Assembly: GCA_944322175.1 (NCBI GenBank)
Contig: CALUOB010000156.1
Location: forward strand, 1 to 36,566
Length of the DNA: 36,566 bases
Direction: 5' to 3'
DNA from: an uncultured Coriobacteriaceae bacterium
GTDB lineage: Bacteria; Actinomycetota; Coriobacteriia; Coriobacteriales; Coriobacteriaceae
Shown here in pieces: positions 1 to 36,566 of this stretch (positions within the stretch are counted from its first letter, which is position 1; each line of letters opens with the position of its first letter). The notes below the pieces were generated by a model. It did not search any database and was not told the DNA's origin. It saw only the letters and a list, made by a program, of their open reading frames with translations. The position numbers and the translations under genes were made by a program.

Positions 1-588
1 GTCTTCCCTAAGCCACATGAGCAGCGTGTTGCGCGCAATGCCCAGCTCACGGGCCGCCTGATAGCGCGAGAGCTCCTGGCGCCGAATGCGCTCGCGCACC
101 TCCTCCCAGTTGGGCGGGCGGCGTATGCGCGGGCGCCCCAGGTGCTCGCCGCGCGCCCGCGCCGCCGCAATGCCCTCGGCTTGGCGGTGGCGGATGTTCT
201 CGCGCTCAATCTGCGCCACGTAGCTCAGGAGCTGCAGCACGATGTCGGCCACAAAGGCGCCCGTGAGGTTGCTGGGCGTGACGCGCGTGTCGAGCAGCGG
301 CATGTCGAGAACCACGATGGCGGCGCGGCGGGTGCGCGTGAGGTAGCGCCACTGGTCGAGGATCTCGGCGTAGCTGCGGCCGAGGCGGTCGATGGAGGTG
401 ACGACCAGCACGTCGCCGGCGCGCAGGCGGCGCATGAGCGCGCGGTACTGCGGCCGGTCGAAGGTGGCGCCGGTCCAATGGTCTATATATATGTTGCGCT
501 TGCTGAGCGGAAACGCCTGCAAGGCGTCGAGCTGGCGGCGCACGTTTTGGTCTCTGCTCGAAACGCGCGCGTAGCCGTAGGCGGCCAT
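1..588 (-). CDS. Serine recombinase (resolvase/invertase family), 3' end cut by window edge
   Basis: The 196 visible codons begin MAAYGYARVSSRDQN, the classic N-terminus of the small serine recombinases, with the nucleophilic serine expected at residue 10. A catalytic core follows with SIDRLGRSYAEIL and the QIERENIRHRQAEGI helix, then a basic linker (GRPRIRRPP) and a C-terminal helix-turn-helix of Hin/resolvase type (SRYQAARELGIARNTLLMWL). Such enzymes cut and rejoin DNA at short crossover sites through a phosphoserine intermediate and act in transposon resolution or promoter inversion. The start at 588 is chosen because AAGGAGG lies 9 nt upstream. The reading frame is open to base 1, so the C-terminus is missing. 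The long empty region upstream could hold its crossover site, but no matching pair of inverted sites was recognised. Whether it is a resolvase, an invertase or part of an insertion element cannot be decided here. Confidence 0.9.
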   Translation of the reverse strand, partial: MAAYGYARVSSRDQNVRRQLDALQAFPLSKRNIYIDHWTGATFDRPQYRALMRRLRAGDVLVVTSIDRLGRSYAEILDQWRYLTRTRRAAIVVLDMPLLDTRVTPSNLTGAFVADIVLQLLSYVAQIERENIRHRQAEGIAAARARGEHLGRPRIRRPPNWEEVRERIRRQELSRYQAARELGIARNTLLMWLRED

Positions 589-1104
589 AGGCCTCGCCCT
601 CCTTGGGTTTGCCCGCGCGGGGACGCGGGGCTGGAGGTCGGCGAAGCCGTTTGGGCGGGCGTGCTTTGCGGGCAGCCCGGGGCGTGCCGGGCGAGCCGGA
701 CGTGTGGCCGCTGCGCCTGCGTGCGGGGAGGGCGGGCGCGCGCCGGTTGTTGCAGCGGTGCTTCTCGCCCGTGCTCTATGCCCGCGGGTGCGAGCGCAAG
801 CAGGCTGGCAACGATCCCGTACTTGAACGCTGCCGGGCGCTAGGGCGTGCGCGCGGCATGCGAGAGGGTCACCGTGGCCAACGGAGCGCATGCCGCGCCG
901 TCAGCGGATGTTCGCAGCGACCCCCGACGTACAAACTGCAACCCCGCGCCACGCGCAGGGCTGCTGTTGTTATCCCCCATTTGCGCCATTTTACGCCCCG
1001 GGGGTGCGTTTTTCTCGATCAACTGCCTTTTCTGAGAGAGCGCCCCGGCGGGCGTTGTTGCTCCGCCGGGGCGCTGGGGCCGTTATGGTTATGTGCGATT
1101 GCGC
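589..1104. other. Gene-free interval between recombinase and pyrE
   Basis: About 515 bases with no convincing gene. Open frames of around 60 codons exist on both strands but lack a good ribosome binding site and recognisable content. The only structured element is the 13-bp perfect inverted repeat at 1039-1075, given separately. No promoter for the recombinase could be picked out with confidence. Confidence 0.5.
1039..1075 (-). terminator. Perfect 13-bp hairpin downstream of pyrE
   Basis: Arms AGCGCCCCGGCGG (1039-1051) and its exact complement (1063-1075) enclose an 11-nt loop, 30 bases past the pyrE stop. It lacks a clean T-run on either strand, so it may be a weak or factor-assisted terminator or an RNA-stabilising stem. 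Confidence 0.55.
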
Positions 1105-1788
1105 TTACTCCTTGGCGCCGTACTGCTCGTAGTAGGCATCGAGCGCGGCCTTGACTGTGTCGTCAATGACCACGCGGCCAGCGACCTCGTGGTTGTAGAG
1201 GTGCTCGATGACCTCGGCCATGCTCACGATGCTTGCCACCGGGAAGCCGTACTTCTCCTGGATCTCGGCCTGCGCGGTCTTGACGCCGCCCTTGCCGACC
1301 TCCATGCGGTTGAGGCTCACGATGAGGCCCTTGACCTCCACGTCGGCTGCGGCCTTGAGCTTGGGGTAGGTCTCGTCGATCGACTTGCCCGAGGTGGTAA
1401 CGTCCTCGACCATGACCACGCGGTCGCCGTCCTTGAGCTCGTAGCCCAGCATGCCGCCCTTGTCGGCGCCGTGGTCCTTGACCTCTTTGCGGTCGGAGCA
1501 GTACTTGACCTCCTTGCCGTACAGGTCGTGCATGGCAACGGCGGTGACCACCGACAGCGGGATGCCCTTGTACGCGGGGCCAAACAGCACGTCAAAGTCC
1601 AGGCCGAAGTTGTCGTGGATGGCGCGGGCGTAGTACTCGCCGAGCTTCTTAAGCTGGTAGCCGGTTACGTAGGCGCCGGCGTTCATGAAAAACGGGCTCT
1701 GGCGGCCGCTCTTGAGCGTGAACTCGCCGAACTTGAGCACGTCGGACTCGACCATGAACTCGATAAACTCGCGCTTGTAGTCCTCCAT
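1105..1788 (-). CDS. pyrE: Orotate phosphoribosyltransferase
   Basis: The 227-residue product transfers the phosphoribosyl group of PRPP to orotate, giving OMP in the fifth step of de novo pyrimidine synthesis; it acts in the cytosol, usually as a dimer. The type I PRT fold is clear: GEFTLKSGRQSPFFMN near the N-terminus, FGPAYKGIPL in the middle, and the PRPP-binding motif VVMVEDVTTSGKS. Length is normal for the longer PyrE subgroup. The start at 1788 (MEDYKREF) is preferred over an in-frame ATG 15 codons upstream because GAAGGGAG sits just before it. No other pyr gene is present, so the gene is isolated here, probably transcribed alone from the -10 box at 1836-1841 and ended by the hairpin at 1039-1075. 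Confidence 0.96.
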   Translation of the reverse strand: MEDYKREFIEFMVESDVLKFGEFTLKSGRQSPFFMNAGAYVTGYQLKKLGEYYARAIHDNFGLDFDVLFGPAYKGIPLSVVTAVAMHDLYGKEVKYCSDRKEVKDHGADKGGMLGYELKDGDRVVMVEDVTTSGKSIDETYPKLKAAADVEVKGLIVSLNRMEVGKGGVKTAQAEIQEKYGFPVASIVSMAEVIEHLYNHEVAGRVVIDDTVKAALDAYYEQYGAKE

Positions 1789-1835
1789 GAGGCTCCCTTC
1801 GCTGTGGTAGCAAGTTGCGAACTGTGGCTGCAACC

Positions 1836-1841
1836 ATTATA
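1836..1841 (-). promoter_or_regulatory. pyrE -10 box
   Basis: Minus-strand TATAAT lies about 47 bases upstream of the pyrE start. No good -35 hexamer is seen at the usual distance, so only the -10 is claimed. Confidence 0.5.
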
Positions 1842-1994
1842 CGCGGCGGGTGGGGCGCAGGATGCGGGCGCGGAGGATGAGGCGGGCGCAGGGGGGGGAA
1901 GGCGGCTGCGGGGGCGTTCCGCTGCGCCGGGATGAGGCGGGTGCGGAGCCTGAGCCGCCGCTTCGTAAGAGAATCGTGAACGAGCCCGGGGTGC

Positions 1995-2022
1995 TTGACT
2001 CAGCCGTTGAACAGGCCATAAT
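1995..2022 (+). promoter_or_regulatory. Strong plus-strand promoter for the leader ORF / actuator-domain unit
   Basis: TTGACT (1995-2000), a 16-bp spacer and CATAAT (2017-2022) form a near-consensus sigma-A promoter. Predicted start is near 2029, giving a 5' leader of about 415 nt before the actuator-domain gene at 2443. The leader contains a stem with arms GGAGGCG / CGCCTCC near 2064-2089 and the small ORF at 2146. The interval 1850-1990 upstream of the promoter is GC-rich with no feature seen. Confidence 0.6.
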
Positions 2023-2145
2023 GAGGAATGGCCTACGCTGCGGGCGCTTATGCGCTTGTCGGCAGGAGGCGGGTCTGCACGGACGCCTCCCCTCGCCCAT
2101 CAGCCGCGTACGCCCTCAGCCAACCCAGACGCAAGGAGGTGCCTC

Positions 2146-2244
2146 ATGGACAGCGGTCACAGTCGAAGAACCACCGATTCCGCAAGCCCGCGATTGTCTT
2201 TGAGGACGCCCCGCGCATCTGAGGTTCTTCTCGCCGAGCGCTAA
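2146..2244 (+). CDS. Candidate 32-residue leader ORF with strong ribosome binding site
   Basis: An ATG at 2146 is preceded by AAGGAGGTG at near-ideal spacing, one of the best Shine-Dalgarno sequences in the window. The frame encodes 32 residues, rich in Ser, Arg and Thr (it begins MDSGHSRRTTDS), and stops at 2244. It lies inside the long transcribed leader between the promoter at 1995-2022 and the P-type-ATPase-like gene at 2443. Short translated leader ORFs control some Mg2+-transporter genes (mgtL and mgtP in Salmonella), so a regulatory role is possible, but the peptide resembles neither and has no Pro run. It may equally be a small protein or chance. Confidence 0.35.
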   Translation: MDSGHSRRTTDSASPRLSLRTPRASEVLLAER

Positions 2245-2442
2245 GCTCTTGGTACCCGGCCTGCCCTGGTAACCGGCACGCACGCCGGCAGCTCATGGGG
2301 CATGCGCCCGCGCCCTCTGCCTTCGCAATCGCATATCTGCGCGACCCTGATGCAGCTTGTTGCTCACGCTGCCCGCGCTTTGGGGCTTGCAGCCTTGCTC
2401 TGTTCGCCGCCGCTTTGCGGCATGCGTGTAGGAGGTGCAGCC

Positions 2443-3162
2443 ATGCTTTCGTTCAGCGCGTTTTTCGCTTTTGCGCATATTGCGCGCCCGGCAAGCGCCG
2501 CGGCAGCGCTCATTGACCAGCCGGTCTCGGATCGGATCGCCTTTGCGGCGGCCGCTTCGGTCGGCGACTTGTTCTACCGGTTCCATACCAGCGAGCGTGG
2601 GCTCAACCGCGAAGCCGTGCTGCTCTCGCGCGAGGACCACGGACGCAACGTGCTCAGCGCCGCTGAGCAGGGCGCGCTGCGCCGCGCGCTCAGCCTGGGC
2701 CGCGGACCGCTTGCCATGCAGCGGCTGCTCGGCACCAACTTGTCTTCCTACCTGCAGCGTCTTGTGGGCACCACCTGCCATGTAGTGCGCTCCGCGAGCG
2801 GCGAGAAGCCGATCCGCGCGGCCGAGCTTGTGGCGGGTGACATCGTGCGCCTGACCGCCGGCGACATTGTGCCCGCCGACGTGCGTCTCATCGAGGCCAC
2901 CGACGACCTGCTGCTCGACCAGTCGGTGCTGGCCGGCGAGCGCGACGTGCAGAAGAAGGAAGCCGAGCGCCTGGAAGATGCCGCTGCCACTCCGGCCGAC
3001 TGCGTCAACATCGCTTTTGCCGGTACGCGCGTTGCCTCCGGCGAGGCGCGCGGCGTTGTGGTTGCCGTGGGCACCGAGACGCTCCTCGGCAGCGCCTCCC
3101 AGCAGGGTGCCGCCCCCGCCGCACGCGCCGGTCAGCCCCGCATGGCGCTCCAGATCTCGTAA
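2443..3162 (+). CDS. Orphan P-type ATPase actuator-domain protein without transport core
   Basis: The 239-residue product matches only the front of a P2/MgtA-type cation ATPase. Residues about 50-71 (ERGLNREAVLLSREDHGRNV) resemble the cation-ATPase N-terminal segment. Residues 108-218 form a full actuator domain: AAELVAGDIVRLTAGDIVPADVRLIEA, then LAGERDV where active pumps have TGES, then the FAGTRVASGEARGVVVAVGTET strand region. The membrane pair TM1-TM2 that should separate these parts is missing, as are the DKTGT phosphorylation site, the nucleotide domain and TM3 onward. It cannot pump ions. The TGES motif is AGER at 164-167, so Thr and Ser are lost while Gly-Glu stays. The start at 2443 is set by AGGAGGTG; a hydrophobic stretch at residues 1-22 could be a signal or anchor. 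The frame is intact up to a proper terminator, which argues for a maintained gene, perhaps regulating a real pump elsewhere. Decay of an mgtA-like gene is the alternative. Confidence 0.75.
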   Translation: MLSFSAFFAFAHIARPASAAAALIDQPVSDRIAFAAAASVGDLFYRFHTSERGLNREAVLLSREDHGRNVLSAAEQGALRRALSLGRGPLAMQRLLGTNLSSYLQRLVGTTCHVVRSASGEKPIRAAELVAGDIVRLTAGDIVPADVRLIEATDDLLLDQSVLAGERDVQKKEAERLEDAAATPADCVNIAFAGTRVASGEARGVVVAVGTETLLGSASQQGAAPAARAGQPRMALQIS

Positions 3163-3181
3163 CGAGCCGCCTGCGGAGAGG

Positions 3182-3318
3182 TTTTGACGGGAAATGGAGG
3201 TTCTTTCGTGGCATCGCTCCTAAAGCAAAAACCCGCAGGCCGTTTACCTGCGGGTTTCTTGTTTTAGATGCCGTGTCTACTCGGCGTTTCCTAAGAGAAC
3301 CGCCATTTCCCGTCAAAA
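3182..3318. repeat. 137-bp element with 23-bp inverted ends around a terminator
   Basis: Arms TTTTGACGGGAAATGG-A-GGTTCT (3182-3204) and its complement with C for A (3296-3318) match at 22 of 23 positions. Inside are the terminator hairpin and a short GGCATC / GATGCC pair, so the whole element can form a long interrupted cruciform or RNA stem. It could be a miniature inverted-repeat element that brought in a terminator. Confidence 0.65.
3229..3265. terminator. Bidirectional intrinsic terminator between convergent genes
   Basis: AAACCCGCAGG (3229-3239) pairs perfectly with CCTGCGGGTTT (3247-3257) over a 7-nt loop. A T-rich tail follows on the plus strand (CTTGTTTT), and on the minus strand the stem runs into TTTTTGCTTT. 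It serves the actuator-domain gene (+) and the oxidase-like gene (-). Confidence 0.9.
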
Positions 3319-3369
3319 TGTGTCCTAGCAACGCCGTTGAAGCTTCGTCGGGCAAGCGTTGCGCCCCAC

Positions 3370-3891
3370 TTAGCGTGCCGGCGGGGTCCAGCGGCTCTCG
3401 CCGGGATGGATGTTGTCGCGGAACTTGCCCACCATGTCGGTCACAACGAGCCGGTAGACCGTTGTAGCGGGCACCGTCTTGGGGTTGTAGGTAAAATCCT
3501 CGGCATGATAGTGGCGCATGAGGATATCGAGCCCGTGCGTGCGCTCCTCGTCGGGCAGAATCTCGATCAGCCCGTGGCCGATTACGCTGCGGTACCCCAT
3601 GGTGCAGCTCATGCGCTCGTCGTAGAAAATGAACTGGTGGTCGCAGTCCATCTCAAACGTGGCGCGGTTGTCCTGCGCGATGAGGTCGAGCTTGGTGCCG
3701 CGGCGCGCGCTGTGAAAGTACAGCGCCACCTGGCCGTTTTGCACGTCAACGCCAAAGTTCAGGGGTACCACGTACGGAAAGCCGGTCTCGGGATCGTTGA
3801 GCGCGATGCGGCAGACGTCGCACGCATCGATGATGGCAAGCTGCTCGTCAAAGTCGGTGATCTCGCGATCTTTGCGCAACATGGGCTTCAT
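3370..3891 (-). CDS. Pyridoxamine 5'-phosphate oxidase-like (NimA-type) flavin-binding protein
   Basis: The 173-residue protein has the split-barrel fold signature of the NimA / PNPOx-like group: an N-terminal MLRKDREITD segment, VCRIALNDPETGFPYVVPLNFG, the strand LYFHSARRGTKLDLIAQDNRATFEMDCDHQF, and SVIGHGLIEILPDEER. Relatives bind FMN or related cofactors and include nitroimidazole-resistance reductases, so a role in reducing small xenobiotics is possible but not proven. The start at 3891 (MKPMLRK) follows GAAGGGGG. It is transcribed alone and converges on the terminator at 3229-3265. Its promoter region has a TGTTCGTACAA site like the operators of the alpha-glucoside locus 30 kb away. Substrate unknown. 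Confidence 0.82.
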   Translation of the reverse strand: MKPMLRKDREITDFDEQLAIIDACDVCRIALNDPETGFPYVVPLNFGVDVQNGQVALYFHSARRGTKLDLIAQDNRATFEMDCDHQFIFYDERMSCTMGYRSVIGHGLIEILPDEERTHGLDILMRHYHAEDFTYNPKTVPATTVYRLVVTDMVGKFRDNIHPGESRWTPPAR

Positions 3892-3972
3892 GAGGCCCCC
3901 TTCGGGCGGGCGTTGCCGCAGCTGGCACGCAGGCACTGACGCAGTTGGCACGCGGATGCTCTTCTCGGCAGC

Positions 3973-4006
3973 ATTGTAGCGCGGAGATCGCTACCTGTTC
4001 GTACAA
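3973..4006 (-). promoter_or_regulatory. Promoter and TGTTCGTACAA operator-like site of the oxidase-like gene
   Basis: Minus-strand TACAAT (3973-3978) is a plausible -10; 16 bp upstream is the weak -35 GAACAG. The -35 overlaps TGTTCGTACAA (3996-4006), which matches 11 bases of the three operators at 33156-33222. Shared control with the alpha-glucoside locus is inferred. Confidence 0.45.
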
Positions 4007-4202
4007 CGTGGCGCATTCGGCGGGAACCGCCTATTGAGGACGGGCCAAAAGCCCGGTCTGACGGCGGCGTTATATTGGGGACGTCGAATAGTACAAGAGG
4101 CGCGGGGCGGGGCGGCGAAAGATCACGTGTTGGCGCGAGCACGGCAGCGCTGCGGGAAATCGGCATGACGCGGCGGCTCCACGCCGGGACGGCACCGCAA
4201 GT

Positions 4203-4239
4203 CAAAAAGCGGCGACGCCCCAGGCAGAGGCGCCGCCGC
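4203..4239 (-). terminator. ilvE intrinsic terminator
   Basis: On the minus strand GCGGCGGCGCC ... GGCGTCGCCGC forms an imperfect GC stem followed by TTTTT, about 50 bases past the ilvE stop. Confidence 0.85.
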
Positions 4240-4286
4240 TCGCAAGGCATGCATTGCAGCCGGAAGGCCCAGGCGGGTTGCCGTCG

Positions 4287-5330
4287 TTAGCAGATCTCGA
4301 CAACCCAGCCCTCGGGGCCCTCGATCTCGCCGGCCTGGATGCCGGTCAGGGTCTCGCGCAGCTTGCGCATCACGGGACCGACCTCCTCCATGCCGCTCGC
4401 AAAGACAATCTCCTCGTCGCCGTTAACGACCTTGCCGACCGGGCTGATGACGGCCGCGGTGCCGCACATGCCGCACTCGACAAACTCGCCGGCCTCGACC
4501 TCGGCAAACTTGACCGGGCGCTCAACGACGGTCATGCCGAGCATGTCCTGCGCCACCTGCACGAGGCTGCGACGGGTGATGGACGGCAGGATGGAGTTGG
4601 TGGCGGACTGCGGAACCACCAGCGTGCCCTCCTTGTCGACAAAGAGGAAGTTGGCGCCGCCGGACTCTTCCACAAAGGTGTGGGTCTGCGGGTCGAGGAA
4701 CATGTTGTCGGCAAAACCAGCCTCGTGCGCCTGCACGCTCGGGTAGAGCGACATGGCGTAGTTGAGGCCGGCCTTGATGGCGCCCGTGCCGTGGGGCGCG
4801 GCGCGGTCGTACTCGGGAACCTGCAGCGCCACGGGCTTGACGCCGCCCTTGTAGTACGGGCCCACGGGCGTCACGAGGATGCGGAACTGGTACTCGGTAG
4901 CAGGGGCAACGCCGATGACCTCGCCCGTAGCCACCATGAACGGGCGCACGTAGAGCGTGGCGCCGGAGCCGAAGGGCGGCACCCAGGCCTCGTTGGCCTT
5001 GACGACCATCTTGACGGCCTCGATGAACTTGTCCTCCGGGAAGGGCGGCATCACGATGCGGCGCGCGGAGTCGGCCATGCGGGAGGCGTTGAGGTCCGGG
5101 CGGAAGCAGACGATGTCGCCGTCCTTGGTGGTGTAGGCCTTGAGGCCCTCAAAGACCTCCTGGCAGTAGTGGAAGATGCCCGCGCACTCGGAGAGCGTGA
5201 GGGTGTGGTCGGTGGTGAGGCCGCCCTCCTCCCAGGCACCGTCCTTGTAATTGCAGACGTAGCTGTAGTCGGTGGGCTGGTAGGCAAAGCCGAGGCTGCC
5301 CCAGTCGATGTCCTTCTTCTCGACCGCCAT
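4287..5330 (-). CDS. ilvE: Branched-chain amino acid aminotransferase
   Basis: This 347-residue fold-type IV PLP enzyme interconverts Val, Leu and Ile with their 2-oxo acids, using glutamate/2-oxoglutarate, as the last step of branched-chain amino acid synthesis or first step of breakdown. The family is clear from FHYCQEVFEGLKAY, RPDLNASRMADSARRI, the PLP-lysine motif GAIKAGLNYA (Lys186), EESGGANFLFV, SILPSITRRS and GMCGTAAVISPVG. Length fits the actinobacterial BCAT2-like subgroup. The start at 5330 is preceded by AGGAGGGAG. No other ilv or leu gene is nearby. Upstream is a candidate leader peptide with four Val codons (5415-5465) and two symmetric elements, so attenuation is possible. A terminator follows. 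Confidence 0.96.
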   Translation of the reverse strand: MAVEKKDIDWGSLGFAYQPTDYSYVCNYKDGAWEEGGLTTDHTLTLSECAGIFHYCQEVFEGLKAYTTKDGDIVCFRPDLNASRMADSARRIVMPPFPEDKFIEAVKMVVKANEAWVPPFGSGATLYVRPFMVATGEVIGVAPATEYQFRILVTPVGPYYKGGVKPVALQVPEYDRAAPHGTGAIKAGLNYAMSLYPSVQAHEAGFADNMFLDPQTHTFVEESGGANFLFVDKEGTLVVPQSATNSILPSITRRSLVQVAQDMLGMTVVERPVKFAEVEAGEFVECGMCGTAAVISPVGKVVNGDEEIVFASGMEEVGPVMRKLRETLTGIQAGEIEGPEGWVVEIC

Positions 5331-5350
5331 GGCGATCTCCCTCCTGTTTG

Positions 5351-5383
5351 CGCGGCGCACCGCCGCGGGTCTGCGTTAACGCA
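5351..5383 (-). promoter_or_regulatory. Hairpin and TGCGTTAACGCA palindrome in the ilvE leader
   Basis: A perfect 7-bp stem with a 3-nt loop (CGCGGCG-cac-CGCCGCG, 5351-5367) lies just before the ilvE ribosome binding site. Next to it is the perfect 12-bp palindrome TGCGTTAACGCA (5372-5383). Either could act in leader folding; the palindrome could also be an operator. Confidence 0.4.
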
Positions 5384-5414
5384 ACGCCGGCAAAGGCTCC
5401 AAAAAGGCAGCCGG

Positions 5415-5465
5415 TCAAAGGCCGTAGCCGCCAGGGGCCACGCCAACGCGCACGGTGTTAACCAT
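5415..5465 (-). CDS. Candidate Val-rich leader peptide of ilvE
   Basis: A 16-codon ORF, MVNTVRVGVAPGGYGL, starts at 5465 after an AGGAG site and ends 84 bases before the ilvE start. Four of the 16 codons are Val and the last is Leu, both substrates or products of IlvE. Ribosome-mediated attenuation by such peptides controls ilv genes in several bacteria, including Corynebacterium ilvBNC. Against it, no clear terminator with a U-run lies between the peptide and ilvE, and no promoter upstream is well defined. Confidence 0.4.
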   Translation of the reverse strand: MVNTVRVGVAPGGYGL

Positions 5466-5584
5466 AGCTCCTCATCTTACTACGCAGGGCACGCCCCGCC
5501 CCAGCTCCCCCGCGATGTTGCCGAGGCGTTACGCGTTGCCACGGCGCGGGACGCCTTACAGAGACGGCGGCACCGGCCGCCCGC

Positions 5585-6574
5585 CTACGCTTCGGCCAAG
5601 GCGAGCGAGAAGCGCTTCTCGAGCCAGGTTTCGGCGAGCGGGACCCATTCGGCCACGTCGGGGCATACGTGACGCGGCGCGCGGGCGGTCTCCTGCGTAG
5701 CGAGCGAAAGCCCGTGGCAGCCCTCCTCAAACATGTGCAGCTCGTACGGCACGCCGGCGCGCGCCAGCGCAAGGCCCATGCGCAGCGTGTTCTCGGAGGC
5801 AATGAGCGGGTCGGCCGCCGTGCCCCACAAAAACGTGGGCGGCGTGAGCGCCGACACGTGGCGCGCGGGCTGCACGAGCGCCGCCTGCTCCGCCGCGACC
5901 TCGGGCGAGCCAAACAGCACCGTGCTCATGGTTGCGCGCACCTCCTCGGTGCTGCGCGGGCGAGAAGAACCCTCGGTACCGGCACCGCCAGCGTGCTCAC
6001 CCTGAGCGTGCTCCGCTGCCTCCCCTGCGGCGTCCTCGGGCTCAAAGCACTCGTCGGCTACAAGGTAGCCGAGCACCGCCGCTGCCGGCCGCAGCTCCTC
6101 GGGCGAAGCGGCGCCCACGGCCTCGGCGAGCCAGGGCTCGTGCCAGCGCGTGGCAAAGAGCGCGGCGTTGTTGCCGCCCGCCGAGAACCCGCACACCGCA
6201 ATGCGCTCCGAGTCGACGTTCCACTCCCCCGCATGCGCGTTGATAGCGGCCTTGGCGCGCGCCACGTCGAGCAGCGCCGCCGGGTAACGGCACGCCGGCC
6301 GCTCGCCGTACTCGCCGAGCGAGCCGCGGTCGGACTTCTCGCCCGGCGCAAAGAACGTGGCGTACTGCAGCACAAACGCGTGGAACCCCATGGAGGCAAA
6401 GCGCAGCGCCACCGGCTCGCCCTCGCGCACCGAGCACTCGCAGTACGCGCCGCCCGGGCAGATGAGAATGCCCGGGCGCGGCCCCGCGATCAGCGCGTCG
6501 GTCTCGTCTTGCAGGTACGCCGTGAGCGTGATGGTCGGGTCGCCGGACCTGAGCCCGATCTTCTCGATACGCAT
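5585..6574 (-). CDS. Alpha/beta-hydrolase, esterase-like
   Basis: The 329-residue protein has the alpha/beta-hydrolase layout of the acetyl-xylan-esterase / BD-FAE-like group: an oxyanion-hole segment ILICPGGAYCECS, the nucleophile elbow CGFSAGGN (Ser131), then Asp255 in GTAADPLIAS and His287 in EEGCHGLS. It probably cleaves a small ester, perhaps acetyl or feruloyl groups on plant glycans; the substrate is not shown. A hydrophilic insert rich in Ala, Glu and Gly (about residues 178-212) interrupts the cap region. No signal peptide is seen, so it should be cytosolic. The start at 6574 follows AAAGGAG. It is downstream of a HAD gene on the same strand, separated by the repeat array at 6646-6777, and ilvE follows after 119 bp to the candidate leader. 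Confidence 0.85.
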   Translation of the reverse strand: MRIEKIGLRSGDPTITLTAYLQDETDALIAGPRPGILICPGGAYCECSVREGEPVALRFASMGFHAFVLQYATFFAPGEKSDRGSLGEYGERPACRYPAALLDVARAKAAINAHAGEWNVDSERIAVCGFSAGGNNAALFATRWHEPWLAEAVGAASPEELRPAAAVLGYLVADECFEPEDAAGEAAEHAQGEHAGGAGTEGSSRPRSTEEVRATMSTVLFGSPEVAAEQAALVQPARHVSALTPPTFLWGTAADPLIASENTLRMGLALARAGVPYELHMFEEGCHGLSLATQETARAPRHVCPDVAEWVPLAETWLEKRFSLALAEA

Positions 6575-6645
6575 AGGTGCTCCTTTGGTTGAAGGGCAGC
6601 GTGGCTGGGGGGTGGCTGGGGCGGCGCCGCGCCTAGGAACGTTGT

Positions 6646-6777
6646 ACGCAAGCGCGGTCGCTCTGCGCAGGTGCGGTCGCTCTGCGCAGGTGCGGTCGCT
6701 TAACGCAGTTACGATCGCGTAGCGCGCGATTTGGGCCCGCAAGCGATCGCGGATGCGTCAAGCGATCGTGGTTGCGC
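6646..6777. repeat. 19-bp-period array: four direct then two inverted copies
   Basis: Direct copies of a 16-bp unit close to GCGCAGGTGCGGTCGC start at 6646, 6665, 6684 and 6703, each 19 bp apart with 3-nt spacers (TCT, TCT, TTA). After a 24-nt centre, two inverted copies (GCGATCGCGGATGCGT and GCGATCGTGGTTGCGC) start at 6743 and 6762, again 19 bp apart. The two middle direct copies are identical and the outer ones diverge. It lies in the gap between a HAD gene and the hydrolase. Confidence 0.75.
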
Positions 6778-6808
6778 ACAACAATAGCAGGTGCGCGCAA
6801 ACCCGGCG

Positions 6809-7507
6809 CTAGCGCTTCTCGTGCTGCGGGGCAACGTTGCCGGCGAGCACGTCGAGAACGGCAGGCACGTCGTCGGCAATGTAGTCGGCGCCGTCCTGGC
6901 TAAAGCCAAAGCGCTCCTCGCGCTTGGCTATGACCGTGAGGCCGGCCCGGCGCGCCGCCGTGATGCCGGGAATGGAGTCCTCCACCGCCGCGCACTGCTC
7001 CGGCTCAAGGCCGAGCTCGGCCACGGTGTGCAGGTAGATCTCGGGGTTGGGCTTGCTCTCGTGAAAGTCGCCGCCGCTCACGATGAGCTCAAAGGCGTCG
7101 GTCAGGCCGCAGACGTCGAGCACGTGGCGAATGTTGCCGATAAGCGACGACGAAGCGAGCGCCAGGCGGTAGCCCTGCTCCTTGAGCTCGGATAGCGTCT
7201 CGGGCACGCCGGGGTTCAAGATGGCGGCGTAGTCGAGCGGCCCCTCGGCGCGGTTGAACGCGTCAACCTTGCGGGCCAGCTCGGGGCCGGGAACCTTCTC
7301 GCCCTTGCCCCGCTCCCACCAGGTTTCCAAAAACGCCAGGTAATCTTTGTGCGAGGCGCCGACCTGGGCGTTGAGCGTGTCGATCGAAAGGTCAATGCCG
7401 TTGGCCGAGAAGAACCGGCCGATCTCGTCGCGGTAAACGTACTCGCTGTCGATAAGAACGCCGTCCATGTCGAACACGACGGCGGCGATGTTGCTCAGCT
7501 GGGACAT
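6809..7507 (-). CDS. HAD-superfamily phosphatase, beta-phosphoglucomutase-like
   Basis: The 232-residue protein has all four HAD motifs: FDMDGVLIDSE (nucleophile Asp13, acid/base Asp15), SSS in RLALASSSLIGNI, Lys in ESKPNPEIYL and the acidic pair in AAVEDSIPGI. A helical cap between motifs I and II puts it in cap class C1 with beta-phosphoglucomutase and sugar-phosphate phosphatases. The product and substrate cannot be told apart from sequence. The start at 7507 follows GAAAGG. It lies 72 bp downstream of the PTH2 gene on the same strand and may be cotranscribed with it. Confidence 0.85.
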   Translation of the reverse strand: MSQLSNIAAVVFDMDGVLIDSEYVYRDEIGRFFSANGIDLSIDTLNAQVGASHKDYLAFLETWWERGKGEKVPGPELARKVDAFNRAEGPLDYAAILNPGVPETLSELKEQGYRLALASSSLIGNIRHVLDVCGLTDAFELIVSGGDFHESKPNPEIYLHTVAELGLEPEQCAAVEDSIPGITAARRAGLTVIAKREERFGFSQDGADYIADDVPAVLDVLAGNVAPQHEKR

Positions 7508-7579
7508 GGGAGGGCCTTTCGTGAGGAGGGCTAACGGGATGGGGCGGCTGCTCGCAGGAGGAAGTGCGGGCAGCGCCTG

Positions 7580-8230
7580 CTAGTACAGCGGCAGCTTGCC
7601 GGTAAGCGGATCGATCTGCTCGGGGAAGAGCGGCTCGAAGGCCAGACAGGTGTAGGTGGGCTCGCCATGGAACTCGGTGTAGCCCGCGTCGCGCACGAGC
7701 GCCACTACAAAGCCGCGCTCGCGCCCGGCCTCGGCAAGGCCGAGAAGCTCCTCCTCGGAGTCAACGTACACGCAGATCTTGGCAACGCCCGCGTCGAACC
7801 ACGCCTGCAGGGGCGAAACCTCGGGCTCGTCGGTGTCCTTCTCGGCGGCGTCCTCTGCGGGCTGACCGGCGGCGGCCACAGGCGCCGACGCGCCCGTGCG
7901 TACGGCGGCAGCGCGCTGGGCAAGCGCGTCGTCCATCATGCCACGGCCGAACATCCCCATGGCAAGGTAGGCGAGCGGGCCCATGGGCTTGTCGGCGTCG
8001 GGCGCGCCCTTGGGCTTGGACCCAGCGTCTGCGGCCGGCTGCTCCGAGGTCTCCGCGGGGTCGGCGAGGCGGATCCAGTCGTTCTCGACCCGCACATCGC
8101 TGAGACGACCGTGGCGCACGAGCGCCATGAGCACCGCCTCGACGCAGGCATGGCCCGCCTGCGCCGCGATCTTGCCTTTGCGCATCTTGAGATCACGCCG
8201 CATTACAATGACTTGCTTGGCCTTGTACAT
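7580..8230 (-). CDS. PTH2-type peptidyl-tRNA hydrolase with large internal insert
   Basis: Peptidyl-tRNA hydrolases free tRNA from stalled peptides. Both ends of this 216-residue protein fit the archaeal/eukaryotic PTH2 family: KQVIVMRRDLKMRKGKIAAQAGHA at the start (Lys18/20 and His27 region) and ICVYVDSEEELLGLAE, LVRDAGYTEF (Asp181, Thr185) and IDPLTGKLPLY at the end. The family is normally about 115-120 residues. Here roughly residues 43-140 are extra: an acidic, Ala/Pro-rich stretch with a short hydrophobic piece (PLAYLAMGMFGRGMM). The start at 8230 is preferred to an ATG 7 codons earlier because a GAGAG-like site precedes it. The insert may be a linker or a partner-binding region; it could change activity. 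Confidence 0.8.
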   Translation of the reverse strand: MYKAKQVIVMRRDLKMRKGKIAAQAGHACVEAVLMALVRHGRLSDVRVENDWIRLADPAETSEQPAADAGSKPKGAPDADKPMGPLAYLAMGMFGRGMMDDALAQRAAAVRTGASAPVAAAGQPAEDAAEKDTDEPEVSPLQAWFDAGVAKICVYVDSEEELLGLAEAGRERGFVVALVRDAGYTEFHGEPTYTCLAFEPLFPEQIDPLTGKLPLY

Positions 8231-8430
8231 AGTTCGTTCTCTCTTGATCATGTGCTAGAAGCCGCGCGTCTGCCGCGCGGATCGGGCCAGATCAGCCGGC
8301 CCTGCGGAGCACAAAATACCACGATCAGGCTGTTGCCCGCTCCGTCACCTGCAAATTCCACGACGCCCCGCGCGAAGAGGACTTAAGCCTTGCTGGATAC
8401 CGCGTCGCATGCCCCGCATGCACACGGGCA

Positions 8431-9010
8431 AGCTGCGCAACGCCCCCGCTCGGGAGAAAAACAGGCATCAGAGCCGGCTCGCCAAGTTCTTCTCGCACAA
8501 CGTCTCGGCTTGGGAGAAAAGCGAGGGTCAGAGACGCTAAGCCCGGCATTTCTCGCACAACGTCTCGGCTTGGGAGAGATTAGGGTGCGCAAGGTCCCGG
8601 CTTGAGAGAGGCTCCTGATACCGCACCTCTCTGACCAGGGCTTTTATCAACCACGCCGATTGACCAAGAGCCCTCGACTCTCCCAAGGCGGGACGTTGCG
8701 CCGTAATCTGCGCGCTTTGTCTCGGCTTGGGGGAGATGGGCTGCGCAAGGTCCCGGCTTGGGAGAAAAGCGAGGGTCAGAGACGCTAAGCCCGGCATTTC
8801 TCGCACAACGTCTCGGCTTGGGAGAGATTGGGGTGCGCAAGGTCCCTGCTTGGGAGGGGCGCCGAAAAAGACATCGCCTCTACCTGCGGGAACGCCGCCG
8901 TTCATCCGTGCTCGAATGGGCAGGTTTCTCCCAAGGCGGGACGTTGTGCAAATTCCGGCGCCATCCCCGCCTCCAACCGGCAGAACTCTCCCAAGGCGGG
9001 ACGTTGTGCA
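8431..9010. repeat. CRISPR-like array of 22-30-bp repeats in both orientations, 60-bp steps
   Basis: The unit ends in CGTCTCGGCTTGGGAGA, preceded by GCACAA or GCGCAA. Direct copies begin at about 8435, 8495, 8555, 8587, 8712, 8743, 8803 and 8835; inverted copies occupy about 8678-8701, 8927-8949 and 8987-9009. Spacing is exactly 60 bp for 8435/8495/8555, 8743/8803 and the last two inverted copies, and 32 bp for 8555/8587 and 8803/8835. Bases 8521-8580 recur exactly at 8769-8828, so a block was duplicated with a 248-bp offset. Two subtypes occur (ACAACGTCTC and GCAAGGTCCC). Complete units have TTCTC / GAGAA ends, so each can form a small hairpin. The array fills the gap between recQ and the PTH2 gene and holds no gene; 8231-8430 shows nothing else. 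Confidence 0.85.
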
Positions 9011-9019
9011 AAGCGCAGT

Positions 9020-11086
9020 CTATGCGCGGGCCTCATCTTCGTAGGCGGCGATCTCGGCCATGAAGGGCTCGCCGTAGCGCTCGAGCTTCTTGGCACCCAC
9101 GCCGGGCACAGCCAAGAACTCGTCGTCGGTAGCAGGCCGGCGGCGGCACATGGCGCGCAGCGCGGCGTCCGAAAAAACGATGTACGGCGGCACGTTAGCC
9201 TCGTCGGCAAGGTCCTTGCGCAGCGCGCGCAAGCGCTCGAACAGCTCGGGGTCGGACCCAGGGCGGTCGCGCTTGGCATCGGCGTCGTCGAGAAGCGCGT
9301 CCACGCGCGCACGGCGGGCGCGCTCCGCCGCACGGGCAGACTCGCGCGCCGAGCGCTTGAGCGTGAACGTGAACCCCTCCTGACGCGCCTCGTCGGCGCG
9401 CGGCCCGAGCCCGAGCACCGGGTACTTGGCGTCGGACAGTGCCAGAAACCCGCGGCCCGCGAGCTGGTCGAGAACCTCGCGCACGCGCGGCATCGAAGCG
9501 CTCACCGTGCCGTAGCTCGGCAACGCGTCGAGCCCGAGCGAGAGGACCTTCTCAGACTCCGACCCGGTGAGGACCTCGGCCACGCGCGACTTGCCAAAGC
9601 GGCCGCCCATCTCGGCCACACAGCGCACGGCCGCCTGCGCAATGGGCGTCACGTCCTCCTCGGAGAAGCTGCCCAGGCAGTTGGAGCAGTTGCCGCAGTC
9701 AGAACCGGGGTTCTCGCCAAAGTAGCGCAGGATGTACGAGCGCAGGCACCCCGTGGTGCGGCAGTACCCCTCCATCTGCTTGAGCAGACGGTAGCGGTTG
9801 GCGCGCGCCTGGGCGAGCTGCTCCTCCGAAAGCGCCTCGCCGTCAGCACCCGTGGCACCCGCATCGGTGCGATCGATAAGAAAGCGGCGGATCGCCACGT
9901 CGTGGCCGTTCCACAAAAGCAGGCACTGCGCAGCCTCGCCGTCGCGTCCGGCACGGCCGGCCTCTTGGTAGTACGCCTCGATGCTCTCGGGCATGTTGTG
10001 GTGGATCACGTAGCGCACGTTGGACTTGTCGATGCCCATGCCAAAGGCGTTGGTAGCCACGATCACCGGCGCGTCGTCGGCCACAAAGGCGCGCTGGTTC
10101 TCGGCGCGCTCAGCAGCAGAAAGCCCCGCGTGGTAGCGCGTTGCCGGCACGCCCGCGCGGCGCAGCTCGTCCCAAAGCTCGTCGACCGCCTTGCGCGTCG
10201 AGCAGTACACAATGCCCGACTCGCCTGCATGCGCCTGCGCGTACCCCACGATGCGCGAGGTCTTGGCGCCCTCGCCCAGCTCCTCCACGCCAAAGTACAG
10301 GTTGGGCCGATCAAAGCCGGTGACCTGCGTAAACGGATTGCGCAGGCCGAGAAGCTCGATGATGTCGGCACGCACGCGAGCCGTTGCCGTTGCGGTGTAC
10401 GCCGCCACCACGGGCCGCCGGGGCAGCGCCGCCACAAACGCGGCGATGCCGGTGTAGGAGGGCCTGAAGTCCTGGCCCCACTGGCTCACGCAGTGGGCCT
10501 CGTCGACCGCCACGAGCGGCACGCTGAGGCTCTGGGCAAACGCCACAAAGCGCGGATCCTGCAGGCGCTCGGGCGCCACGTACATGATCTGGTACCATCC
10601 GCGTCGCGCGCGCTCGAGCACGACCTCTTGCTGGCGCGGCGTGAGCGTTGAGTTAAAGAATGCGGGCCGCGCGCCGGCATCTTTGAGGGCACGCACTTGG
10701 TCGCCCATAAGCGAGACGAGCGGCGAAATCACGAGCGTAAGGGTCGCCGGCGCGTGCGCTGCAGACACCGCGGCCGCCCCTTCGGCACCCGGCGTACCCG
10801 CAACCCCGGCCGAGAACAGCGTCGCGTCGGCCGCGCACGCGGGGCCCGAGCCCCCTGCGGGAGCGAGGTGCTCAGGGTCAGGCGCACCGCCGGCCGCCGC
10901 CCGCTCGGCAGCCTCGAAGAGCACAAGGGCGGGCACCTGGTAGCACACCGACTTGCCGGCGCCCGTGGGCATGACGCCCAGCACGTCGCGCCCCGCGAGA
11001 ACCGCCTCCACCAGCGCCTCCTGCCCGGGCCTAAACGACTCGTAGCCAAAGTAGCGCCTCAGACAGTCCAGCGCGTCGGTTCGCAT
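9020..11086 (-). CDS. recQ: ATP-dependent DNA helicase RecQ
   Basis: The 688-residue 3'-5' helicase acts in recombination and fork repair. Order of parts: N-terminal LRRYFGYESFRPGQEALVEAVL, Walker A MPTGAGKS (40-46), DEAH box at 195-198 in VDEAHCVSQWGQDFRPSY, helicase C-lobe with ATNAFGMGIDKSNVRYVIH and YYQEAGRAGRDG, a zinc-binding RQC region with CGNCSNC, and a C-terminal HRDC domain (LRALRKDLADEANVPPYIVFSD ... PGVGAKKLERYGE). Residues about 59-114, between motifs I and Ia, are an Ala/Gly/Pro-rich insert absent from standard RecQ. The start at 11086 follows GGGGAGAAG. It lies downstream of lemA-DUF2207 but is separated by 421 bp with its own -10 box. Confidence 0.96.
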   Translation of the reverse strand: MRTDALDCLRRYFGYESFRPGQEALVEAVLAGRDVLGVMPTGAGKSVCYQVPALVLFEAAERAAAGGAPDPEHLAPAGGSGPACAADATLFSAGVAGTPGAEGAAAVSAAHAPATLTLVISPLVSLMGDQVRALKDAGARPAFFNSTLTPRQQEVVLERARRGWYQIMYVAPERLQDPRFVAFAQSLSVPLVAVDEAHCVSQWGQDFRPSYTGIAAFVAALPRRPVVAAYTATATARVRADIIELLGLRNPFTQVTGFDRPNLYFGVEELGEGAKTSRIVGYAQAHAGESGIVYCSTRKAVDELWDELRRAGVPATRYHAGLSAAERAENQRAFVADDAPVIVATNAFGMGIDKSNVRYVIHHNMPESIEAYYQEAGRAGRDGEAAQCLLLWNGHDVAIRRFLIDRTDAGATGADGEALSEEQLAQARANRYRLLKQMEGYCRTTGCLRSYILRYFGENPGSDCGNCSNCLGSFSEEDVTPIAQAAVRCVAEMGGRFGKSRVAEVLTGSESEKVLSLGLDALPSYGTVSASMPRVREVLDQLAGRGFLALSDAKYPVLGLGPRADEARQEGFTFTLKRSARESARAAERARRARVDALLDDADAKRDRPGSDPELFERLRALRKDLADEANVPPYIVFSDAALRAMCRRRPATDDEFLAVPGVGAKKLERYGEPFMAEIAAYEDEARA

Positions 11087-11179
11087 GTGCTTCTCCCCTA
11101 CGTTGCGGCGGTTGGGCAGCCGGCTGCGGCATGCGCAGCGCACGCCGGCAGTGCGGCCGCCCTTCTCGTGAATGAAGCC

Positions 11180-11185
11180 AGTATA
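11180..11185 (-). promoter_or_regulatory. recQ -10 box
   Basis: Minus-strand TATACT about 95 bases upstream of recQ. Similar TATACTG boxes precede lemA, mfd and the 4-TM gene at 28696. No strong -35 is seen. Confidence 0.45.
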
Positions 11186-11222
11186 CGCCCCAGCGCGGAC
11201 ACCAACCGACCGCCGCGCACCT

Positions 11223-11356
11223 CCGCAAGATTACGCAAACACCCGGGGATAACCGCAGATTACGCAGCCAACCGCATCTACAAGCCGTTGTTGGCCCATA
11301 AACGCGTTCGGCTGCGTAATCTTGTGGTAAATGCGGGTGAATGCGTAGTCTTGTGG
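11223..11356. repeat. Two direct and two inverted copies of a 15-bp repeat, about 30-bp steps
   Basis: CCGCAAGATTACGCA (11223-11237) and CCGCAGATTACGCA (11253-11266) are 30 bp apart. Inverted copies TGCGTAATCTTGTGG (11313-11327) and TGCGTAGTCTTGTGG (11342-11356) are 29 bp apart, across a 46-nt centre. The layout is nearly mirror-symmetric. It lies in the gap between DUF2207 and recQ, which holds no gene. Confidence 0.75.
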
Positions 11357-11507
11357 CCGCTACCCGCCCGAAGCCCGATGACGGGGCGGGCCGGCAGGCT
11401 CGGCAGGAGGCAGGGAAGACTCCGGAACGGGCGGGGCGCCGAGTCCCTGGCCCGCCATCGCTCACACCGCCCGCCACGCCCCTGTCCGCCGCGCTCCGGA
11501 CTGCCCG

Positions 11508-13493
11508 CTAGAACGTGCCGCCGCCTCCGCCGCCGACGCCGCCTCCGCCGCCTCCCGAGAAGCCGCCGCCAAAGCCGCCCGCCGAGCTGTCGGCGCTGCC
11601 TGCAAGCTCAGAAATCGACGCCGTATACGCGGTGTGCAGCGAAGCCGCGGGCGCGCCCAGGCGCGCGTGCGGATAGCACCACCAGTAGATCGGGTAATAG
11701 TACATGCCGGCGTCGTTCATGCGCCGGTCGACGGGCACCGCGTCGGCAAGCTCGCGGAGCACCTCGTCGGACACGCCGAGCGCCACGGCCATCACGAGCA
11801 GCTTGTTCCACAGCACCAGGTCGCCGGGCACGGCCTCGCCCAGGCGCGTGAACTCCTCGAGCCACTTCTTGAGCGCACGGCAGCGCGCGTCGAGCTCGGC
11901 GCCCTCGGGCGTAAGCCGGCGGAACGTAAAGCCGAGAACCACGGCCGCCGCCGTCAGCACAAGCCCCGCCACAAACCCGATCACGTTGGGCACAGCGGCA
12001 TCGGTAAACACCAGCGCAATGAGGGAGCCGATGGCGAGAACCACGCCCGCCGTTACGGCAGCGCCCCTGGCAGTGCTCCCGTCGGACGCCACCAGGTTGC
12101 GCGTCTCGAGCCTGCCCTCGATGGTGCCCTTGAAGTCATCGAGCGCGTTGCCGAACCGCTTGCTGTGCCTCTTGGCATACGCCTGCAGATCGTCGAACGA
12201 ACGCGACCGCTCGTCGCGAACCAGGACATCATCCTCATGCGCCTGCTCCCACGGCACGCCCACGAAGAAGAACTTAAGCGCGGCCCGGTCGATCGCGTCG
12301 GTCACCGCGTCCCGCGCACTGCGCGCAATCGTGAGCGCATAGTCCTCCTCGACCTTGGAGCCAAACAGCCGCTTGCGCTCGCGCCGCTCGGACTCGAGCT
12401 CCACCACGCCCTCGTCGGTCAGCTTCATCAGCGTGGCCACCAGGGCCTTGTCGTCAACCGTGCCACCGTTCATAAAGGCTGAGATAACCGCCGGATGATC
12501 GGCCGACGGCACGTCGCGGAAGTAGGTCTCTTCAAACACGGGCCGCGGCTTGGGGTTCTTGAGCTTTGCTGCCACAACTACGGCGAGAAGCACCGCCGGC
12601 AGCGCCACCTGCGCCACTGCCAAGCCCAGAGAGGTCTGGCGGGCGCGCTCGCGCTGCGCGTTGGCCTCCTCGGCCCACGCGCGCTCCTCGTCGAGCACCA
12701 CCGGCAGGCGCTCAGTGCCCGCCGCAGACTCAGGAACGGCAAGCCCGGGCACCCACGACCGCGGAAACACCGCGCGCACCTCGGCGTACTGCTCTGACCG
12801 CACGCGCGGCGCGGACGCCTCCACCAGTGCCTCGTTTCCCGAACCGCCCACGGTAATCATGCCGTCGAGCGGCCCGTGCGCCCAGGCGCGCAGGTTGGCG
12901 CTGTCCGTGCCCGTGCTGGCCGCCTCGCCCAAGCCGGCGCCCGCAAACGTCACCGCGAGCTCGACGTTCTCGGAATCCTCAGCCCAGTCGGGCCCCACAA
13001 ACTGCCAGTACAGCTCGGCCGTGTCGTCCCAGGCCATCACGGCGCCCGAAAGCTCGTACTCCACGCAGAGCACCGCCTCGTCGCCGCTCTCGTGCGGCGC
13101 GTACAGCATAAGCTGCGTGCCATCGGCAACCCGCGCCGCGGTGTACACGCCCGCCTGGCCCTTCTCGGCAGACTCGACCTCGGTAAACGCCCGCTCGCCC
13201 GAGCTGCTCTTCTCGGACACCGAGCGCACCGCCGCAAGGCGCGATCGGCCGCCCTGCTCGTTGGTGGCAATGGGAACGGTCCAGTACACGCCGTTCACGT
13301 CGTCGTCAAACGAGAAGGTCCGCTCCTCGCGCACCGTGAGCGTGCCGTCCTCCTGCACCACGGCGCTGATGCTCACGCGCGGCATACTGTAGCCGTCGGC
13401 CCAAGCCACTGGCGCCGCAAGCATGAGCGCCACCCAAACGCACAGCGCTGCCGCCACCGCGAGCCCAAGGCGGCGCATACGACCAAGACGCAT
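11508..13493 (-). CDS. DUF2207-family membrane protein with Gly-rich tail
   Basis: The 661-residue protein has a signal peptide (residues about 1-32), an extracytoplasmic domain of DUF2207 type (ISAVVQEDGTLTVREERTFSFDDDVNGVYWTVP), a membrane span near 283-308, a cytoplasmic part, a pair of spans (TAGVVLAIGSLIALVFTD and VIGFVAGLVLTAAAVVLGFTF), a second soluble part and a C-terminal Gly run ending GGGGGGTF. That order is typical of the family, whose function is unknown; it is often found beside lemA. The start at 13493 follows AGGAGGG, 9 bp after the lemA stop, so the two are cotranscribed. The Gly-rich end also recurs in this family and may mediate assembly. Confidence 0.9.
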   Translation of the reverse strand: MRLGRMRRLGLAVAAALCVWVALMLAAPVAWADGYSMPRVSISAVVQEDGTLTVREERTFSFDDDVNGVYWTVPIATNEQGGRSRLAAVRSVSEKSSSGERAFTEVESAEKGQAGVYTAARVADGTQLMLYAPHESGDEAVLCVEYELSGAVMAWDDTAELYWQFVGPDWAEDSENVELAVTFAGAGLGEAASTGTDSANLRAWAHGPLDGMITVGGSGNEALVEASAPRVRSEQYAEVRAVFPRSWVPGLAVPESAAGTERLPVVLDEERAWAEEANAQRERARQTSLGLAVAQVALPAVLLAVVVAAKLKNPKPRPVFEETYFRDVPSADHPAVISAFMNGGTVDDKALVATLMKLTDEGVVELESERRERKRLFGSKVEEDYALTIARSARDAVTDAIDRAALKFFFVGVPWEQAHEDDVLVRDERSRSFDDLQAYAKRHSKRFGNALDDFKGTIEGRLETRNLVASDGSTARGAAVTAGVVLAIGSLIALVFTDAAVPNVIGFVAGLVLTAAAVVLGFTFRRLTPEGAELDARCRALKKWLEEFTRLGEAVPGDLVLWNKLLVMAVALGVSDEVLRELADAVPVDRRMNDAGMYYYPIYWWCYPHARLGAPAASLHTAYTASISELAGSADSSAGGFGGGFSGGGGGGVGGGGGGTF

Positions 13494-13502
13494 GGCGCCC
13501 TC

Positions 13503-14054
13503 CTAGAACTTGACCTGCGGAACCTCGCGCGCGGCAGCGTCGGCCTCAAAGCCGTGGCGCTCGCTGAAGTGGAACATCCCGGCAAAGACGTTGCCCGGGA
13601 AGGTCTGGATGGCGTTGTTGTAGTTGAGCACGCAGTCGTTGTAGCTCTGGCGCGCGTACGAGATCTTGTTCTCGGTATCCTCGAGCGAGCCCTGGAGCTG
13701 CATGAAGTTCTGGTTGGCCTTGAGGTCGGGGTAGGCCTCGGCCACGGCGAAGAGCTGGCGCAGCGCACCGGTGAGCATGTTGTCGGCGGCGACCTTCTTC
13801 TCGGGCGTGGCGGCGGTAGCCACGGCGTTGCGCGCGTCTACCACGGCGTCGAGCGTCTCGCGTTCGTGCGCGGCGTAGCCCTTGACGGTCTCGACCAGGT
13901 TGGGGATAAGGTCGCAGCGACGCTGCAGCTGCGTGTCGATGTTCTGCCATGCGTTGTCGATGCGGTTGCGCAGCGTAACCAGGTTGTTGTACAGGCTCAC
14001 GGCCGCAACGACCAGCACGACGACGATCACGATGCCGATGATGACCGGGATCAT
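13503..14054 (-). CDS. lemA: LemA family protein
   Basis: The 183-residue protein begins with a single membrane span (residues 1-22, IPVIIGIVIVVVLVVAAVSL) followed by a helical bundle with LemA hallmarks: YNNLVTLRNRIDNAWQNIDTQLQRRCDLIPNLVETVKGYA, LKANQNFMQLQGSLEDTENKISYAR and YNNAIQTFPGNVFAGMFHF. LemA proteins are membrane-anchored with a cytosol-facing or exposed bundle of unknown biochemical role, linked to stress or envelope processes. It heads a two-gene operon with the DUF2207 gene. AGAAAGGA precedes the start at 14054, and a -10 box and 8-bp hairpin lie upstream. Confidence 0.93.
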   Translation of the reverse strand: MIPVIIGIVIVVVLVVAAVSLYNNLVTLRNRIDNAWQNIDTQLQRRCDLIPNLVETVKGYAAHERETLDAVVDARNAVATAATPEKKVAADNMLTGALRQLFAVAEAYPDLKANQNFMQLQGSLEDTENKISYARQSYNDCVLNYNNAIQTFPGNVFAGMFHFSERHGFEADAAAREVPQVKF

Positions 14055-14074
14055 GGAGGGTCCTTTCTGCCAGA

Positions 14075-14113
14075 GGCGGCCTCCTGCAGGCCGCCCGTGT
14101 TGACGGCAGTATA
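14075..14113 (-). promoter_or_regulatory. lemA -10 box and leader hairpin
   Basis: Minus-strand TATACT (14108-14113) is followed, in the predicted leader, by a perfect 8-bp stem GGCGGCCT / AGGCCGCC (14075-14095) ending about 20 bases before the start codon. The stem could affect translation or stability. Confidence 0.45.
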
Positions 14114-14272
14114 CCCATGAACCCTCTGCGCGTTACCGCGTGCGGGCAGTGCGCTCCCTGCCGCTTGCGCCCGCTGCCGGGACTCGCCGCCTGTTGCCAG
14201 GGCAAGCCCCTGCCGCTTGCGGCCCGAGCAACCGCCGGCACAGTCCCAAGCCGCCCGCGCGGCGCCGGGCCC

Positions 14273-14992
14273 TTACGACTCGAAGCGGTAGCGGCTGCCC
14301 ACGTAGTACTGGCGGCCGATGCACACCGGGCGCCCCTCCTCGTCGCCAAAGTAGGCGTTGAGGTAAAGCAGCGGCGCATGCGCGGCAATGGCCAGCTCGG
14401 AGGCCTGTTCCGACGTGGCGGCAACGGCCTCCACCGTGCGGCGGATCGTCGTCGCGGGGCGACGGCCGCCCACGCGGGCGATCTCGTCAAAGATCGAGGC
14501 GTCCTCGAGCGGCGCGGTCAGAAGCTCCTGGTAGGGCTCGTAGGGCAAGAAGATGTTCTCCTCAAAAATGGGCTGGCGGTCGGCAGTGCGCACGCGCTGG
14601 ATATACAGCAGCAGCGCTCCCGGCCCCAGCTCCAAAAAGCTCGCCTCGTCGGGGCGCGCCGGCACGATCTGCCGATTGACCACCTCGGCCCCCGGCTCCA
14701 TACCGCTCTCGCGGCAGATATCCGAGAAGCTCTGTGCCTCGGCGGTCTGGAGCAAGCGGCGGTTGATGTGCGGCGTGCTCACAAAAGTGCCGCGCCCCTG
14801 CTGCTTGACCAGGTAGCCGTCGGCGCACAGCTCCTCAATGGCGCGGCGCACCGTGATGCGGCTCACGCCGTACTCCTCCGAAAGCTCGGGCTCAGACGGG
14901 ATCTTCTGCTGCGGCACGTAGGTGCCGTTCTCGATGGAGGCCTTGATGTCCTCGAAGATCTGCTGGTAGAGAGGGGTCGCTTTCCCGGCCAT
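14273..14992 (-). CDS. GntR/HutC-family transcription regulator
   Basis: The 239-residue protein has an N-terminal winged HTH (PLYQQIFEDIKASIENGTYVPQQKIPSEPELSEEYGVSRITVRRAIEELCADGYLVKQQGRGTFV) and a C-terminal UTRA ligand domain (about residues 95-235, with VCIGRQYYVGSRYRF near the end). UTRA domains sense sugars or sugar phosphates. The start at 14992 follows GAAAGGA. Its promoter carries ATTATAGATGT, shared with the PTS operon promoter at 19955 and, in related form, the EamA promoter at 23577. It is therefore a good candidate for the regulator of the Amadori locus and of itself. The next gene upstream is a HAD phosphatase; 218 bp without features separates it from lemA. Confidence 0.92.
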   Translation of the reverse strand: MAGKATPLYQQIFEDIKASIENGTYVPQQKIPSEPELSEEYGVSRITVRRAIEELCADGYLVKQQGRGTFVSTPHINRRLLQTAEAQSFSDICRESGMEPGAEVVNRQIVPARPDEASFLELGPGALLLYIQRVRTADRQPIFEENIFLPYEPYQELLTAPLEDASIFDEIARVGGRRPATTIRRTVEAVAATSEQASELAIAAHAPLLYLNAYFGDEEGRPVCIGRQYYVGSRYRFES

Positions 14993-15090
14993 GGCCGTCC
15001 GTCCTTTCGTGCCCGCGCCCGGGGCGCCCAACGCCCCGAAGGCCCGTCTCGCCGCGCGCTCACATGCGCTCAACAACCTTTCAGATAAAC

Positions 15091-15118
15091 ATTATAGATG
15101 TCATACGCTTACTCACAA
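15091..15118 (-). promoter_or_regulatory. Promoter of the GntR gene with shared ATTATAGATGT element
   Basis: Minus-strand TTGTGA (15113-15118), 16-bp spacer, TATAAT (15091-15096). The 11 bp at 15091-15101 are identical to 19955-19965 before the PTS genes. Bases upstream of the -10 also agree (CGTAT before ACATC). Confidence 0.7.
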
Positions 15119-15280
15119 CTGTTGCGCCAAAAGATCAGCTGTTGGTTCACCAAGTTACGGATGGAGAAGCGCAGGCCTCCGCTGCGCAGCCGCGAGCGGG
15201 ATCCACGCTCCAGCCGCACCCCGGCAGCCGCCCCGCGAACGAGAACCGCGCACCCCGGCGCCCGCCGCGCCCACCGCCGT

Positions 15281-15907
15281 CTAGCACATCTCGAGCACGT
15301 CCGACAGATGCTCGATCACCACGTCGGCCCCACTCTGATCGAGCGCCACACCCGGGCGCGGCTTGAGCGCGAGCACGCACGCGCCCGACCGCTTGCCCGC
15401 CTCGATGCCGAGCGGCGAGTCCTCCACCACGAGGCACTCGTCCGGCTGTACACCGAGTGCCCGCATAGCCCGCAGGTAGATCTCGGGGTCGGGCTTGAAG
15501 GCGTGGCACTCGTGCCCGCTGATGGTAAAGTCCAAAAACGCGCCCAGGTCGGCCACGTCAACGAGCTCGGCGATAAGCTCCACGTACGAGGAGCTCGCGA
15601 TGGCGCACTTCACGCCGCGCCGGTGAAGCTCCTGCATCACGGGGCGCGCCTCGGGGTTGAGAAGCTCCGCGTACGGCACCGGGTGGCTCTTCTGGTACGC
15701 GGCGTAGCCCAGGCGCAGCCGCTCGCGGCGCTCGGGCTCAAACGGCACGAAGTACTCCCAGATGGCCTTCTCGTTTGACCCCGAGAGATCGGGGATCTCG
15801 TCGAACACGAACCCCTGCGTCTCGAGGTAGGCCACGCGGCGCCGGTTGTAGAACCACTCGGTGTCCACGAGCACGCCGTCCATATCAAAGAGAACCGCCT
15901 TGATCAT
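15281..15907 (-). CDS. HAD-superfamily phosphatase, beta-phosphoglucomutase-like
   Basis: The 208-residue protein shows FDMDGVLVDTE (Asp8 nucleophile, Asp10), a C1 helical cap, ASSS in CAIASSSYVELI, Lys in AFKPDPEIYL and VVEDSPLGI. It should dephosphorylate or isomerise a small sugar phosphate. It lies downstream of the deglycase gene but after a terminator, so it may be partly uncoupled from the PTS operon. Its position suggests a role in handling a sugar phosphate of that pathway, which is inference. The start at 15907 follows GGAAGGAG. Confidence 0.85.
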   Translation of the reverse strand: MIKAVLFDMDGVLVDTEWFYNRRRVAYLETQGFVFDEIPDLSGSNEKAIWEYFVPFEPERRERLRLGYAAYQKSHPVPYAELLNPEARPVMQELHRRGVKCAIASSSYVELIAELVDVADLGAFLDFTISGHECHAFKPDPEIYLRAMRALGVQPDECLVVEDSPLGIEAGKRSGACVLALKPRPGVALDQSGADVVIEHLSDVLEMC

Positions 15908-15950
15908 GAGCTTCTCCTTCCGCCGGCCCTTCTCGCCTAGCCAGCCAAAC

Positions 15951-15981
15951 AAAAAAGGGGCAGACCCGCTGAGCCCGCCCC
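15951..15981 (-). terminator. Terminator after the first deglycase gene
   Basis: On the minus strand GGGGC ... GCCCC brackets an inner GCTC-AGC stem and runs into TTTTTT, 50 bases past the deglycase stop. Confidence 0.65.
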
Positions 15982-16029
15982 TCCGCACGCATCTCCGAGC
16001 AGCGCGCCTCGGCGCTGCGGGCCCACCCC

Positions 16030-17013
16030 TTAGTAGGTGAGCTTCCACATGTAGCGACGCTTGGTCAGCGGGTGCTGGCGGGCGTCGGCCAGATGCTCGG
16101 CGAAGACGCGCATAACGGCGGTGTGGACGATGGGGTTGAAGTAGGTGGCAACGCTTGCGGGCACGCAGCCGGACAGGCCGAAGTCCTTGGCGTCGATCAC
16201 CAGGTAGCGGGCGTCAAAGCGCTGCAGGAAGGTGAGGGCGCGGGCGTCCATCTTGCGGGTGGCGCCGTCGGCCATGAACAGCACGAAGTTGTGCTTGTCG
16301 TCCGTGAGCTCGAAGGGGCCGTGGAAGAACTCGCCGGAGTTGAAGTTGCCGGAGTTGATCCACTGCATCTCCATCATGAGGAACATGGAGGTGGAGTAGG
16401 CGACCTTCTCGCTCGCGCCGGAAGCCAGGAAGTGGATGCAGTCGTCGTCCTTGTGCTCCTGAGCCCACTCCTCGGCAACCTTGCCCACGGACTGAGCGGC
16501 CTTCTCGGCGCACTCAAAGACGTTGGCGAAGCCCTGAACCATCTCGTCGTAGTGGTCGTAGCCCTCGACCTGCTGGAGGATCTCGAGCGCCACGGCAATG
16601 GCGTAGCCCATCTTCTCGGTCTTGGCGGCGTAGTTGGCCTCGAAGCCGTGCACGATGGCGTGGTCAACGCCCTCGGTGAGCGGCGAGCCGGCGGCATGGG
16701 TAATGGCAACGACCGGAGCGCCCGCTGCCTTGGCGACCTTGTTGGCCTCGACCGTCTCGGGGGTGGTGCCGCCGAGCGAGCAGGTGATCACGAAGGTGTT
16801 GGGGCCGAGCCACGCCGGAGTGTCGTAGTTGAACTCGTTGGCGGTGAAGATCTGAACGTTGAACGTCTTAGTGTTGTTGGCAAGGAAGTACTTGGCCGGG
16901 TACAGCTCCGACATCGAGGCGCCGCAGCCCACGAAGGCGACGGAGTCGATCTCGTGGTTAGAGAGCACGTCGGCAACGATCTCACGGGGCTTGCTCAGGT
17001 CGATCTCGTACAT
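16030..17013 (-). CDS. SIS-domain deglycase, FrlB/GfrF-like (sugar-amine 6-phosphate)
   Basis: The 327-residue protein has two SIS domains. Visible parts are VAFVGCGASMSELYPAKYFL, ITCSLGGTTPETVEANKVAKAAGAPVVAIT (phosphosugar-binding Ser/Thr loop), NSGEFFHGPFE and a C-terminal RRYMWKLTY. The order and the GEFFHGPFE and YMWK motifs match FrlB/GfrE/GfrF deglycases, which split fructoselysine- or glucoselysine-6-phosphate into a hexose 6-phosphate and lysine; GlmS-type isomerases and AgaS are more distant. The start at 17013 follows GGGAGGA. It is last in the PTS operon, 254 bp after IID, with hairpins between. A second paralogue sits at 20446. Which substrate each takes is not decided by sequence. 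Confidence 0.82.
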   Translation of the reverse strand: MYEIDLSKPREIVADVLSNHEIDSVAFVGCGASMSELYPAKYFLANNTKTFNVQIFTANEFNYDTPAWLGPNTFVITCSLGGTTPETVEANKVAKAAGAPVVAITHAAGSPLTEGVDHAIVHGFEANYAAKTEKMGYAIAVALEILQQVEGYDHYDEMVQGFANVFECAEKAAQSVGKVAEEWAQEHKDDDCIHFLASGASEKVAYSTSMFLMMEMQWINSGNFNSGEFFHGPFELTDDKHNFVLFMADGATRKMDARALTFLQRFDARYLVIDAKDFGLSGCVPASVATYFNPIVHTAVMRVFAEHLADARQHPLTKRRYMWKLTY

Positions 17014-17075
17014 TGAAGATTCCTCCCTATTGGAATATCTGCAAGCGCGGTATGCGCTCGGCAGCCAGTTGCGGC

Positions 17076-17114
17076 GGGCGCGGGTCTGCGCCCGTTTGGC
17101 GGCGCAGCGCCGCC
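17076..17114. repeat. Two GC hairpins between PTS IID and the deglycase
   Basis: GGGCGC-gggtct-GCGCCC (17076-17093) and the near-perfect palindrome GGCGGCGC-A-GCGCCGCC (17098-17114) lie side by side in a 254-bp gap inside the operon. They may protect or end part of the PTS message and so lower deglycase expression relative to PTS. Confidence 0.5.
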
Positions 17115-17267
17115 GGTGGATAAGCGCGCGGCAAGAGTCGAGTCGCCACCGGGTACCGCGCGCCCAGTGGGTAGGCGCCCCGCCGGGTACGGCGGTTGGC
17201 GGAGCGCCTGGGAGAAAGGCAGGTCTCGGCGGGCGGCGCTGTCGCTCCGCGAGGCTCGGCGCAGGCC

Positions 17268-18104
17268 TTAGGCCAGGATGCCGAGCGAGCTCAGGATGAT
17301 GCCGCCCACGATGCAGATCACGAGCAGCCAGCCGGTCTTGACGCCCTTCTTGATGAGCGCGTACATGGCACCGGTGAGCGCGAGCGGGATCATCTGCGGC
17401 ATGATGGAGTCGAGGATGTCCTGGATCACCAGCGTGCCGTCGGAGAAGGTCGCCGGGGTGGTGGCGCCGATGAGGGTGGCTACCATGCCGCCCACGGCCA
17501 TGAGGCCCACGATGCCGCAGACGTACATGACCTTGTCCATCATGTTGCCGCTCTGCAGCTTCTGCAGGTAGGCGTTGCCGCCCTCGTAGCCGAGCTTGGC
17601 CGCGAACCAGGTGATGAGCACGCTCGGGATGATCGAGATGACCATGGCGAGCACCGGGCCGAGCAGGCTGCCCTGCTGGGCGAGGCTCACGCCGAGGCCG
17701 AAGGCGATGACGCGGATCGTGCCCTGGAAGAACGAGTCGCCGATGCCCGAGAGCGGGCCCATGAGCGAGGTCTTCATGGCGTTGATCGAGTCGGGGTTGA
17801 GGCTCGCGGTGTTCTCGGCGTACTGCTCCTCCATGGAGGCCGAGAGACCGAGGACGAAGGCGCTCGTCTGCGGAGTGCAGTTGTAGAACGCCATGTGGCG
17901 ACGGTACGCTTCCTTCTTCTTCTCGAGCTGCTCGGGGTCGTTCTCGTTGGGATAGCAGCGGTCGAGGGTGGGCACGAGACCGTAGAGGAAGCCCATGTTC
18001 ATCTGGCGTTCGTAGTTCCACGAGTCCTGGATGGCCCAGGAGCGCCAGAAGAACTGCCAGATCTTCTTGTTCTTGGATACGCTCTGGATCTTGTTCTCAG
18101 CCAT
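17268..18104 (-). CDS. PTS system mannose-family IID component
   Basis: The 278-residue protein is the IID subunit of a mannose/fructose/sorbose-type (ManZ) PTS. It starts with cytosolic WQFFWRSWAIQDSWNYERQMNMGFLYGLVP, then YNCTPQTSAFVLGLSASMEEQ, MKTSLMGPLSGIGDSFFQGTIRVIAFGLG and a C-terminal membrane anchor ending LLVICIVGGIILSSLGIL. With IIC it forms the membrane permease that phosphorylates the sugar during uptake using the IIB phospho-His. The start at 18104 follows AGGGAGGAG, 13 bp after IIC. Confidence 0.95.
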   Translation of the reverse strand: MAENKIQSVSKNKKIWQFFWRSWAIQDSWNYERQMNMGFLYGLVPTLDRCYPNENDPEQLEKKKEAYRRHMAFYNCTPQTSAFVLGLSASMEEQYAENTASLNPDSINAMKTSLMGPLSGIGDSFFQGTIRVIAFGLGVSLAQQGSLLGPVLAMVISIIPSVLITWFAAKLGYEGGNAYLQKLQSGNMMDKVMYVCGIVGLMAVGGMVATLIGATTPATFSDGTLVIQDILDSIMPQMIPLALTGAMYALIKKGVKTGWLLVICIVGGIILSSLGILA

Positions 18105-18117
18105 GTTCTTCTCCTCC

Positions 18118-18933
18118 CTAGTCTTCGTCGTCATCTTCGAGCGGGTCGTAGTCGGGGTCGGCGCCACCGGCGGAAGCCATTGCCGCACCGGAGCCGTCGC
18201 CGTACTTGAGGCTCATGAGGATGAGCGCGAGGACGACGGCGAAGATCGAGACGGCCGTAACCGAGAGTCCGAGGTAGGAGGCAAGCGCGAAGCCCAGGAT
18301 GAGGAACACGGTCATGCCCTTGTTGATCATCATGGTGAGCAGGAGCGCCAAGCCGTAGGCGGTGAGGATCTTGCTCGCAACGTTGAGGCCGTTGGTGACC
18401 CAGTCGGGGATCATGTTGACGACCGCCTGGACCACGTCGGTGCCCACGTACACGGCAACGAAGATGGGCAGGAAGTACATAAGCGAGTAGAGCACGGTGC
18501 CCCACACGATGTGCATGCGGTAGGCCACCTTGAAGTTGCCCTTCTCGATGGCGTCGTCGGCGAGGTGACCGAGGAAGACGATGATCGAGCGGAACACGAT
18601 GCCGAGGAGCTGGCCCAGAACCGCGACCGGGATGGCGATCGTCATGGCCGTCTCGGCGCTGGCGCCGGTGAGGCAGGCGAAGGCCGCGGCCACGATGCCG
18701 CCGAGGACCATGTCGGGCGGAACGGCGGCGCCGACCTGCACGAGGCCCATGCTGACGAGCTCGGTGGCGGCGCCGACGGCGAGACCGGTCTGAACGTCGC
18801 CGAGCACCAGGCCCACGAGCGTGGCGCCGATGAGCGGCTGCTCAAAGTTCAGGCGGCCGAGCAGGCGCGAGTCGAGCATGCAGAACACGCCGACCAGGCC
18901 GACGAGAACCGCACTGAGAAGCGTTGATTCCAT
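18118..18933 (-). CDS. PTS system mannose-family IIC component
   Basis: This 271-residue integral membrane protein (ManY type) has hallmark segments LVGLVGVFCMLDSRLLGRLNFEQPLIGATLVGLVLGDVQTGLAVGAATEL and AVPPDMVLGGIVAAAFACLTGAS, with about seven spans. The C-terminus ends in an acidic tail (DPDYDPLEDDDED), which is unusual and may be a contact site for IIB. It carries the sugar across the membrane with IID. AAAGGGG precedes the start at 18933, 60 bp after IIAB. Confidence 0.95.
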   Translation of the reverse strand: MESTLLSAVLVGLVGVFCMLDSRLLGRLNFEQPLIGATLVGLVLGDVQTGLAVGAATELVSMGLVQVGAAVPPDMVLGGIVAAAFACLTGASAETAMTIAIPVAVLGQLLGIVFRSIIVFLGHLADDAIEKGNFKVAYRMHIVWGTVLYSLMYFLPIFVAVYVGTDVVQAVVNMIPDWVTNGLNVASKILTAYGLALLLTMMINKGMTVFLILGFALASYLGLSVTAVSIFAVVLALILMSLKYGDGSGAAMASAGGADPDYDPLEDDDED

Positions 18934-18993
18934 AGCTTCCCCTTTCTCATGGTGAGTACGCTTCTGAACCCCTTGCGGGGATTGCTGCCGAAG

Positions 18994-19926
18994 TTAGAAC
19001 GAGCTGATGTCGGTGCGCGCCTGGGTGGGCGTCTGCTGCTCGTAGATCTTGACGCCGAGGTCGAGGAGCTTCTGCGCGTCGGCGCGCTCGGAGGCGTCGA
19101 GGAACACTGAGCTGTCCTTGCCGCCCACAGCCACCGCGCCGTCATGGTTGGCCGCCGCGCCGAAGTTGACCTCGGGGAACTTGTAGGACTGGCAGAACTC
19201 AAGCAGCTCGTGCACGTTGCCGAAGATGAACATGACGTTCTCGCCCAGGGTGTTGAGCTTCTTCATCTTCTTGAGCGCGCGCTCTACCGTGAAGACGTTC
19301 AGACGCACGCCCGCGGGCTTGGCGAGCTTGAGGGCGCCCTGCTTGACCTCGTCGTTGGCAGCGGCGTTGTCGACCACGATGATGCGCTGCGCGCCCACGG
19401 CGTTGGTCCACGAGAAGACGACCTGGCCGTGCAGCAGGCGGTAATCGAGACGCACGAGCACGATGTTGGCAGGACCGCGGTTAGGCGTGGAGCAGCGAGC
19501 GCGCTTGGGCGCGGACTTCTCGGCCTCGGCCGGGTCCTCCTCGGCAACGCCCACGTTGACCATGCCGGCACGGGCCTCGCGGATGAGCGCCGCGAGATCG
19601 GCGCCCTTCACGGGCTCGGGCGCGATGGCGAGGCTCAGGATGAGGGGCATGTTCATGCCGCTGATGACCGTGAGGCGCTCGTCCTCGTGCATGAGCTCCA
19701 CCATGGAGTTGTTAACGGAGCTGCCGAGCATATCGGTGCAGATGTACACCGTGTCCTCGGGAGCGAAGGTGGCGATGATGCGCTTCACGTCCTCGGTGAT
19801 GGGCTCTTTGTCGTCGCGCGCAAGCGAGACCACGTGCACGTTCGGCACGTCGCCGAGCACCATCGAGAGCGTGTCGCGGGCACCTGCCGCCAACCCGCCG
19901 TGCGATGCCAGAATAAGCTGGTTCAT
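18994..19926 (-). CDS. PTS system mannose-family fused IIAB component
   Basis: The 310-residue protein joins two phosphotransfer domains. IIA (residues 1-127) has LILASHGGLAAG with phospho-His9 and ICTDMLGSSVNNSM. A linker (128-150, acidic then basic) leads to IIB (152-310) with IVLVRLDYRLLHGQVVFSWT, phospho-His166. Phosphate passes from HPr to IIA to IIB and then to the sugar carried by IIC/IID. ManX-type fusions are common in mannose PTS, while the Salmonella gfr system uses separate proteins. It is the first gene of the operon; GAAAGGAG precedes the start at 19926. The promoter at 19955-19985 carries the shared ATTATAGATGT element and a GTCTAGAC palindrome. Confidence 0.94.
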   Translation of the reverse strand: MNQLILASHGGLAAGARDTLSMVLGDVPNVHVVSLARDDKEPITEDVKRIIATFAPEDTVYICTDMLGSSVNNSMVELMHEDERLTVISGMNMPLILSLAIAPEPVKGADLAALIREARAGMVNVGVAEEDPAEAEKSAPKRARCSTPNRGPANIVLVRLDYRLLHGQVVFSWTNAVGAQRIIVVDNAAANDEVKQGALKLAKPAGVRLNVFTVERALKKMKKLNTLGENVMFIFGNVHELLEFCQSYKFPEVNFGAAANHDGAVAVGGKDSSVFLDASERADAQKLLDLGVKIYEQQTPTQARTDISSF

Positions 19927-19954
19927 AGCACTCCTTTCGTAAGTCGTTATGGTC

Positions 19955-20005
19955 ATTATAGATGTTTGATACGTGTTGTCTAGACGTACTGTATAACCGG
20001 TTATA
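19955..20005 (-). promoter_or_regulatory. PTS operon promoter with three operator-like elements
   Basis: Minus-strand TAGACA (19977-19982), 16-bp spacer, TATAAT (19955-19960). ATTATAGATGT (19955-19965) matches the GntR promoter at 15091. The palindrome GTCTAGAC (19978-19985), typical of HutC-group GntR operators, overlaps the -35. Just upstream is the perfect 14-bp palindrome TATAACCGGTTATA (19992-20005). Repression by one GntR and control by a second factor are plausible. Confidence 0.65.
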
Positions 20006-20177
20006 TTTGTTGTTTTCTTGCCGTTTGCCGGGAGATACCGACCGTTCACCGCCGCGTCCGGCGGTTGAGGTGGGCTGTAGACAGGCACGACCCGGCAGGT
20101 AGTAATTCTCGGGCGCTCATCGGTTGGCAGAGAGTTTCTCCGCCAGCGGGGCCTCGTAACTCGCAGAGCCTGCCGAG

Positions 20178-20256
20178 GCGCTTCTCGAATGCCAACAGAT
20201 CTTCGGTCGCCAGCGCTTCTTGGCTGCCCGTGCTTCTCGACTGACTGTGCTTCTCG
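20178..20256. repeat. Four direct copies of GYGCTTCTYG at 35-, 17- and 17-bp steps
   Basis: Copies start at 20178, 20213, 20230 and 20247 and share flanks such as RMTGCC. A loose inverted relative (GTTGGCA-GAGAG) lies near 20123-20134. With the array at 20276 it occupies most of the 519-bp gene-free gap between the second deglycase and the PTS genes. Confidence 0.5.
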
Positions 20257-20275
20257 GCTGCCGCCGGCGATGTTC

Positions 20276-20371
20276 TACGCAGGCATTAACGCTTTACGCA
20301 GGCAATAACGCTTACAAGCCAAAAACGCGCCACAAGCGTTAGCCGCTGCGCAAAGCGCTAGCCGATGTGTA
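20276..20371. repeat. 19-bp-period array: two direct and two inverted copies
   Basis: TACGCAGGCATTAACGCTT (20276-20294) and TACGCAGGCAATAACGCTT (20295-20313) are head-to-tail. After a 20-nt centre come inverted copies AAGCGTTAGCCGCTGCGCA (20334-20352) and AAGCGCTAGCCGATGTGTA (20353-20371). Period and layout equal the array at 6646-6777, while the sequence shares only the RCGCAG and CGCT edges. Confidence 0.75.
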
Positions 20372-20445
20372 GAACACGAGCCGCGAAAGCCGCCGCCTGC
20401 GGGAGCCATCGCCCGCGAGAGCCGCCGCCCGCCGGCGACGCCGCG

Positions 20446-21438
20446 CTAGTAGGCGACCTTCCACATGTAGCGGCGGGTCATATAGTCCTTGTGCGTGACT
20501 TTGGACAGCGCGCGCATGTACACGTTGTTGAGGATGGGCGAGAAGATCAGGTGGTTCATGTACTCGGCAACCGCCGGCGGGAAATCCTCCACGCCGATCT
20601 CCTTGGCGTCGAGGCGGTAAACGCGGTCGCCGCCGTAGGTGTTGAGGAAGGTCGTGGCGCGGTCGTCGGCGGGGCGGCAGCGACCGGCGCTCACGAGCTG
20701 GAATACCGAGGCACGCTTGTCGAGCGTCTCGAAAGGACCGTGGAAGAAGTCGCAGCTGTTGGTGGTCACCGCGTCGATCTGGAGCATCTCCTGGATGTTG
20801 CAGATGGCAAAGACGTAGGCGGCACCGAAGCACGGACCGCTCGCCATGACGTTGACGGTGGAGCGGTCGGCGTTCTGCTCGGCCCAGGCAGCGGCGAGCG
20901 GCTGGCAGTAGTCAAAGGCCTTGCGGTACACGGGATCAACGAGGTCAAAGGCGGCCATGGCTTCGTCGTGCGCCGCGTAGCCCTCGGTCTGATCGAGAAG
21001 CTCCATGGCGATCATGGTCACCACGGCGGAGTTGGTGCGGCCCATGTTGCTCTCGTCGACGGCGAGGCTCATGTAGCGCACCTGGTAGTCGCACGCCTCG
21101 GTCAGGCCCGACTCGTCAACGTACACGGCGATGGTGGCGGCACCGTGCTCCTTGGCAACGCGCGCGGCTTCGATGGTCTCAGGGGTGCCGCGCATGCTCA
21201 CGGCAACGGCGAGCGTGGTGGGGCCCACGTAGGCGGGGGTTGCGAAGACAAACTCGTTGCTCGTCACCATATGCGACGCAACGCTGCGCGCCTCGTGCTC
21301 CATGAAGTACTGGGCGGGGTAGTTGCCGCCGTTGGATCCGCCGGCGCCGATCCACACGACGTCGGTGATACCGCCGCAGTCCTTCTTGTCCGCCAGGATG
21401 CGCGCGATGATGTCTTTAACTTGTTCCTGCGTGGTCAT
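20446..21438 (-). CDS. SIS-domain deglycase, second FrlB/GfrE-like paralogue
   Basis: The 330-residue protein shares its plan with the deglycase at 16030: VVWIGAGGSNGGNYPAQYFM, VAVSMRGTPETIEAARVAKEHGA, DFFHGPFETLDKRA and a C-terminal RRYMWKVAY. It is likely to deglycate another sugar-amine 6-phosphate. Two deglycases with one mannose-type PTS is the arrangement of gfr in Salmonella, where one acts on fructoselysine- and one on glucoselysine-6-phosphate. The start at 21438 follows AGGAAAGGG. It has its own upstream region with direct repeats and faces a GntR gene, so it is controlled apart from the PTS operon, whose promoter lies 440 bp downstream of its stop. Confidence 0.82.
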   Translation of the reverse strand: MTTQEQVKDIIARILADKKDCGGITDVVWIGAGGSNGGNYPAQYFMEHEARSVASHMVTSNEFVFATPAYVGPTTLAVAVSMRGTPETIEAARVAKEHGAATIAVYVDESGLTEACDYQVRYMSLAVDESNMGRTNSAVVTMIAMELLDQTEGYAAHDEAMAAFDLVDPVYRKAFDYCQPLAAAWAEQNADRSTVNVMASGPCFGAAYVFAICNIQEMLQIDAVTTNSCDFFHGPFETLDKRASVFQLVSAGRCRPADDRATTFLNTYGGDRVYRLDAKEIGVEDFPPAVAEYMNHLIFSPILNNVYMRALSKVTHKDYMTRRYMWKVAY

Positions 21439-21475
21439 CTTGTCCCAGCCCTTTCCTGTGGTTGTGACCTTTACT

Positions 21476-21506
21476 GGATACAAGTATGGTATAGGTTAGA
21501 TACAAG
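21476..21506 (-). promoter_or_regulatory. Direct repeats before the second deglycase
   Basis: GGATACAAG (21476-21484) and AGATACAAG (21498-21506) are 22 bp apart, about two helical turns, with a GTATGGTATAGG stretch between them. They lie 38-68 bases upstream of the start, where a regulator of this gene would bind. The exact promoter hexamers are unclear. Confidence 0.5.
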
Positions 21507-21610
21507 CTTTTGAACAGGCATGCAACTGTGAGCGGCAGTGCTTCCCGGCGAACGGCAATTCCATGCCTTTTGGCAGGCAGAGCACCGCCGATGTGCTCTA
21601 TACGCATACG

Positions 21611-21646
21611 AGTTGGTACACTTCTTGTGACAAGATACGTACAACT
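21611..21646. promoter_or_regulatory. Imperfect palindrome centred on TCTTGTGACAAGA, upstream of the GntR gene
   Basis: TCTTGT-G-ACAAGA (21623-21635) is a perfect odd-centred palindrome. It is flanked by AGTTGGTAC and GTACAACT, extending the symmetry with one gap. It lies 45-80 bases upstream of the GntR start, so autoregulation is likely. Confidence 0.55.
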
Positions 21647-21690
21647 GGGCCACGACATGCACCCTGTCCCATACCGATACCGAGGAACCC

Positions 21691-22413
21691 ATGCAGATCC
21701 GCGACGCCCCATCCGAGCCCCTCTATTCCGAACTTGCCGACACGCTGCGCAACGCCATCGCCGCCGGAACCTACGCGGCCGGCTCAAAGCTCCCCTCTGA
21801 GGCGGAGCTGCAGGCCGACACGGGCCTCAGTCGCTCGACGGTGCGCAAAGCGCTTGAGCTTCTCGTAAAAGAAGGACTCGTGGTAAAGGAGCGCGGGCGC
21901 GGCGCCTTTGTGGCGAGCACACCGCAGGCGCCCACCATCGGCCTCACCTTTGCGAGCTTCACCGCCCAGGCGGAGCGACGCGGCCAGTCGGTGCGCACCC
22001 GCACGGTCGACGCCAAGCGCGCGCTGCCCCCGCAGGCGGTCGCCGAGTTTCTCAACCTGCAATCGGGCACCGAGGCGGTCGAGATCGTGCGCCTGCGCTA
22101 CCTCGACGAGAAGCCGCTGTGCATCGAGTCGTCGTACTTCTCGCCGGCGTTTGAGGCCCTCATTGACGAGAACCTCGACCGGTCGCTCTACGAGGTGCTG
22201 CGCGAGCGCTTTGGCAAGCTGCCCGCGCGCGGCCATAAGACGTTCGAGATCTGCTTTGCCCGCCAGAACGAGGCGTTTTTGCTCGATGTTCCGCGCGAGA
22301 CCCCGCTTATGCTCATCACCGACTTTGTGTACGACACCGACGGCGCGCCGCTGCATGTTTCCAAGCGCGTGGTGCGCACCGACGAGGTCAAGTACGTGGA
22401 GCTCATTGGGTAG
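21691..22413 (+). CDS. GntR/HutC-family transcription regulator
   Basis: The 240-residue protein has a winged HTH (PLYSELADTLRNAIAAGTYAAGSKLPSEAELQADTGLSRSTVRKALELLVKEGLVVKERGRGAFV) and a UTRA effector domain (IGLTFASFTAQAERRGQ ... TPLMLITDFVYDTDGAPLHVSKRVVRTDEVKYV). It is divergent from the second deglycase, with a 252-bp shared upstream region carrying repeats and a palindrome, so it probably represses that gene in response to a sugar-amine phosphate. The start at 21691 follows GAGGAA. Its stop is 21 bp from the stop of the convergent EamA gene, and no terminator is seen between them. Confidence 0.92.
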   Translation: MQIRDAPSEPLYSELADTLRNAIAAGTYAAGSKLPSEAELQADTGLSRSTVRKALELLVKEGLVVKERGRGAFVASTPQAPTIGLTFASFTAQAERRGQSVRTRTVDAKRALPPQAVAEFLNLQSGTEAVEIVRLRYLDEKPLCIESSYFSPAFEALIDENLDRSLYEVLRERFGKLPARGHKTFEICFARQNEAFLLDVPRETPLMLITDFVYDTDGAPLHVSKRVVRTDEVKYVELIG

Positions 22414-22434
22414 ACGCCGGCGCGCGCACGCCCG

Positions 22435-23529
22435 TTAACGCACGGCCAGCCAAGCCTCCCAATCATCGCTGGCAAGCAGCGCGGTACGCGACGACACCGT
22501 CGTCGCGGGCTCGACGGGCGCTTCTCCGTCCTTGAACGCGAGGTAGGCCGCGTGCTTCTCGGCAGACCAAGCGCCGAGATCCATGCTTGCGGCCTCGCGC
22601 AGGCGCTCTGCGGTGCGCGACTGGCGCACGCGCTGGAAGTCGATGTTCATCACGACGATCGATGCGAGTACGCCCACGATGCCGAGAAGCTTGAACACGC
22701 CCGCCGGCTCGGCATACACGCCGATGCCCACGACAACCGTGGCCGCGGTCTCGACCGAGGCGATGACGGGGATCTTGGAGGCCTCGACGCCGGTCGAGAT
22801 GCCCCGGTTGTAGAGGATGTAGGCCGCTGACGTGGGCAGGGCGCCAAACGCCAGGGCCAGGCCTGCGAGCGTCGGGCCGAGGGCGGTGCGCACGTCGGCA
22901 AGCGGGAAGGCGAGCGCCGTCATGGCAACGCAGCCGAAGGCAAACTCGTAAAACGTCACGGTGAGCGGCTGGCAGGCGCGGTTTGCCGCCTTGCCGCAAA
23001 GCGCCAGCAAGGCGCCGAGGAATCCGGCGAACACGCCTATGGCCGCGCCGTAGACCGAGAAGCTCATGGACGAGAAGTCGCCGTTGGTCACCGCGAGCAC
23101 GCAGCCGCACACGTTGAGCGCAAGCGCTTCGAGCTTGGCGCGCGAGACCTTCTCGCTATAGAACAGGCGCCCCAAGACGCAGCCGAAGATGGGCGAGGTA
23201 TACAGGAGCACCGAAGCCGTAGACATGCCGACGGCGCGAATAGACTCGTAGTAGCACGTGTTGCTGAGCGAGAGGCAAAAGACGCCCATGATGGCGCAGA
23301 GCAGCGTCTGTTTGCGGTTAAGGCGCAGGTAAGCCATCGGATCGCCCTGTTCTTTGCGGCCAAGCGCCAACAGCACGGGCAGCATGACAAGCGCGCCGGC
23401 ACCCATGCGCAGAGCCGAGATGCTCGCCGAGCCCAGGCCCAACGCCGAGAGCGGGTTCACAAACAGGCCAATCGTGCCCCACATGAGTCCTGCCGCCAAA
23501 ACCATCATGTAGCCGTTTGCCGCCGCCAT
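22435..23529 (-). CDS. EamA/DMT-family transporter
   Basis: The 364-residue protein has ten predicted spans in two EamA repeats (first about residues 6-147, second 158-290), with GLMWGTIGLFV near the start and ALPTSAAYILYNRGISTGVEASKIPVIASVETAATVVVG in the second repeat. Family members move amino acids or other small metabolites, usually outward. A hydrophilic C-terminal tail of about 70 residues (RQSRTAERLREA ... DWEAWLAVR) is longer than usual. Export of lysine released by the deglycases would fit the neighbourhood, but this is inference. The start at 23529 follows AGAAAAGGAAG. The promoter resembles that of the PTS operon. Confidence 0.88.
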   Translation of the reverse strand: MAAANGYMMVLAAGLMWGTIGLFVNPLSALGLGSASISALRMGAGALVMLPVLLALGRKEQGDPMAYLRLNRKQTLLCAIMGVFCLSLSNTCYYESIRAVGMSTASVLLYTSPIFGCVLGRLFYSEKVSRAKLEALALNVCGCVLAVTNGDFSSMSFSVYGAAIGVFAGFLGALLALCGKAANRACQPLTVTFYEFAFGCVAMTALAFPLADVRTALGPTLAGLALAFGALPTSAAYILYNRGISTGVEASKIPVIASVETAATVVVGIGVYAEPAGVFKLLGIVGVLASIVVMNIDFQRVRQSRTAERLREAASMDLGAWSAEKHAAYLAFKDGEAPVEPATTVSSRTALLASDDWEAWLAVR

Positions 23530-23576
23530 GCGCTTCCTTTTCTCCGAACGACCTGCGCGTCTTCCTCGTATTGATC

Positions 23577-23604
23577 ATTATATACGTCTATAATCTTTTG
23601 CCAA
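23577..23604 (-). promoter_or_regulatory. EamA gene promoter with an 18-bp near-palindrome
   Basis: Minus-strand TTGGCA (23599-23604), 16-bp spacer, TATAAT (23577-23582). ATTATATACGTCTATAAT (23577-23594) is palindromic at 16 of 18 bases and resembles ATTATAGATGT at 15091 and 19955. The same spacer length occurs in all three. Confidence 0.65.
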
Positions 23605-23814
23605 GAAGGCGGTGTGGCATGATGCGGCGCGTGCTGACGCAATCACACAGGACGGGCGCAAGCTGGGCTTCTCTTCCCCAGCAAAGCAGGCAGATTCACC
23701 GGCACAAGTCACCGGCCGCTGCATCCGAACATGCGCAAGGCATCCTTAGTCGCAGCGCTGCGGGCGCGCCGCTTGGACGATAATGGCAGCATGTAACCTG
23801 CCTGGAGGAATCTT

Positions 23815-24471
23815 ATGACCGACCTCACACAAAACCTCGTCGTTCGCACTGCCACGCTGGCCGACGCGCCTGCGCTGCATGCCATTTACGCGCCGTATGT
23901 AGAAAACACGGCCATTACGTTTGAGTTTCACGCGCCTGCGCTCGAGGAGTTTACCGCCCGTATGGCACGGACGCTTGAGCGGTTCCCGTACCTCGTTGCG
24001 GAACTCGAGGGCGCCAAAGACGCCGGCAGTACTGAGGACGCCCGCCCGGCAAACCGCATCGTAGGGTTTGCGTACGTGAGCCCGTTCAAGGATCGACCTG
24101 CCTACAACTGGGCCGTCGAAACCTCAATTTATGTAGCGTCGGACTGCCGACGCGGCGGCGTAGGCCGCGCCATGCACGACGCCCTCGAAGCGTGTCTGCG
24201 CGCGCAGGGCATCCTCAACATGGAGGCCTGTATTGCCATGCCGCCGGACGATGAGGATGAACCGCATCTGACCTGCGACAGCGCGAAGTTTCACGCGCGC
24301 CTGGGCTACCGGCTCGTAGGGCGCTTTGAAGCATGCGGCAAGAAGTTTAACCGCTGGTACGACATGATCTGGATGGAAAAGCACCTCGGCCCTCACACGC
24401 CAGACGCCCCCGATCCGCTCCTCTTCCCCGCCGTTGCCGACGAGCTGCACGCCCAAGGTGTCATAGCGTAG
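23815..24471 (+). CDS. GNAT N-acetyltransferase, phosphinothricin-acetyltransferase-like
   Basis: The 218-residue protein matches the Pat/YwnH group: VVRTATLADAPALHAIYAPYVENTAITFEF, WAVETSIYVASDCRRGGVGRAMHDAL (acetyl-CoA pyrophosphate loop RRGGVGRA at 112-119) and FHARLGYRLVGRFEACGKKFNRWYDMIWMEKHL. It transfers acetyl from acetyl-CoA to an amine, perhaps an amino acid analogue or toxic metabolite. A short acidic insert near 67-80 and a C-terminal extension (about 192-218) are beyond the family core. GGAGGAA precedes the start at 23815, and a GATAAT -10-like box lies near 23780. The 285-bp gap upstream has no other feature. Confidence 0.85.
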   Translation: MTDLTQNLVVRTATLADAPALHAIYAPYVENTAITFEFHAPALEEFTARMARTLERFPYLVAELEGAKDAGSTEDARPANRIVGFAYVSPFKDRPAYNWAVETSIYVASDCRRGGVGRAMHDALEACLRAQGILNMEACIAMPPDDEDEPHLTCDSAKFHARLGYRLVGRFEACGKKFNRWYDMIWMEKHLGPHTPDAPDPLLFPAVADELHAQGVIA

Positions 24472-24512
24472 CCGAACAGCGCGAGCCCGAAACGACGTTC
24501 AGGTCCCCAAAC

Positions 24513-24663
24513 TGCTCAAAAAAGCAAATAATAGGTCGTTTCGAGGCGGCCAAAGCGGGATGATCGCATATTGCTATATACGCATCCTGCGCTAACGCGC
24601 ATGCATACATACGAGCAAAGACACGGACGTCCTCAAAAGACCTATTATCTGATTTTTTGAGCA
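24513..24663. repeat. 151-bp element with 33-34-bp inverted ends between convergent genes
   Basis: The left arm (24513-24546) starts TGCTCAAAAAAGC and contains AATAATAGGTC; the right arm (24631-24663) is its complement at about 30 of 34 positions. The centre holds a weaker palindrome around 24560-24587 (GATG ... CATC). T6 runs in both arms suit bidirectional termination for the GNAT gene and mfd. Ends of this length suggest a miniature inverted-repeat element. The rest of 24472-24789 holds nothing else. Confidence 0.75.
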
Positions 24664-24789
24664 CTTCGCCGGAAAACGCTGCGGAGGCGCGCCGCGCCCG
24701 ATCCGGCGCGGCGCGCGGCGTGCGGACGAGACACGGCGAGGCCCGAGGCGCCGCCAGGGGCAGCTGCAGCGTCGGCCCGCACCGCAGCG

Positions 24790-27700
24790 TCAATCCCCCG
24801 AATCTCCGAGAGCCTCGAGAATGCGCAGCGTCACCGGGAGGAGCTCCTCAGGACCCATCTTGTAGGGGAACGTGAACTTGCGGGTCTTGGGATAGTTGAG
24901 CGCACCGTACTTCTGGCGGAGGGCAAACGCCACCTTCTTGGGCACGTCGACGCCCTGGTACACCACGCGCCCCTGCGTAAGCGACACCGACTCCATGCCC
25001 AGGCGCTCGCCGCGAATGCGGATGCGCGCGCGGTCGAAGAGGTTGCGCCCGGCGAGCGGTAGCTTGCCGTAGCTGTCCTCGCACTCCTGCTGAAGCTCGT
25101 CGATCGTCTCGAGCTCCGTGGCCCCGGCAAGGCGTCGGTACACGAGCACGCGCTTGTCGACATCGGGCAGGTACTCGTCGTCGAGGTAGAAGTCGGCAGG
25201 CAGGTTGATGGTAACCTCGGCCTGCTCGAGCGCCGCGTCCTCGTCGCCGCGCGCCTCGGCAACAGCCTGGCCGAGCATCTGCGTAAACAGGTCAAAGCCC
25301 ACGCTCGAGAGGTTGCCGTGCTGCTCGGCGCCCACGAGCGAACCCGCGCCACGGATCTCGAGGTCGCGCATGGCAATGCGCATGCCGCTGCCCAGCTCCT
25401 GCAGCTCCGAAAGCGCGGTCAGGCGCTCGGTGGCCTCCTCGGTGAGCGGAATCTCGCCGGGGAACATAAAGTAGGCGTACGCCTGCGTGGCGCTGCGGCC
25501 CACGCGCCCCTTGAGCTGGTAGAGCTGCGCCAGACCGAGGCGCTGCGAGTCCTCGATGATGAGCGTGTTGGTGTGCGGGTTGTCGATGCCGCTTTCGATG
25601 ATCGTGGTTGCCACGAGCACGTCGATGCGCCCAGTTGCGAACTCGATCATCACGTCCTCGATCTCGCGCGCGGTCATCTTGCCGTGCGCCACGCCCACGC
25701 GCGCCTCGGGCACCGCCTCGTGCACGCGGTCAAGCGCGTCGTCGATGGTCTTCACGCGGTTGGAAACGTAGTACACCTGGCCGCCGCGCTGGATCTCGAG
25801 CCTGATCGCGGCGCTCACCACGTCGGGGTCGTACTCGCCCACGTGCACCTCGACCGGGCGGCGCCCGGTGGGCGGCGTGGTGATGAGGCTCATCTCGCGC
25901 ACGCCCGACAGCGCCATCTGCATGGTACGCGGAATGGGCGTCGCCGAAAGCGTGAGAACGTCGATCTGCTCGCGCAGGTTCTTGAGCTGCTCCTTATGCT
26001 GCACACCGAAGCGCTGCTCCTCGTCGATGATCACCAGGCCGAGGTTGGCGGGGTTCACGTCAGCAGAGAGCAGCCGGTGCGTGCCCACGAGCACCTTGAC
26101 CTCGCCCTCGGCAAACTTGGCGAGCGCTCGGCGCTGCTGGGCGGGCGTGCGGAAGCGGCTGAGAACCTCGACCTCCACGTCAAACGGCGCGAACCGCTCG
26201 AAGAAGGTCTCGTAATGCTGCTGGGCCAAAATCGTCGTGGGGCACAGCACCATGACCTGGCGGCCGTCGGTCACGCATTTGAACGCCGCGCGCAGCGCCA
26301 CCTCGGTCTTGCCAAAGCCCACGTCGCCGCAGAGCAGGCGATCCATGGGCTTGGCCGACTCCATATCGGCCTTGATGTCGGCAATGGCCGCGAGCTGGTC
26401 GTGCGTGGGCTCGTAGGGGAAGCTCTCCTCCATCTCGAGCTGGGCGGGCGTGTCGGGACCGCAGGCGTAGCCCACCACCGACGAGCGGCGCGTGTAGAGG
26501 TCTACCAGGTCAAACGCGAGCTTCTTGGCGCTCTTGCGCGCACGCGTGGTGGCGCGGCTCCAGTCGGCGGTGTTGAGGCGCGTGAGGCGCGGGTTGCTGC
26601 CGTCGGGACCCACGTAGCGCGTGATGCGGTCCACCTGCTCGAGCGGCACGTAGAGCTTGTCGCCGCCGGCGTACTCGAGCAAAAAGTAGTCGCGCTCCTT
26701 GCCGCCCACCTCTTGGCGCACGATATCGGCAAACAGCGCGATGCCGTGGGTCGCGTGCACCACGTAGTCGCCTGGCTTGAAGGGGAAGGTGATCTCGGTC
26801 ACGTCGACCTTGCGGCGCACGCGGTGCCGGCGGGCGTCGAGGCGCGCGTTGAGGTCGTTGACCGAGAAGATCGCGAGGCGAGCCGCGGGCACCACGATGC
26901 CGGCGGGAATCGGCGCGTCGACAAAGGTAACGCGGCCCGTAGGCAGGCGCGGCGCGCTGGCAGCGGCGCCCTTCTCGTCCAAGGGGTCGGCGTTGAGCGG
27001 ATCGCCCGCGAGCGAGGCGTCAAACGGGATGCCCTCGTCGCCGAAGGTGAGCTCCATCGAATCGCGCGCGCCGCGGTCGGGCATGGCAAAGAGCACGGCG
27101 TAGCGGTTGTTGACGACCGTCTGCACGCGCTCGATAAAGCGGTTGTCCGACCCGGCAAGCGCGGGCTGCTCGACCTTGAGCTCGGCGGTCACCGCACCGC
27201 CCGCCCGGATGATGCTCACGTAGTTCAGGCGCTGCTGGCGGCCAAAGTCGAGCTCCTGCGGACGCACGTACAGGCCGTCCAGGCGAGAAATGCCCGCCTC
27301 GACTGCGCGGGCGTCGATCTGCTCGTACGCGCGCGAGCAGTCGTCGAACAGCGAGCGCGGCTCGGCGAGCACCACGAGCGCGTCTTTGTGCAGGTGCGCG
27401 AGCGGCGTGGCGGTGGCGCCGTAGAGAACCGGCAGCCAGCGGTCGAGCTCGGGGGTGGCCACGTGCGCGTTTGCCAGCTCGAGAAGCGCAGCGAGCTCGG
27501 TATCCTCCTGAGCAGGCTGATAAATGGCGAGGCGCAGGTTGTGCAGGGTCTTGTCGGTCAGCGCCAGCTCGCGGCAGGGCGAGATGCGCACGCTGTCGGC
27601 GTCGCCGATGGTCTGGCCCGTTGACGACACCATATGGCGGATGCGGTCGATCTCGTCGCCAAAGAACTCAAGACGCACGGGAGCCTTGCTCTGCGCCGGG

Positions 27701-28251
27701 AAGATGTCGACGGAGTCGCCGTGCACGCGGAAGAGGCCGGCGCGGTCCGCGGCGTCGGACGCCGTGTAGCCCATGGCCACGAGGCGGCGCGGCACGTCGT
27801 CAAAGGGGACCTCCTCGCCCACCGCAAAGCGCTGGGAGGAGAAGTAGTTCTCGCCCGCGGGCGGCACGCAGCGCAGCAGTGCGCGGGCCGAGGCGACCAT
27901 GATGCAGGCGTCGCCGCGGTGCATGCGCTCGAGCGCCTCGCAGCGGCTGGCGATAACCGCGGCCTCGGGCTCGGTATCCTTCCAGGGGTAGTCGCGACGC
28001 TCTGGGTAGCGCGCCACGTGCTCGAGCCCCACGTAAGCGGCGAGCGACCGGGCGGCGCGCTCGGCAGCCTCCTCGCCCGAGACGATGTAGACCGTCGGCC
28101 GTGGGTCGCGCGCGAACTGCGCCGCGGCGAGCAGCGTGCGCGCCGACTGCGCCACGGCGAGCGTCACGTCGTCGCCACGGCCGAGCGCCGACTCCACCGT
28201 GCGCAGGGCATCGACCTTGTAGAGCTGTGCGGCAATGCGATGAATGAGCAT
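24790..28251 (-). CDS. mfd: Transcription-repair coupling factor Mfd
   Basis: The 1153-residue translocase removes RNA polymerase stalled at DNA damage and recruits UvrA. Parts in order: UvrB-homology region (about 20-330), RNA-polymerase-interacting domain (about 490-550, FKPGDYVVHATHGIALF ... EYAGGDKLYVPLEQVDRITRY), RecG-like helicase lobes with Walker A GDVGFGKT (642-649) and DEEQRFG (743-749), the TRG-type region ATGRIDVLVATTIIESGIDNPHTNTLII and QLKGRVGRS, and a C-terminal UvrA-mimic domain. Length is normal. Start 28251 (MLIHRIAAQL) is chosen for its match to Mfd N-termini, though the ribosome site (ACAGG) is weak; the frame is open for 132 more codons upstream, so a slightly earlier start is possible. 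Confidence 0.95.
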   Translation of the reverse strand: MLIHRIAAQLYKVDALRTVESALGRGDDVTLAVAQSARTLLAAAQFARDPRPTVYIVSGEEAAERAARSLAAYVGLEHVARYPERRDYPWKDTEPEAAVIASRCEALERMHRGDACIMVASARALLRCVPPAGENYFSSQRFAVGEEVPFDDVPRRLVAMGYTASDAADRAGLFRVHGDSVDIFPAQSKAPVRLEFFGDEIDRIRHMVSSTGQTIGDADSVRISPCRELALTDKTLHNLRLAIYQPAQEDTELAALLELANAHVATPELDRWLPVLYGATATPLAHLHKDALVVLAEPRSLFDDCSRAYEQIDARAVEAGISRLDGLYVRPQELDFGRQQRLNYVSIIRAGGAVTAELKVEQPALAGSDNRFIERVQTVVNNRYAVLFAMPDRGARDSMELTFGDEGIPFDASLAGDPLNADPLDEKGAAASAPRLPTGRVTFVDAPIPAGIVVPAARLAIFSVNDLNARLDARRHRVRRKVDVTEITFPFKPGDYVVHATHGIALFADIVRQEVGGKERDYFLLEYAGGDKLYVPLEQVDRITRYVGPDGSNPRLTRLNTADWSRATTRARKSAKKLAFDLVDLYTRRSSVVGYACGPDTPAQLEMEESFPYEPTHDQLAAIADIKADMESAKPMDRLLCGDVGFGKTEVALRAAFKCVTDGRQVMVLCPTTILAQQHYETFFERFAPFDVEVEVLSRFRTPAQQRRALAKFAEGEVKVLVGTHRLLSADVNPANLGLVIIDEEQRFGVQHKEQLKNLREQIDVLTLSATPIPRTMQMALSGVREMSLITTPPTGRRPVEVHVGEYDPDVVSAAIRLEIQRGGQVYYVSNRVKTIDDALDRVHEAVPEARVGVAHGKMTAREIEDVMIEFATGRIDVLVATTIIESGIDNPHTNTLIIEDSQRLGLAQLYQLKGRVGRSATQAYAYFMFPGEIPLTEEATERLTALSELQELGSGMRIAMRDLEIRGAGSLVGAEQHGNLSSVGFDLFTQMLGQAVAEARGDEDAALEQAEVTINLPADFYLDDEYLPDVDKRVLVYRRLAGATELETIDELQQECEDSYGKLPLAGRNLFDRARIRIRGERLGMESVSLTQGRVVYQGVDVPKKVAFALRQKYGALNYPKTRKFTFPYKMGPEELLPVTLRILEALGDSGD

Positions 28252-28308
28252 GGGAACCTGTTCTTGAGCAGCCGGCTCGCGTAGCCGGGCCTTTGTTTGT
28301 GCTGCTTC

Positions 28309-28330
28309 AGTATAGTTGTCCGCGCGGACA
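28309..28330 (-). promoter_or_regulatory. mfd -10 box beside a TGTCCGCGCGGACA palindrome
   Basis: Minus-strand TATACT (28309-28314) lies next to a perfect 14-bp palindrome (28317-28330), which would sit between -10 and -35 and so could bind a repressor. It does not match the LexA or DinR boxes known to me. Confidence 0.4.
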
Positions 28331-28439
28331 CGCGCGCAAGTCCCTACATTCTCTTCAGCTCGCCAGCGTCGGCTGCCCAGGCGATAACCACCGCCGTCGG
28401 AGTACGCCGCGGGGCGCAAGGGCCTCAAAAAGAAGAAGC

Positions 28440-28516
28440 GGACCCAAACGGACACCTGTGCTAAAGGTACGGACCCAAACGGACGTTTTGCCCGTACAGA
28501 ATGTCCGTTTGGGTCC
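28440..28516. repeat. Three copies of GGACCCAAACGGAC, two direct and one inverted
   Basis: Exact 14-mers lie at 28440-28453 and 28471-28484 (31 bp apart), with an exact inverted copy at 28503-28516. The last two form a perfect 14-bp stem with an 18-nt loop. The element fills part of the 444-bp gap upstream of mfd, which has no gene. Confidence 0.8.
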
Positions 28517-28584
28517 TTATCAAGAGCGCTCAGCCAAGAGCAATCAGTTGAGAACCGCAGGCCCGGCGCCTGCCAGCAACAGCA

Positions 28585-28618
28585 AAGCGCCCGCTGCCGC
28601 AAGAGGCAACGGGCGCTT
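28585..28618 (-). terminator. Hairpin after the 4-TM protein gene
   Basis: AAGCGCCCG (28585-28593) pairs with CGGGCGCTT (28610-28618), with an inner TGCC/GGCA pair. It is about 80 bases past the stop at 28696 and lacks a long T-run. Confidence 0.6.
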
Positions 28619-28695
28619 GGAAAGGGGTGGCCTGTGATCATCTTCAAGCCGGCGATAAGAACGCGCAGCCTGCTGCAGGCGCGCTCAGAGGGCGT

Positions 28696-29304
28696 CTAGA
28701 TCCCAACGCGCCACGCCGCGAAGGCGCAGAGAGCCGAAAGCAAAAACACCGCGAGCGCACCCGAAATATCGAAGAGCACGCCGCCGACCTTGCGCTCGCG
28801 CGCCCAACCTGCCATGGCGCCGTTGGGGGCCTTGCGCCACACGCGCCACACAAGCAGCAGGCAGCCAATAATGCCCACCATGTTGCGCAGGCAGATCTCG
28901 GCGCAGAGAAGCCCCACCAGGTTGCCAAGCGCGTAGCCGTCCTCGCCAGCAGCGTGGTGTTTGTACACAAACCGCAGGATCCACGCCACAAAGGGCTGAA
29001 CCATGGCCATGAGGAAGCTCACGGCAAAGACGGCGTCCTCTTGCATGACGGTCTGAATGTCGCCTCCCATGAGGCCGTTAAAGCCCAGAAGCGCAAACGG
29101 GATAAGCACAAGAACGACCTGGACCGTGGTGAACATGCGCTTGGTTAGGCGCTCGGACTTGGTGCCCATGCGGCGCTCCTGGTCGGCAGCGCTGCGCTTA
29201 GCCGCGCGCTCCTCGGCGCGCTGAGCAGCGAGGGCCCTCTCCTCAGGCGTAACCTCGCGGCGAGCGGCGGCCTTTTGCGCGGGCGTCATCTTCTTCTTGC
29301 TCAT
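28696..29304 (-). CDS. Unrecognised four-span membrane protein with basic N-terminus
   Basis: The 202-residue product has a highly charged, Ala/Arg/Lys-rich N-terminal 50 residues (KKKMTPAQKAAARREVTPEERALAAQRA), likely helical, then four hydrophobic segments: VQVVLVLIPFALLGFNGLM, FAVSFLMAMVQPFVAWILRF, LGNLVGLLCAEICLRNMVGIIGCLLLVW and FDISGALAVFLLSALCAFAAW. No family was recognised. The start at 29304 follows GAGGGGA. Its promoter has TTGTTCGTACAT, close to the operators of the alpha-glucoside locus that lies just upstream on the same strand, which suggests co-regulation with malP-malA. Direct transport looks unlikely with so few spans; a regulatory or membrane-organising role would be a guess. 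Confidence 0.75.
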   Translation of the reverse strand: MSKKKMTPAQKAAARREVTPEERALAAQRAEERAAKRSAADQERRMGTKSERLTKRMFTTVQVVLVLIPFALLGFNGLMGGDIQTVMQEDAVFAVSFLMAMVQPFVAWILRFVYKHHAAGEDGYALGNLVGLLCAEICLRNMVGIIGCLLLVWRVWRKAPNGAMAGWARERKVGGVLFDISGALAVFLLSALCAFAAWRVGI

Positions 29305-29348
29305 GGCATCCCCTCAACAGGTTCGGGCAAACAGATCAGGGCGGCGGC

Positions 29349-29408
29349 GTGGGAGCAGCAGAACCTCCCACTTGTTCGTACATGTTCAGTATACCTTGCT
29401 CGAACAGG
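29349..29408 (-). promoter_or_regulatory. Promoter and operator of the four-span protein gene
   Basis: Minus-strand TATACT (29388-29393) with TTGTTCGTACAT (29372-29383) over the expected start, and CGAACAGG (29402-29409), a half-site, upstream. Downstream a perfect 7-bp stem GTGGGAG / CTCCCAC (29349-29371) can form in the leader. Confidence 0.55.
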
Positions 29409-29541
29409 TTGGCGCGCGACAATCTCCGAACGGTCGGATTTTACGCCGGAAAGGCAGTGTGCGCGCGCCTTGCGCCCCTCGCCTGAGCGTTCAGTCACGA
29501 AACGCCCAACCTCCCGCGCGCCAGCCAGCAAACAAAACCCC

Positions 29542-29662
29542 GATGATTGCGTTTTGCGCGGGCATCGCAAGGGTACCGCACTCGAGCTGATGACGTTTCC
29601 GCAGGCAATGCATGCGTATCTTCCTCTGCTACGCAAAGCGTCTACCCTAAAACGCAATCATC
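29542..29662. repeat. Inverted repeat GATGATTGCGTTTT with degenerate inner copies
   Basis: GATGATTGCGTTTT (29542-29555) has an exact inverted copy at 29649-29662. Weaker relatives lie between: GATGACGTTTCCGC (from 29589) and inverted TACGCAAAGCGTCT (around 29630). A related GATTGCGTTTTACGC occurs near 33368. It lies in the gap between malA and the four-span gene, which holds no gene. Confidence 0.55.
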
Positions 29663-29684
29663 TGCCTTTTGTTGCGCGCCAACT

Positions 29685-29718
29685 AAAAAAGGGCTGCGGC
29701 CCGTGAGGGTCGCAGCCC
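29685..29718 (-). terminator. malA terminator
   Basis: On the minus strand GGGCTGCG ... CGCAGCCC forms a stem followed directly by TTTTTT, 80 bases past the malA stop. Confidence 0.9.
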
Positions 29719-29796
29719 CAAAGCGCCGGTCAGCGGGTAGGGATTTCCACGTCAGCGAGCCCGTGGCAACCGGCGCTTTCTCGTACGCGATAACGC

Positions 29797-31146
<1,350 letters not shown>

Positions 31147-31349
31147 TCAGTCCTCCTTGTTCCTGGTCGCAAAGTTCAAGAGAAGCGCGCCGCTGCGACC
31201 GGTAACAGCGCACCTGCACTCCGAGAGGAGGCGATCCGCCCCCGGAGGTAGTGCCAAACGGCTGGCGAGAAGCTCGCCGGGCGGGCCCAAAGGCCCGGGT
31301 AACACGAAGACGAGAAACTCGTCCGGCGCCAGCGCAGGGGCTGGCAAGA

Positions 31350-31437
31350 GGCTCGGCGCGCCGCCTGTGCTTTGGTTGCGGCAGGCAGATCGCATAAGGA
31401 GGCGCCGTATGCGAGCACGCTGACGGCGCGCCGAGCC
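31350..31437. repeat. Nested stem structure between malP and malA
   Basis: GGCTCGGCGCGCCG (31350-31363) pairs exactly with 31424-31437. Inside, CGCATA / TATGCG (31391-31396 and 31408-31413) form a second stem. Two further stems (GGCGAG / CTCGCC near 31265-31279 and GGGCC / GGCCC after it) lie closer to malA. The 312-bp gap holds no gene. It may tune the ratio of the two products. Confidence 0.6.
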
Positions 31438-31452
31438 GGAAGGGGGCGAAGC

Positions 31453-33036
31453 TTAGAGCAGAGCCTCGAAGCGCTCGCGGACCTGGGGAACCTTGAGGCC
31501 GATGATGACCTGCATGTTCTTGCCGCGCTTGGCGACACCGCTGGTGCCCACGCTCTTGAAGTCGGGGTCGTCGGCCACGAGCGTCTCGTCCTTGACGTTG
31601 ACGCGCAGACGGGTCACGCAGTTGGTCACGTCGACGATGTTGTCCTTGCCGCCCAGGAGCTCGAGAACCGCAGCGGCGATAACCGCGTACTTGTCCTCAG
31701 CAGCGCCGTTGCCGTCGCCCGAGAAGCCGAGCTTCTCCTGACGGAACTCCTGCTTGGTGCGGAAGGTGATCTCCTCGGCGTCGTCCTCACGGCCGGGGAC
31801 CTTGAAGTCGAACTTGAGGATGAGGAAGCGGAAGACCACGAACCAGATGCCGGTGAACACGAGGCCGATGACGAGACCGGTGAGGAAGGTCATCCAGTGG
31901 TTCGCGAGCAGCGGGATGATGGTCAGCGAGGAAGCCTCGATGAGGCCGCCGGTGAAGACGCCCACCACGCCGAAGAGGTTCATGACCGCGGCGCAGGTAG
32001 CGGCGAGGATGGCGTGAACGATGAACAGCGGAGGAGCGACGAACAGGAAGGTGAACTCGATGGGCTCGGTCACGCCGCAGACGATGGAGGTCAGGGTCGT
32101 GGGGATGAGCAGGCCGGCGAGCTCAACGCGCTTCTCGGGCTTGGCCGTAGCGTAGAAGGCCAGGGCGATGCCGGGAACGCCGAAGAACTTGGACCACGAG
32201 GTCGCGGTGAAGGAAGCGTAGGGAGCGAGCTCCTTGATGGACTCCTTGGAAGCGGCGATCTCGGGGAGCGCCTTGGCGAAGGCAGCGTAGATGCCGCCCT
32301 GAACCGCAGCGTTGTCATAGTAGAACGGGCTGTAGAGCAGGTGGTGCAGGCCGAACGGGATGAGCAGGCGCTCGAGAAGCACGAACACCCAGACGCCGGC
32401 AACGCCCGTGGAGGTCACGAAGCCCTGGAAGGCACGGAGGCCGTCCTGGACATGGGGCCACACGAAGCAGCAGAGAAGCGCCATGGGGATCATGACAAAG
32501 AAGCCGATCATGTAGATCAGGCTCGAGCCGGAGAACACGCCGAGCCACTCGGGGAGCTCCGTGTCGAAGAACTTGTTGTGGATCATGATGGTGATGCCCG
32601 AGATGAGGAGGGCGCCCATCATGCCCATGTCGAGGGTCTTGATGCTCGCGATGGTCGTGAGACCCGAGGAACCGCCGGCCTCGGCGCTGAAGTCAACGCC
32701 GAAAGTGGGGCCCCACTGCGTGAGCATCGTGTTCATGAAGTACTGGAAGGCCAGGTACACGACCAGGGCCTCCATGCAGCAGCGCGCGTGCTGCTTCTTG
32801 GCCAGACCGATGGGCAGCGAAACGGCAAACAGCAGCGGAAGCTGGTTGAACACCGTCCAAGCGCCCTGCAGCACCACGTTCCAGCACTGGTACCACATGG
32901 TCTCCGGAGCGGCGAGCGCCCCGAAGATAGCCTGAGTGGTGAAGAGCGTGCCAATACCCACCATGACGCCCGAGAAGGCGAAGAGCATGACGGGGGTGAA
33001 CATCGCTCCACCGAACTTTTGGATTTTCTCCATCAT
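31453..33036 (-). CDS. malP: Maltose/alpha-glucoside PTS IICB component
   Basis: The 527-residue permease imports maltose-type alpha-glucosides with phosphorylation. It follows B. subtilis MalP closely: MMEKIQKFGGAMFTPVMLFAFSGVMVGIGTLF, WYQCWNVVLQGAWTVFNQLPLLFAVSLPIGLAKK, ERLLIPFGLHHLLYSPFYY and GVTEPIEFTFLFVAPPLF in the IIC domain (1 to about 420), a linker, then IIB with phospho-Cys473 in DVTNCVTRLRVNVKDE. No IIA domain is attached or nearby, so a shared IIA-Glc-type protein must serve it. AAAGGGGA precedes the start at 33036. The gene is transcribed from the operator-laden promoter at 33178-33206, divergent from the regulator gene. Confidence 0.96.
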   Translation of the reverse strand: MMEKIQKFGGAMFTPVMLFAFSGVMVGIGTLFTTQAIFGALAAPETMWYQCWNVVLQGAWTVFNQLPLLFAVSLPIGLAKKQHARCCMEALVVYLAFQYFMNTMLTQWGPTFGVDFSAEAGGSSGLTTIASIKTLDMGMMGALLISGITIMIHNKFFDTELPEWLGVFSGSSLIYMIGFFVMIPMALLCCFVWPHVQDGLRAFQGFVTSTGVAGVWVFVLLERLLIPFGLHHLLYSPFYYDNAAVQGGIYAAFAKALPEIAASKESIKELAPYASFTATSWSKFFGVPGIALAFYATAKPEKRVELAGLLIPTTLTSIVCGVTEPIEFTFLFVAPPLFIVHAILAATCAAVMNLFGVVGVFTGGLIEASSLTIIPLLANHWMTFLTGLVIGLVFTGIWFVVFRFLILKFDFKVPGREDDAEEITFRTKQEFRQEKLGFSGDGNGAAEDKYAVIAAAVLELLGGKDNIVDVTNCVTRLRVNVKDETLVADDPDFKSVGTSGVAKRGKNMQVIIGLKVPQVRERFEALL

Positions 33037-33155
33037 GGTAGAAAGTCCCCTTTCCCCTGGGCGCGCTGCGCGGCGATGCACAGCGCACTGTGAAGCAGAT
33101 CCTTGCAGTCACGATTACCGACCTTCTCGCGCGGCGCCTCGCAATCTGGCCAGCA

Positions 33156-33222
33156 TGTTCGTACAAGTGCTGGGACCATAATCGCTTTGTTGTTCGTACA
33201 AGTCAAGCATGTTCGTACAAGT
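33156..33222 (-). promoter_or_regulatory. malP promoter with three TGTTCGTACAAGT operators
   Basis: Minus-strand TTGACT (33201-33206), 17-bp spacer, GATTAT (33178-33183). TGTTCGTACAAGT occurs at 33156-33168, 33191-33203 and 33210-33222: one downstream of the start, one filling the spacer and one upstream of -35. The core TTGT-N4-ACAA is the symmetry of TreR sites (TTGTATATACAA in B. subtilis), so repression by the divergent TreR-like regulator is a strong inference. Confidence 0.8.
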
Positions 33223-33451
33223 ATTTTGCAGATAGGACGAGCGGTAGTATATCGGCGGCAAACGGCGGGTTAGGGCGGTGAGCGTACCGCGAAAGACCGG
33301 TGGCGAGAGTTTGGGGTTCGCTCGCGCTGCCTCGGGTGCGCAGGGTCCAAAAAATGCGATGGGCGGATTGCGTTTTACGCTTGCTTTAACCTGGTCTTCA
33401 GGGGGTATGATGATCAGAGCTAACCTGTTCGAATAACTAAGGAGGTGCCCT

Positions 33452-34177
33452 GTGCCCAAAGCAGTATTTCAGGACATCTACCGCGACATTCGCGAGAACA
33501 TCGAGAACGGCACGTACCGCTACCAGTCGTTCTTGCCCTCCGAGAACGAGCTCACGCAGCTTTACGGGTGCTCACGCAGCTCCATTAGGCGCGCGCTCGC
33601 CATGCTGGCGCAGGACGCCTACGTGCTGCCGCAGCAGGGCAAGGGCGTCCGCGTGATCCGCAACCCCGCTATCACCGACCCGCAGGGCTACAGCGGCCTC
33701 GAGACCTTCGGCGAGATGGCCAAGCGCCTGGGGTTTACGCCCAAGACCACGGTGCTTAAGTTCGAGAAGGTCGTTGCGGGCGACGCGCTCGCTGCGCTCA
33801 CCGGCTTCGCCGTGGGCAGCGACCTTACGCACATCCTGCGCTCCCGTGCCGCCGACGGCGTGACTGTCTCGACCGACGAGAGCTACTACCTGAGCGAATC
33901 GGTGCCCGGCCTCACGCCCGAGATCGTTGCCAACTCGGTGTACGCCTATCTCGAGGGCACGCTCGGCATGAAGATCGCTACGAGCCGCCGCATCATCACC
34001 GTGGAGGGCGCAACGCCCGCCGACGAGCAGATCATGGACCTCGACGGGTTCAACGCCGTCTGCGTCATGCGCTCGCATACCTTCGACGCCGACGGCATCA
34101 TGATCGAATACACCGAGACCCGCCAGAAGCCCGAGGCCCTCTCGTCCGTCGACACCGCCGTGCGACCTGCGCGCTAG
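33452..34177 (+). CDS. TreR-like GntR-family repressor of the alpha-glucoside locus
   Basis: The 241-residue protein begins KAVFQDIYRDIRENIENGTYRYQSFLPSENELTQLYGCSRSSIRRALAMLAQDAYVLPQQGKGVRVI, a winged HTH close to TreR/YydK, then a UTRA domain (GYSGLETFGEMAKRLGF ... SVYAYLEGTLGMKIATSRRIITVE ... IMIEYTETRQKPE). TreR binds a disaccharide 6-phosphate, so maltose 6'- or trehalose 6-phosphate is the likely inducer. The start is GTG at 33452, preceded by AAGGAGGTG; no ATG fits. A half-site CTGTTCGAA at 33425-33433 in its own leader suggests autoregulation. B. subtilis uses an RpiR-type MalR for malA-malP, so the pairing here differs. Confidence 0.92.
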   Translation: MPKAVFQDIYRDIRENIENGTYRYQSFLPSENELTQLYGCSRSSIRRALAMLAQDAYVLPQQGKGVRVIRNPAITDPQGYSGLETFGEMAKRLGFTPKTTVLKFEKVVAGDALAALTGFAVGSDLTHILRSRAADGVTVSTDESYYLSESVPGLTPEIVANSVYAYLEGTLGMKIATSRRIITVEGATPADEQIMDLDGFNAVCVMRSHTFDADGIMIEYTETRQKPEALSSVDTAVRPAR

Positions 34178-34188
34178 GCGCGCCGCCG

Positions 34189-34254
34189 CCCCGCCGCCGC
34201 TGCCCCGCCGCCGCTGCCCCGCCGCCACTGCACCGCCGCCACTGCACCGCCGTC
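34189..34254. repeat. 14-bp tandem repeat CCCCGCCGCCGCTG
   Basis: Four full copies (34189, 34203, 34217, 34231) and a partial fifth, with G-to-A and C-to-A changes in the later ones. It fills the gap between the regulator and nth and could vary in copy number. Confidence 0.8.
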
Positions 34255-34281
34255 CGGTGCTAAGCGCAAGAAAGGACCCTC

Positions 34282-34944
34282 ATGCCACGCGAGACCAACG
34301 CCGCCAAGACCGCCCGCGCCGTCGAGGTCTGCCGCCGCCTGGAGGAGAAGTACGGCCCAGTCGAGTGCTTCTTGGACCATGCGACGCCGTTTCGGCTGGT
34401 CATTGCCGTGCTTCTCTCCGCTCAGACCACCGACGCGCAGGTCAACAAGGTGACTCCCGCGCTCTTCTCGCGCTGGCCCACGCCCGAGGCCATGGCCGGC
34501 GCCACCCCAGCCGAGATCTCCGAGGTTATCCGCAGCCTCGGGTTCTATAAGACCAAGGCGGTGCACTGCGTTGAGGCGGCGCAGATGATTATGGCCGACT
34601 TTGGCGGCGAGGTGCCGCATACCATGGCCGAGCTCGTGCGCCTGCCCGGCGTTGGCCGCAAGACCGCCAACATCGTCATGAACGTCGGGTTCGGCATCGT
34701 CGAGGGCATCGCGGTTGACACGCACGTCAACCGCATCGCGCACCGCCTGCGCCTCTCGCCCAAAACGCACGCCAAGGAGCCGCTCAAGACCGAGCAGGAC
34801 CTTCTCAAGATCATTCCGCGCGAGCTGTGGGGACCGGTCAACCACCAATGGATCCGCCACGGCCGCGAGACCTGCACGGCGCGGAGCCCCAAGTGCGCCA
34901 CGTGCCTTCTGGCCGACATATGCCCCAGCGCCGGTGCGTGCTAG
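34282..34944 (+). CDS. nth: Endonuclease III (DNA glycosylase/AP lyase)
   Basis: The 220-residue base-excision repair enzyme removes oxidised pyrimidines and cuts the AP site. The helix-hairpin-helix is LPGVGRKTAN with catalytic Lys127, followed by catalytic Asp146 in VDTHVNR. A [4Fe-4S] cluster is held by Cys198, 205, 208 and 214 (C-x6-C-x2-C-x5-C). All essential residues are present and length is normal. GAAAGGA precedes the start at 34282. It lies 104 bp after the regulator gene on the same strand, past a tandem repeat, and ends at a strong terminator. Confidence 0.96.
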   Translation: MPRETNAAKTARAVEVCRRLEEKYGPVECFLDHATPFRLVIAVLLSAQTTDAQVNKVTPALFSRWPTPEAMAGATPAEISEVIRSLGFYKTKAVHCVEAAQMIMADFGGEVPHTMAELVRLPGVGRKTANIVMNVGFGIVEGIAVDTHVNRIAHRLRLSPKTHAKEPLKTEQDLLKIIPRELWGPVNHQWIRHGRETCTARSPKCATCLLADICPSAGAC

Positions 34945-34979
34945 TGCGGCGGCGGGCGACCCGCGGCCTCTAAACATGC

Positions 34980-35030
34980 AAAGCGCCTCGCCCGGCAGTT
35001 GTGTGCAACCTGCCGGGCGAGGCGCTTTTA
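34980..35030. terminator. Strong bidirectional terminator between nth and the HyaD-like gene
   Basis: AAAGCGCCTCGCCCGGCAG (34980-34998) pairs perfectly with 35010-35028, with an added TTG/CAA pair in the loop. TTTT follows on the plus strand and AAAG/TTTG tails allow use on the minus strand. Confidence 0.92.
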
Positions 35031-35067
35031 ATGCTATGCGGCGCCTGCCTATGCGCGCGGCGTTTGT

Positions 35068-35847
35068 CTACGCGCCCGCTGCGGCAAGCAGGGCGTCGAC
35101 GTCGTAGTCGGTTATGTCGGCGCGCACGCAGGCAAGCACCCTGCCGGCGCCAAAGGTCACGCCAAAGGCGGCAAGCGCGTCGGTGGGCTCCTGGCGCCAC
35201 GACACGCAGGCGCCCTCGCGCGCCACGCCGTCAAAGCCGGCGGCAAACAGGCGGTCGGCGAGCTCTATGGCCATGGCCTGGTTTCCGTATTGCCCGTACT
35301 CGGTCGAGAAGGACCGAGCGCCTGCGCCCGTCGAGCCGGCGCGCATAGGGTCGTCGGCGGCCCACAGATCTTTGACGGGAATGTGGTAGGCGTCGCGCAG
35401 ATAGGCGGCAACCGCGCGGGCAACCGGGGCGACCGAGGCCTCGAGCGCAGCCGAGAGCCAGCTCCCGCCGCCGCGCGTCATAAGCTCGCCCACCTGCACG
35501 CAGAACGTGCGGCACGAGCGCAGGGTCTGGGCGGGAAGCACACAGGCAAACAGGTCGGCAAAGCTCAGCTCGCTCGCGCTGCGGTACCCCGGGAAGAGGT
35601 CGGCGGCGTCCAGGTCAAACTCAAACGAGGTGCCCGGCGCGGAGGCGGTTCCATCGACCGCGGCAACCAGCGCGGCACCCTCGCAATGCACGAGCGCCTC
35701 GACCGCATCGGCGTTGAGAGCATCTATGCCCACCACGGCCACCTCGCCGCCAAAATCGTACCGCTGGCGCAGGTACGTCTCTACGGAGCGGCCAAAACCG
35801 TCGTCTGAAAGACGAGGATTTCCCACACAGACAACGGCGTATTTCAT
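35068..35847 (-). CDS. Hydrogenase-maturation-protease-like (HyaD/HupD fold) protein
   Basis: The first 90 residues follow the family that trims the C-terminus of NiFe-hydrogenase large subunits: KYAVVCVGNPRLSDDGFGRSVETYL (GN-x5-DDG with the nickel-probing acid), VVGIDALNADAVEALVHCEGAALVAAVDGTASAPGT and an FEFD strand. Length is 259 against about 160-195 for known proteases; the C-terminal half (about 150-259) is extra, with a YDVDALLAAAGA end. The His ligand normally found near residue 90-95 was not located. No hydrogenase structural or hyp gene is in the window. AAAGGAG precedes the start at 35847. It may process a hydrogenase encoded elsewhere or have another role. Confidence 0.75.
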   Translation of the reverse strand: MKYAVVCVGNPRLSDDGFGRSVETYLRQRYDFGGEVAVVGIDALNADAVEALVHCEGAALVAAVDGTASAPGTSFEFDLDAADLFPGYRSASELSFADLFACVLPAQTLRSCRTFCVQVGELMTRGGGSWLSAALEASVAPVARAVAAYLRDAYHIPVKDLWAADDPMRAGSTGAGARSFSTEYGQYGNQAMAIELADRLFAAGFDGVAREGACVSWRQEPTDALAAFGVTFGAGRVLACVRADITDYDVDALLAAAGA

Positions 35848-35878
35848 AGCCAACTCCTTTGCATTGGGCATCCAAGAA

Positions 35879-35884
35879 ATTGTA
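35879..35884 (-). promoter_or_regulatory. Extended -10 promoter of the HyaD-like gene
   Basis: Minus-strand TGG-TACAAT fits the TGn extended -10 form, 32 bases upstream of the start. A 7-bp stem TTTGCCG / CGGCAAA at 35945-35963 follows the upstream gene and may be its weak terminator. Confidence 0.5.
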
Positions 35885-35985
35885 CCATGCGCCCGTGGCG
35901 GGCCCTGCCTCAGCCGGCGCACTTCTCGGGTCGGTAGCTGGTAATTTGCCGAAATGCGGCAAACGGCGCCGCGCAAGGCCTCGCA

Positions 35986-36566
35986 TCAGAACAGGTTGCC
36001 CAGATCGGCCAGAAACGACCCCATGTGGGCGTAGCCGTTGCGCAGCAGCTCGCCCAGCTCCTGCGGCGAGGCGCCGTTCATAACGCAGGTGAGCGCATAG
36101 GCGGTCACAAACACCGCAAACAGCGCGCACGGCACGAGAACCACCGTGAGCACCACGCGCAGGGCTCCCATGCGGCGGGCATGGCGCGTGCGCGCCGCAT
36201 CGTAGGCGCGTTCGGCCTCGTAGGCCCGCGCCGTCGGCGTTGCCAGATGCGCGGCGGCACCGCCCAGAGAAGCCTGCATGCCGGCAACGCGCCCTCCCTC
36301 GTGGCTGGACATCTGTGCCGCAGGTCCAAACGCACCCGAGGTCGACGCCCGTGCTGCCGATGGAGCCGTGTTAGGCGTAGTGGCGCCGAAAACGTGCCCT
36401 TCTCCCCTGATTGGCGCGTTCAGCTCCTCTGCCGGGAAGACGCGAACCGGAGACGCCGGGGGAGCCGCCCGAGATGCCGCGGCAGCCTCGGCAGCCACCG
36501 CGCCCATTGAGCGCGAGAGAGCCGCATCGAGCGCGTCGCGATCGAGCACGGTGGTTTGCGCGGCAC
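35986..36566 (-). CDS. Unrecognised membrane protein, 5' end cut by window edge
   Basis: At least 193 residues are visible; the frame is open to the right edge, and the GTG at 36549 lacks a ribosome site, so the true start lies outside. The visible part is Ala-rich and low complexity (AAEAAAASRAAPPASP) for about 110 residues, then a basic segment (AARTRHARRMGALR), one long hydrophobic span (VVLTVVLVPCALFAVFVTAYALTCVM) and a short C-terminal tail (SPQELGELLRNGYAHMGSFLADLGNLF). No family was recognised. The plan suits a single-span protein with a large cytosolic N-terminal region. Confidence 0.65.
   Translation of the reverse strand, partial: AAQTTVLDRDALDAALSRSMGAVAAEAAAASRAAPPASPVRVFPAEELNAPIRGEGHVFGATTPNTAPSAARASTSGAFGPAAQMSSHEGGRVAGMQASLGGAAAHLATPTARAYEAERAYDAARTRHARRMGALRVVLTVVLVPCALFAVFVTAYALTCVMNGASPQELGELLRNGYAHMGSFLADLGNLF

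Follow-up and report, generated by a model that had tools for sequence, protein, structure and literature searches.

A repeat array of inverted modules between recQ and PTH2

The gap between the genes of a RecQ helicase (recQ) and a peptidyl-tRNA hydrolase (PTH2) holds an array of short repeats in both orientations, which raises the question of what kind of element it is: a degenerate CRISPR, a source of small hairpin RNAs, an array of protein-binding sites or a member of a dispersed repeat family. In the window (the whole stretch of 36,566 nucleotides that was analysed) the 17-nt unit core CGTCYCGGCTTGGGAGA matched eleven times with at most three mismatches, always at 8441-9003 and 0 times elsewhere, compared with a mean of 0.9 matches in mononucleotide shuffles of the window. 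The eleven copies that the first-pass annotation had placed between the two genes are thereby borne out. The features of the locus are:

7580..8251, minus strand: flanking gene PTH2, peptidyl-tRNA hydrolase, outside the element
8435..8457, plus strand: arm unit 1, degenerate, CGCCCCCGCTCGGGAGA
8495..8517, plus strand: arm unit 2, GCACAACGTCTCGGCTTGGGAGA, 60 bp after unit 1
8506..8581, plus strand: 76-nt block, exact repeat at 8754-8829 (local duplication or conversion within the island)
8555..8577, plus strand: arm unit 3, 60 bp after unit 2
8587..8609, plus strand: arm unit 4, inner left unit of the first convergent module, 32 bp after unit 3
8626..8648, minus strand: degenerate core position of the first module, GATAAAAGC-CCTGGT-CAGAGAGG on the minus strand
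8679..8701, minus strand: arm unit 5, inverted, closing the first 86-bp convergent module (8593-8695)
8712..8734, plus strand: arm unit 6, divergent from unit 5 at 39 bp
8743..8765, plus strand: arm unit 7
8803..8825, plus strand: arm unit 8
8835..8857, plus strand: arm unit 9, inner left unit of the second convergent module
8877..8896, minus strand: core motif GGCGTTCCCGCAGGTAGAGG, 2 mismatches to RRCGTTTCCGCAGGTARACG, in the second convergent module
8927..8949, minus strand: arm unit 10, inverted, closing the second 86-bp convergent module (8841-8943)
8987..9009, minus strand: arm unit 11, inverted, 60 bp beyond unit 10
9020..11143, minus strand: flanking gene recQ, RecQ helicase, outside the element

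The unit order is > > > > < > > > > < <, with successive steps of 60, 60, 32, 86, 39, 31, 60, 32, 86 and 60 bp. The first-pass annotation had correctly reported two steps of 32 bp, the inversion of the last two copies and an exact duplication at +248 bp. However, the 60-bp step occurs four times (8441-8501-8561, 8749-8809, 8927-8987) and not three, a 31-bp step occurs once, three units are inverted (8679, 8927, 8987) and not two, and the duplicated block is 76 nt long (8506-8581 = 8754-8829) and not 60 bp. The convergent 86-bp modules and the core motif in the second of them were absent from that reading. In another part of the window (34181-34252) there is a 14-bp tandem repeat, CGCCGCTGCCCCGC, in five copies.

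The resemblance to a CRISPR, which had also been pointed out, lies in the repeat with its linker of about 30 bp and is superficial: the orientation is mixed, the 76-nt repeated block includes linkers, no cas gene was found among six flanking proteins (the matches at RecQ are helicase cross-matches) and the unit had no viral match. An independent assembly shows the same architecture at orthologous sites, which speaks against an assembly artefact. We regard the probability of either a degenerate CRISPR or an assembly artefact as negligible.

The unit forms intergenic islands in two closely related species

The genome from which the window comes (G000; 2.1 Mb, 167 contigs) contains 152 matches to the unit core with at most three mismatches, while the reversed-pattern control gave 2. 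These copies form about 17 intergenic islands of 4 to 19 units each. With at most one mismatch there were 87 copies in G000 and 93 in a sister species (G003, an uncultured Collinsella represented by a MAG), against 0 or 1 in 65 other genomes of the family; two other species of the genus had 0. An exact search of 84,980 species with a degenerate 23-nt unit pattern matched only G003, recorded as 'uncultured Collinsella sp. SI.A14.metabat-bins.139'. Other dispersed short repeats, unrelated to the window unit, were seen at L036:2808-2883 and L044:3356-3755, with many copies in G003.

At least 14 of the G000 islands have a counterpart island at the orthologous position of G003. Their flanks are mostly 85-97% identical and their interiors align at 66-69% identity, with units differing in number and order. 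As the two species share most island sites, recent movement of islands is not demonstrated, and we found no cleanly empty site that showed a target duplication. Inverted arms are present, yet the outer ends of the islands vary. The flanks of one G000 island (L046) adjoin two different islands about 6 kb apart on one G003 contig (L067:6544-16276 vs L046:1-3987), an arrangement consistent with deletion or insertion through recombination between islands.

The proposal of a new intergenic repeat family is supported by these islands and unit copies, by the orthologous islands in the sister species and by the lack of an Rfam match. The first-pass annotation had named as a refuting outcome the occurrence of the unit throughout the genome in ordinary terminators; the unit is indeed genome-wide, but it lies in large mixed-orientation islands instead of terminators. 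It was also right that no associated genes accompany the array at the window locus, and islands elsewhere adjoin unrelated housekeeping genes. By crude gene calls, the genes around 58 islands were in tandem at 33, convergent at 17 and divergent at 8.

Spacing is fixed while linkers are free

Across all islands of the window unit (family A), neighbouring units in the same direction are 32 or 60 bp apart, divergent ones 39/40 bp and convergent ones 86/87 or 42/43 bp. A conserved TTnGAG near the middle of the 60-bp step suggests that this step comprises two of 30 bp around a degenerate middle copy. Inside the 86/87-bp modules the motif GRCGTTTCCGCAGGTARA lies at a fixed distance, and in G000 and G003 a GCAGGT-like hexamer was found at the same offset from the left unit core in 41 of 41 modules. 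When the modules are turned with GCAGGT forward, a 60-bp step lies on the left and mostly a 32-bp step on the right, and this asymmetry makes the element polar.

Among 39 modules the units averaged 87% pairwise identity, the box around the hexamer 70% and the linkers 45%, and the combination of constant length with free linker sequence suggests spacing for proteins. The unit logo has two conserved blocks with free positions between them, a pattern that would be expected of protein recognition. CGTC follows GCRCAA within a conserved block, and TCYY/GGGA could form a stem of 4 bp. Of the functions put forward in the first-pass annotation, a protein-binding array is therefore the one we favour for the units, in that unit sequence and spacing are conserved, linkers are not and the arms do not covary.

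Islands fold strongly without covariation

The array region of the window folds strongly (z about -6) through inverted units pairing with one another, and islands fold far better than shuffles (z -5.1 to -8.2). Among 370 family A units, no stem position pair was among the strongest covariations. Left and right arms within islands of family A and of family B, a second unit described below, likewise showed no excess complementarity; the rows of this test were not all turned by core, so that its negative z values are not interpretable and the lack of excess complementarity is. Arm pairing as a conserved property is thus rejected for families A and B. A central hairpin, CCG[CAGGTAAA]CGG, with a covarying stem was also rejected (best-helix score 9.37, compared with 9.34 for shuffled partners). 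Taken together, the lack of excess covariation within the unit, between the arms and around the hexamer argues against base pairing as a conserved property, despite the low folded energy.

The earlier idea that each unit can fold alone is accordingly weak, with no covariation inside the unit and a possible stem of just 3-4 bp, and small hairpin RNAs gain no support from covariation. In an Rfam search of the islands only tRNAs reached the gathering score. Weak matches to plant and animal miRNAs are artefacts of the inverted repeats, and a known RNA was discarded as an identity.

Different arms occupy islands in related species

The recQ-PTH2 gap of G001, a species of the same genus, holds an array of a different unit, GCGAGAANCGCGYTCRTACGA (family B), which has convergent arms and a step of 30 bp; the same gap of G002, also of this genus, contains a single inverted pair of GTGCAAACCTCGCRGTTAAAGTGCAC (family C) around GCGCAGGTAAACG. 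The family B unit has 102 copies in G001 and 112 in G002, compared with 4 to 5 in G000 and G003. The family C unit occurs in 15 copies, only in G002, and the complete pairs listed are all exactly 125 bp apart. A further arm family in G001, GCATGCATTTTCGTTCGC, has a 29-bp step. In another genus, G030 carries arms of TTGACAGAAATGGGCAATTTGGCAGT with a 31-bp step around CCGCAGGTAAACGG, plus at least two more arm families, and no repeat region was found in 400 kb of G058, from a fourth genus. Several arm families thus coexist in one genome in G002, G001 and G030.

Some B islands carry the central core (L123, with AACGTTTCCGCAGGTAAAAG, L135 and L132) and others a second centre type. This second type, seen in G001 (L102, L105, L107, L108, L110, L117, L118), contains GCATTATGTGCTTATCGCACG and GGTATGTTTTGGAC and is conserved between islands. 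Long hairpins (arms of 25-26 bp, loop of 12 nt; G030 L157:15596-15659 and 16039-16100) recur in several G030 islands beside core elements.

Certain sites are common to species with different arms, namely recQ-PTH2 in four species and secA in two. At positions of G001 and G002 orthologous to A islands, an array was found in about 5 of 19 regions, compared with 3 of 79 control windows (p about 0.006 using a hand-scored count of five; at most 4 of 19 when the listed score cut-off is applied). Site conservation across species with different arms is only modest, and since there is mostly no array at the orthologous places in the other two species, island sites are partly shared hot spots and not fixed functional sites. 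About half of the B islands of G001 (9-10) lie on contig C3 (227,870 bp, a tenth of the genome) and none on contig C2 (241,808 bp), a bunching that could be regional organisation.

A short core recurs across the order

The core RRCGTTTCCGCAGGTARACG was counted with at most three mismatches in 299 genomes of the order, with the reversed pattern as control. Counts for the core and the reversed pattern were 29 vs 2 in G248, 39 vs 5 in G121 and 29 vs 7 in G294, and 22 vs 3, 22 vs 2 and 23 vs 2 in G000, G002 and G003; many genomes of the order have counts of the core alone that are close to background. Ten genomes picked for core enrichment were examined for flanking inverted repeats better than 60 shuffles, and such inverted arms were present at 13 of 27 core sites, compared with 4 of 81 positions drawn at random from the same loci (Fisher 1.3e-6), which leaves about half of the tested core sites without significant inverted arms. 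Arms are common to loci within one genome (e.g., L255/L265, L256/L276, L261/L271) and different between genera. Steps of 31 bp recur in G226 and G294, and in the elements of G248 a perfect inner inverted repeat of 18 bp encloses the core.

Genomes of two other families of the order (f2 and f5), which we take to be Eggerthellaceae and Atopobiaceae, have elements built alike, with inverted arms, often a period of about 30 bp and often the same core, from unrelated arm units. We infer the unity of arms plus core across families from a short motif. Viral contigs contain 27 exact core matches, which by our own estimate is about chance expectation. Among the papers searched none dealt with the core sequence, and the two text matches were unrelated.

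No RAYT found in the two carriers and no transposase beside the islands examined

A search for Y1_Tnp (RAYT) found none in G000 (100% complete) or G003 (96%), which speaks against RAYT-driven REPs in these carriers. G002 and G001 have one Y1_Tnp gene each (L050:1501-1830 and L051:1501-1830), neither of them near an A, B or C unit or a core. There was no transposase gene beside any of the islands examined; G000 and G003 are fragmented MAGs, and an autonomous copy could hide in an assembly gap. Two L045 islands around one gene were considered as a composite element and rejected, the gene encoding a large surface-type protein with Laminin_G and phosphoesterase domains and not a transposase. The ORF of L101 between two B islands had no Pfam family match. 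A phage origin was rejected, as viral contigs contained no exact unit of arm families A, B or F.

Comparison with known repeat families

BOX elements contain internal repeat modules in variable number, and these are not known to form inverted arrays around a core. We know of no sequence relation between BOX and the element described here. BOX elements of Streptococcus pneumoniae (PMC3049150) resemble it in being modular and dispersed. BIME/REP sequences are imperfect palindromes accompanied by RAYT (Nunvar 2010, PMC2817692). The element shares with them an intergenic location, more than 100 unit copies per genome, regularly spaced clusters in both orientations, species-specific unit sequences and length polymorphism; it differs in that the unit lacks self-complementary covariation, the carriers lack RAYT and the core is common to several arm families. 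With REPINs (PMC3116915, PMC8049555) it has in common two inverted units around a diverse spacer and one sequence population per genome, whereas its arms are arrays of several units stepping by about 30 bp, its spacer contains a fixed core motif and RAYT was not found. The shared island sites of the two close species suggest vertical persistence as in REPINs. CGTC-tagged REPs, reported from Proteobacteria, Chlorobi, Bacteroidetes, Spirochaetes and Thermotogae, have an 8-9 bp stem directly after a terminal CGTC, a 4-5 nt loop and rare clusters (Di Nocera 2013, PMC3733652). The likeness here is CGTC in the unit, inverted dimers and the lack of an associated transposase; in contrast, the present unit has a possible stem of 3-4 bp, an internal CGTC and large clusters. 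The element is most like BIMEs and REPINs, two of whose defining traits, the palindromic unit and the RAYT, were not found here.

Weighing the explanations

Our main reading, to which we give a probability of roughly one half, is that the island is a member of a genome-wide non-coding mosaic population that is REPIN/BIME-like, persists vertically and has swappable, probably protein-bound arms. An element would have a short centre, often carrying GRCGTTTCCGCAGGTARA, and on either side of it, in inverted orientation, direct arrays of arm units of about 22-26 bp that follow one another at a base step of about 30 bp. The arm units may be bound by a DNA-binding protein specific to the lineage, an enzyme copying or recombining the element, and the core may be recognised by a factor common to the order. 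Islands would grow by local duplication and by recombination between copies, and the population would be inherited vertically like REPINs and BIMEs but with a different enzyme, its mobility being presumed. The fixed spacings and free linkers would also suit immobile host sites for a nucleoid or segregation protein that organise the chromosome, with arms differing as the specificity of the protein drifts. Such a role could also accommodate the sites common to species with different arms (recQ-PTH2 and secA) and the bunching of B islands on one G001 contig (9-10 in 228 kb; none in the 242 kb of C2), but most sites are unshared (about 5/19 regions vs 3/79 control windows), G002, G001 and G030 each hold several arm families, and copy numbers and orientations vary freely, so that we consider it unlikely.

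Transcription of the islands as structured RNA or as 3′ mRNA hairpins, including terminators, with the inverted arms as long stems and the core in the loop, seems quite unlikely to us: islands do fold better than shuffles, few of them lie between divergent genes (8/58, under-represented) and the core in G248 is enclosed by the 18-bp perfect inverted repeat, but neither the island arms, nor the units, nor the surroundings of the core covary, some islands do lie between divergent genes, the A arms differ in step on the two sides of the core (60 left, 32 right) and tRNAs were the sole Rfam families at gathering score. Inverted arrays of sites of about 22-24 bp are a known design of Tn7 and Mu ends, and the arm layout could reflect MITE-like derivatives of such transposons, with arms as end-binding arrays for a transposase and several derivatives abutting in each island. 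The exact 125-bp pairs of family C look like single short elements and the divergent junction is constant at 39/40 bp, as such an origin would have it; since no transposase gene adjoins any examined island, one island has as many as 22 units and a conserved core is unexpected for a MITE, we hold this origin to be distinctly improbable. Returning to the mosaic population, we propose, as a tentative extension and at rather less than even odds, that it belongs to order-wide non-coding elements of the Coriobacteriales with the conserved core GRCGTTTCCGCAGGTARA, interchangeable inverted arm arrays, a core-recognising machinery and fast-evolving arm-binding proteins, which would make it a second long-lived bacterial sequence population besides REPINs.

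Implications

According to a 2021 study, no sequence population other than REPINs is, as far as its authors know, maintained stably within prokaryote genomes (PMC8049555). The lineage-specific arm words around a common core point to an undescribed family of dispersed elements. It forms a population in an order associated with the human gut, at a copy number similar to that of REPINs and without their enzyme; between species the arms are replaced and a short core is retained. Should the core hold up across families, it would help to find the protein by which such elements are kept alive, and the arm swaps would be a natural experiment in the joint change of a DNA-binding specificity and its sites.
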